DNA from: an uncultured Candidatus Actinomarina sp.
Lineage (GTDB): Bacteria > Actinomycetota > Acidimicrobiia > Actinomarinales > Actinomarinaceae
Direction of reading: 5' to 3'
Length of the DNA stretch: 64,000 nt
NCBI GenBank assembly: GCA_902619825.1
Contig: CACNFT010000001.1
Coordinates: 329,534-393,533, forward strand
The first letter of the stretch is position 1; each line of letters opens with the position of its first letter. The notes below the pieces were generated by a model that saw only the letters and a program-made list of their open reading frames with translations, was not told the origin of the DNA and searched no databases. A program made the position numbers and the translations under genes. Of the stretch, positions 1 through 64,000 are shown in pieces.

Positions 1-4
1 GTAA

Positions 5-784
5 CTAGCTATTTCGCTCTAAATATTTTCTTAGCTTTAGTGGTTCGTCAGTCATAATTCCATCACACCCAAACTCCAAACATTTGTCAAAATCTTCATC
101 ATTATTTACAGTCCAAATATGTAAATATAAGTTATTGATTTCACAAAATTCTTTAAGCTTTCTTGAGTGAACTTTTAATCCTCTATAAATAAAAGGTGCT
201 TGAAGAGCTTGTATTCTAAAATTACGTTTTTTTGTTGGTAAATATCTTGCAATGACATTTTCCCTAAATGATCCTGAAGTTAATATTTCACCATTAGAAA
301 GCTCTATAAATTCATCCAATCGTGATGGACTAAATGAGGAGACTAGGGTTCTGTCTTCGGCATTTGTTTCTTTAATTATTTTGTATACTTTTTCCGCCAT
401 ACCAGATTCTTTTAAATCTAAATTAAAACAAAGTTTATCAAAAATAGATAAGGCCTCTTTCAATAAAACAAAGCTGGTCTTTCTGTTTAAATCTTTTCTT
501 TCATAAAATTTTGATCCAGCATTAATTTTTTTTAAATCTTTCCAATTTAACTCAGATATGTTTCCTTTTTCATGAGTTGTTCTATTTATTGTTGAATCAT
601 GGTTTAAAATAATCTCCCCATCTTTTGTCATTCTCAAATCAGTTTCAAAGTGTGTAAAGTTGTGTTCAACTGTATGTTCTAAAGCATGTAAAGTATTTTC
701 AGGGACTACATTAATTCCACCCCTGTGGGGAATTATGATTGGTTTTTCTCCCCTAAAATAATAATTTCTATCCAGAAACACCAC
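5..784 (-). CDS. glycerophosphodiester phosphodiesterase family protein
   Basis: HRGG..VPENTLHAL...FETDLRMTKDGEIILNHD motif typical of GDPD; C-terminal TVNNDEDFDKCLEFGCDGIMTDEP. Confidence 0.9.
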   Translation of the reverse strand: MVFLDRNYYFRGEKPIIIPHRGGINVVPENTLHALEHTVEHNFTHFETDLRMTKDGEIILNHDSTINRTTHEKGNISELNWKDLKKINAGSKFYERKDLNRKTSFVLLKEALSIFDKLCFNLDLKESGMAEKVYKIIKETNAEDRTLVSSFSPSRLDEFIELSNGEILTSGSFRENVIARYLPTKKRNFRIQALQAPFIYRGLKVHSRKLKEFCEINNLYLHIWTVNNDEDFDKCLEFGCDGIMTDEPLKLRKYLERNS

Positions 785-2093
785 CGGTGAAATTAAATTC
801 TTTTAAATGCAACATTGGTACATTTAAAATACCTTCACCAAATTCGGAATCGGCAAATCTACTATCTGATCCAACTCCCAAAACGTTACCTTGTCCTAAA
901 GATGACATAAAACTTTGTGTGAATCTTAATCTTCCAACAGGCTTTGTTACTTTGCCATTCTCAATTAAATATGAACCATTTCTATTTAAACCAGTAACTA
1001 CTTGAGTTATAGGATCTAGAACCCTACAGTACCAAAATTCATTTATATAGATTCCTTTTTTAACATTAGAAATCATTTCTTCTTTGGAAATATCACCAGG
1101 CTTCAGATATAAATTTGTTCCAAGTCCCCCAAAACTATCTCCCCATCCGAACATTTCATGAAATGTGTTGCTTTGATTAAGTTCATTTGCTGTCCGTCTT
1201 GTATGAAAATAGTTTTTTGGGATACCATTTGTAATTATTTCTATTTTTTTCTTAGGTGCACCTGATGCATCAATTTTAAAATTAAGTGCCCCCTTTTTGT
1301 GTGGATCGTCTTCTAGATTTATCTTTTCATCAAATTGCTCTACATTTATTTCTATAGGAGAGGTCCCATCAACTTTACTCTTTGCATTAAATCCATAAAC
1401 AGATAGAAAAACTAAAATTGTACTTACGGCATCAGGTCCTAAAATTACCTCGTAAACTCCAGGGTCAATGTCTTCTGGATTTTGAGATTCTTTAGTTATT
1501 TCGAATGCTTCTTGTCCAACTTTCTGAGCGTCTATATCACTTAAGATTTGATTTCCAATATGAGACGAACCCGCAGATGTCTCCGATCTAAAGATTCCAT
1601 CTAAAAAGGCACTTGTTGCGGTATCACTAGAGTTCAGTCCATTGGTGTTCCATACAAAAACATTAGATACATTTGAAGAACAATAACCAGCACCATTGTA
1701 GGTTTGACCTTGTTCTATAAATTCTTTTACTTTTAGTGCTCTGGTGTCAGGATCATCAGGAGATATGTCTTTATATCCGTTAAAAGAATTTTCCTTACTG
1801 GTCAGACCTGGCCAAGTTGAGTCTTTGGGGTTGTTTCCAATCTCTGAAAGAGCTTTTTTGATAATATCTTCAACTGATCCCATAGAGGTAATGTTTAAAT
1901 TTAAATTTGTTGTTTTTCCATCGGCATGGAAAGTTAAAAAAATATCTGTTAATTCCTCTTCTACATTTTGATGTATATGGGAATTGGCAAACCTTGTAAG
2001 AGACTCTGTAGAATTAATCATTTTTATCTCACACTCGACGCCTGCAGGAATTAATTTTCCAATATCATCGATTAAATTATCCCAGATTTTCAT
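768..2093 (-). CDS. TldE/PmbA-family metalloprotease subunit (no HExxxH motif)
   Basis: Overall similarity to the TldD/PmbA family; adjacent to TldD with a 4 bp overlap; lacks the catalytic HExxxH. Confidence 0.85.
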   Translation of the reverse strand: MKIWDNLIDDIGKLIPAGVECEIKMINSTESLTRFANSHIHQNVEEELTDIFLTFHADGKTTNLNLNITSMGSVEDIIKKALSEIGNNPKDSTWPGLTSKENSFNGYKDISPDDPDTRALKVKEFIEQGQTYNGAGYCSSNVSNVFVWNTNGLNSSDTATSAFLDGIFRSETSAGSSHIGNQILSDIDAQKVGQEAFEITKESQNPEDIDPGVYEVILGPDAVSTILVFLSVYGFNAKSKVDGTSPIEINVEQFDEKINLEDDPHKKGALNFKIDASGAPKKKIEIITNGIPKNYFHTRRTANELNQSNTFHEMFGWGDSFGGLGTNLYLKPGDISKEEMISNVKKGIYINEFWYCRVLDPITQVVTGLNRNGSYLIENGKVTKPVGRLRFTQSFMSSLGQGNVLGVGSDSRFADSEFGEGILNVPMLHLKEFNFTGGVSG

Positions 2094-3526
2094 CCTCTTA
2101 CACCAATTCTCACATTTTTGAATCGTGCTGGAGAAGCTGGGTGACCAGTGTGTCCTATTTGGCTTGGTTGCCCTTTACCACAATTTGGTGTTCCCCAAAA
2201 TACCCATTCATCTTCACCAGCTAGCATGTCCATACTGCCCCAGAAATTAGGAGTAATTCCTGTGTAAGTTGGATTTTTAACCATATCGGTTATCTTTCCA
2301 TTTTTAACAAGCCACCCAACTTCACATCCAAATTGAAAATTTAACCTTAAATCATCTATTGACCATGAACGATTTGTTTCCATATATACACCATCGTCCG
2401 TTGAAGAAATTATTTCATCCAAAGATGAATCACCTGGAAGAAGGCCAATATTTGTCATCCTAACCATTGGCAACCTTCCATATCCATCAGCTCTTACCAT
2501 TCCTCCTGGACTAACACCAGCAATGGCTGCACTATCGCGTCCAGTCAATACTCCCGTCCATATTCCCTCCTTAACGATGTCTACTCTTTGGGCAGGAGTT
2601 CCTTCATCATCATATTTGAATGTTGCTAAAGCTCCTGGCAAGGTAGCATCTGCAACTATATTCATTAGTGGTGAACCATATTTATGCTCATTTAATTTAC
2701 TAAGTTCAAGGTGAGACGTACCAGCATATGCAGCTTCCCAACCTAAAATTCTATCTAGCTCAATCGCATGACCAACTGACTCATGTATCTGAAGTGCAAG
2801 TTGACTACCTTCTAAAATCAAATCTCTTGTTCCCTCAGGACATTGTGGAGATTTTAAAAGTCTTTTAGATTCTTCAGAAATTCTCTCAACATGATCTAAA
2901 AATTTAAAACTTTGAATGACTTCCCATCCTCCTGTTCTGTATTCACCAAAAGATTGTGGATATGATCGTATTTGTGTTTCTCCATCACCAATACTTAAGG
3001 AAGAAATGCCACCACCAGATTCAATTATGTTCTGGTATATTTCATGACCCTGGCTCGATGCAAACCACTTCTCAGTATCCCAAAAATTTAGCCTGCCAAA
3101 GGCTCTGGAGCTACCTATTTTTTTCATTTCATGAGTTGAGGAAACTATTAAATCTATTTGATCAGTTGTCGAAACCTTAAATGGATTTTGTTCATGTGGT
3201 GTTACATATTCATCTTTTACAATTGGAACATCAGCTAATGGGAAATCTTTACCTGGTACCTTAGAGGATGCTTTTGCAATTAAATATGCTTTTTTTCCAG
3301 CCTCCTTTAGTGACTCATCTGATAGGTCATAAGTGGCATAAAATCCCCATGACGATCCCACTAAGGCTCGTATACCTAAACCCATGTTTTCAGAGTTACT
3401 AAAATCTTCCAACTCACCGTCTTTTGAAGATATATCTCTACTTTTTGATATTAGAATTCTTGCGTCAGCGTATTGTGCACCTGAGCTTATTGCTGCATCA
3501 ATACTTTTGTTTATTTCATTAAACAT
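2090..3526 (-). CDS. tldD: TldD-family metalloprotease
   Basis: HESVGHAIELDR (HExxxH) motif and family-wide TldD sequence; paired with TldE. Confidence 0.9.
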   Translation of the reverse strand: MFNEINKSIDAAISSGAQYADARILISKSRDISSKDGELEDFSNSENMGLGIRALVGSSWGFYATYDLSDESLKEAGKKAYLIAKASSKVPGKDFPLADVPIVKDEYVTPHEQNPFKVSTTDQIDLIVSSTHEMKKIGSSRAFGRLNFWDTEKWFASSQGHEIYQNIIESGGGISSLSIGDGETQIRSYPQSFGEYRTGGWEVIQSFKFLDHVERISEESKRLLKSPQCPEGTRDLILEGSQLALQIHESVGHAIELDRILGWEAAYAGTSHLELSKLNEHKYGSPLMNIVADATLPGALATFKYDDEGTPAQRVDIVKEGIWTGVLTGRDSAAIAGVSPGGMVRADGYGRLPMVRMTNIGLLPGDSSLDEIISSTDDGVYMETNRSWSIDDLRLNFQFGCEVGWLVKNGKITDMVKNPTYTGITPNFWGSMDMLAGEDEWVFWGTPNCGKGQPSQIGHTGHPASPARFKNVRIGVRG

Positions 3527-3575
3527 TTATTTTATTTTACACCTCTATATGATTGAGCGTCTGTAATCTTTTTAT

Positions 3576-4127
3576 ATGAAACAAATTACAGTATTTGGAT
3601 CTTCAAGATGCAAAGAAGGTGACTCAGAATATGAATTTGCTGAAAGTGTTGGTAACTTGATCGGTAAATATGGACATAATGTTGCAACCGGTGGGTATCA
3701 AGGGACTATGGAGGCCGTATCAAAAGGAGCAGCGAAGCAAGGAGTTAAAGTTACCGGAATTACTGTACCAACATTGTTTTCAGATAAAGCAAGTAAAGGT
3801 TTCGAACGTACACCTAATTCATATGTAAACAATGAAATTAAAGCTGAAAGTTTATCAAATCGAATTCATTACTTGCTGAACACATCAAAAGCTTTCATTG
3901 TGTTACCGGGTAAAATTGGAACACTTACAGAGCTTTTTGTTGCTTGGAACTCAAATTATTTATACAACATCAATAAAGAATATGACTTAATCCCCATTTA
4001 CTTGAAAAAAGATTATTGGAAAGAAATTATTGATAATCTTCCCGAGAATATGGAACTTGATAAACAGTTTTTAAATTATTTTGAAAGTATTGAAGATTTA
4101 GAGGAAATTATTTCTAAATTAAACTAG
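3576..4127 (+). CDS. LOG/lysine-decarboxylase-like (TIGR00725-type) protein
   Basis: N-terminal [39 protein letters not shown]. Confidence 0.8.
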
Positions 4128-5174
4128 GTCTTGCTCTCTAATTCCAAATGAAGGATGCCTTAACCTACAAAGTGCAAGTTTTTCAAGCTGTCTGATTCTT
4201 TCTCTAGTTAAATCAAATTCTTCACCAATTTCTTCTAAAGTTCTTGGAACGCCATCATAGAAACCATATCTGAGAGCTAGTATTCTTCCTTCTCTTTCGG
4301 GTAGCCTACTAATACTATCTCGTAAACTTTCAGCAACATCAAGATCTTGTACGATTAATGATGGATCACTTGCATCTTCATCTTGTATGAAATCTCCAAG
4401 TTGAGCTCCATCTTCTCCGACAGGTTGCTCCAGAGAAACAGTATCAGCTACGCTCAATGCTAATTCAACTTTGTCTACACCAACACCTGCTTCTTTTGCT
4501 ATTTCTTGTGGTTTTGGATCTCTTCCAAGTTCAGCTTTTAATTGTGCTTGAGCGGCTCTGACAGCAGCCATTGTATCGTGCAAGTGAACAGGTATCCTTA
4601 CTGTTCTTGATTTATCAGCAATTGCTCTTGTAATTGCTTGTCTGATCCACCATGTTGCATAAGTTGAAAACTTAAATCCTTTTCTCCAATCGAATTTTTC
4701 AACTGCTCTTATTAATCCTAAGTTCCCTTCTTGAATTAAATCTAAAAAGTCAATTCCAGAAGTGTTTGCATATCTTCGAGCATTTGCGACTACAAGTCTC
4801 AAGTTAGCAGTTAGGAACGCGTCTTTTGCTTCAGCTCCTTTTTTTCGGTCTCGCTTTAGCCTAATTTCACCTTTTTTATCTTTGTATTGCTTTTTAGTCA
4901 ATTTAACGGCAGCTTTTTCACCAGATTCAATTTTTTGGGCTAATTCAACTTCTTGCTCAGCAGTTAAAAGATCAAAGTTTCCGATAGCTGTTAGATATTG
5001 GCTAACTAAATCGGTTGTAAGTTTTCCTTTATCGTCAGCAAGTTTCTTAACCAATGATTTTGCTTTTTCTCTAGCTTCAGCTTCTTGTTCAGGGGTTAAT
5101 GAATCTTCCTCAGCAGAAAGTTCTGCTTCCATTTTTGAAGCTTTAGGTTTAGATGGGATTGTTTTTGTCACCAT
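4119..5174 (-). CDS. rpoD: RNA polymerase primary sigma factor (sigma-70, HrdB/RpoD-like)
   Basis: [53 protein letters not shown] and C-terminal [20 protein letters not shown]. Confidence 0.95.
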
Positions 5175-5241
5175 TGTTTTGACCTTTAAATTTAATTTCT
5201 AGTTACCGAAAAGTAAGGATAGAGCTGTTTTTAATTTAAAG

Positions 5242-6144
5242 CTAATTAAATTCTCCAATATTTTCAGTGTTTTCTAACAATACTGATTTTTTGGCCGATT
5301 TATACATATATGTAATCCACAAGAGGTCAGCTAGTAACAAATGAAGGATGCTTAAGGGCAAAATAATATTTGATACTACATTTAATGTTCCAAGTGCTAC
5401 ACCAGTGTAAATTAACAATTTTATACTTTGAGTTTTAATTCCGAATTCTTTACTCAACCTATTCGATTCCGAAAACAGAAAAATTGATAGAATAATCGAC
5501 ACTATTGGATGAACTATTCTCAATCTTGTAAGTAGTTCACTTGTTGAGTCAAAATCGTCTGCAAGTCCTTCAATAAATGATGCGCTTGGAAATAGTACGT
5601 CTGCCAATGCTGTAATTGAACCCGTCGCTCCGGTTAAGAAGAACAGGATGAATGCAATCTTTAATCTCTGATCAAAAAAATAATTTAAGCTACTTTTTGA
5701 TTCATTTAGAAGAAAATAAATTAAAGTATAGAAACCTAAAAGTGCAAAGGTATTTACTAGGTGTAGTGGTACTGCGATAATTCTTGGTAATGATGAATTC
5801 AGACCTACCCATTCATAAATTACAATTACTGCCCCTATTAAAGCTTCCAGTAAAATAAAAAAAGTTAAGTAATTTATAATTTTTTTTTGAAGCAATGGCG
5901 TATTTGAATCTCTACTTTTTAAAAACAACATAATTGTAATGATTAACAAAACTCCACTGATAGACCTATGACTAAATTCAATAATCTCGGATGTGGTATC
6001 AAGACTTGGAACTACTCTTCCATTACAAGTTGGCCAAGATGCTCCACATCCATCTCCAGATCCTGTTGCTCTAACAATTGCTCCCGCAAGAATTGAGAGA
6101 ATTGAGGTTACAAGGCCTGCTGTTGCTAGAGTATGCAATTTCAT
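5242..6144 (-). CDS. ctaA: heme A synthase, COX15/CtaA family
   Basis: Multi-TM protein with GAIVRATGSGDGCGASWPTCNG and EFSHRSISG motifs. Confidence 0.9.
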   Translation of the reverse strand: MKLHTLATAGLVTSILSILAGAIVRATGSGDGCGASWPTCNGRVVPSLDTTSEIIEFSHRSISGVLLIITIMLFLKSRDSNTPLLQKKIINYLTFFILLEALIGAVIVIYEWVGLNSSLPRIIAVPLHLVNTFALLGFYTLIYFLLNESKSSLNYFFDQRLKIAFILFFLTGATGSITALADVLFPSASFIEGLADDFDSTSELLTRLRIVHPIVSIILSIFLFSESNRLSKEFGIKTQSIKLLIYTGVALGTLNVVSNIILPLSILHLLLADLLWITYMYKSAKKSVLLENTENIGEFN

Positions 6145-6734
6145 AAAAGATTATCAATAAATAAGTTGAAAGAATTTAAAAACATTTGGAATGCTTTTAC
6201 TGCAATATACAAAAGTATGCTTACAGAAATGAATGTTTTTATGTTCCTAGAAAAATAAAATGATAATTGTTTTGGATCTCCAATGTAAGGTCTTTCTTCT
6301 AATGCATTTTCATATAATTCATCAAAATCAATTTTTTTGTCATCATCAATAACTTCCTTATCTGAGTAAACATCAAAAACATTCATTTCTGATGTAGTAT
6401 TTTTCTGCTTCTTCTCTTTGTCTGATTTAAATCTATTAAATATTCCAGACTTTAGATCAACATTCTTTTCCTTGTCGATTGTAAATAATGAGTCTTCAAT
6501 TATTTTTTCTGAAGTTTTGATTGGTTTAAAATCATTTGATTCTAAAGTTTGAGAAATTTCTTTTCCCAATAATCCTTCAAGCGCGGCTATTATTTTTGTA
6601 TCTGTTGGTAAGCTTGTTCCAGACTCCCATTTTTTTACATCTTTTGTTGTTGCCCCTGTAAAAGAGGCTACTTGCTTTATAGAAAGACCTCTCTCTTCCC
6701 TAAGCTTTACAAAGTTTGTAGAAAAATTATTCAT
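6141..6734 (-). CDS. XRE-type helix-turn-helix protein with C-terminal transmembrane segment
   Basis: N-terminal LREERGLSIKQVASFTGATTKDVKKWESGTSLPTDTKIIAALEGLL; C-terminal hydrophobic helix TFISVSILLYIAVKAFQMFL. Confidence 0.75.
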   Translation of the reverse strand: MNNFSTNFVKLREERGLSIKQVASFTGATTKDVKKWESGTSLPTDTKIIAALEGLLGKEISQTLESNDFKPIKTSEKIIEDSLFTIDKEKNVDLKSGIFNRFKSDKEKKQKNTTSEMNVFDVYSDKEVIDDDKKIDFDELYENALEERPYIGDPKQLSFYFSRNIKTFISVSILLYIAVKAFQMFLNSFNLFIDNLL

Positions 6735-6744
6735 TATTTAATAA

Positions 6745-6772
6745 TTGTATTCGATAATTTAGTTTTTATACA
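6745..6772 (+). promoter_or_regulatory. putative sigma-70 promoter of tRNA-Sec
   Basis: TTGTAT (6745-6750), 16-nt spacer, TATACA (6767-6772), about 15 nt before the tRNA 5' end. Confidence 0.4.
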
Positions 6773-6787
6773 ATTAGTCTTATTTGT

Positions 6788-6879
6788 GGAGGTGAATGAG
6801 CGCCTGGTGGGCTCCACAGTCTTCAAAACTGTTGAAAGGCTTAAGTGTCTTTGGCGGGTTCGATTCCCGTCCACCTCCG
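6788..6879 (+). tRNA. selC: tRNA-Sec (anticodon UCA)
   Basis: Acceptor GGAGGTG/CACCTCC; anticodon arm ACAGT-CTTCAAA-ACTGT gives anticodon TCA (6823-6825); long variable arm; T arm CGGG-TTCGATT-CCCG; 92 nt; CCA not encoded. Confidence 0.93.
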
Positions 6880-6930
6880 CTAGTTTTATTTATTAATATA
6901 GATAACATTAAATTAGAAATTAATGAGTAA

Positions 6931-8256
6931 TTGAACGAAAGAAATAATCCAAACCAGGTTGATAGACGATTACTGACAGTATCTGATAGGGATATCTTTG
7001 TAACTGTACAGAGAGCTCTTCTGGTTGGAATAATTTTAAAAAATGAAACTAGAGCAGATAAAGAAGAATCTCTTAAAGAACTTACTAATTTAGTAAAAAC
7101 TGCTGGTTCGACTCCATATATTGTCCAAACTAAACGTGTTGATAAAATCGATCCAAAAACATTTATTGGCAAAGGTTCGATAAAAGAATTAGAAGACATT
7201 TCTAAATCGAATGATATTGACGTAGTAATATTTGATTGCGAACTAACACCAAACCAACAAAAAGAACTAAGAGCGATTTTTCAATGTGATGTTGTTGATA
7301 GAACTGGTTTGATACTGGATATATTTTCACTACATGCTCAATCAAAAGAAGCCTCATTACAAGTTGAGCTTGCAATGTCTGTGTATTTAAAGCCAAGATT
7401 AGCTGGACTTGGTAAAACCTTGAATCAACAGGGTGGTGGAATTGGAACAAGAGGTCCAGGTGAAACCAAATTAGAAACAGATAGCAGGCTTATCGATAAT
7501 CGTATAAATAAATTAAAAAAAGAATTGAAGAAGATAGAAAAACAGAGAAACGTTCAATCAAGCTCAAGAGAGAGAAATAATATTCCATTGGTATCAATTG
7601 TTGGTTATACAAATGCTGGTAAATCTACTTTATTAAAGAAATTAACTAATTCTGATGCTTACGCTGCTGATGAACTCTTTGCTACTGTTGACTCTTTGCA
7701 AAGAGAATTAAGAATTAAGGATATTCAAGATCCTTTAATACTTTCGGACACAGTTGGGTTTATTCAAAATCTTCCCACTACATTAATCGAATCATTTAAA
7801 TCAACATTAATGGTTGCAACAAAAGCTGATTTGTTAGTTCACGTTGTTGATGCCGCCACTGCCCTTCCTGAGATGCATATCAACACGGTTGTTAGTATTC
7901 TCAAACAAATTGAAGCGAAATCAAATGAAATTATGGTATTTAATAAGATTGATAAAATTGATAAGGCATCATTAAATCAACTTAAAGAGTCCTACCCCCA
8001 AGCATTATTTGTCTCGTCTCTAAAAAATGACGGACTAGATTTATTAAAAGATAAAATCGCGGAGGAAATTTTTGGCATTGTTAGCCTTGGGTCTTACCAA
8101 ATCAATCCATCAAAATTAGACACTGTTGCCAAATTTGGAAAAATCCTTAATGTTAAGAATGAATCAAATTACTTAGTCTTAGAATTAGAGATGAGAGATA
8201 AATTAGTCGATAGGCTTATAAATCTTAAAATAATGGAAAAGAATATAAATGCTTAA
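6931..8256 (+). CDS. hflX: GTPase HflX (TTG start)
   Basis: GGGIGTRGPGETKLETDRR-like region, GYTNAGKST, DTVGFIQNLP. Confidence 0.93.
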   Translation: MNERNNPNQVDRRLLTVSDRDIFVTVQRALLVGIILKNETRADKEESLKELTNLVKTAGSTPYIVQTKRVDKIDPKTFIGKGSIKELEDISKSNDIDVVIFDCELTPNQQKELRAIFQCDVVDRTGLILDIFSLHAQSKEASLQVELAMSVYLKPRLAGLGKTLNQQGGGIGTRGPGETKLETDSRLIDNRINKLKKELKKIEKQRNVQSSSRERNNIPLVSIVGYTNAGKSTLLKKLTNSDAYAADELFATVDSLQRELRIKDIQDPLILSDTVGFIQNLPTTLIESFKSTLMVATKADLLVHVVDAATALPEMHINTVVSILKQIEAKSNEIMVFNKIDKIDKASLNQLKESYPQALFVSSLKNDGLDLLKDKIAEEIFGIVSLGSYQINPSKLDTVAKFGKILNVKNESNYLVLELEMRDKLVDRLINLKIMEKNINA

Positions 8257-9598
8257 TGAAATTGGATTAGTTGGCCTTGGTGTCATGGGTAAAAATATAG
8301 CTCTAAATTTATCAGATAAAGGAGTAACAATTAAATCGTTCAATGATTCAATGAAAAAACTTGATGACATTAAGAAAGAATTTTCAAATGAATTTATAGG
8401 CTACACCAGTCTTGAAGAATTTGTTGAGAGCTTAGAAACCCCAAAAACAATATTGCTAATGGTTCCATCAGGCAAAGCAACTAAAGAAGTAATAGAAAGA
8501 CTGGCTGATTTATTGGAAGAGGGAAGCATGATTATTGATGGAGGTAATTCTTTTTATGTAGACAGTATTGATAACGGGAAGTATCTCTCAGAAAAATCTA
8601 TACATTTTATTGGAATGGGAGTTTCAGGTGGTGAAGATGGAGCTCGTAATGGCCCTGCATTAATGGTCGGTTCAGATTTATCTTTAGAGACTTCTCTTTT
8701 GGATACACTCAAAAATATTGCCGCAAAAAGTGGAGTGGAGTGTCTGGGAGTATATCAAGGTCCCGGAACAGGTCACTTTATAAAAATGGTACATAACGGC
8801 ATTGAATATGCTGAGATGCAAACAATCGCTGAGATATATTTAATATTAAAAAATTTAAATAAAACAAATGAGGATATGTCCAATTTCTTTTCCTCTCAAA
8901 CAGAAAAGAATAAATCATCTTACCTTATTGAAATCACATCAGAAATTCTTCAAAAAAAAGATGGAGATAAATTTATTATTGACCAAATAAAACCAGTCGC
9001 ACAAGATAAAGGTACTGGAAGACTGACAATACAAACTTCATTGGCATTAAATGTGTCCATACCATCTATTGCAGCCTCTTACGATGCACGTGTTCAGAGT
9101 AGTAATCAATACAATACAAAAATTAATCAGGAACTAATAAGTGAGAATATATCTACTAAAGAACTCAGTGATGCACTATATTTTTCTAGAGTGTGCTCAA
9201 TGATTCAAGGTTTAGAATTAATATCAAAATTTAGTAATGATGAAAAATACAACATATCAATCTTAGAAGTTCTTGATAATTGGAGTGGAGGATGCATCAT
9301 TAGATCCAATTTATTATCCGAATTAAAGAAAGAATTTGGCGAAAATAATGATGTATTTAATTTAAATACTATTTTTAGTACTTTGAACAAAAACAGAGCA
9401 TCTATCAGTAACGTTCTGCAAATAACAACTAAATACAACATACCAACACCTGTACTATCAGCATCTTTAAATTGGTTCAATAATGTGACTTCTGTAGATA
9501 ATCCATCGAACATTATTCAGGCTCAAAGAGATTTTTTTGGAAGACACAAAGTTCAACTAATTGACTCATCCAACGACATAAATATTGATTGGGATTAA
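8249..9598 (+). CDS. gnd: 6-phosphogluconate dehydrogenase, decarboxylating
   Basis: GLGVMGKNIALNL; GMGVSGGEDGARNGPALMVGS; HFIKMVHNGIEYAEMQ. Confidence 0.95.
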   Translation: MLNEIGLVGLGVMGKNIALNLSDKGVTIKSFNDSMKKLDDIKKEFSNEFIGYTSLEEFVESLETPKTILLMVPSGKATKEVIERLADLLEEGSMIIDGGNSFYVDSIDNGKYLSEKSIHFIGMGVSGGEDGARNGPALMVGSDLSLETSLLDTLKNIAAKSGVECLGVYQGPGTGHFIKMVHNGIEYAEMQTIAEIYLILKNLNKTNEDMSNFFSSQTEKNKSSYLIEITSEILQKKDGDKFIIDQIKPVAQDKGTGRLTIQTSLALNVSIPSIAASYDARVQSSNQYNTKINQELISENISTKELSDALYFSRVCSMIQGLELISKFSNDEKYNISILEVLDNWSGGCIIRSNLLSELKKEFGENNDVFNLNTIFSTLNKNRASISNVLQITTKYNIPTPVLSASLNWFNNVTSVDNPSNIIQAQRDFFGRHKVQLIDSSNDINIDWD

Positions 9599-9607
9599 GT
9601 TAACTTA

Positions 9608-12127
9608 ATGAATAAAAAGAGGTTGCCCAAATCAACTTATCCCAATAGATACGAAATCGAACTTGATGTTGATTTAGATAATTTCTCATACACCGGGGCA
9701 CAAAAAGTCGATTTAAATGTTGTTGAAGCAACAAACAATATTGTTTTAAATAGCGTTGGAATTGAAGTTACAAAAGCAAAAATTCAAACTACTAAACAAG
9801 ATATTCCTTTGGAAGTTAACTATATAGAGGAAGATGAAAAAATAGTTTTTGAATCCCAAGAGACATTGAGTGAAGGTGTTTACGAATTATATCTTGAATT
9901 CAATTCGGAAATTACAAATGACCTTAAAGGCTTTTATAAAAGTAGCTACATGTCTGAAGATGGTGAAAAAAAATGGATTGCTACCACACAATTTGAACCA
10001 ACTGCGGCAAGATCGGCTTTCCCCTGCTGGGACGAACCTGAATATAAAGCTATATTTTCAATGACAATAATAACTGATGAAAAGTATTTAAGAGTCAGCA
10101 ATGAAATGGTTGTCGAGGAAGAAAAAGTAGAAAATAATAAACTACGAACTAAATTTGCAGACTCAATGAAAATGTCATCATATCTTGTAGCTTTTGTAAT
10201 AGGAGATCTTGAAGCTACTGTTGTTGGAAAGTCTAAAACGACAGATATACGAATAATACATAGACCTGGGTTTTCACACCAAACTTCTTACGCGGGAACA
10301 GCTGCGATTAAACTTTTAGACTTCTTTGAAGACTATTACAAGATTCCCTATCCAGGAACTAAATTAGATCTTATTGCTATCCCGGACTTTGCAATGGGTG
10401 CTATGGAAAATGTAGGAGCAGTTACTTTTCGTGAGAACTTGCTTTTATTTGATAAGGATAAAGCTACTAGATCAGAACTTGATAGATCAATAACAGTAAT
10501 CGCACATGAACTTGCTCATATGTGGTTTGGAGATTTAGTGACTATGAAATGGTGGGATGGAATCTGGTTAAATGAGGCATTTGCAAGTCTGATGGAAGTA
10601 ATTGCATCATATAATACATATCCTGAATTCAAACAGTGGAACGCAATGAATATGTCAAGAACTGCTGGATTTTCTATCGACTCACTCGAAAATTCTAGAC
10701 CGGTCGAGTTTGATGTTGAAACTCCGGATCAAGCAGAAGAGATGTTTGATGTTCTCACCTACGAAAAAGGTTCAACTGTTTTAAGAATGTTTCAAATGTT
10801 TATTGGCGAAGAAGCTTTTCAAAATGGAGTTGAAGCTTATTTAAACAAATTTAAATTTGAAAATACCAACTCGTCTGATTTATGGGATGCATTAAGTGAG
10901 GCAAGTAATCAACCTCTCAATAAAATATTACCTTTTTGGATAAGAGAAAAAGGTTATCCCTTTTTACAAGTAGACTGCTCCAATAATTTTTTAACAATTA
11001 AACAAAAACCTTTTCTTCTTAAAAATGTAGAAACTGATAAAAATAATATAAAACCAGTACCTGTTCAAATTAAGTTTCTTGATACAGGAAATGAAGAAAA
11101 ATTTTTGCTAGACGAAGCTGAAAGAGTCATAGATTTAAGGAATTTAGGTGAAGTTCCTCACATAAATAGTGGAGGTTGGGGATTCTTTCATACATTTTAT
11201 GATGATGAGATTTTTGAAAATATACTTGCAAATTTTGACAAACTAAATGATCTCGAAAAATACAGACTTCTTGAAGATAAATGGATGCAATTTAAAAAAG
11301 CTCCGACAGGTATAAAAGACTTTTATAAATTCTTAATGTTCTTTAAAAAGGAGAAAGACGAAGACATCTGGATTTATATGTCTTCGATAATAGCAACATT
11401 AGCAAATCTTTTTGAATCTAATAACTCTGATAGTTTTAAAGCTTTTGTAAGGGACTTGACTGACGAGTTGCACAATGAGCTTGGATTTGAGGTTAAAAAA
11501 GACGAAAAATTAGAAATCAAAGAAGTAAGAGATACTATTAACAAGTTGAGAGCTAAAAATTTAGATGATGATTCGTTTATAAAAAAATTTAGTGATATTT
11601 TTAAAGAAAATAAAATGGAGTCTATTTCAGAAGGAACATTTTTTAGCTCGATCCTTTTTATATCCGCACTTGATGAGACAAACAAAATTGAGATTTTTTT
11701 AGAAAAGTTCGAAAACGCAGAGTCTCCTCAAATGCAAGGAAGGTACAGAGCGGTATTAGGTCAAGTAAGAGACCAAAATGCAAGTAAAAAAATTGTTGAA
11801 TTTATGCTTGATGGAAGAATCCGCGGAGCAGATTGCCCATATATATTAGCTTCGATGATAACCAACAAATATATCGGGAAAAAATCATGGAAGGTAATTA
11901 AAGAAAATTTTAATGACTTGCTAAGTGTTATGCCAGATTGGACCGCATCAAGGATTTTAGACGCACTTCCAGCAATATATGACGAAGAATTTGCTGATGA
12001 TATAAAAAACTTTATCAAAAAGAATCCGCTTCCATCATCTGAAAAACTTGCAGCACAAAAATTAGAAAGATTGGAAGCTAACATAGAATTTATGGATAAT
12101 TTAAAGGAAGTTAACAATGAAACCTAG
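9608..12127 (+). CDS. pepN: M1 family aminopeptidase
   Basis: GAMENVGAVTFRE and HELAHMWFGDLVTMKWWDGIWLNEAFA. Confidence 0.95.
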   Translation: MNKKRLPKSTYPNRYEIELDVDLDNFSYTGAQKVDLNVVEATNNIVLNSVGIEVTKAKIQTTKQDIPLEVNYIEEDEKIVFESQETLSEGVYELYLEFNSEITNDLKGFYKSSYMSEDGEKKWIATTQFEPTAARSAFPCWDEPEYKAIFSMTIITDEKYLRVSNEMVVEEEKVENNKLRTKFADSMKMSSYLVAFVIGDLEATVVGKSKTTDIRIIHRPGFSHQTSYAGTAAIKLLDFFEDYYKIPYPGTKLDLIAIPDFAMGAMENVGAVTFRENLLLFDKDKATRSELDRSITVIAHELAHMWFGDLVTMKWWDGIWLNEAFASLMEVIASYNTYPEFKQWNAMNMSRTAGFSIDSLENSRPVEFDVETPDQAEEMFDVLTYEKGSTVLRMFQMFIGEEAFQNGVEAYLNKFKFENTNSSDLWDALSEASNQPLNKILPFWIREKGYPFLQVDCSNNFLTIKQKPFLLKNVETDKNNIKPVPVQIKFLDTGNEEKFLLDEAERVIDLRNLGEVPHINSGGWGFFHTFYDDEIFENILANFDKLNDLEKYRLLEDKWMQFKKAPTGIKDFYKFLMFFKKEKDEDIWIYMSSIIATLANLFESNNSDSFKAFVRDLTDELHNELGFEVKKDEKLEIKEVRDTINKLRAKNLDDDSFIKKFSDIFKENKMESISEGTFFSSILFISALDETNKIEIFLEKFENAESPQMQGRYRAVLGQVRDQNASKKIVEFMLDGRIRGADCPYILASMITNKYIGKKSWKVIKENFNDLLSVMPDWTASRILDALPAIYDEEFADDIKNFIKKNPLPSSEKLAAQKLERLEANIEFMDNLKEVNNET

Positions 12128-12935
12128 AATTGCAGTATTTTTACACCCACAGCATGCAGAATATGATCAAATAAGAAATGCAGCTGTTGAAGCAGAGGAA
12201 TTGGGGGCAGACGTTCTTTATAATTGGGACCACTTCTACCCCTTATATAAAGAAGATGGTACACAATGGGCTGAAGGAGAAAGAAGAGAGGGTAAACATT
12301 TTGAGTGCTGGACTATGCTTGCGAGTTGGGCAGAAGTAACTGAAAAAATAGAAATTGGTCCTCTTGTAACTTGTAATTCATACAGAAATCCTGAATTGCT
12401 TACTGATATGGCAAGAACTATTGACCATATATCAAATGGAAGACTTGTTTTTGGAATTGGTTCAGGTTGGTTCGAACAAGATTATCAGGAGTATGGTTAT
12501 GAATTCGGAACTGCTATTTGGAGGTTAAAAGAATTAGAAAAATCTCTTGAGAGAATTGAAAAAAGAATGGCAATGTTAGATCCTCAACCAAAAAGAAAAA
12601 TTCCAATATTAATTGGCGGTGGAGGAGAAAAAGTTACTTTGAGAATCACAGCTCAATATGCAGATGTTTGGCATGGATTTGCAACAAAGACAGAGGATCG
12701 CTCAGGCATAGAGACAGTTGCTCATAAAAACAGTGTTTTAGATAACTGGTGTAAAGAAATAGGAAGAGACCCTTCTGAGATTGGAAGGTCAATAGGAATA
12801 GACCTGAAGAGAATTGACAAGGCCGATGAACTTGTCGAAGCAGGAGCAACTGAAATAACTCTTCCCCTAAACGGACCGGACTATGACATGTCAATCGTCA
12901 AAGAGTGGATTGCTTGGAGAGACTCTAAAGACTAG
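12117..12935 (+). CDS. LLM-class (luciferase-like, probably F420-dependent) oxidoreductase
   Basis: ISNGRLVFGIGSGWFEQDYQEYG; PILIGGGGEKVTLRITAQYADVWHGF. Confidence 0.88.
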   Translation: MKPRIAVFLHPQHAEYDQIRNAAVEAEELGADVLYNWDHFYPLYKEDGTQWAEGERREGKHFECWTMLASWAEVTEKIEIGPLVTCNSYRNPELLTDMARTIDHISNGRLVFGIGSGWFEQDYQEYGYEFGTAIWRLKELEKSLERIEKRMAMLDPQPKRKIPILIGGGGEKVTLRITAQYADVWHGFATKTEDRSGIETVAHKNSVLDNWCKEIGRDPSEIGRSIGIDLKRIDKADELVEAGATEITLPLNGPDYDMSIVKEWIAWRDSKD

Positions 12936-12941
12936 ATTCCT

Positions 12942-13865
12942 ATGGAAACTTTCTTAATATTCGGTGGTTTTGTTTTAGGACTAATACTTTTAGTTAAAGG
13001 CGCTGATGAAATGGTCAAATCTGCAATTCAAATTGCAGTTAAATTTAAACTTCCAAATTCTGTTATTGGTGCAACTTTTATAGGTTTTGGAACATCAGCA
13101 CCAGAATTATTTACAAGTACAGGAGCTGCTATCAATGGTGATTTGTCCCTGGCTATCGGAAATATTATTGGATCTAATATTGCAAATTCATTACTTGTTT
13201 TGGCTGTCCTTTATTTATTTATTGATAAAGGCTTTTCCAAAAAAATTAATATAAATCAAATTAGTCCTGTGTGGATGATGATATTTACCACAATATTTGT
13301 ATCAACTTATATACTTACAAATCAATTTCCATTAGTTTTAGGAATTGTTTTACTGTCGCTTGTTATTTTTGTAACTTACAAGATGGTTAATGAAGAAGCA
13401 ATTGATGAAGAAGAGCTCGTCTCGGAAGAAAAAAAATATATTTGGTTAAGGGGAATATTAGCTATCTCAATAACTATATTTGGAAGTTCGTTAGTGGTTG
13501 ATAATGCCATTGCAATTGCTGACTTATTTAATATATCGTCCTTGATAGTAGGTGTAACAATAATTGCAATAGGAACAAGCCTTCCAGAAGTTGCAGGGGC
13601 AATTTCAGCAGCAAGATTAAAGAAACCAGATTTAATTATGGGAAATGTTTTTGGATCCAATCTATTTAATATTGGTCTCGTTGGTGGATCTGCAATTATA
13701 TTTGAACCTGGCGAAATTAGTTCAAATATCGATTATCAAATGTTTCTTATGTACTTTGTATCTTTTCTCGCAGTTCTCTTAACAAGATACGTCATAAAAA
13801 GAAATGTCCTTGTGGGAATTATTTTCATCGCTGCATATTTTGGATTTATATTTAGCTTATTTTAA
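12942..13865 (+). CDS. calcium/sodium antiporter (CaCA/YrbG-like)
   Basis: Duplicated GxGTSxPE: IGFGTSAPELFTS and IAIGTSLPEVAGA; GN(I/V)xGSN. Confidence 0.9.
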   Translation: METFLIFGGFVLGLILLVKGADEMVKSAIQIAVKFKLPNSVIGATFIGFGTSAPELFTSTGAAINGDLSLAIGNIIGSNIANSLLVLAVLYLFIDKGFSKKININQISPVWMMIFTTIFVSTYILTNQFPLVLGIVLLSLVIFVTYKMVNEEAIDEEELVSEEKKYIWLRGILAISITIFGSSLVVDNAIAIADLFNISSLIVGVTIIAIGTSLPEVAGAISAARLKKPDLIMGNVFGSNLFNIGLVGGSAIIFEPGEISSNIDYQMFLMYFVSFLAVLLTRYVIKRNVLVGIIFIAAYFGFIFSLF

Positions 13866-14681
13866 ATTTTTATTTTTTTGAAAATATAGAAATCCCAATA
13901 ACGCTAACAATAAACCTCCTACTTGATTCCAAGTAAATGAACCAATTGTTGCATCGCCCATACCAAACCTTAATGTATCTAAGATCGATCTTTGTACTCC
14001 GTACCAAACTGCCCATAATCCCATCCATGAACCGGGTCCAAATTCATATCGCTTCTTTAAATTCATAAATATATAAAAAACTACTAAAGCCAATAGCATG
14101 TCATACATTGCTACATGATGATAGGTTCCACATGTTGTAAGTGGCTCAGCACATTCTAGACCATTGTGTTGTGGAGCAACATCGTATCCGGGTAATATTT
14201 CATAACCCAAAAAAAAGTTTGTTTTTCGACCTAGATGCTCAACTATTGCTAAATCACCTATACGTCCAATTACAGTTCCTAGGATTAATCCAGTAGCTGC
14301 GTAATCACCATATCTTTTGAAACTTTCTTTTCCGACTATTTGAATTCTGTAGAAAGCAGCGATTATACCCCCTGCCATTCCTCCCATGATTGAATAGCTT
14401 CCAGCTAATGTAAAAATATCATCTAGACCGTAGCCAGTTTCGCCTATGTGCGCAGGTATTGTAAAAAATCTAGCACCCAATATTGCACCAAATATTGCCC
14501 ACGTTAATCCATCTGAAAAAAGGTCTGAGTTAGCACCATCTTTTTCAGCAAGTTTAATTGCATGATTTGCACCAAAATAAAATCCAATCGCAGCAAAGAC
14601 ACCATGCAATGAAAAAAATACCGGACCTATCTTAGTTATTGGAATTGGTGGGTATGTTATTGATAAAAATGAGTCAAGCAA
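13857..14681 (-). CDS. lgt: prolipoprotein diacylglyceryl transferase
   Basis: Multi-TM, GRIGDLAIVEHLGRKTNFFLGYEI, C-terminal QRSILDTLRFG; family-level similarity. Confidence 0.85.
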   Translation of the reverse strand: MLDSFLSITYPPIPITKIGPVFFSLHGVFAAIGFYFGANHAIKLAEKDGANSDLFSDGLTWAIFGAILGARFFTIPAHIGETGYGLDDIFTLAGSYSIMGGMAGGIIAAFYRIQIVGKESFKRYGDYAATGLILGTVIGRIGDLAIVEHLGRKTNFFLGYEILPGYDVAPQHNGLECAEPLTTCGTYHHVAMYDMLLALVVFYIFMNLKKRYEFGPGSWMGLWAVWYGVQRSILDTLRFGMGDATIGSFTWNQVGGLLLALLGFLYFQKNKNLK

Positions 14682-14682
14682 T

Positions 14683-15564
14683 TTAAATATTCCTTAAAGT
14701 CCAAAATACATCTGCCACAATACTTATGAATATAACAGCCAAATATGTATTAGAAAATATAAAATAATTTATTGGTTTTATTTTTTTCCTATACAAATTA
14801 AATGCTTTATACATTAAATTGACTCCAAAAAATATAGATACGAATAAATAAATTATTCCTAATTGAAGAATTGGTGCTGCTACTAGAGAAATTAAAACTG
14901 TTGAACAGCTGTAAATACCTATAAATATACATGTTCTTTTGTAGCTTTCCTGAATAGGAAGCATTGGAAATTCAGCATTTTTATAATCCGCTTTGTTCTC
15001 GATTGACAATGCCCAGAAATGTGCGGGTGTCCACATAAAAACCAATAGGAATAAAACCCAAGGTCCTGTCTCCAGTTCTGAACCTGTTGCGGTCCAACCG
15101 ATTAAAACGGGGGCAGCTCCCGATGCGCCTCCAATGACAATATTTTGATTTGTTCTTGGCTTCAAAATTAAGGTGTAAATAAATACATAGAAAATATTGG
15201 CAGCTAATCCTATAAATGATGAAAGAGGTGTAACTAAAGAATATAAAATTAAAAATCCAATTAATCCAGATGAGATAGAGTAGATTATTCCATTGGTTTT
15301 TGTAAGCTCACCTGTGACAATTGGTCTATCTGATGTTCTTTCCATAAGCTTGTCTGTCTCTACTTCTAAAACCTGGTTCATAACATTGGCACTTATTGCT
15401 AGGAGAGTTCCACCGGCCAGTGTGTATATGACAAGTGATAAAGGTGGCATACCATATATTGAAATCACCATTGAGGGAACTGTTGTGACTAGCAACAACT
15501 CAATAACACGTAATTTAGAAAGTTTTAAATAGCTTTTGAATGTGGAAGGTTTATTTGACTTCAT
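14683..15564 (-). CDS. ctaB: protoheme IX farnesyltransferase
   Basis: UbiA-type NVMNQVLEVETDKLMERTSDRPIVTG; GWTATGS; WTPAHFWALSIENKADYKNAEFPMLP. Confidence 0.95.
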   Translation of the reverse strand: MKSNKPSTFKSYLKLSKLRVIELLLVTTVPSMVISIYGMPPLSLVIYTLAGGTLLAISANVMNQVLEVETDKLMERTSDRPIVTGELTKTNGIIYSISSGLIGFLILYSLVTPLSSFIGLAANIFYVFIYTLILKPRTNQNIVIGGASGAAPVLIGWTATGSELETGPWVLFLLVFMWTPAHFWALSIENKADYKNAEFPMLPIQESYKRTCIFIGIYSCSTVLISLVAAPILQLGIIYLFVSIFFGVNLMYKAFNLYRKKIKPINYFIFSNTYLAVIFISIVADVFWTLRNI

Positions 15565-15652
15565 ATTGACATAGTAACGATGCCTAGACTTTAACTTATA
15601 ATTACCCTATTTCAGGTGTAGACGCTATTCTTAAATATTGACTAGATAATTT

Positions 15653-16669
15653 ATGCATATAAAAAAATTTTTAAAACCTAAAAACTTTATCCTATGCAGT
15701 TTTTTATTCATTACTGCATGTATTGAGGATGCTCCTCTTGACTCTTTGAGTCCAGCTGGTCCCTATGCAAGAACAATCGATGAGTTGTTTTGGTTAACTT
15801 TTTGGATTGCAGTTGTTATATTCTTTATTGTTCAAGGTGCTTTACTATTTTCAGTTTTTTATTTTAAAGATTCTCCAGACAAACCTGAGCCTAAACAAAT
15901 TCATGGAAATAATTTTTTAGAAATTTTGTGGACAATAATTCCGGTAATTATTTTAGCTTCTATCGCGGTTCCTACAGTAAGAACAATATTTGATCTTGCA
16001 AGAGAACCTGAGGATGCTCTAAAAATTGAAGTAATTGGCCACCAGTGGTGGTTTGAGTATAAATATCCAGATTATGGAATAACGACAGCAAATGTACTTG
16101 TAATTCCTGAAGATACTCCAATTAGATTAGAGATGTGGTCAAATGATGTCCTTCATAATTACTGGGTTCCTAAATTAAATGGAAAGAGGTATCTTGTTCC
16201 TGGACAGAAAACTTATTTAAATTTACATGCTGATAATGCAGAAGAATTCTGGGCACAATGTGGAGAATACTGTGGATTAAGTCACTCAAAAATGAGAGGT
16301 AGAGTTTTATCAATGTCTGAATCAGATTTTGATGCCTGGGTAATTAATGAACAAAAAAATGCTGACAATACACTTTCTGAAGGTTCCTTGGCATATGAAG
16401 GGCAGCAGGTATATCTAAATGCAGGCTGTACCCAATGCCATGTTATTGGTGGAGTTTGGGATGTTCAAGGTGAACGGATAGCGCCCAACTTAACACATTT
16501 TGCAAATAGAAATGTCTTTGCAGGAGCAGCATTAAAAAACAATAGTGAAAATTTAACGAAATGGTTAGCAAATCCAGCTGAGTTAAAACCAGGTACTTTC
16601 ATGCCTAATCTAGAATTGACTGAGAGAGAAATTGAAGCTTTAATAGAATATTTAGGAACACTTAAATGA
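15653..16669 (+). CDS. ctaC: cytochrome c oxidase subunit II with fused C-terminal cytochrome c domain (caa3-type)
   Basis: CuA motif CGEYCGLSHSKM; CTQCH heme-binding motif; lipobox-like ITAC. Confidence 0.95.
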   Translation: MHIKKFLKPKNFILCSFLFITACIEDAPLDSLSPAGPYARTIDELFWLTFWIAVVIFFIVQGALLFSVFYFKDSPDKPEPKQIHGNNFLEILWTIIPVIILASIAVPTVRTIFDLAREPEDALKIEVIGHQWWFEYKYPDYGITTANVLVIPEDTPIRLEMWSNDVLHNYWVPKLNGKRYLVPGQKTYLNLHADNAEEFWAQCGEYCGLSHSKMRGRVLSMSESDFDAWVINEQKNADNTLSEGSLAYEGQQVYLNAGCTQCHVIGGVWDVQGERIAPNLTHFANRNVFAGAALKNNSENLTKWLANPAELKPGTFMPNLELTEREIEALIEYLGTLK

Positions 16670-18654
16670 CAAAAATTATAGAACCAAAAAAACAAAGGAA
16701 TATTTTTTCAAGACCCTCCTCTGAAGAAGGTGTGTGGAGCTGGATCACAACTGTTGATCATAAAAGGATTGGCATAATGTATGGTTATGCTGCATTTTTC
16801 TTTTTGCTAGTCGGTGGGCTTGAAGCTCTTTTATTAAGAATCCAGTTATCCCAACCAGATAACAACTTCTTGAGTGCCGCTGAATATAATGCAATGTTTA
16901 CGATGCACGGAACAACAATGATATTTTTAGCAATCATGCCGATAAGTGCTGCATTTTTTAATTATCTTTTACCGTTACAAATTGGAGCAAGAGATGTGGC
17001 TTTCCCAAGACTAAATGCACTTTCTTTTTGGATATTTATTGCAGGTGGATTGTTTCTATACTCAACTTTTCTTTTTGGTACAGCCGGCGCTCCAGAAGGA
17101 GGTTATCTAGCTGAGGAAGTCAGTCGATTGGCTTCAGCACCTAATGGTGGCTGGTTTGGATACCAACCTAATGCAGGGCTTAAGTATTCACCTGGTACCG
17201 CAATGGACTATTGGGCAATCGGACTTCAGATTCTAGGTATTGCATCCCTCGTTTCAGCATTTAATTTCATCACAACAATTCTTAACATGAGAACTAAAGG
17301 AATGAGATTAATGAGAATGCCAGTATTTACCTGGATGACATTTGCCGTTTCATTCCTTCTCGCTTTTTCTTTACCAATAATCGCAATTGCGTTATTTTTC
17401 GTGACATTTGATAGACAATTTGGGACAACTTTCTTTCTCACTGAAGGTGGGGGCGATCCAGTGTTATGGCAACATCTATTCTGGTTATTTGGTCATCCAG
17501 AAGTTTATATTCTTATCCTTCCAGCTTTTGGGATAGTTTCAGAGGTCCTCCCAACTTTTTCAAGAAAACCATTGTTTGGATATCCAGCAATAGTGTTTGC
17601 TGGATTTGGAATTGCATTTATCGGGTTTGGTGTCTGGGCACATCATATGTTTGCATCTGCAATTAGTCCTGTGGCACAGGCTGGATTTGGCCTATCAACA
17701 ATGATTATCGCAGTACCTACAGGGGTTAAAATATTTAATTGGCTTGGGACAATTTGGGGAGGAAGGCTAACTCTTAATACCCCAATGTTATTTGCTTTAG
17801 GATTTATAGGGATGTTTGTAATTGGTGGCTTAAGTGGTGTTACACATTCAGTGGTGCCAGCAGATACACAACAAACAGATACATATTATATAGTTGCACA
17901 TTTCCACTATGTACTTTTTGGTGGTGCTCTTTTTGGAATTTTTTCAGGACTTTATTTCTGGTTTCCAAAAGTATGGGGAAGAATGTACAACGAGACAATG
18001 GGGAAAATTCACTTTTGGCTAATGATTATTGGTTTTAATTTAACTTTTGGACCAATGCATTGGTTAGGACTACAGGGTCAAGTTAGAAGAACTTGGGTGT
18101 ATGCTGAAGAAACCAATCTTGGATTTTGGAATCTAATTGTTACGATTGGTGCATTTATTCTAGCCATTGCAACTCTTGTTTTTATGGCAAACTGGATATA
18201 TTCAAGAAGAAAAGGTGAGGTTGCTCCTTTTGATCCCTGGGACGCAAGAACAATTGAGTGGAGTATTCCTTCTCCCACTCCGGTGTGGAATTTTTCAAAC
18301 GCACCTGAAGTTAAATCGTTAGATGATTTTTGGCATCAAAAGTATGGAGAAGATGAGGATGGTAGAGCAGTAAGGAGAGAAGGTACGGATGAGTTGTTAC
18401 TACAACTTGAGGAAGAAGGACTAAATCCAAAAGAGGAAATACATCTTCCTAGCCCATCTTATTTTCCAGTAGTTATGGCTTTTGGTCTTCCTTTTTTGGG
18501 ATATGCAATAATTTACAAATCGATACCACTAGCATTGATTGGCGTAATTATGCTACTGATTGGTGGTTTTGGTTGGGGAACTGAGCCTCTAGAGGAAGAG
18601 TTTGAAAGCTCAGAAGAAGAGCCAGAATCTGGAGAGTCTAAAAACTATGAGTGA
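16666..18654 (+). CDS. ctaD: cytochrome c oxidase subunit I
   Basis: WLFGHPEVYILILPAFG, HHMF, VAHFHYVLFGG. Confidence 0.97.
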   Translation: MTKIIEPKKQRNIFSRPSSEEGVWSWITTVDHKRIGIMYGYAAFFFLLVGGLEALLLRIQLSQPDNNFLSAAEYNAMFTMHGTTMIFLAIMPISAAFFNYLLPLQIGARDVAFPRLNALSFWIFIAGGLFLYSTFLFGTAGAPEGGYLAEEVSRLASAPNGGWFGYQPNAGLKYSPGTAMDYWAIGLQILGIASLVSAFNFITTILNMRTKGMRLMRMPVFTWMTFAVSFLLAFSLPIIAIALFFVTFDRQFGTTFFLTEGGGDPVLWQHLFWLFGHPEVYILILPAFGIVSEVLPTFSRKPLFGYPAIVFAGFGIAFIGFGVWAHHMFASAISPVAQAGFGLSTMIIAVPTGVKIFNWLGTIWGGRLTLNTPMLFALGFIGMFVIGGLSGVTHSVVPADTQQTDTYYIVAHFHYVLFGGALFGIFSGLYFWFPKVWGRMYNETMGKIHFWLMIIGFNLTFGPMHWLGLQGQVRRTWVYAEETNLGFWNLIVTIGAFILAIATLVFMANWIYSRRKGEVAPFDPWDARTIEWSIPSPTPVWNFSNAPEVKSLDDFWHQKYGEDEDGRAVRREGTDELLLQLEEEGLNPKEEIHLPSPSYFPVVMAFGLPFLGYAIIYKSIPLALIGVIMLLIGGFGWGTEPLEEEFESSEEEPESGESKNYE

Positions 18655-19231
18655 TGCCCACGCTTATCCTCATGAACCAACTGGAGTTGAAACAAGAAAA
18701 TTAGGGTTTTGGGTATTTTTATCAACCGAAATCTTATTTTTTGGAACCTTAATCACTACATTTCTAATCTTTAAAGGTAGGGATTTTCCAGGTATCAAAT
18801 TAACTGATGTTTACGATATTCCATTTACATCTGTCAGTTCTTTCGTCTTGTTAATGAGCTCATTAACAATGGTCCTCGCGCACAACGCCCTCGAGACTAA
18901 TGATCAAGAAAAAACTAGGGTTTGGTTACTTGCAACAGCTATGCTTGGTGCTGTTTTTTTAGCTGGCCAAATTTATGAGTTTACAGAGTTTTATCATAAG
19001 GGGTTTGAACTATCAACCAACATCTTTAGTTCAACTTTTTATGTTTTGACTGGCTTTCATGGACTTCATGTATTTATTGGTGTTGTTTTGTTACTAGCTT
19101 TATGGGGTATTGGACAAAGACAAAAAGGCCTGTCTTTAAATGAAGGTATGAATCTTGAATTTATTGCACTTTATTGGCACTTTGTTGACATTGTTTGGAT
19201 TGTGTTGTTTACGGTAGTCTATCTTATCTAA
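18647..19231 (+). CDS. ctaE: cytochrome c oxidase subunit III
   Basis: GFWVFLSTEILFFGTL; FYVLTGFHGLHVFIG; WHFVDIVWIVLF; ATG at 18647 preferred over the ORF-track start 18602. Confidence 0.93.
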   Translation: MSDAHAYPHEPTGVETRKLGFWVFLSTEILFFGTLITTFLIFKGRDFPGIKLTDVYDIPFTSVSSFVLLMSSLTMVLAHNALETNDQEKTRVWLLATAMLGAVFLAGQIYEFTEFYHKGFELSTNIFSSTFYVLTGFHGLHVFIGVVLLLALWGIGQRQKGLSLNEGMNLEFIALYWHFVDIVWIVLFTVVYLI

Positions 19232-19530
19232 TGTCAGAAACACATAAAGAACACCCCAGCCCGACAAAATATGTACAAATTGCAATTGTTCTAGCAATAC
19301 TTACAGCAATAGAGGTTGCACTATATTACACAGAAGATATTGTTGGCGCTCTTGCACCACCATTATTGATTATTTTAGCTGTTGGGAAATTTGTAATTGT
19401 GGTTGGTTGGTTTATGCACTTAAGATATGAGAATAGTTTGGTAAATAAATTTTTCGCAGGTGGAATGATTCTTGCTTTGATACTGTTTGCAATTGTAATG
19501 ATTGAGCGTGCTGTAGGTAATTTCTTTTAA
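19231..19530 (+). CDS. cytochrome c oxidase subunit IV-like (prokaryotic COX4)
   Basis: Three hydrophobic segments, GWFMHLRYE; position after ctaE; ATG at 19231 chosen over the listed start. Confidence 0.8.
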   Translation: MSETHKEHPSPTKYVQIAIVLAILTAIEVALYYTEDIVGALAPPLLIILAVGKFVIVVGWFMHLRYENSLVNKFFAGGMILALILFAIVMIERAVGNFF

Positions 19531-19531
19531 A

Positions 19532-20308
19532 ATGATTCTTGAATGGCATCCACATTTTGACGTATGGGCACTTATTATCTCATTAGTTATATTTTTTGAA
19601 TACACAACCGATAACAATGAATTAAAAAAACCAAAAAGAAAATTTTGGTATTCTGGCTTGTTTATTCTCTGGCTCTTTACAGACTGGCCAATACATGATA
19701 TTGGAGAAAAGTATCTGTTTTCAGTTCATTCTGTTGAGCATCTTGTACTAGCACTTGTTTCTCCCCCATTGCTTCTTCTTGGTCTTCACAGTTCACAGAA
19801 AAAACTCATATCAATAAAGCCCTTTATTAATCTCCTTAAAATCACTAGTAAGCCTGTAGTTGCTTTCTTTTTATTTAATTTTGTAATGGTAGGAATGCAT
19901 TGGAGTACAGTTGTTAACTTGATGGTCACCAATCATATATTTCATTTTTTTGTACATTCAATAATGTTGCTTGTATCACTTAACATGTGGGTCCCGGTTA
20001 TTGGTTTCAGCGATGAAGTAAATAAGTTAAGTTCAGCTGCAAGCATAGGATACCTATTCTTACAATCATTATTACCGACAGTGCCTGCAAGTTTCTTAGC
20101 ATTTGGTACCGAACCTCTATATTCAGCATATGTTGGCATTGATAACATATTTAATATTTCTACTTTGAATGATCAGGTTCTTGGTGGATTAATTTTGAAA
20201 TTAGGTGGAGGAATAATTCTTTGGGTATCAATATTAACAATTTGGATGAGATGGTACAAAACAGAAAAAACCTTTGATGATGTAGTTAGAAATGTCTCAT
20301 CAGACTAA
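19532..20308 (+). CDS. ctaG: cytochrome c oxidase assembly protein, CtaG (caa3) family
   Basis: DWPIHDIGEKYLFSVHSVEHLVLALVSPPLLLLG; location after COX subunits. Confidence 0.85.
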   Translation: MILEWHPHFDVWALIISLVIFFEYTTDNNELKKPKRKFWYSGLFILWLFTDWPIHDIGEKYLFSVHSVEHLVLALVSPPLLLLGLHSSQKKLISIKPFINLLKITSKPVVAFFLFNFVMVGMHWSTVVNLMVTNHIFHFFVHSIMLLVSLNMWVPVIGFSDEVNKLSSAASIGYLFLQSLLPTVPASFLAFGTEPLYSAYVGIDNIFNISTLNDQVLGGLILKLGGGIILWVSILTIWMRWYKTEKTFDDVVRNVSSD

Positions 20309-20324
20309 AATTTAAATAAATCTC

Positions 20325-21443
20325 ATGGATGAAAAGTTAGTAGAACAAATAAGTACAGATACAGGTGTACCTCAAGAATTGGTTTCTCGTTCAGCACAAG
20401 CTAGAGCGGAAGCTAATGGAGTCGATGTTAACGCAATTCTTGCAAGTTGGTCCAGCGGAGAAGCTCCAGCAGTGAGTTCTGCTCCCGTAGAAACGGTTGT
20501 AGAAGAGGCTCCCGTAGAAACGGTTATAGAAGAGGCTCCCGTAGAAACGGTTGTAGAAGAGTCTCCTGTAGAAACGGTTGTAGAAGAGTCTCCCGTAGAA
20601 ACAGTACTAAGTTTCGTTGATGAAGAAATTCCTCCACCAGCTCAACTCTCAGTGAAAATTTTTAGAGCTTTACAGTATGGAACAGTTTTTGGAATCGTTG
20701 CTGGATTTATTCAGGCATTTATCGTAAGTTCATATCTTTATGAAGGTCTAATTCTAGAGTCCGAAACTCTAAATTTGATTGCAAACTATACCCCTACTCA
20801 GTACATTTTGAATATTGCTTTAACTACAACTTTTTTTGCTGTAATAAGTTCAATAAACTTAAAAAAAATTCTCGAAAAAAATTATGAGGGTTTTGGAATT
20901 CTTACAAACGATAGGGAGTCGTTATTTCTTGGAGTTGGCCTTGGTTTAATATTTGGTTCTTCAATTGGATTTGCAATAACTTCAAATATCGGGGTAACTA
21001 TAGAAGCAATACTTGAAGACGATGTTACGACTTATCTAATTCCGGTAATTGGATCTTTTTGGAGGATTGTATTGTTTTCAACTATCTCGCAAGCAATAAT
21101 TGCTTCAATCGTGATGGTCTTTGGTATACCTAAAGGTTTGGACATATATGAGCTGAAAGAGGCAAATGTAATTAGAAATAGAGTAACTGGATCTATTGTA
21201 ATTCCGTTGGGGGCAATTTTATTTGGTGGTGTAATATCAGTATTAATTTCTCAAGTATTTATTAATTTTCACGATTATGCACCTTTATTTGCACTAATAA
21301 TATCTGCAGCAATTTTATTGTTTGCTTCTGTAATGAGTTCTGCACCAAAAATTAAAATTACTAGAAACGAGGTGCTTATCGCTGCAACAGGTGTTATTAC
21401 ACTAACTGTAATAATTGCTAGTGTTGCAGCTAGCCAAAATTAA
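20325..21443 (+). CDS. multi-TM protein of unknown function with N-terminal small helical domain and Pro-Val-Glu-rich tandem repeats
   Basis: Long ORF, SD-like context; (PVETVVEEA/S)n linker followed by about 6 hydrophobic segments. Confidence 0.75.
   Translation: MDEKLVEQISTDTGVPQELVSRSAQARAEANGVDVNAILASWSSGEAPAVSSAPVETVVEEAPVETVIEEAPVETVVEESPVETVVEESPVETVLSFVDEEIPPPAQLSVKIFRALQYGTVFGIVAGFIQAFIVSSYLYEGLILESETLNLIANYTPTQYILNIALTTTFFAVISSINLKKILEKNYEGFGILTNDRESLFLGVGLGLIFGSSIGFAITSNIGVTIEAILEDDVTTYLIPVIGSFWRIVLFSTISQAIIASIVMVFGIPKGLDIYELKEANVIRNRVTGSIVIPLGAILFGGVISVLISQVFINFHDYAPLFALIISAAILLFASVMSSAPKIKITRNEVLIAATGVITLTVIIASVAASQN
20484..20618 (+). repeat. 27-bp tandem repeat (4 near-perfect units and a degraded fifth) coding for PVETVVEEA
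   Basis: Unit CCCGTAGAAACGGTTGTAGAAGAGGCT at 20484, 20511, 20538, 20565, degraded at 20592. Confidence 0.95.
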
Positions 21444-21478
21444 TTTAACAAAAATGTAATACATTATTGCAAAAGGAC

Positions 21479-21487
21479 TGCTATATT
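21479..21487 (+). promoter_or_regulatory. putative extended -10 promoter of leader RNA
   Basis: TGCTATATT (TGn plus -10) upstream of the structured non-coding segment. Confidence 0.35.
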
Positions 21488-21493
21488 ATTCTC

Positions 21494-21592
21494 ATGTTTA
21501 AATTAAATGCGGCAAAAGTGGTGGTGATCTACATATAGATAGCCCTGTTGCATGCGTTTGATGGACCGGGCAGATTGCCCGGATTTTTTTTG
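21494..21592 (+). ncRNA. candidate structured leader RNA / sRNA upstream of the glyoxylate-shunt operon
   Basis: TGCGGCA (21508-21514) pairs with TGTTGCA (21546-21552); internal hairpin ATCTA-CATA-TAGAT (21527-21540); ends in an intrinsic terminator. Confidence 0.55.
21566..21591 (+). terminator. intrinsic terminator/attenuator
   Basis: CCGGGCA-GAT-TGCCCGG then A and 8 T; directly precedes the SD of the 21604 ORF. Confidence 0.85.
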
Positions 21593-21603
21593 AAAGGAAA
21601 AAA

Positions 21604-21828
21604 ATGATTGACGAAAACACGTTTTATGATGAAGAATATTATGAAAAAGATGATGAAAAAAAATCATCTAAATTCGTGAATAATTTTCTTTCTTTTGAAG
21701 ATAAAATCTTCAGAGCTCCTTACAACTTTTTGAAAAAAATTGGATTTATACGAACTTATCGAAATGTTGCAAAAAAATTAAAACAAACAAAAGACGACAT
21801 TTACGAAAGTTTTTATGATGGAGAATAA
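21604..21828 (+). CDS. small acidic/charged protein of unknown function (74 aa), overlaps aceA start
   Basis: SD-like GAAAGGA upstream; 14 bp overlap with aceA. Confidence 0.65.
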
Positions 21829-23101
21829 AGATCACTTAGATGCCGCTTTGTTGGCTAAAGAATGGGAATCTAACCCTAGATGGAAAGATACTGAAAGAAA
21901 CTATTCAGCAGAAGATGTTGTTTCTTTAAGAAACTCAATAAATATAGAGTATTCTCTTTCACAAAATGGCTCTTCAAACTTGTGGAACTTACTAAATCGA
22001 GAAAAAGAATGGATTTCAGCCTTAGGTGCTTTGTCAGGTAATCAGGCAGTACAAATGGCGAAGGCTGGCCTTGAGGCTATTTATTTAAGTGGTTGGCAGG
22101 TAGCTGCAGACTCAAACCTCGGAGATACGACATATCCTGACCAATCTCTATACCCAAGTAACAGTGCACCTAACCTTGCAAAAAAAATAAATAATGCACT
22201 TTTAAGAGCTGAGCAGGTAGATAAAACCGATGGAATTGAGTCGACAAACTATATTATTCCAATTGTTGCTGACGGTGAAGCAGGATTTGGAGGAGCATTG
22301 AATGTTTTTGAACTTACGAAAAAATTCATAGAGGCTGGAGTTGCTGCAGTTCATTTTGAAGATCAACTTGCTGCTGAAAAAAAATGTGGCCATATGGGAG
22401 GAAAAGTTCTTGTTCCGACAAGCCAACATATCCGAACATTAACCTCTGCAAGGCTTGCAGCTGATACACTTGGAGTTCCACTTGTAATAATTGCTAGAAC
22501 TGACGCTCTGGGTGCAAATTTACTTACCAGTGATATCGATGAAATTGATTCAAAGTTTGTAACTGGAGAGAGAACCGCTGAAGGATTTTACAGAGTAAAT
22601 AATGGACCTGAAGCAGCTATTTCAAGAGCATTATCTTATGCCCCTTATTCAGACTTAGTTTGGTGTGAAACATCTAAACCAGATCTAGGCTTTGCAAAAG
22701 ATTTTGCAGAAGCTGTGCGTGAAAAATATCCAAATAAGCTTATGGCTTATAATTGTTCTCCATCATTTAATTGGAAAGCTTCGCTAAATGAAAAGGAAAT
22801 TGAAACATTCCAAGAACAGCTAAATTCATTTGGATATAAATTTCAATTCATAACATTGGCAGGTTTTCATGCCCTCAATACTTCAATGTTTGAATTAGCT
22901 ACAAACTATAAGGGTGGAAATATGTCATCTTATGTCGAACTTCAAGAAAAGGAATTTTCACTTGAAGAAAAAGGGTTTACCTCTGTTAAGCATCAGAGAG
23001 AAGTTGGAGCCGGTTACTTTGACAAAGTATCAACAATTATTTCAGGTGGCGATGCCTCTACACTAGCACTAGAGGGTTCTACCGAAGAAGAACAGTTTTA
23101 A
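21815..23101 (+). CDS. aceA: isocitrate lyase
   Basis: [44 protein letters not shown]. Confidence 0.97.
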
Positions 23102-24672
23102 TGATTGAAATCCAATCAAATAAAAAAAATGAATACCAATCAATATTATCTAATGATGCAATAAATTTTTTAGAAAAAATTTGCTCAAATTTTGAAATCA
23201 GTCGTCAAGAAATTTTAGAGAATAGAAAAAAAATACAAAATGCAATTTCATCAGGTACTAAACTCTCTTTTCCGAAAGATAAAAAAATAAGAGAGGGTGA
23301 CTGGAAAGTTACTCCGCCTCCAAAAGATGTAGCAAATAGGAACGTTGAAATTACTGGTCCAGTTGATAGAAAAATGATAATAAATGCCTTAAATTCTGGT
23401 GCCGATGTATTCATGGCAGATTTTGAAGATTCAACTTCACCTACCTGGAACAACATAATGAATGGTCAAATAAATTTACTTGATGCAAATTTGAAGAAAC
23501 TTGAATTTGTTGATCCAAAAAACAAAAAGACATACACTCTAGATTCAGAAAGTAACACAAGCCTTTTTGTAAGGCCAAGAGGTTTACACCTTGATGAGAA
23601 AAATGTATTGATAAATGAGTTACCAATTTCAGGAGCATTTTTAGATTTTGCTCTATATACATTTCATAATGCAAAACTAAGATTAGATAACGGCATTGGT
23701 ACGTACTTCTATATACCAAAGCTTGAAAATAGTAAAGAATCACAACTCTGGGATGACATATTTTCTTTTTCTGAAGATGAATTAGATCTACCCAGAGGAA
23801 CAATTAGAGCTACTGTTCTCCTTGAAACAATTTCGGCTTCATTTGAAATTGAAGAGATGCTTTATTCTTTAAAAGAGCACTCTCTTGGTATGAATGCAGG
23901 CAGATGGGATTATATTTTTAGTGCAATAAAAAAACATAGGGACCTAGAAGAAATCAATTTTCCAGATAGATCACAAATTACCATGACTGTTCCATTTATG
24001 AAAGCATATACTGAACTGCTCGTACAAAGTTGTCACAAAAGAGGAGCTCATGCAATAGGAGGTATGTCTGCATTTATTCCAAATAGAAGAGATACAGATG
24101 TTACTGAGAAAGCATTAGAAAATGTTAAGAAAGATAAAGAGCGAGAAGTTTCTATGGGGTTTGATGGTTCTTGGGTAGCTCATCCAGATTTAGTAAAAGT
24201 ATGTAAAGATGTGTTCCAAAATTCCTTAGGTACAAAAGAAAACCAAATTGACTATGTACCTAACGAACCAATTATATCTGAAGAGATGCTCCAAGATTTT
24301 AACATTCCCAATTCAACAATTACCGAAGAAGGGATAAGAACAAACATACGTGTAGGCATCTTGTATATCCAATCATGGCTTCTAGGACAAGGAGCAGCTG
24401 CATTATTTAATCTTATGGAGGATGCTGCTACAGCTGAGATTTCAAGATCACAATTATGGCAATGGCTAAATAATAAAGCAGTGACTGAATCAGACAATAT
24501 GATTACTAAAGGTTTTATAAGTGAATTAATTGATGACGAAGTAAATAAAATAAAAGAGATTCAGGAAAACTCAGAAATGCTGAATGAAGCAGTAGAGGTA
24601 TTTAGCGATCTTATTTTTGATGAGAATTTCGAAGAATTTTTGACTTTATCAGCTTATAATTTAATAGATTAG
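23101..24672 (+). CDS. aceB: malate synthase A-type
   Basis: RGLHLDEKNVLINELPISGAFLDF; GMNAGRWDYIFSAIKK; GGMSAFIPNRRD. Confidence 0.95.
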   Translation: MIEIQSNKKNEYQSILSNDAINFLEKICSNFEISRQEILENRKKIQNAISSGTKLSFPKDKKIREGDWKVTPPPKDVANRNVEITGPVDRKMIINALNSGADVFMADFEDSTSPTWNNIMNGQINLLDANLKKLEFVDPKNKKTYTLDSESNTSLFVRPRGLHLDEKNVLINELPISGAFLDFALYTFHNAKLRLDNGIGTYFYIPKLENSKESQLWDDIFSFSEDELDLPRGTIRATVLLETISASFEIEEMLYSLKEHSLGMNAGRWDYIFSAIKKHRDLEEINFPDRSQITMTVPFMKAYTELLVQSCHKRGAHAIGGMSAFIPNRRDTDVTEKALENVKKDKEREVSMGFDGSWVAHPDLVKVCKDVFQNSLGTKENQIDYVPNEPIISEEMLQDFNIPNSTITEEGIRTNIRVGILYIQSWLLGQGAAALFNLMEDAATAEISRSQLWQWLNNKAVTESDNMITKGFISELIDDEVNKIKEIQENSEMLNEAVEVFSDLIFDENFEEFLTLSAYNLID

Positions 24673-24675
24673 ACT

Positions 24676-25524
24676 ATGTCATTTTTTAAAGATAAAACAA
24701 TAATTATGAGTGGAGGATCAAGAGGTGTTGGTCTTGAAATTGCAAAAGCACTCGGTAAAGATGGTGCAAACGTTGTCATACTTGCAAAAACAACAGAACC
24801 TCATCCTACACTTCCTGGAACAATTTATACTGCTGCAGAGGAAATAGAATCTGTAGGAGGAAATGCTTTACCTGTTGTATGTGATATCAGATTTGAAGAA
24901 CAGGTTGAAAATGCTGTAAATGATGCTGTTGAAAAATTTGGTGGAATTGATATTTGTGTAAATAATGCAAGTGCAATTCATCTTACTGATACTGTCAATA
25001 CTCCAATGAAAAGATATGATTTAATGCATGGGATAAATGTAAGAGGAACTTTTATGCTTAGTCAAAAAACAATACCTTATTTAAAAAATGGAGATAATCC
25101 ACACATACTTACTTTATCTCCTCCTCTTAATTTCGATAGAAAATGGTTTGGGATGACACTAGCTTACACTACAGCAAAATATGGAATGACATTGATTGCT
25201 CATGGACTGGCAGAAGAGCTTGGAAAATTTGGAATTGCATCAAATTGTTTGTGGCCCAGGACTTCTTTAGACACTGCGGCTGTTAGAAATGTTATTGGGG
25301 CAGAGCTTGTCAAAGGTTCAAGAAAACCCTCTATTTACGCAGATGCTGCATATGCAGTGTTAAAAAGAGATTCTTCAACATGTACTGGTAATTTCTTTCT
25401 TGACCAAGACGTTCTTGAGGAAGAAGGTATTACAGATTTTGATCAATACGCAGTTGATCCTGAGGCAACTTTAGTTTCAGATTTTTTTGTTGATGATAAT
25501 CCAGAAGACTGGCTACAAGCTTAA
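24676..25524 (+). CDS. short-chain dehydrogenase/reductase (HSDL2-like)
   Basis: MSGGSRGVGLEIAKAL; NNASAIHL; YTTAKYGMT. Confidence 0.9.
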   Translation: MSFFKDKTIIMSGGSRGVGLEIAKALGKDGANVVILAKTTEPHPTLPGTIYTAAEEIESVGGNALPVVCDIRFEEQVENAVNDAVEKFGGIDICVNNASAIHLTDTVNTPMKRYDLMHGINVRGTFMLSQKTIPYLKNGDNPHILTLSPPLNFDRKWFGMTLAYTTAKYGMTLIAHGLAEELGKFGIASNCLWPRTSLDTAAVRNVIGAELVKGSRKPSIYADAAYAVLKRDSSTCTGNFFLDQDVLEEEGITDFDQYAVDPEATLVSDFFVDDNPEDWLQA

Positions 25525-25536
25525 TTTTCACGTGAG

Positions 25537-25558
25537 TCTATAAATTTATTTTTATAGA
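25537..25558. repeat. perfect inverted repeat (8-bp stem, 6-nt loop)
   Basis: TCTATAAA-TTTATT-TTTATAGA; followed by the palindrome TATAGAATTCTATA (25553-25566). Confidence 0.8.
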
Positions 25559-25586
25559 ATTCTATAAGACTAAATTCGCACAAATT

Positions 25587-25608
25587 AAAGCAAAAAATAG
25601 TTTGCTTT
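25587..25608. repeat. perfect inverted repeat (8-bp stem, 6-nt loop)
   Basis: AAAGCAAA-AAATAG-TTTGCTTT. Confidence 0.8.
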
Positions 25609-25619
25609 GTAAATTTAAA

Positions 25620-25662
25620 ACCAAGAAAAGTTATCACAAAAAGTGATAACTTTATCTTTGGT
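25620..25662. terminator. bidirectional intrinsic terminator between convergent genes
   Basis: AAAGTTATCAC-AAAAA-GTGATAACTTT (11-bp stem) flanked by ACCAAGA/TCTTTGGT. Confidence 0.8.
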
Positions 25663-25706
25663 TTAAGTATTGTTTTAAAACTTTAGCAAGAACCAAAATT
25701 GTAATA

Positions 25707-26072
25707 CTAGAGTGATATAACCTGGTCAGGCATATTTCCTGATAGTGCACCGTAAAGATCTGGGAAGCATCCTACTGCCACTCCATCAACTGTTCCTTCA
25801 GGAACATAGCCACCATCAGTTTTTTCAGAGGCTAATCCTCTTTGATTTGCGCACTGATCACACATCATTAGTAGCATGCCTTTTTCTGTAGCCAACTTTG
25901 ATAGTCTTTCTCCTTTGGGGTTGCCTTTTTGGAGAAGCATTGTATTGTCGTCAAAAAAGAAAATCCCGACCACTTCTACACCATGACTGTCACTTTCAAG
26001 TTGTGGAAGAATCATCTCTCCAACTTTATAGTTTGCAGCATTTGGTGTGTTTAATACATAAGCAACTTTCAT
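25707..26072 (-). CDS. DsrE/DsrF-like family protein with CxxC
   Basis: MKVAYVLNTPNAANYKVGEMILPQLE; GVEVVGIFFFDDNTMLL; MMCDQCANQRGL. Confidence 0.7.
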   Translation of the reverse strand: MKVAYVLNTPNAANYKVGEMILPQLESDSHGVEVVGIFFFDDNTMLLQKGNPKGERLSKLATEKGMLLMMCDQCANQRGLASEKTDGGYVPEGTVDGVAVGCFPDLYGALSGNMPDQVISL

Positions 26073-26121
26073 TTCTAACTTTCTAATTTATTAATGTAAT
26101 AAAGAATAAATAATTTTTAAA

Positions 26122-26529
26122 TTAACTCAAGCTTAAAAGATAAAGAGTTCTACTGTTTGTTTCTGAAATTTCTTCAAGTATATTTTCGATATCATCAAAC
26201 TCATTAGATTCATTCAACTCAGCAACATATCCAGACATAGTTGTTACTTGTTTTTTGAAATCAAGAATTTTGTTTTTAGTTTCTTCTTTTGAGAAGTAAT
26301 TTTCTAGAGAATATGGTCCCTCACTAAATTTTAAGCGGGTATTTTGATTGCCTTGCCAGGACTCAACAAACTTATCGTTTAGTAAGGTGAGGCTTTCATA
26401 GTATTCACCTAAGGCATCATGCTCAGAATATGATTGAGTCTGCCAGTGAAAAACTTGTATGTTGTTTAAAAAACTTATTGTGTAAGATACAAATTCGTCA
26501 ATTTTTAAATTTAAAGTTTTAACATTCAT
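26122..26529 (-). CDS. DUF5856/Dps-like (phage-type) helical protein
   Basis: NIQVFHWQTQSYSEHDALGEYYESLTLLNDKFVESWQG matches the FHWQT-YxEH-ALG pattern of this family. Confidence 0.7.
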   Translation of the reverse strand: MNVKTLNLKIDEFVSYTISFLNNIQVFHWQTQSYSEHDALGEYYESLTLLNDKFVESWQGNQNTRLKFSEGPYSLENYFSKEETKNKILDFKKQVTTMSGYVAELNESNEFDDIENILEEISETNSRTLYLLSLS

Positions 26530-26602
26530 AGGTTTTATTTAAACAAATTTGTGTTTTTATGATAAATTTTTAATCAAAGTAATACATAGTAAAATTATTA
26601 AT

Positions 26603-27448
26603 ATGGCGTTCAAAAATGTTCTTTGTTTTGGGACAATAAATCCAGACTTTATTTATTTTATTGATAATTTACCAGTTTTAGGCGGAGACATAAGAAGTAA
26701 TGACTACAAAATTAGACCTGGTGGCACAGCTATAAATTGCGCAGCAAATATTGCAAATTGGGGTGCAAATGTAGAAATTGCTGGAAATAGTATTGGTAAT
26801 GATGAGTTTGGAAAATACCTTATTAATTATCTTGATGTATCAGGTATAAGATATGAAAGTGTAATAGTAAAGGAACACCTTACTCCAACTTGTTCAATTT
26901 ATGTCGATAAAAAAGGTGAAAGAACAATAATATCCTCAGGTTACGAGTTTTGTGAATGGAGTGACATGAACAAAATAAATGATTTTGACTCTCTAATAAT
27001 AGATAGATATTCAATTCCATTTATCAAGGATGATCTCAAAAAACTTAGTAAAGATATTTTTATAACTCAAGCTGGATACCAGGAAGAGATTGAATACAAA
27101 ATAAACTTTTTAGTCGTAAGCAAAGATGAAATAGATGTTGAAGAGGCAAATAGACTTCTTAATGAAGGTTTAGTTGACTGGATACTCTTAACCTCCTCAA
27201 ATCTTCCTGCCCGGCTTCTTAGCAGTGAAGGAACATTAGAAATAACACCGCCAGATTTTAAAACGATTAACTCAACAGGTGCTGGTGATGCAACTGCAGC
27301 ATATATTGGTGCTTTTGGAATTGAAAATATCATTGAAAGTGTCAAAGGTGCCTGTGCTGCTGGTGCAATTACTGCTGGAACAGAGGAACCTCCCACATTT
27401 GAAAAAATAATTGAGGTTTCTCAACTAGTGGAAATAAAACCACGCTAA
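26603..27448 (+). CDS. PfkB-family carbohydrate kinase
   Basis: GGTAINCAANIANWGANV; TINSTGAGDATAAYIGAF; internal ATG 26603 preferred as start. Confidence 0.88.
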   Translation: MAFKNVLCFGTINPDFIYFIDNLPVLGGDIRSNDYKIRPGGTAINCAANIANWGANVEIAGNSIGNDEFGKYLINYLDVSGIRYESVIVKEHLTPTCSIYVDKKGERTIISSGYEFCEWSDMNKINDFDSLIIDRYSIPFIKDDLKKLSKDIFITQAGYQEEIEYKINFLVVSKDEIDVEEANRLLNEGLVDWILLTSSNLPARLLSSEGTLEITPPDFKTINSTGAGDATAAYIGAFGIENIIESVKGACAAGAITAGTEEPPTFEKIIEVSQLVEIKPR

Positions 27449-27487
27449 GGATTTTATGATTTTTCTAATTTTAGTTTAAAATAGAGT

Positions 27488-29275
27488 ATGGCAGTCGCAT
27501 TTAAAGCACCCGTAAAAGATATAGTTTTCGGATATGAAGTAGTGGAAACTTATGACATAATTTCAAAAATTCCCGCTTTTAGTGATTTTAACGAAGATAT
27601 AGTAATTCCAACTATGGAAGAATGTGCTAAATTTGCTGAAGAAGTTCTAGCTCCAATAAATGCAATTGGTGATCAACAAGGCGCAACAATAAAAGATGGT
27701 AAAGTAACAATGCCAAAAGAGTTTGTGGATGCATATAAGAGCTTTTCTGAAGCTGGTTGGGCGTCAATATCATTACCTTCTGAAATAGGGGGAGGGGGTA
27801 TGCCGATAGCTCTTTCAGGTGGAACACTTGAGATATTAAGTACAGCTAACTTAGCATTTGGTTTAGCACCAGGTCTTGCTGCTGGAGCAATATCTGCTAT
27901 TAATTTTCATGGAAGTGAAGATCAAAAAGCAAAATTTTTACCAAAATTAGTCTCTGGTGAATGGACTGGAACAATGAATCTCAGCGAGCCACAATCAGGT
28001 TCAGATCTTGGAACAATTACAACAAAAGCGGAGCCGCAAGAAGATGGTACATACAAAATAACAGGTACAAAGGTATGGATAACTTTTGGAGAACATGATT
28101 TAACAGATAACATAATTCATTTAGTTCTAGCGAAAATTCCAGGCTCCCCCGAGGGAACAAAAGGTATTTCTATGTTCATAGTGCCAAAAGTAATGGTTAA
28201 CGAAGATGGTTCACTAGGTGAGGATAACAATGTAAGTTGTATCTCTATCGAAGAAAAACTTGGTATTCACGCAAGTCCTACTTGTGTCATGGAATATGAC
28301 GGCTCTGTAGGTTATCTTGTTGGTGAAGAAAATAGAGGTCTTAATTATATGTTTACAATGATGAATGAAGCACGTGTATGGGTAGGTGGTCAAGGTTTAG
28401 CATCTGCATCTGGGGCACTTCAAGGAGCAGCTCAATACGCAAGAGACAGGGTTCAGGGTAGACCGGTTGGGATGTCAAAAGAAGATGCAAAAAACTCAAC
28501 GATTATTGATCACGCTGATGTAAGAAGAATGCTTATGACTATAAAGTCTTATGTTGATGCTATGAGATACATGATGTATGACAATCAACTAATGCTTGAT
28601 GTGGAATACTTTGCTGAAGGAGATTTGAAAGCATTTGGCGAAGAAAGATGCGGCATACTAACCCCTATTACAAAAGCGTGGATATCAGATCTTGGTGTAG
28701 AACTGTCTTCAATGGCTATACAAATTTATGGTGGTATGGGATATGTTGAAGAAACTGGGGTAGCTCAATATTTAAGAGATTCAAGAATAGCTCCAATTTA
28801 TGAAGGAACAAATGGAATTCAAGCATTAGATTTAATGTTTAGAAAACTCCCACTTGATAATGGTCAAGCCATGCAAAGGCTCTTAGGAGATGTCCAGAAA
28901 GTCATAGATGAAATGAAAGAAGATGACGAGATAATATCCTCGATGGCTGAAAAGCTCGAAAAAGAGGTAACAACTCTTTCAGAAGTGACATTATGGCTTG
29001 GAGCAAGGATGTTAGAAGGAGAACTTGTTGATGCAAGTGCTGCAGCATCTCCATATTTAAAAATGTTCGGACAGGTTTTAGGTGGTTATTACATGGGCAA
29101 GGCTGCAATGCTTGCTAATAAAAAATTTAAAGAAACAAATGATGAATTTTATTCGGACAAATTAACTCTTTCAAAATTTTATATTGAACAACTTCTTCCA
29201 TTAACTTCAGGCTACGCCTCAGCAGTAACTGCTGGTAAAGAGGACCTCTATGCTATGAAGGCTGAAAACTTTTAA
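27488..29275 (+). CDS. acyl-CoA dehydrogenase
   Basis: MNLSEPQSGSDLGTITTKAEP; QIYGGMGYVEETGVAQYLRDSRIAPIYEGTNGIQALD. Confidence 0.95.
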   Translation: MAVAFKAPVKDIVFGYEVVETYDIISKIPAFSDFNEDIVIPTMEECAKFAEEVLAPINAIGDQQGATIKDGKVTMPKEFVDAYKSFSEAGWASISLPSEIGGGGMPIALSGGTLEILSTANLAFGLAPGLAAGAISAINFHGSEDQKAKFLPKLVSGEWTGTMNLSEPQSGSDLGTITTKAEPQEDGTYKITGTKVWITFGEHDLTDNIIHLVLAKIPGSPEGTKGISMFIVPKVMVNEDGSLGEDNNVSCISIEEKLGIHASPTCVMEYDGSVGYLVGEENRGLNYMFTMMNEARVWVGGQGLASASGALQGAAQYARDRVQGRPVGMSKEDAKNSTIIDHADVRRMLMTIKSYVDAMRYMMYDNQLMLDVEYFAEGDLKAFGEERCGILTPITKAWISDLGVELSSMAIQIYGGMGYVEETGVAQYLRDSRIAPIYEGTNGIQALDLMFRKLPLDNGQAMQRLLGDVQKVIDEMKEDDEIISSMAEKLEKEVTTLSEVTLWLGARMLEGELVDASAAASPYLKMFGQVLGGYYMGKAAMLANKKFKETNDEFYSDKLTLSKFYIEQLLPLTSGYASAVTAGKEDLYAMKAENF

Positions 29276-29668
29276 TTGATAGAAGCCTTACAAAATAAGA
29301 AAAACTCTATCGCTCTAGTAGGAGCATCCAATAATCCAAAAAAATATGGAAACAAAATTCTTCTAGATCTTTTAGAAAAAGGGCACATTGTTTACCCAAT
29401 AAATAAAAATGAAAGTCAAATTGAAGGACTTAAATCATATAAAAAGGTTAGCGATCTCCCTTCATTACCTTCCATTATAAATTTTGTAGTACCACCCAAC
29501 GAGGGTATAGAGGTAACAAAAGATTTAGTTAACAAAGGATATGACAATTTTTGGTATCAGCCAGGAGCAGAGAGCATAGAAATCTCAAATTTCCTAGAAA
29601 GTAATAAAAAAAACTTTATAGATGATAAGTGCATAATGGTTGTAACAAGATTGTCAGCTAATTATTAA
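29276..29668 (+). CDS. CoA-binding domain protein (YccU-like), TTG start
   Basis: IALVGASNNPKKYGNKILLDLLEKGHIVYPINKNE. Confidence 0.85.
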   Translation: MIEALQNKKNSIALVGASNNPKKYGNKILLDLLEKGHIVYPINKNESQIEGLKSYKKVSDLPSLPSIINFVVPPNEGIEVTKDLVNKGYDNFWYQPGAESIEISNFLESNKKNFIDDKCIMVVTRLSANY

Positions 29669-30690
29669 TCATCCAGTCTTTTATTAACTTCATCAAGTTC
29701 TTCGAATGATTTTTCAAGCTTATTTACTCTTGTAGTTTTTAATGATTCAAATGATTCAACAGTTTGGTTTAATCTCTTTGTTACATCATCAAATGAATCG
29801 ATAAATTTCCTAATTTCATTTTTTATTTTTTCATGAGTAGCAAGAATATTCTTAGTATCGGTTTGTAAACTAAATAATTTCATTGAATGTCTTATTGTTT
29901 CAAGATAGGCCATAAGTGTTTGTGGGCTTACTAATATAACTTTCCTTGAAAAAGCATATTCAATAACTGGTGTTTTTGAAGAACCAATAACTGAGGTAAG
30001 AAGAAAGTGATATAAATTCTCAAGTGGAATATACATTAAAACAAAGTCTACGGTATCTTCATCTGGAGCAATGTAGCCCTCTCTCGAAGCAGTATCATCT
30101 ATTTTTGTTTTAATTGCTTTATCTAAAAATTCTTTGGTTTTGGCCTTAATAGAATCTGTTATTTCTCGTCTTGCTATTTCATCTAAAGTTTCATCTTCTA
30201 AATCTCTGTTAAGTTTTGAAATTTCCATATATATTGTAAGCGGGAATTTTGAATCCATATTGATTGATTTGTCATCTGGAAGGTAAAAAGTAAAGTCAGG
30301 TTTTGTACCACTCTTCATTATTTTTTGAGTTTCATAATGAATCCCTTCTTTATAATCCATAATTCCTAGAAGATCTTCAACTTGAAACTCAGCCCATTGA
30401 CCCCTACTTTGATTATTATTTAATACTGATATTAAATTTCGAGTTTGTTGATCTACTCCTGATATAGAACTTTTTATTTCACCAGTTTTTTCAAGAAATT
30501 CTTTTACAGTTTGATCTGATTTGTTTAATAATTTATAAATTTGAGATTCTTCATTTTCAATAATTTCACTAACAATTCCTTTAATCAAATATTCGTCCTT
30601 ATTTTGTTCTTCAGAATTGTCTTTTTTTGTAACAAAATATAAAATTGCGATTAAAAGCGCTGAAATTATCCCTAAAAATAAAATTTCCAT
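29665..30690 (-). CDS. rmuC: RmuC-family DNA recombination protein
   Basis: NNQSRGQWAEFQVEDLLG; GTKPDFTFYLPDDKSINMDSKFPL; internal ATG at 30690 (MEILFLGIISALLIAILYF) is the likely start. Confidence 0.88.
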   Translation of the reverse strand: MEILFLGIISALLIAILYFVTKKDNSEEQNKDEYLIKGIVSEIIENEESQIYKLLNKSDQTVKEFLEKTGEIKSSISGVDQQTRNLISVLNNNQSRGQWAEFQVEDLLGIMDYKEGIHYETQKIMKSGTKPDFTFYLPDDKSINMDSKFPLTIYMEISKLNRDLEDETLDEIARREITDSIKAKTKEFLDKAIKTKIDDTASREGYIAPDEDTVDFVLMYIPLENLYHFLLTSVIGSSKTPVIEYAFSRKVILVSPQTLMAYLETIRHSMKLFSLQTDTKNILATHEKIKNEIRKFIDSFDDVTKRLNQTVESFESLKTTRVNKLEKSFEELDEVNKRLDD

Positions 30691-30727
30691 GTTACAAGAA
30701 TAGCAAGTTGCGTGGACAGTTTTGAAA

Positions 30728-31858
30728 TTAAACCGTATCAAAAAGTTTTTTGAAACTAAATTTAAAATTGTCTTCAGAATAATTAGATAAAATAAATCCC
30801 TTTGCATTCTTAGCAACTAGAGATGCCTCATCATAATTATTTTTTATATATTCAATCTTTAAGGAGAGGCTATCTAGATTATTACTTTCAAATACATATC
30901 CTGTTTGACCATCAATAACAATATCACTCATTCCTGGAGCATCTGTAACAAGTACTGGACACATTGCTACTTGTGATTCGAAAATTACCCGTGCAAGCCC
31001 CTCTGATATTGAAGGTAGAATCATTAAATTTGAAGTTGAATAATAATCTTTAACACTTTTTCTATCAACAGGCCCTATCAATGAAACTTGATTTTGAAGG
31101 TCTGATTTATCTATTAAGTCTTTGAGCTCTTTAAAATATTTTTCATTAGGAGTTGGCCCAACAATTGATAAGTGATAACTTTTATCATCGATTCTTTGAA
31201 TTGCCTCAATAATCATATGAGGTTTTTTTCTATCTGTCACACTTCCAATAAATAGAATATTAAATTTGTCTTTAGAAAATGGCTTAGGTTCAATATTTTG
31301 AAAATCCTCAAAATCAATCCAAGCAGGAAACCTTACAACACTTTTTGAAGAATCTATATCTAAAACTTGTTGTTCAGTCGAAGATGAAACTGCTCTTATA
31401 ATATTTGATTTACCAATAGAGTATTTGGCCATTATGTAAAATAGTTTTTTGTATAACCTTGGTAAAAATAAATTTTTCTCTAAACTCAAGGTCTCAATGA
31501 AATCACCATGAGTTTCAACAATTATTTGTACTTCAGCTCTTCTTGCCTTTAAAAATAGAATTGAAAAAAAAGAAGATACTGGATCTTGAAAACATACAAT
31601 ATCTATATTTTCCTTTTTAATAATTTTGTAGGTGGTAAAGATTGAAATTTGAATAATTCTAAAATAATTTAATAAACGATTTTTTATCTTCTTATTGAAG
31701 TAGAAGTTTCCATACGTCTCGTTTAAAAAAGTTTTACTGTTTGCAAAAGCTAGAACAGAAACATTACAAACTTCACTTAAAGTAATGAACTTTTTTTTTA
31801 AGTTTTCAGTTAAGGGAAGTTGATATGTAGTGGGTGCAATAAATAGAACATTTTTCAT
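30728..31858 (-). CDS. glycosyltransferase family 4/1
   Basis: FIGSVTDRKKPHMIIEAIQ; LPSISEGLARVIFESQVAMCPVLVTDAPGMSDIV. Confidence 0.88.
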   Translation of the reverse strand: MKNVLFIAPTTYQLPLTENLKKKFITLSEVCNVSVLAFANSKTFLNETYGNFYFNKKIKNRLLNYFRIIQISIFTTYKIIKKENIDIVCFQDPVSSFFSILFLKARRAEVQIIVETHGDFIETLSLEKNLFLPRLYKKLFYIMAKYSIGKSNIIRAVSSSTEQQVLDIDSSKSVVRFPAWIDFEDFQNIEPKPFSKDKFNILFIGSVTDRKKPHMIIEAIQRIDDKSYHLSIVGPTPNEKYFKELKDLIDKSDLQNQVSLIGPVDRKSVKDYYSTSNLMILPSISEGLARVIFESQVAMCPVLVTDAPGMSDIVIDGQTGYVFESNNLDSLSLKIEYIKNNYDEASLVAKNAKGFILSNYSEDNFKFSFKKLFDTV

Positions 31859-32775
31859 AAATTTAAAAATTTAGTGAGTTCTTCAACAAGTTCTTCATCA
31901 TGTGTCCATGGTATTCCATGAAGTGCATTAGTAAATGTTATTGGTGTAATATTTTGCATTTTTGTAGTCACTTCTTGCGATGCTTTTTGAGGTACAAGAC
32001 TGTCTTTACCACCAATTAGCGCCAAAGTTTCAGTTTTAATATCACCTAGCCAGTCTCTTGAATCAAAAGCTACTACGTGTCTTCCACCATCTCCATAGAT
32101 AAAATCATCTTTAGAACGATGAAGATTGTTCCACGCCCAATCAGTAAACTCATTTTTTAGGGCACTAGATTTTTTAAGAAAAGAATATTTAGATTGTGGA
32201 TTTTTGTTGGGAAAAAGTCTTTCTCTAATCCTTACACCACCAACAAGTAATTTGAAAAGAAAGTTGTCTTTATATCTTTCTCCCTCGATCCAGCTAAATG
32301 GTGTAACCAAAACCATTTTATTTATTCTTTCCGGAATTTTTTTGGATATTGTAAGTGCAACTGCACTTCCCATGGACCAACCTACTAAATGGCATTCTGA
32401 TACATTTAATTCATCTAGGATGCTTATTACTATGTCTGCATTCTCATCAACACTCCATCTTTCCCAACTGGCATCAGATCTTCCATGATTTTTAAAATCA
32501 ATAGTTATAAATGAACTAATATTTTTAATTTTAGGAAGAACATTAAACCAACTCCCAAGTGAGTCAGTACCCCAACTATGCAGAAAAATAATTGGTATTG
32601 TGCCCTCAACAATGTTTTCTCTAATAAAATATTCTTTTTCTCTCACAAAGACAGTTCTTCCAGGAATCTTTATAGGATGTAATTGGGTTATTCCTTCTGT
32701 TTTACTTTTTTGAGTCAAAACCAAATTCTTGAATATGGAAGTGAAAGCGAAAACTTTAGCAATTGTTTTTATCAT
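31855..32775 (-). CDS. alpha/beta hydrolase
   Basis: FLHSWGTDSLGSW; DFKNHGRSD; LVGWSMGSAVAL. Confidence 0.88.
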   Translation of the reverse strand: MIKTIAKVFAFTSIFKNLVLTQKSKTEGITQLHPIKIPGRTVFVREKEYFIRENIVEGTIPIIFLHSWGTDSLGSWFNVLPKIKNISSFITIDFKNHGRSDASWERWSVDENADIVISILDELNVSECHLVGWSMGSAVALTISKKIPERINKMVLVTPFSWIEGERYKDNFLFKLLVGGVRIRERLFPNKNPQSKYSFLKKSSALKNEFTDWAWNNLHRSKDDFIYGDGGRHVVAFDSRDWLGDIKTETLALIGGKDSLVPQKASQEVTTKMQNITPITFTNALHGIPWTHDEELVEELTKFLNL

Positions 32776-32778
32776 CTT

Positions 32779-33801
32779 TTAAATAATATTTATCTTTTCA
32801 TTATATTTAGAATTAATTTCACCTATTTCCCAAATATTTTTGTTAAGCTCCATATCTTTTTGAAGTTTAATATTTTGGTTCTTAGGTATTGAAATGAGAA
32901 AGCCACCATTAGTTTGTGCATCACATAGTATTTTTAAAGATCGCTCATCCAGATCAGAAATAAATTTATCTGATAGGTATTCATAATTTCTCAAGCTTCC
33001 AGAAGGAAATATTTCTTTATCCAAATAATCATAAATATTTTCAATCAAAGGAATAGAATCAAATTTAATTGTTGCTGATAATTTGGAATCATTCAGCATT
33101 TCATACAAATGCCCCAACAATCCAAAACCAGTTATATCTGTAATTGCGTTTGCATTATTATCCAGTGAAAAATTTAAAGATTTTTTATTTAGTTCAGTCA
33201 TAATATCAGTTACAATTTCTATGCTTTCGTCAGAAGCAACTCCTCTTTTAATTGCAGTTGTAATAATCCCAGTTCCTATTGGTTTTGTTAAAAAAAGTCT
33301 ATCTCCATCCTTAATTTCATTATTTTTAAATATCTTATCTTTTATAACACCAGTGATTGAGAAACCATATTTTGGTTCTTTGTCATCGATACTGTGACCT
33401 CCAATGACAGTACAATTTGCTTTTTGCATTGTGTCAAGACCACCTTTAATCACCTCAGACAATATATCAAAACTTATTTCACTACGAGGCCAACAAACTA
33501 ACTGCAAAGCTGAAATAGGTTCTCCTCCCATAGCATAGACATCTGATAGCGCATTTGCGGCTGCTACTCTTCCCCAATCGTAAGGATTATCAAGAATGGG
33601 AGTAAAAAAATCAACAGTTTGAATTATATTTTGATCACCAACTTGAATAACTCCTCCATCATCAGGATTATTTAGTCCAACTAATAAATTTGGAGATTCT
33701 GTAGCTTTATGATTTTTAAATTGCTTCAAAACTTGAGCAAGCTCACCAGGTGGGAGTTTACAAGCTCAACCAGCGCCATGAGAGTATTCAGTTAATCTCA
33801 A
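32779..33801 (-). CDS. selD: selenide, water dikinase, selenocysteine-containing (in-frame TGA at 33766-33768; TTG start)
   Basis: Upstream extension in frame: TTG AGA TTA ACT GAA TAC TCT CAT GGC GCT GGT TGA GCT TGT AAA = MRLTEYSHGAGUACKLPPGELAQVLKQ, matching the SelD active site; SD AAAGGAGG upstream; downstream GLNNPDDGGVIQ and TDITGFGLLGHL. Confidence 0.95.
33737..33761 (-). promoter_or_regulatory. candidate bacterial SECIS element for selD
   Basis: Hand-folded stem in the 3' flank of the UGA: GUAAACUC / GAGCUUGC with one A-C mismatch and a 9-nt loop CCACCUGGU; GGU occupies nt 22-24 counted from the UGA. Confidence 0.5.
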
Positions 33802-33816
33802 TTGAACCTCCTTTGA

Positions 33817-34644
33817 TTACTTGTTTAATTGTCTTTCTTTGTCAATAAATTCAGTAAATGAACCTCGGATTCTCTCTAAAAGAGGTGATTGAGAGTAAAC
33901 TTGATCATCAATTTTACTTACAAAAATTGCATGTTTGGCTGTTGACAGGGCAAAAACTGTATCGACATTATAAATATCATTAATATGAATTCTGGAAATT
34001 TCTAAATCTAAATCTGTATCGTTTGCTATGTCGATGAGAGAGCGGCGAGTAATGGAATCCAATATCCCAAGTTCTAAATCAGGTACATAAATTTTGTTAT
34101 CAATTATCCAACTTACACAAAATGTTGGACCCTCTAGTACTATTCCATCTTTATTTAATAACAATGAATCTGTGTACCCATTATTTTCAGCTAATCTTGT
34201 CTGATTAAGATTCATTGCGTAGGAAATTGATTTTGAACCAATATTTTTTACTTCATTTAAATCAAAATCACCTCCAGCATGCCAGTGCGCCAAGTGAGAT
34301 TGTAATGTGAAGCTCTCAGGAAAATTTATTAGTTCTTGATAAAAAATATAGACATCACTTTTATCTTTATCCGAGCCTCTTCCAATAATTACCCTCATGT
34401 AGCCATCATCATAATTTGAAGCAATTGAAATAAGATTATCTTTTATTTCTTGAAAATTAATATTGTTGAAAAACATTTTTTCTGCAGATTGGGCGAATCT
34501 TTCCATGTGCTTGTCGATTCCAAATAAATAGCCTTTATGTATGGCTATTGCTTCAAAAATTCCATCACCTCTCCAAATAGCTAGGTTTTCTACAGGTATA
34601 TTAAATTCTTCTTTTGATACCTCAACCCCATTAATAAGATACAT
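33817..34644 (-). CDS. class IV aminotransferase (PabC/IlvE-like)
   Basis: YLINGVEVSKEEFNIPVENLAIWRGDGIFEAI; LLNKDGIVLEGPTFCVSWI. Confidence 0.82.
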   Translation of the reverse strand: MYLINGVEVSKEEFNIPVENLAIWRGDGIFEAIAIHKGYLFGIDKHMERFAQSAEKMFFNNINFQEIKDNLISIASNYDDGYMRVIIGRGSDKDKSDVYIFYQELINFPESFTLQSHLAHWHAGGDFDLNEVKNIGSKSISYAMNLNQTRLAENNGYTDSLLLNKDGIVLEGPTFCVSWIIDNKIYVPDLELGILDSITRRSLIDIANDTDLDLEISRIHINDIYNVDTVFALSTAKHAIFVSKIDDQVYSQSPLLERIRGSFTEFIDKERQLNK

Positions 34645-36351
34645 TTAATTTCTTTCCCTTTTATATGTATTTGTAATTGGCATTCTTCTATCTTTTCCAA
34701 AAGCTCTGTTTGTCAATTTTACACCAGGAGCGACTTGATTTCTCTTATATTCATTTCTGTCAATTTTTTCGAGCACATCGTATACAACATTCTTATCAAT
34801 TCCCGAATTTATAATTTTCTCAGAGGAAAAGTCTTCTTCAATATAAAGTTTTATTATTTTATCTAAAGTGTCGTAATCAGGAAGAGAGTCTGAATCAAAC
34901 TGATTTTCACTAAGCTCTGCACTTGGTTCTTTGTCTATAGTGTTTTGTGGAATAACCTCCGATATTGAATTTCTATATTTTGCTAGATTATATACATCTG
35001 CTTTGTAAACATCTTTAAGGAGTGCAAATCCTCCAACTAAGTCTCCATACAAAGTAGCATAGCCTACGGCCATTTCTGATTTGTTGCCTGTAGAGACAAC
35101 CATAGCATTTAACTGATTTGATAGTGCCATAAGCAGGTTGCCCCTAACCCTCGACTGAATATTTTCATCTACGACACTTTTCAATTGTTCTTCAATATTT
35201 TCAGAAACTAATGTTCTTATATTTTCAACAGTATCCTCAATAGTGATTTCTTTCATGTTTATACCTAAGTTTTTAGCAAGTTGTTTTGCATCATCTAAGG
35301 ATGATTCTGGATTGTATTTTGATGGCATTGCAACACCTATGACACGTTCTGGAGTTAACGCATCACAAGCTATAGTTGCCGTTAAAGCTGAATCAATTCC
35401 ACCAGATAGTCCAACAAGCACTTTGTTGAATTTGTTTTTTGTTACATAGTCAGATAGACCTAGTTTCAAAGCAGCAAACATTGACTCGATTTTATCAAGC
35501 TCTTTTGTACTAACTATTGGTTCTAGCTCAACATTCTTATCATTCAAATATAAATTTGACTCTGAAATAATATCTTTAACATCAAGTTCAATGTCAAAAG
35601 TAAAAAAGTCTTCTTCAAATTGTGGAGCCATGTATATAATTTTTCCGTTTTTATCAACCACAAATGAACCACCATCAAAAACAAGTTCATCTTGACCACC
35701 AACCATATTTAGATAAACAATTGGTACACCTAGTTTTTTTGCTTTATTCTTTACTTTGTCTTTCCTTTGGTTGATTTTGTTTAAATCAAATGGGGATGCA
35801 TTTATATTTAATATGATTGAAGCACCTTTTTTTACTTGTTCTTCGGCTGGACCATCTTCGATCCAAATATCTTCACATATATTTATCCCTACAGCAATAT
35901 TTTCATACCAAAAAAGAGTTGAAGCATTTGTACCTTTGTCAAAATATCTTGCTTCATCAAAAACGGAATAATTAGGCAGGAAACATTTATGATAAATTCC
36001 TTTTACATCACCATTTTGAACAATCGCAGCTGCATTGGCTATATCTCTGTCAACATTATCATTTTTTTGTTTCTTTAAGCTACGATCAACAAACCCGATT
36101 ACACCACTTGTTTTTCCAGAAAACTCCGCAATCTCTTCCATAACCGCAAAATTTTTTCCGACAAAACTTTCTCTTAGTAGCAAATCTTCGGGAGGATAGC
36201 CTGTTAGTGCAAGTTCTGGAAATAAGACAATGTCAGAATGTACTTTTTCAGCCTCTTTTAATGTGTTGATTATTTTATCTTTATTTTCTTGGATCGCACC
36301 AACAGGAAAAGACAATTGTGCACAAGATATTCTTAAGGTTTTTGTATTCAC
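34645..36351 (-). CDS. nadE: glutamine-hydrolysing NAD+ synthase
   Basis: N-terminal nitrilase domain (FPELALTGYPPEDLLL; GINICEDIW) plus LVGLSGGIDSALTATIA and STGNKSEMAVGYATLYGD. Confidence 0.96.
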   Translation of the reverse strand: MNTKTLRISCAQLSFPVGAIQENKDKIINTLKEAEKVHSDIVLFPELALTGYPPEDLLLRESFVGKNFAVMEEIAEFSGKTSGVIGFVDRSLKKQKNDNVDRDIANAAAIVQNGDVKGIYHKCFLPNYSVFDEARYFDKGTNASTLFWYENIAVGINICEDIWIEDGPAEEQVKKGASIILNINASPFDLNKINQRKDKVKNKAKKLGVPIVYLNMVGGQDELVFDGGSFVVDKNGKIIYMAPQFEEDFFTFDIELDVKDIISESNLYLNDKNVELEPIVSTKELDKIESMFAALKLGLSDYVTKNKFNKVLVGLSGGIDSALTATIACDALTPERVIGVAMPSKYNPESSLDDAKQLAKNLGINMKEITIEDTVENIRTLVSENIEEQLKSVVDENIQSRVRGNLLMALSNQLNAMVVSTGNKSEMAVGYATLYGDLVGGFALLKDVYKADVYNLAKYRNSISEVIPQNTIDKEPSAELSENQFDSDSLPDYDTLDKIIKLYIEEDFSSEKIINSGIDKNVVYDVLEKIDRNEYKRNQVAPGVKLTNRAFGKDRRMPITNTYKRERN

Positions 36352-36376
36352 ACAATAATGATAATTAAATGATTAA

Positions 36377-36781
36377 CTAAGAAGATACCGTTATGACAAT
36401 ATCTTTTGAATCATCAATCCAATTAGTTACTCTTTTAAGTGAAGGCATTCTGTCAACAATTTTTTTTGCCTGATTTGCATTATGCATCATTTCATGAAGA
36501 CTTTCAGGGTTTCTTCTTTTAAGATCAGCCACACTTTCAACACCAACAGCTTCTAAGAGATCTGCATAATCTCTACCTAGGTTCTTAATTTTCATCAGTT
36601 CGGCGCGTTTGGCCCAATGCAAAAGTTTTGGTGATGTTATTCCAGTCTCTTTTGTAAGCAAGGCCCTTCCAGATCGAGTTGATGCGATTTGGAGAAACGT
36701 TACTGTAGTTCTGACTCTAGCTCTTCTTAATTTTGTAGCTTCAGTATGCGTCATTCCATTTATTGAGTCAATTGAATTCAT
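36377..36781 (-). CDS. DUF4332-like helix-hairpin-helix protein
   Basis: TGITSPKLLHWAKRAELMKIKNLGRDYADLLEAVGVESVADLKRRNPESLHEMM. Confidence 0.75.
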   Translation of the reverse strand: MNSIDSINGMTHTEATKLRRARVRTTVTFLQIASTRSGRALLTKETGITSPKLLHWAKRAELMKIKNLGRDYADLLEAVGVESVADLKRRNPESLHEMMHNANQAKKIVDRMPSLKRVTNWIDDSKDIVITVSS

Positions 36782-36843
36782 GTTTAAAGTTTACAAAATT
36801 TTTTTTAGAAACTAAGAAAATTTTTAGGGAGATTTTCCCACTC

Positions 36844-37437
36844 TTAAAAATCAGACTGTTTGTCAAAATCTGTAGGTTTAAGAAAATTAAAATTTAGAAT
36901 TTTCATTTTTGATTCAGATGATTCGAAGAAGTCAATCAAATCAAAATTTTTAAATACTGAATCATCACCATCAATATCATCTTGGGTAATAAGTTCAAGT
37001 TTGTTCCAGAAATATCTAGGTATCAAGATTGGGTATCCTGTTTCGTATCGGTATTGAGGGACTACAACCTCATCATCATCATTCTTTGTTAATAGTAATT
37101 TTTCAATTACCTCTGAATTAATTGCTGGCTGATCCCCCATGAATATCAATGCTCCATCGATATTTTTATCTGAGCTCAAATAGAATAAACCGGTTCTAAT
37201 AGATGAAATAATTCCTTCCTCCCAACTTTCATTGATAAGAATTGTGCTGTTTTTAAAATCAATCTTTTCAGTAAGGGTTTCGTTTTCATGTCCTAATACA
37301 ACAATTGAATTTTCAATACTATTGGAAACGGTTTCAACAACAGTTTCCAAAATTGTTTTACCTTTATATTCAGCCAATTGTTTTGGGAATCCCATCCTAG
37401 ACGATTCTCCAGCGGCTAAGATAATTGCTGCTTTCAT
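36844..37437 (-). CDS. MobA/MocA-like nucleotidyltransferase
   Basis: IILAAGESSRMGFPKQLAEYKGKTILE; GALIFMGDQPAI. Confidence 0.85.
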   Translation of the reverse strand: MKAAIILAAGESSRMGFPKQLAEYKGKTILETVVETVSNSIENSIVVLGHENETLTEKIDFKNSTILINESWEEGIISSIRTGLFYLSSDKNIDGALIFMGDQPAINSEVIEKLLLTKNDDDEVVVPQYRYETGYPILIPRYFWNKLELITQDDIDGDDSVFKNFDLIDFFESSESKMKILNFNFLKPTDFDKQSDF

Positions 37438-38058
37438 TTATATTACTTGTGAAAATAATGAACTACCAAAGCCAGAAACAACTACTAATAAAAAAGCTTC
37501 AATGTTTCTCAGAAGATATACCTGTTTTAAACCTGACCCTAAACAAACCAGTGCAAAAATAGCTGTTCCAATAATTAAAAATATTTGAAGAGGGATAGAA
37601 CTAGTAAAGAAGATTACTCCATTTAAAAAAACTGGAATGTTTGAAAATCCATAAATTATTCCTACTTGCCTAAAATTTGTCTCTTTCCTAAAAAAACGCG
37701 TCAACAATAAATAAACAAGGCCAACACCAACAAACCCTGATACAAAACTAGATATTAAATAACTTGTAAGTAATCCAAATAATTGTTGAGAATCGAATAC
37801 ATTCTCAAACTCTCTTATTAAATTATTTAATTCATTGACTGTTTGTACTGGAAGGGTGCCAACAATTAATCCAAGATTTTCCTCAAGATAAACAAGTGAG
37901 TTTCTTAAAAAGTTTAAGGCTGCAAGACCGCTAAATAAGAAACCAGAAATGTAGATTGCAATAGCAATTTGGAAATTGCTAACTTCTGATGCAAGTTCAT
38001 TGTAAATATTTTTATCCAATCTAAATATTTTTAAAATTACTTGTCTATTGTTTCCCAT
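37438..38058 (-). CDS. YIP1-like multi-TM membrane protein
   Basis: Multiple hydrophobic segments, LLTRFFRKETNFRQVGIIYGFSNIPVFL. Confidence 0.5.
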   Translation of the reverse strand: MGNNRQVILKIFRLDKNIYNELASEVSNFQIAIAIYISGFLFSGLAALNFLRNSLVYLEENLGLIVGTLPVQTVNELNNLIREFENVFDSQQLFGLLTSYLISSFVSGFVGVGLVYLLLTRFFRKETNFRQVGIIYGFSNIPVFLNGVIFFTSSIPLQIFLIIGTAIFALVCLGSGLKQVYLLRNIEAFLLVVVSGFGSSLFSQVI

Positions 38059-38088
38059 ATACTTTTCTTCTTCTTTAAAATCTAATGT

Positions 38089-38406
38089 ATGACTATAACA
38101 AAAGTAATAGCTTATTTAATAACTATAGCTATGGTATCAACAATATTTTGGGCTCAGAACCAAGTCTCTTTATTTGATTCAATAATTCCATCTCTTCCTT
38201 GGGGTATCGTCTCGCTTGTCGATTTATATGCTGGGTTTGTTCTCGTTGGAATTTGGATATCTTATAAAGAAAAAGGATTATCTGCATTAATTTGGATTTT
38301 TTTCTTGATGATTTTAGGCAATTTAACTACAGCAATATACGTAATCTATAGCCTAAATAAATCTAAGGGAAATATTTCGAAATTCTTTATGGGTAAAAAC
38401 AGTTAA
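38089..38406 (+). CDS. small membrane protein (DUF1475-like)
   Basis: Three TM segments; LVDLYAGFVLVGIWISYKEKGLSALIWIFFLMILGNLTTAIYVIYSL. Confidence 0.55.
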   Translation: MTITKVIAYLITIAMVSTIFWAQNQVSLFDSIIPSLPWGIVSLVDLYAGFVLVGIWISYKEKGLSALIWIFFLMILGNLTTAIYVIYSLNKSKGNISKFFMGKNS

Positions 38407-40562
38407 TCTTTTCTTAAATTATCAAGCAATATAAGAGAAACGTCTCTTACTCTGACATTGTCTCCTTGGCCAATCTCTTTCATTCCATCATCCATCATTA
38501 TGTAACAAAATGGACATGCAACAGCGACCTCATCGGCACCAGTTTCGACAGCTTCCTCTACTCTTTCGATATTGACTTTTTTACCGGTTGCTTCTTCCAT
38601 CCACATTCGTCCACCACCAGCACCACAGCAGAAGCTTGTCGTTCCTTGTCTTTTCATTTCTCGAATTTCAATACCACCAATAGATCCAACTATCTCTCTC
38701 GGAGCAGTGTAAATATCATTATGTCTACCTAGGTAACAGGAATCATGATATGTTATGACATGTGGTTTGTCACTTGTTCCTACCTCAATATGTCCTGATT
38801 GGACAAGTTCAGTCAACAATTGACTGTGATGTATGACCTCAAAATTTCCGCCTAATTGGGGGTACTCATTCTTAATCGTATTAAAACAGTGAGGACATTG
38901 AGTGATAACTTTTTTTACATCAAGGTTATTCATTGTCTCAATATTTTGAATTGCCAATTGCTGAAATACAAATTCATTTCCAGTTCTTCTTGCAGAATCA
39001 CCTGTACAAACTTCTTTTGGACCCAGAACTGCATATGATACGTTTGCTCTTCTAAGGAGTGTTGCAACAGCTCTTGTTACGGGAACATTTCTATCATCAA
39101 AAGCTCCTGCACAACCTATCCAGTACAGGTAATCGATTTTCTCTTTATTTTTTTCATCAAGCAAAGGAACTTCAAAATCTAAGTCTTCTGACCATTTCAT
39201 TCTATCTTCTTGAGATGCACCCCAAGGATTTGAAGAATTTTCCATTGCAACATATGCCTTTCCTAACTCAGAAGGAAAATCGGAAGCCATCAATGCTAAG
39301 TATCTACGCATATCAAGTATCTTGTCTAGAATTTCAATGTTTACCGGACAAATTTCATCACATGCCTTGCAAGAAGTACAGGCCCAAAGCTCTTCTGGTG
39401 TAATTCGCTCAAATACACTTGATGATTTCACTTTTAAGTCTATGGGGGTTGATACGGTTGTAGGAACGGCAGGATTTCCAGTTTCTGACATAACCTGTCC
39501 AACTTTCAAGATAATCTCTCGGGGATCTAATGGTTTTCCAGTAAGGTTAGCTGGACAAACGGAAGTACAGCGGCCACATATAGTACATGCATCAAGATCT
39601 AAAAGTTGCTTCCATGTAAAGTTTTCAATTAGTTCAGCTCCAACAGTTTCAATATCTTCAGCTTCCATTAGATTTCCAATATCTCTCATTGCACCTTTTG
39701 GTCTATCTTTTGGACTTAAATACATATTTACTGGTGAGGTAATGATATGTCGAAGCTTTGATTGGGGAAGGATTAATAAAAATACAAAGAAGCTTACAGT
39801 ATGAAGAATCCAGGAAATTCGATGAAAAAGCTCACCACTTTCAAAGGGTAGTAAAGTAGCAATAAAATACCCAACAAAACTCCACTTTTCGTAACTAGGG
39901 AATCCCTCAACAAGTATTCTTCCTGCTTCAGTTGTAAGGCCGGAAACACCCATAAAAGCCAACAAAGACAAGGTAAGATAGTCATCCATTTTAGTTTTAG
40001 TTTTAATCCTGTCTTCAGTACCAAAAATTCTTCTATAAAAAGCCCAAGCAAGCCCTGCGAGATACAGAAGTGATGCGAGTTCTAATAAAAAAGAATAGAC
40101 AATATATGTTGTACCTTGTAGAAATTTTAGAGGAGGTGGCATTAGGTGGTGAACTTCTAGTGTTAGTGTGCCCGCAAACAAGCCAAGAAATCCAACATAA
40201 ATCATTGAGTGCATGAGGCCGGCAGCCTTAAATCTTAAAGTTGTCCTCATAAGAATTCCATCAAAAAAACTAAAGATTCTCTCTGATATTTTTACTTTCC
40301 TTTTTTCTTCAGAGCCTCTTGACCAATTTTTTGCTCGTAAAGAAAATAAATATCCACAAATAAATACTGAAGAGGCACTGAGAATATAAAATATGTATTG
40401 AATTGATTTTGGTATATTTTCAAATACTCTTCGACCACCGATTATCTCACCTTCAGGAAATATATAGCTAGCAAGCCATAAAAAAATAACAGATAATGCT
40501 GCTCCGGCTGAGAATAATAATACATAGTCGTTTACTTGTTTTTTTGGTTTAATATCATCCAT
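38403..40562 (-). CDS. membrane iron-sulfur reductase (EtfD/FadF-like: N-terminal heme-binding-type membrane domain, 2x[4Fe-4S], CCG domains)
   Basis: ACTICGRCTSVCPANLTGKPL; ACTSCKACDEICPVNIE; CCGAGGGRMW; N-terminal multi-TM region. Confidence 0.85.
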   Translation of the reverse strand: MDDIKPKKQVNDYVLLFSAGAALSVIFLWLASYIFPEGEIIGGRRVFENIPKSIQYIFYILSASSVFICGYLFSLRAKNWSRGSEEKRKVKISERIFSFFDGILMRTTLRFKAAGLMHSMIYVGFLGLFAGTLTLEVHHLMPPPLKFLQGTTYIVYSFLLELASLLYLAGLAWAFYRRIFGTEDRIKTKTKMDDYLTLSLLAFMGVSGLTTEAGRILVEGFPSYEKWSFVGYFIATLLPFESGELFHRISWILHTVSFFVFLLILPQSKLRHIITSPVNMYLSPKDRPKGAMRDIGNLMEAEDIETVGAELIENFTWKQLLDLDACTICGRCTSVCPANLTGKPLDPREIILKVGQVMSETGNPAVPTTVSTPIDLKVKSSSVFERITPEELWACTSCKACDEICPVNIEILDKILDMRRYLALMASDFPSELGKAYVAMENSSNPWGASQEDRMKWSEDLDFEVPLLDEKNKEKIDYLYWIGCAGAFDDRNVPVTRAVATLLRRANVSYAVLGPKEVCTGDSARRTGNEFVFQQLAIQNIETMNNLDVKKVITQCPHCFNTIKNEYPQLGGNFEVIHHSQLLTELVQSGHIEVGTSDKPHVITYHDSCYLGRHNDIYTAPREIVGSIGGIEIREMKRQGTTSFCCGAGGGRMWMEEATGKKVNIERVEEAVETGADEVAVACPFCYIMMDDGMKEIGQGDNVRVRDVSLILLDNLRKD

Positions 40563-41343
40563 CGTTAGTCTCTTTTGAAATTGTTATTGAACGTTTAACC
40601 GCAGCTTCAATTGCCTCATATATTATTTTATCAAATGAGTTATCTTTCAACGAATTTATACCTGCCTCAGTGGTTCCATTTGGTGATTTAATATTGTTTA
40701 CGATTTCACCAAATTTCTGTTCACCGAGAAAGGAAGGAAGAGATAGGATTAACTGTTCAACAATAAATTTTGCATCATCAGTTTCCATTCCTAATTTGGT
40801 CGCAGCATCTGTAATTTTCGAAGACAATTCAAAATACCATGCTGGACCACTACCGAAAATTGCAGTTATAATATCAAACAAATCTTCAGGGTATTCATTA
40901 GTTTGTCCAAGGTGATTTAACTTTTCAATAAAATGTAAATAATCCTCATCATAATTTTTTGTATAAGGAATAAATCCCGAATTGTTTCTTATTGCTAAAT
41001 TTGGCATAAGTCTTAGTACTTTATTTTTAAAATGATTCTCAAAATGATTTATAGTGACTCCAGCTAGTGGTGAAGCTATCAATACTTGTTCTGATATTTT
41101 AGATTTATTTACATTTATGAATTCATTTAAATTATTCGGCTTAATACAAAGAAGTAAGACACCATTATCAATCTGATCAATATCTGTTGTAACACTGTAA
41201 GAACTTTCTAAATTTTTGATAGTTTCTTTATTATTTTCGTATAAGTAGAGGCATGTATTGTCTTTTAAAGATTTGAAACCTTCTAAAAAGGATATCCCTA
41301 AATTACCAATCCCAACAATATGTATATCAATGCCAGTCATCAT
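40555..41343 (-). CDS. proC: pyrroline-5-carboxylate reductase family protein
   Basis: VGIGNLGISFLEG; RLMPNLAIRNNSGFIPY; FGSGPAWYFEL; SPNGTTEAGINSL. Confidence 0.85.
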   Translation of the reverse strand: MMTGIDIHIVGIGNLGISFLEGFKSLKDNTCLYLYENNKETIKNLESSYSVTTDIDQIDNGVLLLCIKPNNLNEFINVNKSKISEQVLIASPLAGVTINHFENHFKNKVLRLMPNLAIRNNSGFIPYTKNYDEDYLHFIEKLNHLGQTNEYPEDLFDIITAIFGSGPAWYFELSSKITDAATKLGMETDDAKFIVEQLILSLPSFLGEQKFGEIVNNIKSPNGTTEAGINSLKDNSFDKIIYEAIEAAVKRSITISKETNDG

Positions 41344-41443
41344 TTAATGATATCAATAATAGAAACTATTTAAAAAGAGGAAACTTATTAGAAATAAATA
41401 ATATTAGTTTGCATAAAATGAAAAGTATATTATATTTATTACA

Positions 41444-41467
41444 AATCTAAGTAAATATACTTAGATT
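41444..41467. promoter_or_regulatory. perfect inverted repeat in the dnaK-operon promoter region (candidate HspR-type operator)
   Basis: AATCTAAGTA-AATA-TACTTAGATT upstream of the 41502 ORF/dnaK; hspR is the last gene of the operon. Confidence 0.55.
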
Positions 41468-41501
41468 ATATAATTAAATAAGGTAAGATTGGAAGGAAAA
41501 A

Positions 41502-41705
41502 ATGAGCGGAACATTAACAGCCTCAACAGTTAAACCTGGTGTAAGGCGTTCAAAAAAATATACAACAGGAAGAGTTTGTGAATTTGATTCCTGTGAAACA
41601 GTAATAAGCATTTATAACAAAAAGAAATATTGTTTTTTGCATGCCCCTGTCTCCTATCCAAGAGTTAGAGGACACTTGCCAAGAGAACAAGAACCACAGG
41701 TTTAA
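41502..41705 (+). CDS. small CX4CX12CX2H zinc-ribbon-like protein (paralog of 62867-63061)
   Basis: SD GGAAGGAAAAA; GRVCEFDSCETVISIYNKKKYCFLHAPVSYPRVRG conserved with the second copy. Confidence 0.85.
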   Translation: MSGTLTASTVKPGVRRSKKYTTGRVCEFDSCETVISIYNKKKYCFLHAPVSYPRVRGHLPREQEPQV

Positions 41706-41726
41706 ATTAAGAAAGGTTTGTAAAAT

Positions 41727-43535
41727 ATGGGAAAAGCGGTAGGAATTGATCTTGGAACTACAAATAGTGTCGTTGCAATTTTAGAAGGTGGCGAGCCAAC
41801 TGTTATAGCTAATGCAGAGGGTAACAGAACTACTCCTTCTATAGTCGCGTTTAAATCTGATGACATACTTGTTGGAGAGCTTGCCAAAAGACAAGCCATA
41901 ACAAACCCTGACAATACAGTTCGTTCAATTAAAAGAAAGGTCGGGTCAAATTGGAAACAAAGTTTTGAAGATAAGGAATATACACCTCAAGAAATATCTG
42001 CTCGTATCTTACAAAAATTAAAAAGGGATGCAGAAGCTTACTTAGGTGATAACGTCACGGAAGCTGTAATTACTGTTCCAGCATATTTTAATGATGCTGA
42101 AAGGCAAGCTACAAAGGAAGCTGGTCAGATTGCTGGCCTAGAAGTTTTAAGAATAATTAATGAACCGACAGCTGCTTCACTCGCATATGGTCTTGAAAAC
42201 AATGAAGATCAAAAAATTCTTGTATTCGATTTGGGTGGCGGTACATTTGATGTATCAATATTAGAAATCTCTGAAGGTGTTTTTGAAGTAAAGTCGACAT
42301 CCGGCGATTCTAAATTGGGTGGTGATGATTGGGACCAAAGAATTATGGACTGGATTATTGAGAAATTTAAATCATCAACTGGAATAGATCTATCGAATGA
42401 CAACATGGCTATTCAGAGAATTCAAGAAGGTGCAGAAAAAGCAAAAATTGAACTCTCATCTACTAGTGAAACAGAAATTAACTTGCCTTTTCTTACTGCA
42501 AATGATTCTGGCCCACAACATTTAGTTGAAAAACTAAGCAGATCTGAATTTGAAAAGATTACTGCTGATTTAGTCGAAAGGACTAAAGCTCCTGTTGAAA
42601 ATGCCCTTAAAGATGCGGGTATGTCCTACTCTGATATAGACCATATCATATTGGTTGGTGGATCAACACGAATGCCATCTGTTCAGGAACTTGTTAAGTC
42701 GTTAACGGGCAAGGATCCTCATAAGGGTGTAAATCCAGATGAGGTTGTTGCTTCAGGAGCAGCTATACAAGCAGGTGTTTTGAAAGGAGATGTTAAAGAT
42801 GTCTTATTATTGGATGTAACACCCCTTACTTTAGGAGTAGAAACAAAAGGTGGCATTATGACCAAAATGATTGAGAGAAACACTACTATTCCAACAAAAA
42901 GATCTGAAGTTTTTAGTACTGCTGAAAACAACCAAACACAAGTAGAAATTCATATTCTACAGGGTGAGAGAGAGGTTGCTTCTGGAAATAAATCTCTTGG
43001 AAGATTTACTCTAACCGACATACCTGCTGCAATGGCGGGAACACCTCAGATTGAAGTAACATTTGATATAGATGCTAATGGTATCGTCAATGTAAACGCC
43101 AAAGACCTTGGAACTGGAAAGGAACAGGCCATAACAATAACTGGTGGCACTGCACTAGAAGATGATGAGATAGATAGAATGATTAAAGATGCCGAGCAGC
43201 ATGCTAATGAAGATGCAAAAAAGAAAGAACTTGTTGAAACAAGAAATATGGCTGAAGGCATAGTCACATCTACAGAAAAAATGCTTGAAGAAAATAAAGA
43301 CAAAGCAACTGAGGAAGAGATAACTTCTATTAATGATGCTAATGATAAATTAAAAAAACTTTTAGAAAATGAAGATACACCAACCAACGACTTAAAAGTT
43401 GGTATTGAAGATCTTTCGAAAGCTAGTCAGACGTTTGCGGAAAAATTATATGCAGAAGCACAAAATGAAAAAACTGACCCTTCATCAGATGAATCCGATG
43501 ATGTAGTTGAAGGCGAAGTTATAGAGGATGAATAA
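41727..43535 (+). CDS. dnaK: molecular chaperone DnaK
   Basis: [37 protein letters not shown]. Confidence 0.98.
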
Positions 43536-44013
43536 AGAAGAATCATCTATTGAGGATATTGAAGATACTATATCCGATGGTGCTTCGGAGCCAGTAGAAT
43601 CAATTTCTTTATCTGAATATGAAAAAATTAAAGATGAGTATCTGAGGCTCGCTGCAGATTTTGATAACTTTAAAAAAAGATCTGAGAAAGAAAGAGACAG
43701 CATTGGAAATGCTTCGATAGCTTACTTTGTAGAAAGTCTTTTTCCTCTAATTGATAATTTTGAAATAGCTTTGTCACAAGATAATGTAAATGAAGAAATT
43801 AAAACTTTGGGAAACATGCTTTCAGCGGTTTTAAACACTTTACAAATAGAAGAAATTGGAGCTCTCGGAGAAGATTTTGATCCAAACATACATGAAGCTG
43901 TTGAACACAGTGGGAATGGGGACTCTCAAAAGGTAGAAAGTGTTCTTAGGAAAGGATACCTCTTTCAAGGCAACTTAATACGCCCTGCTATGGTAAAAGT
44001 TAAAAGTGAGTAG
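43528..44013 (+). CDS. grpE: nucleotide exchange factor GrpE
   Basis: [17 protein letters not shown]-terminal [20 protein letters not shown]; dnaK neighbour. Confidence 0.93.
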
Positions 44014-44875
44014 AGACTGGTTAGATAAGAATTTCTATGCAACATTAGGTGTCCCACAAGATGCCTCCATCTCAGAAATAAAAAAAGCTTATAAAAAATT
44101 AGCTCGTGAAAATCATCCAGATCTTAATCCTGGAGACTTAGAAGCAGAAAAAAGATTTAAAGAAGTCTCTGAAGCTCATTCAGTGCTTGGTGATGAAAGA
44201 AAGAAACAAGAATACGATCAGATAAGGTCAATGGGTGCTTCAGGCTTTGGCGGGTTCACAAGCCAGGGATTTACGGTAGATGACTTTGGGGATATATTTG
44301 AGAATTTAGGAGATATATTTGGATTTGGTGTCCGAAGGAAAGGTCAGACATATCAAACCAATGTTAATATTTCATTTACTGAGGCTGCTTCAGGAATTGA
44401 AGTTGTGCTTCCCCTTGAAAATGAATCAATTAAAGTTAAAGTTCCTGCTGGCGTTGACAATGGAAGTGTAATTAGGCTTAGAGGTCGTGGTGGTCCTGGC
44501 GCAGCTGGTGCTCCTGATGGAGATTTATTAGTTCAAGTATCTGTAGAGCCACATAAATTCTTTAAGAGAAGTAACATGGATTTAGTTCTTGAGGTTCCTC
44601 TTTTGTTTACAGAAGCTGCATTAGGTGCAAGCATTAGAATTCCAACATTAACTAAATCTGTTACATTGAAGATTCCTTCTGGTACCCCAAGTGGTAAGAC
44701 ATTCAAGATAAGAGGTGAAGGTATAACACCACAAGGTAGAAGATCAGGAGACTTATATGTGAAAGTATTTATAATACCTCCAACAAACTTATCAAGGTCT
44801 GCAAAAAAACATTTAGAAAAATTCAGAGATCAATTTGAATCAGGTGATTCTCCAAGAAAGTATTTAGATGAATAA
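44006..44875 (+). CDS. dnaJ: DnaJ/CbpA-type J-protein lacking the CxxCxGxG zinc-finger domain (GTG start)
   Basis: J-domain FYATLGVPQDASISEIKKAYKKLARENHPDLNPG; C-terminal DnaJ_C; no cysteines. Confidence 0.93.
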   Translation: MSRDWLDKNFYATLGVPQDASISEIKKAYKKLARENHPDLNPGDLEAEKRFKEVSEAHSVLGDERKKQEYDQIRSMGASGFGGFTSQGFTVDDFGDIFENLGDIFGFGVRRKGQTYQTNVNISFTEAASGIEVVLPLENESIKVKVPAGVDNGSVIRLRGRGGPGAAGAPDGDLLVQVSVEPHKFFKRSNMDLVLEVPLLFTEAALGASIRIPTLTKSVTLKIPSGTPSGKTFKIRGEGITPQGRRSGDLYVKVFIIPPTNLSRSAKKHLEKFRDQFESGDSPRKYLDE

Positions 44876-45251
44876 CGAAGAATCAAACGCTATATATTTT
44901 ATTTCAGTTGCATCTTCTTTGTCTGGAATACATCAACAAACAATACGAACTTATGAAAATAAAGGGCTTATTAAACCTTATCGAACAGGTGGAGGTACTA
45001 GGCGCTATTCTCAACAAGATATTGATAAATTGATTCAAATTCAGGAATTATCACAACGAGGTATAAATTTAGATGGTATAAAAATCATTTATGAAATGAA
45101 AGATAAGATTGAAAACCTACAAGCAAAATTAATTGCTTTAGAAAATGAAATAACAAATCAAAAAACTCATTCAAAACTCAAAGAGAAAGAAATTCATAAA
45201 AGCTATAAGAATGAGATAGTGAAAAAAACAGATAAATCAATTCGGAAGTAA
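44868..45251 (+). CDS. hspR: MerR-family heat-shock repressor HspR
   Basis: YFISVASSLSGIHQQTIRTYENKGLIKPYRTGGGTRRYSQQDIDKL; last gene of the dnaK operon. Confidence 0.9.
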   Translation: MNNEESNAIYFISVASSLSGIHQQTIRTYENKGLIKPYRTGGGTRRYSQQDIDKLIQIQELSQRGINLDGIKIIYEMKDKIENLQAKLIALENEITNQKTHSKLKEKEIHKSYKNEIVKKTDKSIRK

Positions 45252-46940
45252 CTAATTTCTAAATTTCTCAATAAAACTATCGATTTTATTTTCTAAAATT
45301 GGAAGTGTAATTCCGCCATCACATAAAACTTCATCGTGAAAATATCTTATATCAAATTTTTCACCAAGCTCCTTTTCAGCCTTTTTTCGTAGTTGCTCAA
45401 TCTTTAACTGTCCCATTTTATATGAACAGGCTTGACCTGGCCATGCAATATATCTGTCGGTTTCTATATTTGCATTTATTTCTTCAATTGGTGAATTGCC
45501 TCTGAAAAATTCAATTGCTGAATTTCTAGACCATCCCATTCCGTGCATTCCTGTATCTAGTACTAGCCTGCATGCTCTCCAAGCATCATTACCAAGTCTG
45601 CCAAGTTGTTGAACGTCATTTGAGTACAAGCCCATTTCGTTTGCTAGCTGTTCAGAATATAAACCCCACCCCTCTACAAACGCAGTGGAGGCTGTATATC
45701 TCTGAAAATCAGGAACATTTTTAAGCTCTACAGCAATTGTCCTGTCAAGATGATGTCCAGGTATTGCTTCATGAAATGCAACAGATTCAGCTTCAAAAAT
45801 GCTTTTTGTTTCTGGTTTATATGTGTTTAAAAAATAAGTTCCATCTCTTGAACCGTCTGGTAAAGGAGAATAGTAGTATGCTGGTGGAGCGTGTTTTTCT
45901 GACTCTTCGGGAACTGGTAAAACATTACAAGGGGCTTTTGGAAATACTGTAAACCAATCAGCAAGAGGTTCGTATGCTCTTTGAATAATATCTTCTGCCA
46001 TTTGAAGCATCTGTTCTTTACTTTCAAAGCGCATCGATGGTTCAGTTTGCATTTTATAAAGTACCTCTTCTGGAGTTGTTACATCTTCGAACACATTTTT
46101 TCCAATATCAAAAAATTCTTTTTTTAATCTTTCAATCTCAGATAAACCTGTTTCGTGAACTTCTTTAACAGTGATGTCTTTATTTCCTGTAAATTTTCTT
46201 AAACTTCTTAAATAAATATCTTCACCACCCTCAATCCACATTATGCCTGGATTTGTATCCGACCTACCTTTAGGTAAATGCTCTGATTTGAGTTGTTCAA
46301 GATATGAATTAACACTTGGCCTAACATAACTCTCAATGATTAATTTTGCTTTATCTTTCCAGATATTTACATCTTCTTCAGATATTTCAGGAGAAAAATT
46401 TACTAACAAAAGAGGATCCGACTCTAATGATGTTTTGAGATAGCTTTCAATTTGATCGATTGTTCTTAACAAATTTCTTTCAGTTGCTACTCTATTTTTA
46501 TCTAGGCCTTTCTTTTGAACTGCAGATACTTGGTTAAAGAACTGATTGTATTGTTCTAATCTCTTCAATAAAAGATCGGCTGATTCTAAATCAGGAATAA
46601 ACATTTGCTGGTTGTAATCAATTAAATAGCCTGTGAATCCAGAAACTCCAGCTCCAAACTCCCAGCTCCTATCAAGTAATGAATCTTTATTTGATCCAAA
46701 AGCATACTCCAACATTCCATAGGTAACTTTTTCCTTGTTTGACAAATTATTGAAATCTATTTCGTTTAATCTTTTTTCAAACTTATTTAAATCTATTAAG
46801 TTTTGATCAAATTTAGTATCAGTTAATTCTTCGATTTGATCAAAGTATTCCTTGTATCCACGCATAATTGCAGATGTTGGCGAAGTGTTTAAAGAATTTT
46901 TAAAGAAATCTTCTGCTAATTGATTAAGTGCTTCATTCAT
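45252..46940 (-). CDS. DUF885 family protein (putative metallocarboxypeptidase-like)
   Basis: FHEAIPGHHLDRTIAVEL; SCDGGI-like FHDEVLCDGGITLPILE; WGLYSEQLANEMGLY. Confidence 0.88.
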   Translation of the reverse strand: MNEALNQLAEDFFKNSLNTSPTSAIMRGYKEYFDQIEELTDTKFDQNLIDLNKFEKRLNEIDFNNLSNKEKVTYGMLEYAFGSNKDSLLDRSWEFGAGVSGFTGYLIDYNQQMFIPDLESADLLLKRLEQYNQFFNQVSAVQKKGLDKNRVATERNLLRTIDQIESYLKTSLESDPLLLVNFSPEISEEDVNIWKDKAKLIIESYVRPSVNSYLEQLKSEHLPKGRSDTNPGIMWIEGGEDIYLRSLRKFTGNKDITVKEVHETGLSEIERLKKEFFDIGKNVFEDVTTPEEVLYKMQTEPSMRFESKEQMLQMAEDIIQRAYEPLADWFTVFPKAPCNVLPVPEESEKHAPPAYYYSPLPDGSRDGTYFLNTYKPETKSIFEAESVAFHEAIPGHHLDRTIAVELKNVPDFQRYTASTAFVEGWGLYSEQLANEMGLYSNDVQQLGRLGNDAWRACRLVLDTGMHGMGWSRNSAIEFFRGNSPIEEINANIETDRYIAWPGQACSYKMGQLKIEQLRKKAEKELGEKFDIRYFHDEVLCDGGITLPILENKIDSFIEKFRN

Positions 46941-47679
46941 TTTTGTCTTCCTTTATTTTTTCAATTTCATCTTCAATTTTTTCAAGCTTAATAAGGACAT
47001 CATCAAGGGTAGTTTGTTTTTCTCCAAAATTCGATAAGAAATATGCAGAAACGGTCGCCGTAATTGTAGCAATAAACCCTATTCCTAAAATCATAAGGGA
47101 ACTAGCAACGATTCTTCCTAGTGTTGTATAGGGCGTTATGTCTCCATATCCAACAGTTGTTATCGTAACCAAAGCCCACCATATTCCATCACTAAATGTT
47201 TCGACCTCCGGTTCAGAAATAAAGAAAAGGAATCCAAAGAAAATTATTAAAAATATAGTTGCATAGACGATCGACCTTAGTCCCCTGCTATTAAAAATAG
47301 CTTTTATATCAGATCCAAATTTCGCAACTACAACTGCAAGTCTGAATAACTGTAATACTCTTAATAGTCTTGGTAGTCTTACAAAACGTAGAAATCTAGA
47401 CGACTCTAATCCCTGAGGAACAAATGGGATAGAGCCGATTACAATAAAAAGTTCCAATTTGTGATTGAGAACATAGTCTTTTTTGTTTTCAGAGAGAATT
47501 AGTAAGTGGACGTACTCCAATAAAAATACAACCCATATCCCCCAATTGAGATAATTTGCAAATTCTTTTAGTCCTGAACTTCTATATTCAATGATTATTA
47601 CAGGTATTAGCAAGACAACTGCTATAAAAACAGGAACTTCATAAAATTTTTCAACTTTTTGATATCTCGAATTTTGCAT
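46933..47679 (-). CDS. voltage-gated-type potassium channel / ion transport protein
   Basis: SRFLRFVRLPRLLRVLQLFRL; selectivity filter TITTVGYGDITP. Confidence 0.92.
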   Translation of the reverse strand: MQNSRYQKVEKFYEVPVFIAVVLLIPVIIIEYRSSGLKEFANYLNWGIWVVFLLEYVHLLILSENKKDYVLNHKLELFIVIGSIPFVPQGLESSRFLRFVRLPRLLRVLQLFRLAVVVAKFGSDIKAIFNSRGLRSIVYATIFLIIFFGFLFFISEPEVETFSDGIWWALVTITTVGYGDITPYTTLGRIVASSLMILGIGFIATITATVSAYFLSNFGEKQTTLDDVLIKLEKIEDEIEKIKEDKNE

Positions 47680-47736
47680 ATAGATATTATAAAACTAGCT
47701 TTGAAAGAAATTAATAAGTATTCTTAAAATAAGAAG

Positions 47737-49002
47737 ATGAACAGGGTAACAAATTTTTTTCTTGTGTTTGTATTGGCATTTGCCACTACAAATTTTTTTT
47801 CACGGGATATCAACAATGAAAAATCAAACAATCAAATAGTCACGAATACAACAGTATATAAAACAGATGTTGCTGTAGAGATAGCAAAAAATATTAAAAG
47901 TGTTGATGCTAATAAAATCAATGCAGACATAACCAGTAAAGAGCAAAAATTTAGTTCAAAACTAATCTCAGATTTAAATGAAGAGCTCGTTGTTCTTAAT
48001 CAAGAAATTACTTTTTTAATAAAACAACAAAAATTTTCTCAGTTTAGAGAAAAGCATGGAGGAGTCAGAGGAATTTACATAAATGGTTACCACATGACTA
48101 ATAGTTCAAAGTTAGAAAGAATCAACAACATCTTGGGTAATACAAATGTAAATAGCCTTGTTATTGATGTAAAAACTGACAATGGACATATTTTATTTGA
48201 TACTGTTGATGAACTTGCTGGAGAAATGTCAAATATTAGAAGTAAATATAACAGTAAAACATTAAATACTTTAAAAGATACAAATGATCTTTACCTGATT
48301 GGGAGAGTTGTTGTTTTTCAAGATCCGTTATTTGCTAAAAATTATCCAAATGAAGCAATATTTGATTCATATAATAAAAGAATTTATTCCCAAGATGGTC
48401 AATATTTTATTGATCCCGGTAGTGAAAAGGCTAGAAACTATGTGATCAATATTGCAAAAGAAGCATGCGAATTAGGCTTTGACGAAATCCAATTTGACTA
48501 TATTAGATATCCAGATTCTAACTACAAGTATATGGTTTTCAAAGATGAAAATACTTACGAAAACAGAATAAAAAATATAAATAGTTTTCTTAAGGTTGCT
48601 AAAAAAGAGATAAACAGTCTTGGGTGTTTTGTGTCCGCAGATGTATTTGGATACATATTAACTAATAAATTTGATGGTGGAATTGGTCAAAACCTTGAAA
48701 CAATTATCGCAAACGTTGACTTCTTATCACCAATGGTATATCCATCTCATTACAGTAAAGGTTCTTTTGGATATCAAAATCCGAATAGAAACCCATATGG
48801 AGTCATTACCTCAGCTTTAGATGATGCTTTAGAAAGAGGTGTTGAAGAGATTAAATTAAGACCATTCTTACAAGGTTTTTGGCATACTGACGCTGAAGTA
48901 CAAGAAAATATTCGTGCTGCTGAAGATAAGAATTTGGACTGGATTATTTGGAACGTTTCCTCTTCGTATAATTTAGGTTATTTTAGTAAGCTTGATTCAT
49001 GA
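47737..49002 (+). CDS. putative glycoside hydrolase (DUF4015-like)
   Basis: VRGIYINGYHM; LVIDVKTDNGHILFDT; GFDEIQFDYIRYPDS; VDFLSPMVYPSHYSKGSFG. Confidence 0.85.
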   Translation: MNRVTNFFLVFVLAFATTNFFSRDINNEKSNNQIVTNTTVYKTDVAVEIAKNIKSVDANKINADITSKEQKFSSKLISDLNEELVVLNQEITFLIKQQKFSQFREKHGGVRGIYINGYHMTNSSKLERINNILGNTNVNSLVIDVKTDNGHILFDTVDELAGEMSNIRSKYNSKTLNTLKDTNDLYLIGRVVVFQDPLFAKNYPNEAIFDSYNKRIYSQDGQYFIDPGSEKARNYVINIAKEACELGFDEIQFDYIRYPDSNYKYMVFKDENTYENRIKNINSFLKVAKKEINSLGCFVSADVFGYILTNKFDGGIGQNLETIIANVDFLSPMVYPSHYSKGSFGYQNPNRNPYGVITSALDDALERGVEEIKLRPFLQGFWHTDAEVQENIRAAEDKNLDWIIWNVSSSYNLGYFSKLDS

Positions 49003-50138
49003 CAATTAAAAAAGAATTTAAATCTGAGTTAGAATCTTTGCACAAAAGCCTGATTGAAGTAAACGACTGGATGTACGAAAATCCAGAACTTGCTTTCGAA
49101 GAATTTGAAACGTCTAAGTATCTCGTTAACTACATAAAAAAATATGATCCTGAAGTCATGTACCCAACACATGGTCTTGATACAGCTTTTGAGGTAACTT
49201 TTGGTAAAGATGGTCCTCTCGTTGTTCTTTGTGTCGAATACGATGCGTTGCCAGAAATTGGACATGCCTGTGGCCACAACATAATTGCCACTTGCTCGAT
49301 TGGAGCTGGATTAGGTCTGAGAAATCTTGTCGACCAACTAGGTATCAGAGTCAAGCTACTAGGAACTCCTGCCGAAGAAGGTGGTGGTGGAAAAATAATA
49401 TTATTAGACAATGGAGCATTTGAAGATGCAAAATGTTCGATGATGATTCACCCTGGTCCTTATGATGTGGCTAATCCTACATTTTCTACAATTCAACAAT
49501 ATAAAGTTGAGTTCTTTGGGAAGGACGCACATGCTGCTGGTGCGCCGGAAGAGGGTATAAATGCACTAGATGCCCAAATACAACTATTTGTAAATGCTTC
49601 TACGTATCGTCAACAAATGTTAAGAACTGATAGGATGCATGGAGTTATAAAAGATGGAGGGTTTAAGCCGAACATTATTCCATCTTATACTTCATCAGAG
49701 TGGTACCTTAGATCTTTAAACGAAGATGGGCTGAACAAGTTGGAACAAGATTTTTTAAATTTCGTAAACGGGGCGGCAATTGCAACTAAATGCAAATCAG
49801 ACGTTACTTCTCCAGACTTTAGATACCAAGAAATTCTAAATAATAAAACAATGTTCGAATTGTTTATGGAAAACTGTAATGAAATTGGAAGAGACATGCC
49901 ACTACAAGATCCGGCACAACTTGGCTTAGGATCAACAGATATGGGAAACATATCCTTCGCGATGCCATCTATTCATCCTATGTTGGCTATCGACTCAGGA
50001 GACGCAGTCAATCATCAGCCTGAATTTGCAGCAGCTACAATTGAAGCTGGTGGTCATAAAGCTATATTCGATGGAGCATATGGAATGGGTGCAACCATTA
50101 TTGATTTAGCTGAAAAAAATCTCTGGGATAAACTCTAA
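48999..50138 (+). CDS. M20-family amidohydrolase (PM20D2-like)
   Basis: [52 protein letters not shown]. Confidence 0.9.
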
Positions 50139-50863
50139 AGAATCTGACTTAAGAACAACTTGGTTCTGTCATTTTGAGGATTATCAAAAAATTCTGTGGG
50201 GGTATTTTCCTCAACCATCAATCCCTCATCAAATAACATAACTCTGTCGGCAACTTCTTTAGCAAACCCCATTTCATGAGTAACGACAATCATTGTCATT
50301 CCAGATAAAGCTAACTCTTTCATAGCATCCAATACCTCTTTTATCATTTCAGGGTCAAGTGCTGATGTTGGCTCATCAAATAACATTATTTTTGGTTCCA
50401 TTGCTAATGCTCTTGCTATTGCCACTCTTTGTTGTTGGCCACCAGATAGTTGGCCTGGAAATTTTGATGCTTGCTCAGGAATACCAACTCTTGTCAAAAG
50501 CTCCATTGCTTTTTCTTCTGATTCACTTCTGCTTTTTTTTCTAACCCAAATTGGAGCAAGAGTTACGTTTTGTAATACTGTCAGGTGTGGAAAAAGATTG
50601 AAACTCTGGAAAACCATTCCAACTTCAGATCTAATAGCTTCTATATTTTTGAGATCATTAGTTAACTCAATACCATCAACGATAATTTCACCCTCTTGGT
50701 GTTGTTCAAGTCTGTTTATACATCTTATAAAGGTTGATTTTCCAGAACCTGAAGGTCCACATATAACTAAGACTTCACCTTCTTGAACTTCCATAGATAT
50801 ACCTTTAAGAGCTTGGAAATCTCCAAACCATTTTTTAACATCGTTTGTTTTAATAATGCTCAT
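50135..50863 (-). CDS. amino-acid ABC transporter ATP-binding protein (AapP/GlnQ-like)
   Basis: [46 protein letters not shown]. Confidence 0.96.
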
Positions 50864-50866
50864 AAA

Positions 50867-52669
50867 TTATCTTTCTCCTAATCCTAATCTTTTTTCAACT
50901 TTCATGCTTCTTCTGGATAGAGTAAATGTAAATATCCAATAGAAAAATGCAATGAATAATAAGTTCTCTCTATCGTGGCCAACAAAATTTACTGGTATTG
51001 ATTGAGTACCAATTATCACCTTACCGATTGTGAGGAAATCAATAAGTCCGATAATCGTAACCAAACTTGAATCTTTAAATGCAGTTATCGCACTACTAAC
51101 TAACGTAGGAATAATTGCTCTTAATGCCTGTGGCATTACAATCAATGAAGTTTTTTGAAAAGGACTCATTCCTATTGCGTCAGCCGCTTCATATTGTCCT
51201 TTTGGAATAGATTGAAGTCCCCCTCTAATATTTTCTGCGAAATATGCTCCACTAAAGAATGCAGTTACCATAAGCACTCTTACAACTAACTCAAAGTTGA
51301 CACCTTCTGGTAAGAAAACTGCCATGGTAACGCTGGCAAAGAAAAGCCATGTAATATAAGGAACAGAACGAGTTAATTCAATAATTCCTGTACAAACAAG
51401 TCTAACAATAGGTAGTTTCGAGTTTCTTCCCAAGGCTAAAAGCACTCCCAAAGGAAATGAAACATAAGTTCCAAATATTGCAAGAAGCCAAGTTAGAGAA
51501 AATCCGCCAAAAATACTTTGCTGTTGTACGATAATCTGTGTATCTGAAGAGCCACCACGAATTAAAACAGATAAAGTAAATAGTGAAACACCCCAAACAA
51601 TAATAAGGTTTCTCTTACCTTTTGTAGATGAAGACACGGCTGGAATTACGATAGTAAATAACACAAGTAATAAGAGAGCTGATTTAAGAAGAATAGGGAC
51701 CGAGATAAAAAGTGCTATACCCGTAATAGCAATAAGTACACCCAAATATATAGAAAAATATTTCTCAACAACTGGATTGTTGATAAAGGTAATTGTCAAT
51801 GCTCCAATTAAAAAGATCCCTATAAAAATTGGTATATCCTGACCAAGAATTGTTGGTAGATCTATTTCTGGCTTTTTAAAAATCCATGAAAAAATAAATA
51901 ATGGTAAAAGAACCCACGAGATAGACATTGTTCTCTTAATATTTTTAGAATCTTTAAATCTAGAACCTATAAAATAAAAAGCTAAAAATAATCCAAAAAT
52001 GATAGTCCAAGGAGTCTTTGTTGTGTCAGCAATTGGCATTAAAGGATCTGGAAATATTCTTTGGTTACTGCTATCAAGCTGTATTGTCGGGAGCTTTATA
52101 ATCCACATCAAAACTATTGGTATTGCCAAATAAAAACATAATAAGTCTGATTTATTGAATTTGTAATTAAGTTTTAGATTCTTTAGTACAAAAAATACAA
52201 CAACTAATATTGCAGAAGGTATAAGGAGTTGTAAGCGTGTTTCCATCGGGAAGGACTCCTCTGTTTGAATGATTCCGTCGTTGTCTGTAACACTTGAAAA
52301 CGTAGGTGCTACAACAGTGAAGAAAAGAAAAGCTAAACTGACTCGCAGAAATTTTGAGAATACCTCAGATAATGATGATTCTTCAGTACTTTTCCACAAC
52401 CCTATAGACATTCCAGCAAAAACTAGAGCTAATCCTACAGATATCCACACCCTAATAAAATCTTCTTCAGGATATGCCTGGACCATATAAAGTTGCATAT
52501 TATTTAAGACAGACAGCCAGTCTTTATCAGATGCCATTGCAAATCCAAACAATCCTCTAAAGAAACCCAAGACAAAAAATGATGTAGCTACGGTAAGTAT
52601 TGATGATGGAATTGAAGAAAATAAGTTTTCTCTCATCCAGGCTATTGATTTTTTAAATTCTAAATTCAT
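50867..52669 (-). CDS. amino-acid ABC transporter permease (AapM-like) with enlarged N-terminal membrane region
   Basis: C-terminal IELTRSVPYITWLFFAS; AYFAENIRGGLQSIPKGQYEAADAIGMSPFQKTSLIVMPQALRAIIP. Confidence 0.88.
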   Translation of the reverse strand: MNLEFKKSIAWMRENLFSSIPSSILTVATSFFVLGFFRGLFGFAMASDKDWLSVLNNMQLYMVQAYPEEDFIRVWISVGLALVFAGMSIGLWKSTEESSLSEVFSKFLRVSLAFLFFTVVAPTFSSVTDNDGIIQTEESFPMETRLQLLIPSAILVVVFFVLKNLKLNYKFNKSDLLCFYLAIPIVLMWIIKLPTIQLDSSNQRIFPDPLMPIADTTKTPWTIIFGLFLAFYFIGSRFKDSKNIKRTMSISWVLLPLFIFSWIFKKPEIDLPTILGQDIPIFIGIFLIGALTITFINNPVVEKYFSIYLGVLIAITGIALFISVPILLKSALLLLVLFTIVIPAVSSSTKGKRNLIIVWGVSLFTLSVLIRGGSSDTQIIVQQQSIFGGFSLTWLLAIFGTYVSFPLGVLLALGRNSKLPIVRLVCTGIIELTRSVPYITWLFFASVTMAVFLPEGVNFELVVRVLMVTAFFSGAYFAENIRGGLQSIPKGQYEAADAIGMSPFQKTSLIVMPQALRAIIPTLVSSAITAFKDSSLVTIIGLIDFLTIGKVIIGTQSIPVNFVGHDRENLLFIAFFYWIFTFTLSRRSMKVEKRLGLGER

Positions 52670-54469
52670 TTATCTCTCAACAATCTTCAGTTTTCTGTTG
52701 TAAAAATTGATTATGCTAGAAATTGTTAAACTTACGGTACTGTAAAAGATCATCCATACAATAAATACAGGTAAAGTTTGTCCTTCCTGATTGTATAAAG
52801 TTTGACCGACAGCAACAATTTCAGGGAAAGCTACAGCTATCCCCAATGAAGTATTTTTTGCAAGGTTTAGATACTGATTACCCATTGGAGGCAACATTAC
52901 TCTAATTGCCTGGGGTATAACAATTAACCTCAGAAGAGCACTTCTTCTAAAACCTAAAGAGAGTCCAGCTTCAGATTGCCCTTTGGCAACAGCCATAATG
53001 CCTGCTCTTACTACTTCGGATATAAATATTGCAGTATATAAAACTACTCCAACCCAGGTTGCAAAATAGCCAACTGACAACTTTTTACCATAATCATCAG
53101 AATATCTCTTAAATTTTGTAGTACCTGTTTGCTCAATCCTTGGTCTTGATAATGTAAAGGGATCACCCTCTGTGACTTGAATTTCGTAAAACTCTTCGCC
53201 CACTTTAAGTGATTTACCTTCTTCAAGATAAAGTGTTTCAATAGTACCTGCGTACTTAGCAACAATTTCATACTCTACTTTTTCTTCATTTGGCTTTCTA
53301 ATAATGTAGGCATCAGCAATTTTATCCCCAACTTCTACTCTTGATCCTGGTTCGACTACCCAATTAATAATCTCTGCTTTTTTCATTTCTACATTTTCTT
53401 TTTCGATTTCAACATCATGCATTGGGAACCAATATAATTTATTTTCAATACCGTGGAAGAGTTGTGGAAGCCCCCAATCGGCTTTATAGGTCAGTTCATC
53501 TCCTACTAAAAATTTTGAGACACTTGCTCCAAATGATGTAAGAAAAAGAAAAACTAATAATACAACTATTGCAACATTAAATATTATTTTAAAATAATCA
53601 TCATCACTATAAATTCCCTGAGCTTCTTCAGATTTTTTACTATCAATAAATCTTTTGGTAACTCTAAATCCAATAAAAACTGTAATTGCCGAAAATAGAA
53701 TCTGATAAAAAATTCCTGGAACACTCTCTAAGCCTATTGAAAGATATCCTGCAATTAGACCAATTATTCCAACTACTCTAAAACCTCCGAACCATCCGAC
53801 AATAATAAGTACAACAAAAGATATCACGGCCCATAATGTTGGATATGTCTCTCTTCCTTCTTTTTCAAGGGTTCTAACTCTCCATTTAAATATCTGGTTA
53901 GCAATGTATAAAACTAAAATAAAGTAAACCATAAATAAAATCGCATTAGGTTCTCTATTTGGCCATGGGAATGCGATACCTTTTGCACTTGCATGAATTG
54001 TATATGTACCAATTTCTGATACTTCTAATCTAGGTAGTGTAAGTATCAAGGCTTGAAAGAAAAGAATTTGAACTAAAAGTGGTACGTTCCTCACGATTTC
54101 TAATATTCCTGTTGCACTTTTTTCCACAATATAGTTTTTTGATAGTCTTGCGATACCAAGCATTGTCCCAAGAATTGTTGCCGCAAAAATTCCTGTAACT
54201 GTAATCCTTAGCATGTTTAACATACCAACCTGAAGCATCTGTAAACCAGAAACTGGAAGGGTATACATTCCTTCAGCAATAGAAACACCTGGTGTTTCTC
54301 CCAAAAAATCCCAGGAAAATGCTATATTTGTTGATGCAAAGTTAGTTGATGCATTTCCTAAATATCTTAAGACAATGCTTATAAAACCAACAAGAAAAAC
54401 TATTTGGCTTAACCATTTTAAGAAAACAACATTTCTAAAAAAAAGTAAATATTTGAGAGCGCCTTTCAT
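52670..54469 (-). CDS. amino-acid ABC transporter permease (AapQ-like) with inserted lipoyl/biotinyl-like domain
   Basis: GTMLGIARLS..EIVRNVPLLVQILFFQ; YTAIFISEVVRAGIMAVAKGQSEAGLSLGF..IVIPQAIRVMLPPMGNQYLNL; insertion about aa 355-435 (53165-53407). Confidence 0.88.
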   Translation of the reverse strand: MKGALKYLLFFRNVVFLKWLSQIVFLVGFISIVLRYLGNASTNFASTNIAFSWDFLGETPGVSIAEGMYTLPVSGLQMLQVGMLNMLRITVTGIFAATILGTMLGIARLSKNYIVEKSATGILEIVRNVPLLVQILFFQALILTLPRLEVSEIGTYTIHASAKGIAFPWPNREPNAILFMVYFILVLYIANQIFKWRVRTLEKEGRETYPTLWAVISFVVLIIVGWFGGFRVVGIIGLIAGYLSIGLESVPGIFYQILFSAITVFIGFRVTKRFIDSKKSEEAQGIYSDDDYFKIIFNVAIVVLLVFLFLTSFGASVSKFLVGDELTYKADWGLPQLFHGIENKLYWFPMHDVEIEKENVEMKKAEIINWVVEPGSRVEVGDKIADAYIIRKPNEEKVEYEIVAKYAGTIETLYLEEGKSLKVGEEFYEIQVTEGDPFTLSRPRIEQTGTTKFKRYSDDYGKKLSVGYFATWVGVVLYTAIFISEVVRAGIMAVAKGQSEAGLSLGFRRSALLRLIVIPQAIRVMLPPMGNQYLNLAKNTSLGIAVAFPEIVAVGQTLYNQEGQTLPVFIVWMIFYSTVSLTISSIINFYNRKLKIVER

Positions 54470-54507
54470 TATAAAATTTTATCAAATAAATATGGTACTT
54501 ACAAAGC

Positions 54508-54531
54508 AAAAGGGGCTTTTCAGCCCCTTTT
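54508..54531 (-). terminator. intercistronic hairpin/partial terminator between binding protein and permease genes
   Basis: Minus-strand read AAAAGGGGCT-GAAA-AGCCCCTTTT, 10-bp stem with GAAA tetraloop. Confidence 0.75.
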
Positions 54532-54554
54532 ACATTTATATAAAGATAATTAAA

Positions 54555-55631
54555 TTATCTTGCAGGAGGTGCGTAAATTAACCCACCGTTTGTCCAACGA
54601 TCGTTAGCTCCACCTTCTCTGAAGAGACCTAATGGATTTAGGTTTCTTGAGTAGATTTGGTCATAGTTACCAACTTGCTTGATAACATTGTAGAACGCGT
54701 CTGCGCTAAGACCCATCTTTGTTTGAAGCTCACCATCATTTGCACCAAATAATCTTCCAAGTTCTGGAAGTGCGTCTGTGTCAACAGAGTCAACGTTTGC
54801 GCTAGTAACACCATACTCATCTGCGATGATTGTTGCGTATACTGTCCAGTTGACTACGTCTGCCCATTCGCTGTCATTTGATCTATATGTTGGTCCTAAT
54901 GGCTCTTTTGATATTGGTGATGTTGGGAAAATTACCCAATCATTAAGAGCGTCATTAACTGCTCTTCTACCAACAAGTGCTGAACCATCAGTTGTGATAA
55001 TATCACATTCACCTGCAATGAATTTGTCAACAGCTTCTGCGAAAGCTTCAACTGTAACAAGTTCGATTGTTGCACCAGCAAGTCCTGCACCTTCAGTAAT
55101 ATTCTTTTCGGTTGTAGTTCCTGCGTTAGTACATACTCTAAGTCCGTCAATATCAGCTAGTGTAGAGCTTTCGGTAATACCGTCTGCTTTTCTACCAAGT
55201 AATTGCTGACCATCAAAGTAGGTTGTAGGACCGAAGTCATTACCTAACTCTGTGTCACGGCTTTGAGTCCAAGTTGTGTTTCTAAAAAGAACATCAACCT
55301 CACCAGCTGCTAGAGATGTGAATCTTTCAGCAGATGTAAGTTGCTTGAATTCGACTTTACTGTAGTCGCCGAAAACAGCAGCTGCCACTGCATAACAGAA
55401 ATCAACATCAAATCCACCAAAGGATCCGTCATCAGCTTGCTCACTGAATCCGGTAGCACCAGTACTGATTCCACACTTAAGAAATCCTCTTTCGATTACT
55501 TCATCTAGTGTAGATTCATCTGAGTGATCGTGTTCTTCTTCAACTGCTACTTCCTCAACTGCTTCTTCTGTAGCACAAGCTACTGCAATCATAGAAAGTA
55601 TAAGTAAAGAAACGATTGCTTTTTTACTCAA
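54555..55631 (-). CDS. amino-acid ABC transporter substrate-binding lipoprotein (AapJ-like)
   Basis: Lipobox IAVAC; GFSEQADDGSFGGFDVDFCYAVAAAVFGD; TTWTQSRDTELGNDFGPTTYFDGQQLL. Confidence 0.93.
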   Translation of the reverse strand: MSKKAIVSLLILSMIAVACATEEAVEEVAVEEEHDHSDESTLDEVIERGFLKCGISTGATGFSEQADDGSFGGFDVDFCYAVAAAVFGDYSKVEFKQLTSAERFTSLAAGEVDVLFRNTTWTQSRDTELGNDFGPTTYFDGQQLLGRKADGITESSTLADIDGLRVCTNAGTTTEKNITEGAGLAGATIELVTVEAFAEAVDKFIAGECDIITTDGSALVGRRAVNDALNDWVIFPTSPISKEPLGPTYRSNDSEWADVVNWTVYATIIADEYGVTSANVDSVDTDALPELGRLFGANDGELQTKMGLSADAFYNVIKQVGNYDQIYSRNLNPLGLFREGGANDRWTNGGLIYAPPAR

Positions 55632-55816
55632 TGTTTTCTCCTTTTATATAAAAGCAGACAGGAACAAAACAACTATAAATAAATTAAGTTCCCGTCTAAG
55701 TACTAATCTAATCTTTATTTGATTTTGCACCAAATTAATTTAATTATTAGATAGAAAAATCTTTCTATACATCAGAAATGCATGTATTATCCATTGTTGT
55801 AATTCAAGGAGAAAAG

Positions 55817-57088
55817 TTGTCAACTACCATTGTTTTAGGCGCTCAGTGGGGCGATGAAGGCAAGGGTAAAGTCACAGACTTTTTTGCATCAAAAGCTGAT
55901 CTTGTAGTCCGATTCCAAGGTGGAAATAATGCAGGTCACACAATTGTTGTGGGTAATGAAAAATTCGCCCTTTCGATGGTTCCATCAGGAGTGATGTATG
56001 AATCATGTACTCCAGTCATTGGTTCAGGATGTGTAATTGATTTTGAAGTTTTGAAAAATGAAATTGAAACTTTAAATAGTAAAAATATAGACACCACTAA
56101 ATTAAAGCTTTCATATAACGCACATATCATCATGCCATATCACAAAATTCTTGATGAATTAATTGAAGATAGTTTGGGTGATAAGAAAATTGGAACTACT
56201 AGAAAAGGTATAGGGCCTTGTTATGGCGACAAGATACAAAGAAAAGGTATACGCATACAAGATTTTTTATCTGAAGAAAAGTTTTATGAAAAATTAAAAA
56301 ATAATCTTGAAGAAAAAAATCAAATAATTGAAAAAATTTATGGTGGAAATTCTATAAACTTTGACGAAATAGTCGAGGAGTATAAAAAATACAAAGAACT
56401 TGTTTCATCAATTGCAGACGACACATCATTGGTTATATCTAATTCAATAAAAGAAAATAAAAAAATCTTATTTGAAGGAGCCCAAGGCACTCTTCTTGAT
56501 ATTGATCATGGAACATATCCATTTGTCACGAGTTCAAATACAAGTGCAGGTAATGCAGCTACTGGGTCTGGAATTGGTCCTTTAAATTTTGATGAAGTTG
56601 TTGGTGTAACCAAAGCCTACATATCTAGAGTTGGTACTGGTCCTTTCATAACTGAACAAGAAAATGAAATTGGTGATTACATGATTGAAAAAGGGGCTGA
56701 GTTTGGAACAGTTACTGGAAGAAGACGGCGTTGTGGATGGCTAGATTTAGTTTCTTTACAGTATTCGAGAAGGATTAACTCTCTAAGTCAATTATTTATA
56801 ACAAAATTAGATGTTTTAAGTGGCCTTGAGAAAATCAAGGTATGCGTAGGATATAACTTTGAAGATAAAAAAATCACAGACTATCCATTAGTTGATGAGA
56901 TATTAGATAAGTGTGAACCAATTTATGAATCGTTTGAAGGTTGGGATGAAGATATTTCTGGAATTACGAAATATGATGAACTTCCTGAGAATGCTAAAAA
57001 ATATATTGATTCCATTGAGGATTTCGTTGATGTGCCAATTAAATATATATCTGTTGGACCAGAGAGAAACCAAAATATAATTAGATAA
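55817..57088 (+). CDS. purA: adenylosuccinate synthetase (TTG start preferred, SD AAGGAG)
   Basis: TTIVLGAQWGDEGKGKVTDFFA; GNNAGHTIVV; EGAQGTLLDIDHGTYPFVTSSN. Confidence 0.96.
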   Translation: MSTTIVLGAQWGDEGKGKVTDFFASKADLVVRFQGGNNAGHTIVVGNEKFALSMVPSGVMYESCTPVIGSGCVIDFEVLKNEIETLNSKNIDTTKLKLSYNAHIIMPYHKILDELIEDSLGDKKIGTTRKGIGPCYGDKIQRKGIRIQDFLSEEKFYEKLKNNLEEKNQIIEKIYGGNSINFDEIVEEYKKYKELVSSIADDTSLVISNSIKENKKILFEGAQGTLLDIDHGTYPFVTSSNTSAGNAATGSGIGPLNFDEVVGVTKAYISRVGTGPFITEQENEIGDYMIEKGAEFGTVTGRRRRCGWLDLVSLQYSRRINSLSQLFITKLDVLSGLEKIKVCVGYNFEDKKITDYPLVDEILDKCEPIYESFEGWDEDISGITKYDELPENAKKYIDSIEDFVDVPIKYISVGPERNQNIIR

Positions 57089-58372
57089 ATGATAAAAAGA
57101 TACGAAGTAAAAGAAATAGTTGATATATGGAGTCAAGAAAACAAGTTAAGTACTTGGAAGAAAGTTGAATCCTCTGTCACAAAAAGTCTTGAAGAGAAAG
57201 GTATTGTACCTAAAGGTTTGTCAGAAAAAATACTTGCTGCAAATGTAACCGTAAAAGAAGTTGAAGCTCGAGAAAAAGTTACAAACCATGACTTAGCTTC
57301 ATTTGTTGACATATTACAAGACAAGATAAATGAAGATTCCGAATGGATACATTATGGCCTAACCAGTTCAGACGTAGTTGATACATCAAATAGTTTATTA
57401 ATTTTAGAATCATTAAATTTCCTAATAGGAGAAGTTGATAAATTAATCAGTACTTTGAAGAATCTTGCAATAAAAGAAAAAGATACCAAAATAATCGGAA
57501 GAACTCATGGAGTATTTGCAGAAGTAACTTTCCTTGGAAATATAATTTCAAACTGGTTGTTGGAGATACATCGAAATAAAGAACGTCTTGAAAGAGCAAA
57601 AGAAAATATAAGCATCGGAAAGCTAAGTGGAGTTGTTGGGAACTACACCATAATTAAAAGTGATGTTGAAAAAAAATCTTTAGAAAATTTAAATCTTAAG
57701 CCAGAGCTATTTGCTTCTCAAATTGTTAGCCGTGATAGATATGCTGAAGTAATTAGCTCTATAGGAATGCTTGCAAGTTCCTATGATCGTATAGCTATAA
57801 ATCTAAGAGGTTATCAACGTTCAGAGGTGAGTGAAATTCACGAGTCATTTTCAAGAGAACAAAAAGGTTCTTCTGCAATGCCACATAAAAAAAATCCAAT
57901 TACTTCTGAAAGAATATCAGGAATTTCAAGAATCCTCAGAGGTTATGTTGTAAGTGCGCTTGAAAATATATCTCTTTGGCATGAAAGAGATATATCAAAT
58001 TCATCAGTAGAAAGAATCATTTTTCCAGATAGTTTTAATCTCATTTGTTTTTCAACAATTGAGATGGAAGAGCTATTCAAAAATATCAACATTAATCATG
58101 AAAAAATAAATTCAAATATTAATTCAGCAAAAGTGAGTTTGCTAACTCAATCTTTTCTATCTCATTTAGTAACTAAAGGGGTTGAAAGGGATGAAGCATA
58201 TAGATTTTTGCAATCTCAATCGTTTGAAATCGATAACTTAGATTCTTATATAAAAAATATTTCAACAAATTTTGAGGAAGTTGAAGAAAAAGAATTACAG
58301 GAAATTGGAAAAAGTTTTCTATCTGCGAAAACCAACAAAAATTTTGAAGAAAAAATAAATTCTGTTGTTTAA
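57089..58372 (+). CDS. purB: adenylosuccinate lyase
   Basis: HYGLTSSDVVDTSNSLLIL; GRTHGVFAEVT; KGSSAMPHKKNPITSERISG. Confidence 0.95.
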   Translation: MIKRYEVKEIVDIWSQENKLSTWKKVESSVTKSLEEKGIVPKGLSEKILAANVTVKEVEAREKVTNHDLASFVDILQDKINEDSEWIHYGLTSSDVVDTSNSLLILESLNFLIGEVDKLISTLKNLAIKEKDTKIIGRTHGVFAEVTFLGNIISNWLLEIHRNKERLERAKENISIGKLSGVVGNYTIIKSDVEKKSLENLNLKPELFASQIVSRDRYAEVISSIGMLASSYDRIAINLRGYQRSEVSEIHESFSREQKGSSAMPHKKNPITSERISGISRILRGYVVSALENISLWHERDISNSSVERIIFPDSFNLICFSTIEMEELFKNININHEKINSNINSAKVSLLTQSFLSHLVTKGVERDEAYRFLQSQSFEIDNLDSYIKNISTNFEEVEEKELQEIGKSFLSAKTNKNFEEKINSVV

Positions 58373-59048
58373 AAGATTTAAAAATCAATTCACTGAGATA
58401 AAAAGTGAGGTACTGGGTTTAAATGAATCACAAAATAATATCTTTGATTCAATTCTTGCTCCAGTGTTCTTTGTTTTAACATTTAGATTCTTTGATTTAA
58501 ATATTGCAATTATAAGTACAGCCATATTGGTTGCCCTAACGTTTGGGTACAGGTTGGTAAAAAAAGATGAAATTAAATTTGCATTTTACGGTGTTCTTGG
58601 AACTTTAGTTGCTTTGTTAATTGCTCAGATTCAAGGGACTGCATCAGGTTTTTTTCTACCAGGCATTATAAGAGATTTAAGCATTGCATTTATAGGATTG
58701 GTATCAATCTTATTGAGAAAACCATTTACGATCTATTCATCAATGTATTTTAGAAAATGGCCTAGAGAGTGGTATTTATTACCAACAGTAAAACCAGCTT
58801 ATAATCGGGTTGCAATCTTGTGGGTCATATTTCTTGGAGTAAAAGGTGGTTTACAAGTTTTATTTTTTGATAACCCAGAAGTGCTTGCAGTTATTAAATT
58901 GGCAACTTCAAACCAAACTACTTTAATTCTTTTAGTAGTTTCATATTTTATTGGTTTAAATAAATTGAAAGCTTTACGTGGTCCAAGTGTTGAAGAGTTT
59001 AAAAACAATACTCCTCCCCCTTGGAAAGGTCAACAAAGAGGATTCTGA
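58365..59048 (+). CDS. DUF3159-like membrane protein
   Basis: ASGFFLPGIIRDLSIAFIGLVSILLRKP; multi-TM. Confidence 0.65.
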   Translation: MFKRFKNQFTEIKSEVLGLNESQNNIFDSILAPVFFVLTFRFFDLNIAIISTAILVALTFGYRLVKKDEIKFAFYGVLGTLVALLIAQIQGTASGFFLPGIIRDLSIAFIGLVSILLRKPFTIYSSMYFRKWPREWYLLPTVKPAYNRVAILWVIFLGVKGGLQVLFFDNPEVLAVIKLATSNQTTLILLVVSYFIGLNKLKALRGPSVEEFKNNTPPPWKGQQRGF

Positions 59049-59066
59049 CTAAGGTATCATGCTTAT

Positions 59067-60275
59067 ATGGTAGAAGATAATTTAAAACTCCTGGTTGTCG
59101 CAGGAAGCAGTCTGGGTATTTATATAGTCTTAAGAACACTAGTTTTTCCACTTCTCAAACGTATAGCGAAAAAAACAAATACTATCATTGATGATCTTTT
59201 TTTAGAAAAAAAATTTTTAAATAGAGTATCTTTTGTCGCTGTATTTACTTTTTTAAATGGAATATTATTTACAGACTTTTCAACAGAATTATTAGACAGT
59301 GAAATTAGTCAACGAATAATTAGTTCGCTATTAGCAGTGTTCTTAGGTTTATCTCTAAATGAATTGCTTTCAATATTTAATAATGCATCAAGTAAATATG
59401 AAGCATTGAAAGACAGACCAATTAAAGGTTATATTCAGATCGTTAAAATTATTCTGAACGCATTTATATTCATTATCATTTTTGCAATTTTGTCTGGACA
59501 GTCAGTTACATATTATATAAGTGGACTTGGGGCGTTAACAGCAGTTCTCCTTTTAGTATTTCAAGACACAATTCTATCTTTTGTCGCATCGGTTCAAATT
59601 GGACAAAACAATATCATAAATAATGGTGACTGGATAGAGGTCCCAGAATTTGGAGCTGATGGGGATGTAATTGACATAGCTCTTCACACAGTAAAAGTAC
59701 AAAACTGGGATAAAACCATTACAACCATACCCACCTCAAAAATAATCTCTACATCAGTCAAAAACTGGAGAGGAATGTCTGATTATGGTGGTAGAAGAAT
59801 CATGAGATCAATAAGTATTGATATTTCAAGTATTAAATTTTTAACATTTGAAGAAATTGAAAAATTAAAAAAAATTGCTCCTATTAAAGATTATCTGAAT
59901 GAAAAAGTGCAAGAGTTGGAAATATTTAATAACGAATTAGCGTCTGGAGAATCAGTAACAGAACAAAGAAATTTAACAAATATTGGGACATTCAGAGCCT
60001 ATATAGAAAGCTATCTCAGACAAAATGAAAACCTAGATACTGAAAACATGACATTTTTAGTAAGACAATTATCACCAACAAACCAGGGTGTCCCTATACA
60101 AATCTATACATTTACAAAAACTACTGACTGGGTTGAATATGAAAACATTCAGTCAGATATATTTGATCATTTAATAGCAGTGTTACATAAGTTTGATCTG
60201 AGAGCCTACCAAGATGGTATTGTCGAAGCTGCAGCAATGAAAAATTTGCACTTTAATGAGGGTCTTGAAAACTAA
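59067..60275 (+). CDS. MscS-family mechanosensitive ion channel (YbdG-like)
   Basis: INNGDWIEVPEFGADGDVIDIALHTVKVQNWDKTITTIPTSKIISTSVKNWRGM. Confidence 0.92.
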   Translation: MVEDNLKLLVVAGSSLGIYIVLRTLVFPLLKRIAKKTNTIIDDLFLEKKFLNRVSFVAVFTFLNGILFTDFSTELLDSEISQRIISSLLAVFLGLSLNELLSIFNNASSKYEALKDRPIKGYIQIVKIILNAFIFIIIFAILSGQSVTYYISGLGALTAVLLLVFQDTILSFVASVQIGQNNIINNGDWIEVPEFGADGDVIDIALHTVKVQNWDKTITTIPTSKIISTSVKNWRGMSDYGGRRIMRSISIDISSIKFLTFEEIEKLKKIAPIKDYLNEKVQELEIFNNELASGESVTEQRNLTNIGTFRAYIESYLRQNENLDTENMTFLVRQLSPTNQGVPIQIYTFTKTTDWVEYENIQSDIFDHLIAVLHKFDLRAYQDGIVEAAAMKNLHFNEGLEN

Positions 60276-61756
60276 CTTAAAACTCTCTCTCTTAAGAGAA
60301 TAACAAATGCAATAACAACTATTAGATAATTAAAGTAATTTCCAAACAAACTAAATGGAGTTTGTGAGTTAATTGGATTTATGTTTTTGTTTAAGATTTC
60401 AGAAGTGAATAAATTTGTCTGTGATAAAACCTTTCCATTATTGTCGATGAATGCAGATTTTCCAGTTATTGCAGAATGTATGACAGGCCTATCATTTGAA
60501 ATCGCATTTGCACGAGACATTAATATAAATTGATCAGACATTCCGCTTTCTCCATAGCTGGCTTGATTTGTAAGAATTACAATAATCTCTGCTCCAGCCT
60601 GAACACTACTTCGAATATATCTTTGGAATGATCCCTCAAAAGAAATAACAGAGGCCAATTTATGTGATCCCATTTGAAATATTTTCTCTTGTTCTCCCCT
60701 AATCATATCTCTTGGAACTAGCGAAAGGGAAGGGATCCAATCAAGATATCTCCTAAAAGGAATGTACTCTCCAAAAGGTACTGGGTGTTGTTTCAGATAT
60801 TGATCTACAATTGTTCCCTCATTGTTGATAAATAGACCATAATTTTCAAAATTAGCTTCCCGTATTGGTCTGTCTCCACCAATTAAAAAATAAGAATTTA
60901 ACCTCTCAACTTCTATTTGAATATCGGTCAAGACCCGATCGTGAATCAGAGGATCATTGTTAAAACCGGTCGAGCTTTCAGGCCAAATAATCAGATCTTT
61001 TTCAGAGCTAATACTTTTTGTTAAATTTATATGACTTTCATATATTCTTGCTCTTTCGTTATTACATCTGTTTTTTGCTCCAGGACAAGGACTGTTTCCC
61101 TGGACAATCACAACACTAATCTGTTCAGATTTATTATTTTTGTCTAATAAATTAAAACTGTCGTTTAATAAAAATAATGAAAGAGGTGTAAATATTAAAA
61201 TGAAAAATACTAGTGAATCTTTCAAGTATGTATATTTCTTTTTATTTTCAAGTACAAATAAGACAACTAAAAGAGTCAACGATTGAATGATTAAAGAATA
61301 ACCTGTCGGACCAAATGTTTTAAAAATGCTTGGTAGGAGATTGAACGAGGTATCTCTATATCCTGAAATTAAAACTGTTGAAGTTGAACCCCATGGAAAA
61401 CCGCCAAATGGAAAGTAAGCCCTTAGTAAATCAAAAGTGCTTATTATTCCAATCAATATAAAAAAATTGTTATTGGTTTTTACAGCAATAAATTTAAACA
61501 GTTTTCCATAAAATCCATATAAAAGACCCATAAGAACAGAAAGAGGAATCCAAGCTTCGTAACCAATTGATTGGATACCAAATAAAATTACACCAAATGA
61601 TATTGCTCCAAATACTAGGCCTGAAAGAAATGGTTTACTACTTAATAAAATCCCTGAGTAAAAAAAGAACAGGGATGGAAATATGAAATACCAGAAGTTA
61701 AATGGGGGGAAGCTCAAAAAAAATAGGACTGAGGATATTATGATTCTAGTTTTCAT
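60272..61756 (-). CDS. lnt: apolipoprotein N-acyltransferase
   Basis: WGSTS; LIIWPESSTGF; KQHPVPFGEYIPFRRYL; VILTNQASYGESGMSDQFILMSRANAISNDRPVIHSAITGKSAFID. Confidence 0.9.
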   Translation of the reverse strand: MKTRIIISSVLFFLSFPPFNFWYFIFPSLFFFYSGILLSSKPFLSGLVFGAISFGVILFGIQSIGYEAWIPLSVLMGLLYGFYGKLFKFIAVKTNNNFFILIGIISTFDLLRAYFPFGGFPWGSTSTVLISGYRDTSFNLLPSIFKTFGPTGYSLIIQSLTLLVVLFVLENKKKYTYLKDSLVFFILIFTPLSLFLLNDSFNLLDKNNKSEQISVVIVQGNSPCPGAKNRCNNERARIYESHINLTKSISSEKDLIIWPESSTGFNNDPLIHDRVLTDIQIEVERLNSYFLIGGDRPIREANFENYGLFINNEGTIVDQYLKQHPVPFGEYIPFRRYLDWIPSLSLVPRDMIRGEQEKIFQMGSHKLASVISFEGSFQRYIRSSVQAGAEIIVILTNQASYGESGMSDQFILMSRANAISNDRPVIHSAITGKSAFIDNNGKVLSQTNLFTSEILNKNINPINSQTPFSLFGNYFNYLIVVIAFVILLRERVLS

Positions 61757-61794
61757 TATCTATTTAATGTTAACTCCGAATTTAAATTTCAAAA

Positions 61795-62529
61795 CTAAAT
61801 TATATTTCTCAATATAACTACCAATCCTGAGATTATTGAAAAGTATGTTACGGCTTTTGAAATTGCATTGTCAGAGACATCTGAAAACAGTAAGGAAGAT
61901 ATTTTTAATCCTACAGCAACTGGAATTGCAAGATATAAAAATAAAACTATATGATCTCTATAAATCTCACCACTAAAAAGCAAAAGACTAAGTGTTATCA
62001 TTATTCCAAACGTAAAAACAGCGTTTAACGATGGTCTGAACTCCTTACCAGAAGCTCCTCTATATAAAATTGCAATAGGAGGGCCTCCTACTCCTGCAAT
62101 CATTGCAAATATTCCAGATAATGTTCCAGCGATCCATGACGAATTATTATTCCTATTCACAGTCCAATTAAATAATGTTGCAATTCCTGCAAAAAGCACA
62201 ATTGATCCTACGCTTATTGAAAGTAGTTTCTCGTTCAAATTAATAAGGAGCAATAAACCCAAAGGGCCACCAATAATTCTTCCTAGAAATAAGAATTTAA
62301 ACGGTTTCCAATCTACTTCTTTTTTTTCACGTTGATATATACGAAAAGCCATAGGCAAGGCAAGTAAACTTAGAATTTGTGGCACTAGTAGTGGCTCAAT
62401 TTGGACAAGTATTGGTGAAGAAATAACAGCAAAGCCAAAACCTAATATTCCTTGGATCGCTGCACTTACAAATAGAAGTATTGAAATAAATATAAGCTCA
62501 ACTAGGGAAAGATCAAATGGATATGTCAA
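61795..62529 (-). CDS. TSUP (TauE/SafE-like) transporter, TTG start
   Basis: AAIQGILGFGFAVISSPIL; AGVGGPPIAILY; multi-TM. Confidence 0.88.
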   Translation of the reverse strand: MTYPFDLSLVELIFISILLFVSAAIQGILGFGFAVISSPILVQIEPLLVPQILSLLALPMAFRIYQREKKEVDWKPFKFLFLGRIIGGPLGLLLLINLNEKLLSISVGSIVLFAGIATLFNWTVNRNNNSSWIAGTLSGIFAMIAGVGGPPIAILYRGASGKEFRPSLNAVFTFGIMITLSLLLFSGEIYRDHIVLFLYLAIPVAVGLKISSLLFSDVSDNAISKAVTYFSIISGLVVILRNII

Positions 62530-62762
62530 CTAAGTGCTTTTTCCATTAACTCTAATATTTCACCTTCGTTTGTATGCCTTCCCGTTTCAAGTTTTGAATA
62601 AATAAGTACACCATTTAAATACAATTCAAAAACACCGCCTGTTCCTGGAATAAGATCAATCGATTTTACTTCTTTTCCGTATTTTTCAAGTATGTCTTCT
62701 ACCGTACTAACTGCACGGGGTGTATAGTTTCAAACAATACAAAATTCTAGTTTGATTTCCAT
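62526..62762 (-). CDS. SelW/Rdx-family selenoprotein (CxxU), in-frame TGA at 62730-62732
   Basis: ATG...TGT ATT GTT TGA AAC TAT ACA CCC CGT: MEIKLEFCIVUNYTPRAVSTVEDILEKYGKEVKSIDLIPGTGGVFELYLNGVLIYSKLETGRHTNEGEILELMEKALS*; matches Rdx C-x-x-U-N-Y-x-P-R-A and GG-FE-LNG-LIYSK-GR; not in ORF track. Confidence 0.95.
62702..62718 (-). promoter_or_regulatory. candidate bacterial SECIS hairpin for the Rdx selenoprotein
   Basis: CCGUGC-AGUUA-GUACGG, 6 bp (one G-U), loop G22-U23 counted from the UGA. Confidence 0.7.
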
Positions 62763-62799
62763 AAACAAATGTTACTATACGTAGCTGGATAAAAAGTTT

Positions 62800-62821
62800 T
62801 GAAAAACTTGCAGGTTTTTCA
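62800..62821. repeat. perfect inverted repeat in divergent intergenic region
   Basis: TGAAAAAC-TTGCAG-GTTTTTCA. Confidence 0.7.
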
Positions 62822-62835
62822 AATATTTGTTAAGC

Positions 62836-62853
62836 TTGTGAATATATTCACAA
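62836..62853. promoter_or_regulatory. 18-bp perfect palindrome upstream of the zinc-ribbon/copZ/copA cluster (candidate operator)
   Basis: TTGTGAATATATTCACAA, 13 bp before the 62867 ATG. Confidence 0.6.
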
Positions 62854-62866
62854 AGTGGGGAATTAA

Positions 62867-63061
62867 ATGACTGACGGATTAAAAGCAAGTCAAATAAAAG
62901 GTGGTATAAGACCTTCAAAGAGTTTTGACCAGGGCAGAGTTTGTAAAGAAGAATCTTGCAATACTCAACTAAGTATTTATAACAAAAGAGAGCACTGCTT
63001 TAACCATGCTCCTGTTAAATACCCAAGAGTTAGAGGAAGAATTCTTCAAGAAACTGCATAA
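62867..63061 (+). CDS. small CX4CX12CX2H zinc-ribbon-like protein (paralog of 41502-41705)
   Basis: GRVCKEESCNTQLSIYNKREHCFNHAPVKYPRVRG. Confidence 0.85.
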   Translation: MTDGLKASQIKGGIRPSKSFDQGRVCKEESCNTQLSIYNKREHCFNHAPVKYPRVRGRILQETA

Positions 63062-63112
63062 GTTTAAAAATTCAACTTAACAATATAAACAACTAACAAT
63101 TATTATTCTTAT

Positions 63113-63316
63113 ATGGCTACCAAATTTAGCGTTCCCGAAATAAGTTGTGATCATTGTAAAAGTACTATAGTAAACACTTTGTCAGGTGTTGAAAATATTG
63201 AATCAGTTGATGTTGACGTTCAGACAAAAAATGTAACACTGGAGTCCTCAGAAGAGATAAATTTAGATCTTGTTAAATCACTTCTTGATGAACAAGGCTA
63301 TACCATTGTCAGCTGA
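63113..63316 (+). CDS. copZ: heavy-metal-associated domain protein, copper chaperone-like
   Basis: ISCDHCKSTIVNTLSGVENIESVDVDVQTKNVTLES; HMA CxxC. Confidence 0.85.
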   Translation: MATKFSVPEISCDHCKSTIVNTLSGVENIESVDVDVQTKNVTLESSEEINLDLVKSLLDEQGYTIVS

Positions 63317-64000
63317 GACAAAAACGTTAGTTTTATCTGTTGAAGGAATGACCTGTGCAGCATGTGCTGCAAGAATAGAGAGAGTTCTAACAAAAGAAAA
63401 ATCTGTCAAAGATGTAGTTGTAAACTTTCCCCTAAAAAAAGCAATCTTAGAAGTTAACCCCGAAGATAATAATTCGGATGAATATATTCAAAGAATTAGA
63501 TCAATTGGATATTCAGCACGAGAAGAAATAGCTGAGGAGAAAAAAAGTAATACTAGAAAATTTCTTACTCCGTTTCTTTCTCTAATACTTACACTTAGTA
63601 TCAACCCACTCATTGGGGCTGATCAAGGTCTCGCCGCCTTAGGAGTAGGTTCATTAATAATTTTTGTTTTTGGTAGAAAATTTCACGTATCTGCTTTAAA
63701 AAATATAAAAAAACTTAATTTCAATATGGATACATTAATCTCCATTGGTAGTCTCTCCTCTTTCGCCATTGGAATTTTGCCAAATAATGGAGAATTAATG
63801 TACTTAGAAACAGGAGGATTCATAATTAGCTTCATTCTCCTTGGTAAGACAATAGAAGATATTTCAATTAAGTCATCTGTTTCAGTATCAGACTCCATAA
63901 TCGAAAGTATTCCCAAAGATGTAAATGTTTACAAAAATCAAATAATTGTTCGCAAGCCTTTAAATCAAATTGAAATTGGTGATGTCATCATAGTTAAGAA
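63306..64000 (+). CDS. copA: copper-type P-type ATPase, N-terminal part (runs off window; TTG start inferred)
   Basis: Open frame to window end: SVEGMTCAACAARIERVL...; KLNFNMDTLISIGSLSSFAIGI; FIISFILLGKTIEDIS. Confidence 0.85.
   Translation, partial: MSAETKTLVLSVEGMTCAACAARIERVLTKEKSVKDVVVNFPLKKAILEVNPEDNNSDEYIQRIRSIGYSAREEIAEEKKSNTRKFLTPFLSLILTLSINPLIGADQGLAALGVGSLIIFVFGRKFHVSALKNIKKLNFNMDTLISIGSLSSFAIGILPNNGELMYLETGGFIISFILLGKTIEDISIKSSVSVSDSIIESIPKDVNVYKNQIIVRKPLNQIEIGDVIIVK

Follow-up and report, generated by a model that had tools for sequence, protein, structure and literature searches.

An amino-acid ABC transporter permease from an uncultured Candidatus Actinomarina almost certainly houses a lipoyl-type barrel-sandwich domain within its own chain. 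The gene lies in a 64,000-nucleotide stretch of DNA (the window in what follows), and the host genome is 1.08 Mb at 90% completeness. The transporter itself is known, and the lipoyl-like insert gives its permease a new domain architecture; among the titles and abstract openings covered by a literature search, no description of a lipoyl domain in such a permease was found. This would be a single-origin case in which a metabolic carrier domain became an outward-facing part of a transporter.

The permease and its inserted domain

The protein has the hallmarks of an AapQ-like permease, namely HEQRo_perm_3TM and BPD_transp_1 domains, an EAA loop, and an operon shared with an SBP_bac_3 protein, a second permease, and an ATPase. 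In common with AapQ-type general L-amino-acid ABC permeases, which are type I importers, it has core TM1-5 with the EAA loop, additional TM helices separating core TM2 from TM3, and the operon order binding protein-Q-M-ATPase. What sets it apart from them is a lipoyl-like insert of 85 residues, housed in the final outer loop ahead of TM3. The features, all on the minus strand and in window coordinates, are:

54555..55631 (-), lipoprotein amino-acid-binding protein (SBP_bac_3), operon gene 1, with a TTG start and a lipobox-like AVAC
52670..54469 (-), AapQ-like amino-acid ABC permease of 599 aa that carries the insert; HEQRo_perm_3TM at residues 77-138, BPD_transp_1 at 473-594
53171..53428 (-), inserted segment, about residues 348-433 by alignment (search breakpoints 347/434), missing in the 515-520 aa orthologues of sister Actinomarina
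53189..53386 (-), PF00364 (Biotin_lipoyl) profile match, residues 362-427
53279..53281 (-), K397, which occupies the site of the lipoyl lysine and is replaced by N or T in some orthologues
53009..53065 (-), core TM3, residues 469-487, between the insert loop (predicted outside) and the EAA loop (cytoplasm)
50867..52669 (-), AapM-like second permease of 600 aa, operon member
50135..50863 (-), ATPase (GlnQ/AapP-like) of 242 aa, operon member

The spacer between the binding-protein and permease genes (window 54470-54554) contains a GC-rich hairpin, AAAAGGGGCTGAAAAGCCCCTTTT, which is likely an attenuating terminator that leaves the binding protein made in excess of the permease.

The first-pass annotation had read residues 355-435 (window 53407-53165, minus strand) as a lipoyl/biotinyl-like domain set between TM segments, directly ahead of the YTAxFIxEVVRAGI core, and both the identity and the placement are borne out. 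The Pfam search it proposed for this region returned PF00364 rather than no match: with a curated cut-off of 22.1 bits, residues 362-427 scored 27.5 bits within the whole permease (E 2.7e-6 over all Pfam) and the isolated insert domain scored 33 bits. Scores in the insert-bearing genomes ran from 22 to 42 bits against the same cut-off, and every one of the 16 distinct orthologues scanned gave a match at E <= 0.01 (best E 1.4e-9). When the whole genome was scanned, the permease emerged as its third PF00364 match, besides the biotin carboxylase/carrier and the E2 protein. A profile built from the other lipoyl/biotinyl domains of the genus gave the insert 40.7 bits, and 2000 shuffles no more than 8.3. 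A chance PF00364 match is excluded by these shuffles and by the orthologue matches.

Comparisons with known structures point the same way. A profile of the insert retrieved lipoyl and biotin carriers from among solved structures (1lab, E 2e-6), and a Foldseek search with a low-confidence model of the domain returned almost only lipoyl/BCCP domains (top E 6e-4; 1ghj, TM 0.66 on the target). AlphaFold2 confidence was low (pLDDT 35.7 for the whole permease and 48.8 for the domain alone, from shallow alignments) and the models are too poor to place the domain, so the Foldseek result counts as weak support. The insert shares with E2 lipoyl domains and free lipoyl carriers (PF00364) the two-fold barrel-sandwich motif, the PG and AG/TG positions, and about 20-38% identity, but it differs from them in its unconserved lysine, its longer hairpin, and its position within a membrane protein's outer loop. 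An HlyD-type origin was also considered and rejected, because Biotin_lipoyl_2 (best E 1.2e-4) and HlyD_D23 (0.0076) match far more weakly than PF00364 (7.6e-11) in profile comparison. The insert has no room for the helical hairpin of HlyD/MFP adaptor lipoyl domains.

Distribution and origin of the insert

The permease was found in 39 of 42 genomes of the genus. Twenty of these 39 carry the insert, 19 at full length and one in part (G167), and the other 19 encode an insert-less permease of 515-520 aa, for which the alignment stops near residue 347 and restarts at 434. None of the matches listed from other genera of the class Acidimicrobiia aligned across the insert, nor did any match in a 397-genome sample of the phylum, and none of 131 records in a plasmid collection covered 80% of an insert-plus-core query. 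In a permease tree computed without the insert columns, the insert-bearing proteins group as a single clade (100/97) that is nested among Actinomarina lineages without the insert. This distribution indicates one gain of the insert, inside the genus; we take the event for a gain, since neither the sisters nor the outgroups have the insert. The homolog survey proposed in the first-pass annotation thus finds the insertion in one clade of Candidatus Actinomarina, where the supposed modified lysine is not conserved. An assembly artefact was rejected, as 20 separately assembled genomes carry the insert.

The insert is under purifying selection and is retained clade-wide. Its dN/dS in three subclades was 0.04, 0.24, and 0.07, mostly above that of the rest of the permease, and between subclades it is the least conserved permease region (39% vs 62-89%).

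When used as a query against the genus, the insert additionally retrieved a stand-alone protein of some 90 aa in which the TDKVDMDL motif is intact:

L067:2852-3124 (+), L068:4319-4591 (-), L069:4402-4674 (-), L072:4299-4571 (-), and others: free lipoyl carrier, 90 aa

With the insert profile, these free lipoyl carriers scored 38-44 bits, compared with 23-30 for E2 lipoyl domains and 13 for the biotin carrier; the comparison spans some 75 aligned columns from genomes of similar composition, a similarity that may contribute to the scores. To judge from these alignments, the most likely donor would be a copy of the free 90-aa carrier of the same genus, the closest relative found. The carrier was not found in the window's own genome (90% complete). 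Where it occurs, its gene lies directly 3' of an E1-alpha/E1-beta pair in a cluster without an E2 catalytic domain, and PTS-like genes are nearby in some genomes.

Membrane topology and a proposed docking role

From TM alternation and positive charges, the loop that holds the insert (residues 314-468) is flanked by TM 295-313, which a basic loop precedes, and by TM 469-487, which runs straight into the EAA loop. In type I importers the EAA loop meets the ATPase in the cytoplasm. Because TM 469-487 separates the insert loop from this cytoplasmic loop, the insert is placed on the outer side and its loop is predicted to be extracytoplasmic. The topology check suggested earlier, which left cytoplasm and outside as alternatives, came out in favor of the outside. 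An outer membrane seems unlikely in Actinomarinales (PMC7771536).

We propose that a degenerate lipoyl-type domain entered the permease gene once, within Candidatus Actinomarina, and took the place of a short outer-face loop that links an accessory TM helix to core TM3. With the need for its lysine lost, the domain would no longer be a cofactor carrier. Instead, it would form a rigid unit outside the cytoplasm, next to the translocation entrance, where during amino-acid uptake it may position or stabilize either the permease pair or the substrate-binding lipoprotein. This role is suggested by analogy with MalF-P2 and with the lipoyl domains of adaptor proteins. MalF P2 spans residues 91-271, and its segment 240-249 directly contacts MalE (PMC3150292). 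Like the insert, P2 is a folded domain added to an outer loop in one of the permeases of a type I importer; it is longer, however, and its contact with MalE is demonstrated whereas that of the insert is putative, and no sequence kinship is claimed. Unmodified lipoyl domains serve as structural parts in efflux adaptors, and those of HlyD, MacA, and AcrA resemble the insert in doing so outside the cytoplasm (PMC8277102), but they belong to separate exporter adaptor proteins to which the insert's profile fit is far poorer. A docking or HlyD-like structural role, both raised in the first-pass annotation, is possible.

The best explanation overall is exaptation: a barrel-sandwich domain, left unmodified, that serves outside the cytoplasm as an accessory part. 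We hold this explanation at about even confidence. That the accessory docks the binding protein is a more tentative proposal, drawn from analogy. The full scenario, in which a carrier domain was copied, turned outward, lost its lysine, and now forms a clade-specific docking platform for the binding protein convergent with MalF-P2, is slightly more speculative again. Auxotrophy for Arg, His, and Trp is a trait of Actinomarinales (PMC7771536), and this genus, reliant on imported amino acids, has both insert-bearing and insert-less orthologues, so the effect of the domain could be tested by a clean swap.

Rival roles and the lysine position

The insert could instead be a tolerated passenger, a well-folding and harmless domain in a loop that accepts insertions, with constraint reflecting folding and not transport function. 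We consider this doubtful, though on a par with the full docking scenario. The outer loop does tolerate inserts, since a second Acidimicrobiia family (f29; L052:923-2860 (+) and the L053 permease ORF (-)) carries in it an unrelated, probably helical insert of about 100 aa with no Pfam match; by sequence comparison, the same loop takes inserts repeatedly. That the insert is the fastest-evolving permease region between subclades also fits a passenger, but it is retained in all 20 clade members at permease identities of 68-100%, in host genomes of about 1 Mb that are known to be streamlined, and its dN/dS is well below 1 in all three subclades. Trees searched for co-evolution of the binding protein with the insert showed no matching split, as a passenger would allow. 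In the binding-protein tree, three species without the insert are interspersed with insert-bearing ones (one-clade test p 0.02, for a group not strictly pre-set), and clear specialization of the binding proteins to the insert is therefore not seen. The binding proteins of the insert-less sister group (L041-L043) mix with insert-bearing ones (L013 and relatives), whereas the permease tree separates the two; recombination within the operon is possible.

An extracytoplasmic ligand sensor or wall/capsule anchor, which would bind a small molecule or envelope polymer and so tune or localize the transporter, is improbable. The predicted outward location suits it, the turn around the former lysine site is lengthened and clade-variable as a binding loop might be, and adaptor-protein lipoyl domains can gate substrate (PMC8277102). 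However, the insert has no conserved pocket or charged motif except the fold-defining PG and G positions, and its similarity to wall-binding domains is limited to one weak PASTA match (E 0.1).

Least credible is a lipoylated or biotinylated working arm on the permease. K397 does occupy the lipoyl-lysine position as first annotated, but it lies 11 residues from G408 and 10 from A407, not nine before AG; this spacing equals that of E2 and is exact to the next glycine in 10 of 19 orthologues. The position is K in 10, N in 8, and T in 1, with the lysine missing in two lineages, and a tight hairpin bearing a conserved lysine open to modification (DKA/DKV or MKM) was not found in the 19. The hairpin ahead of it is about 6 residues longer than in the genome's E2, and the DKA/DKV context is lost. 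Lipoate and biotin ligases are cytosolic. We reject the modified lysine suggested earlier because the residue is lost and the loop, predicted by topology only to be outer, would lie beyond these ligases' reach, which makes a working arm extremely improbable. A lipoyl-family match in such a permease accordingly does not mean a lipoylated protein. Of the conservation anticipated among orthologues, the lysine failed and the PG and G positions of the domain were kept.
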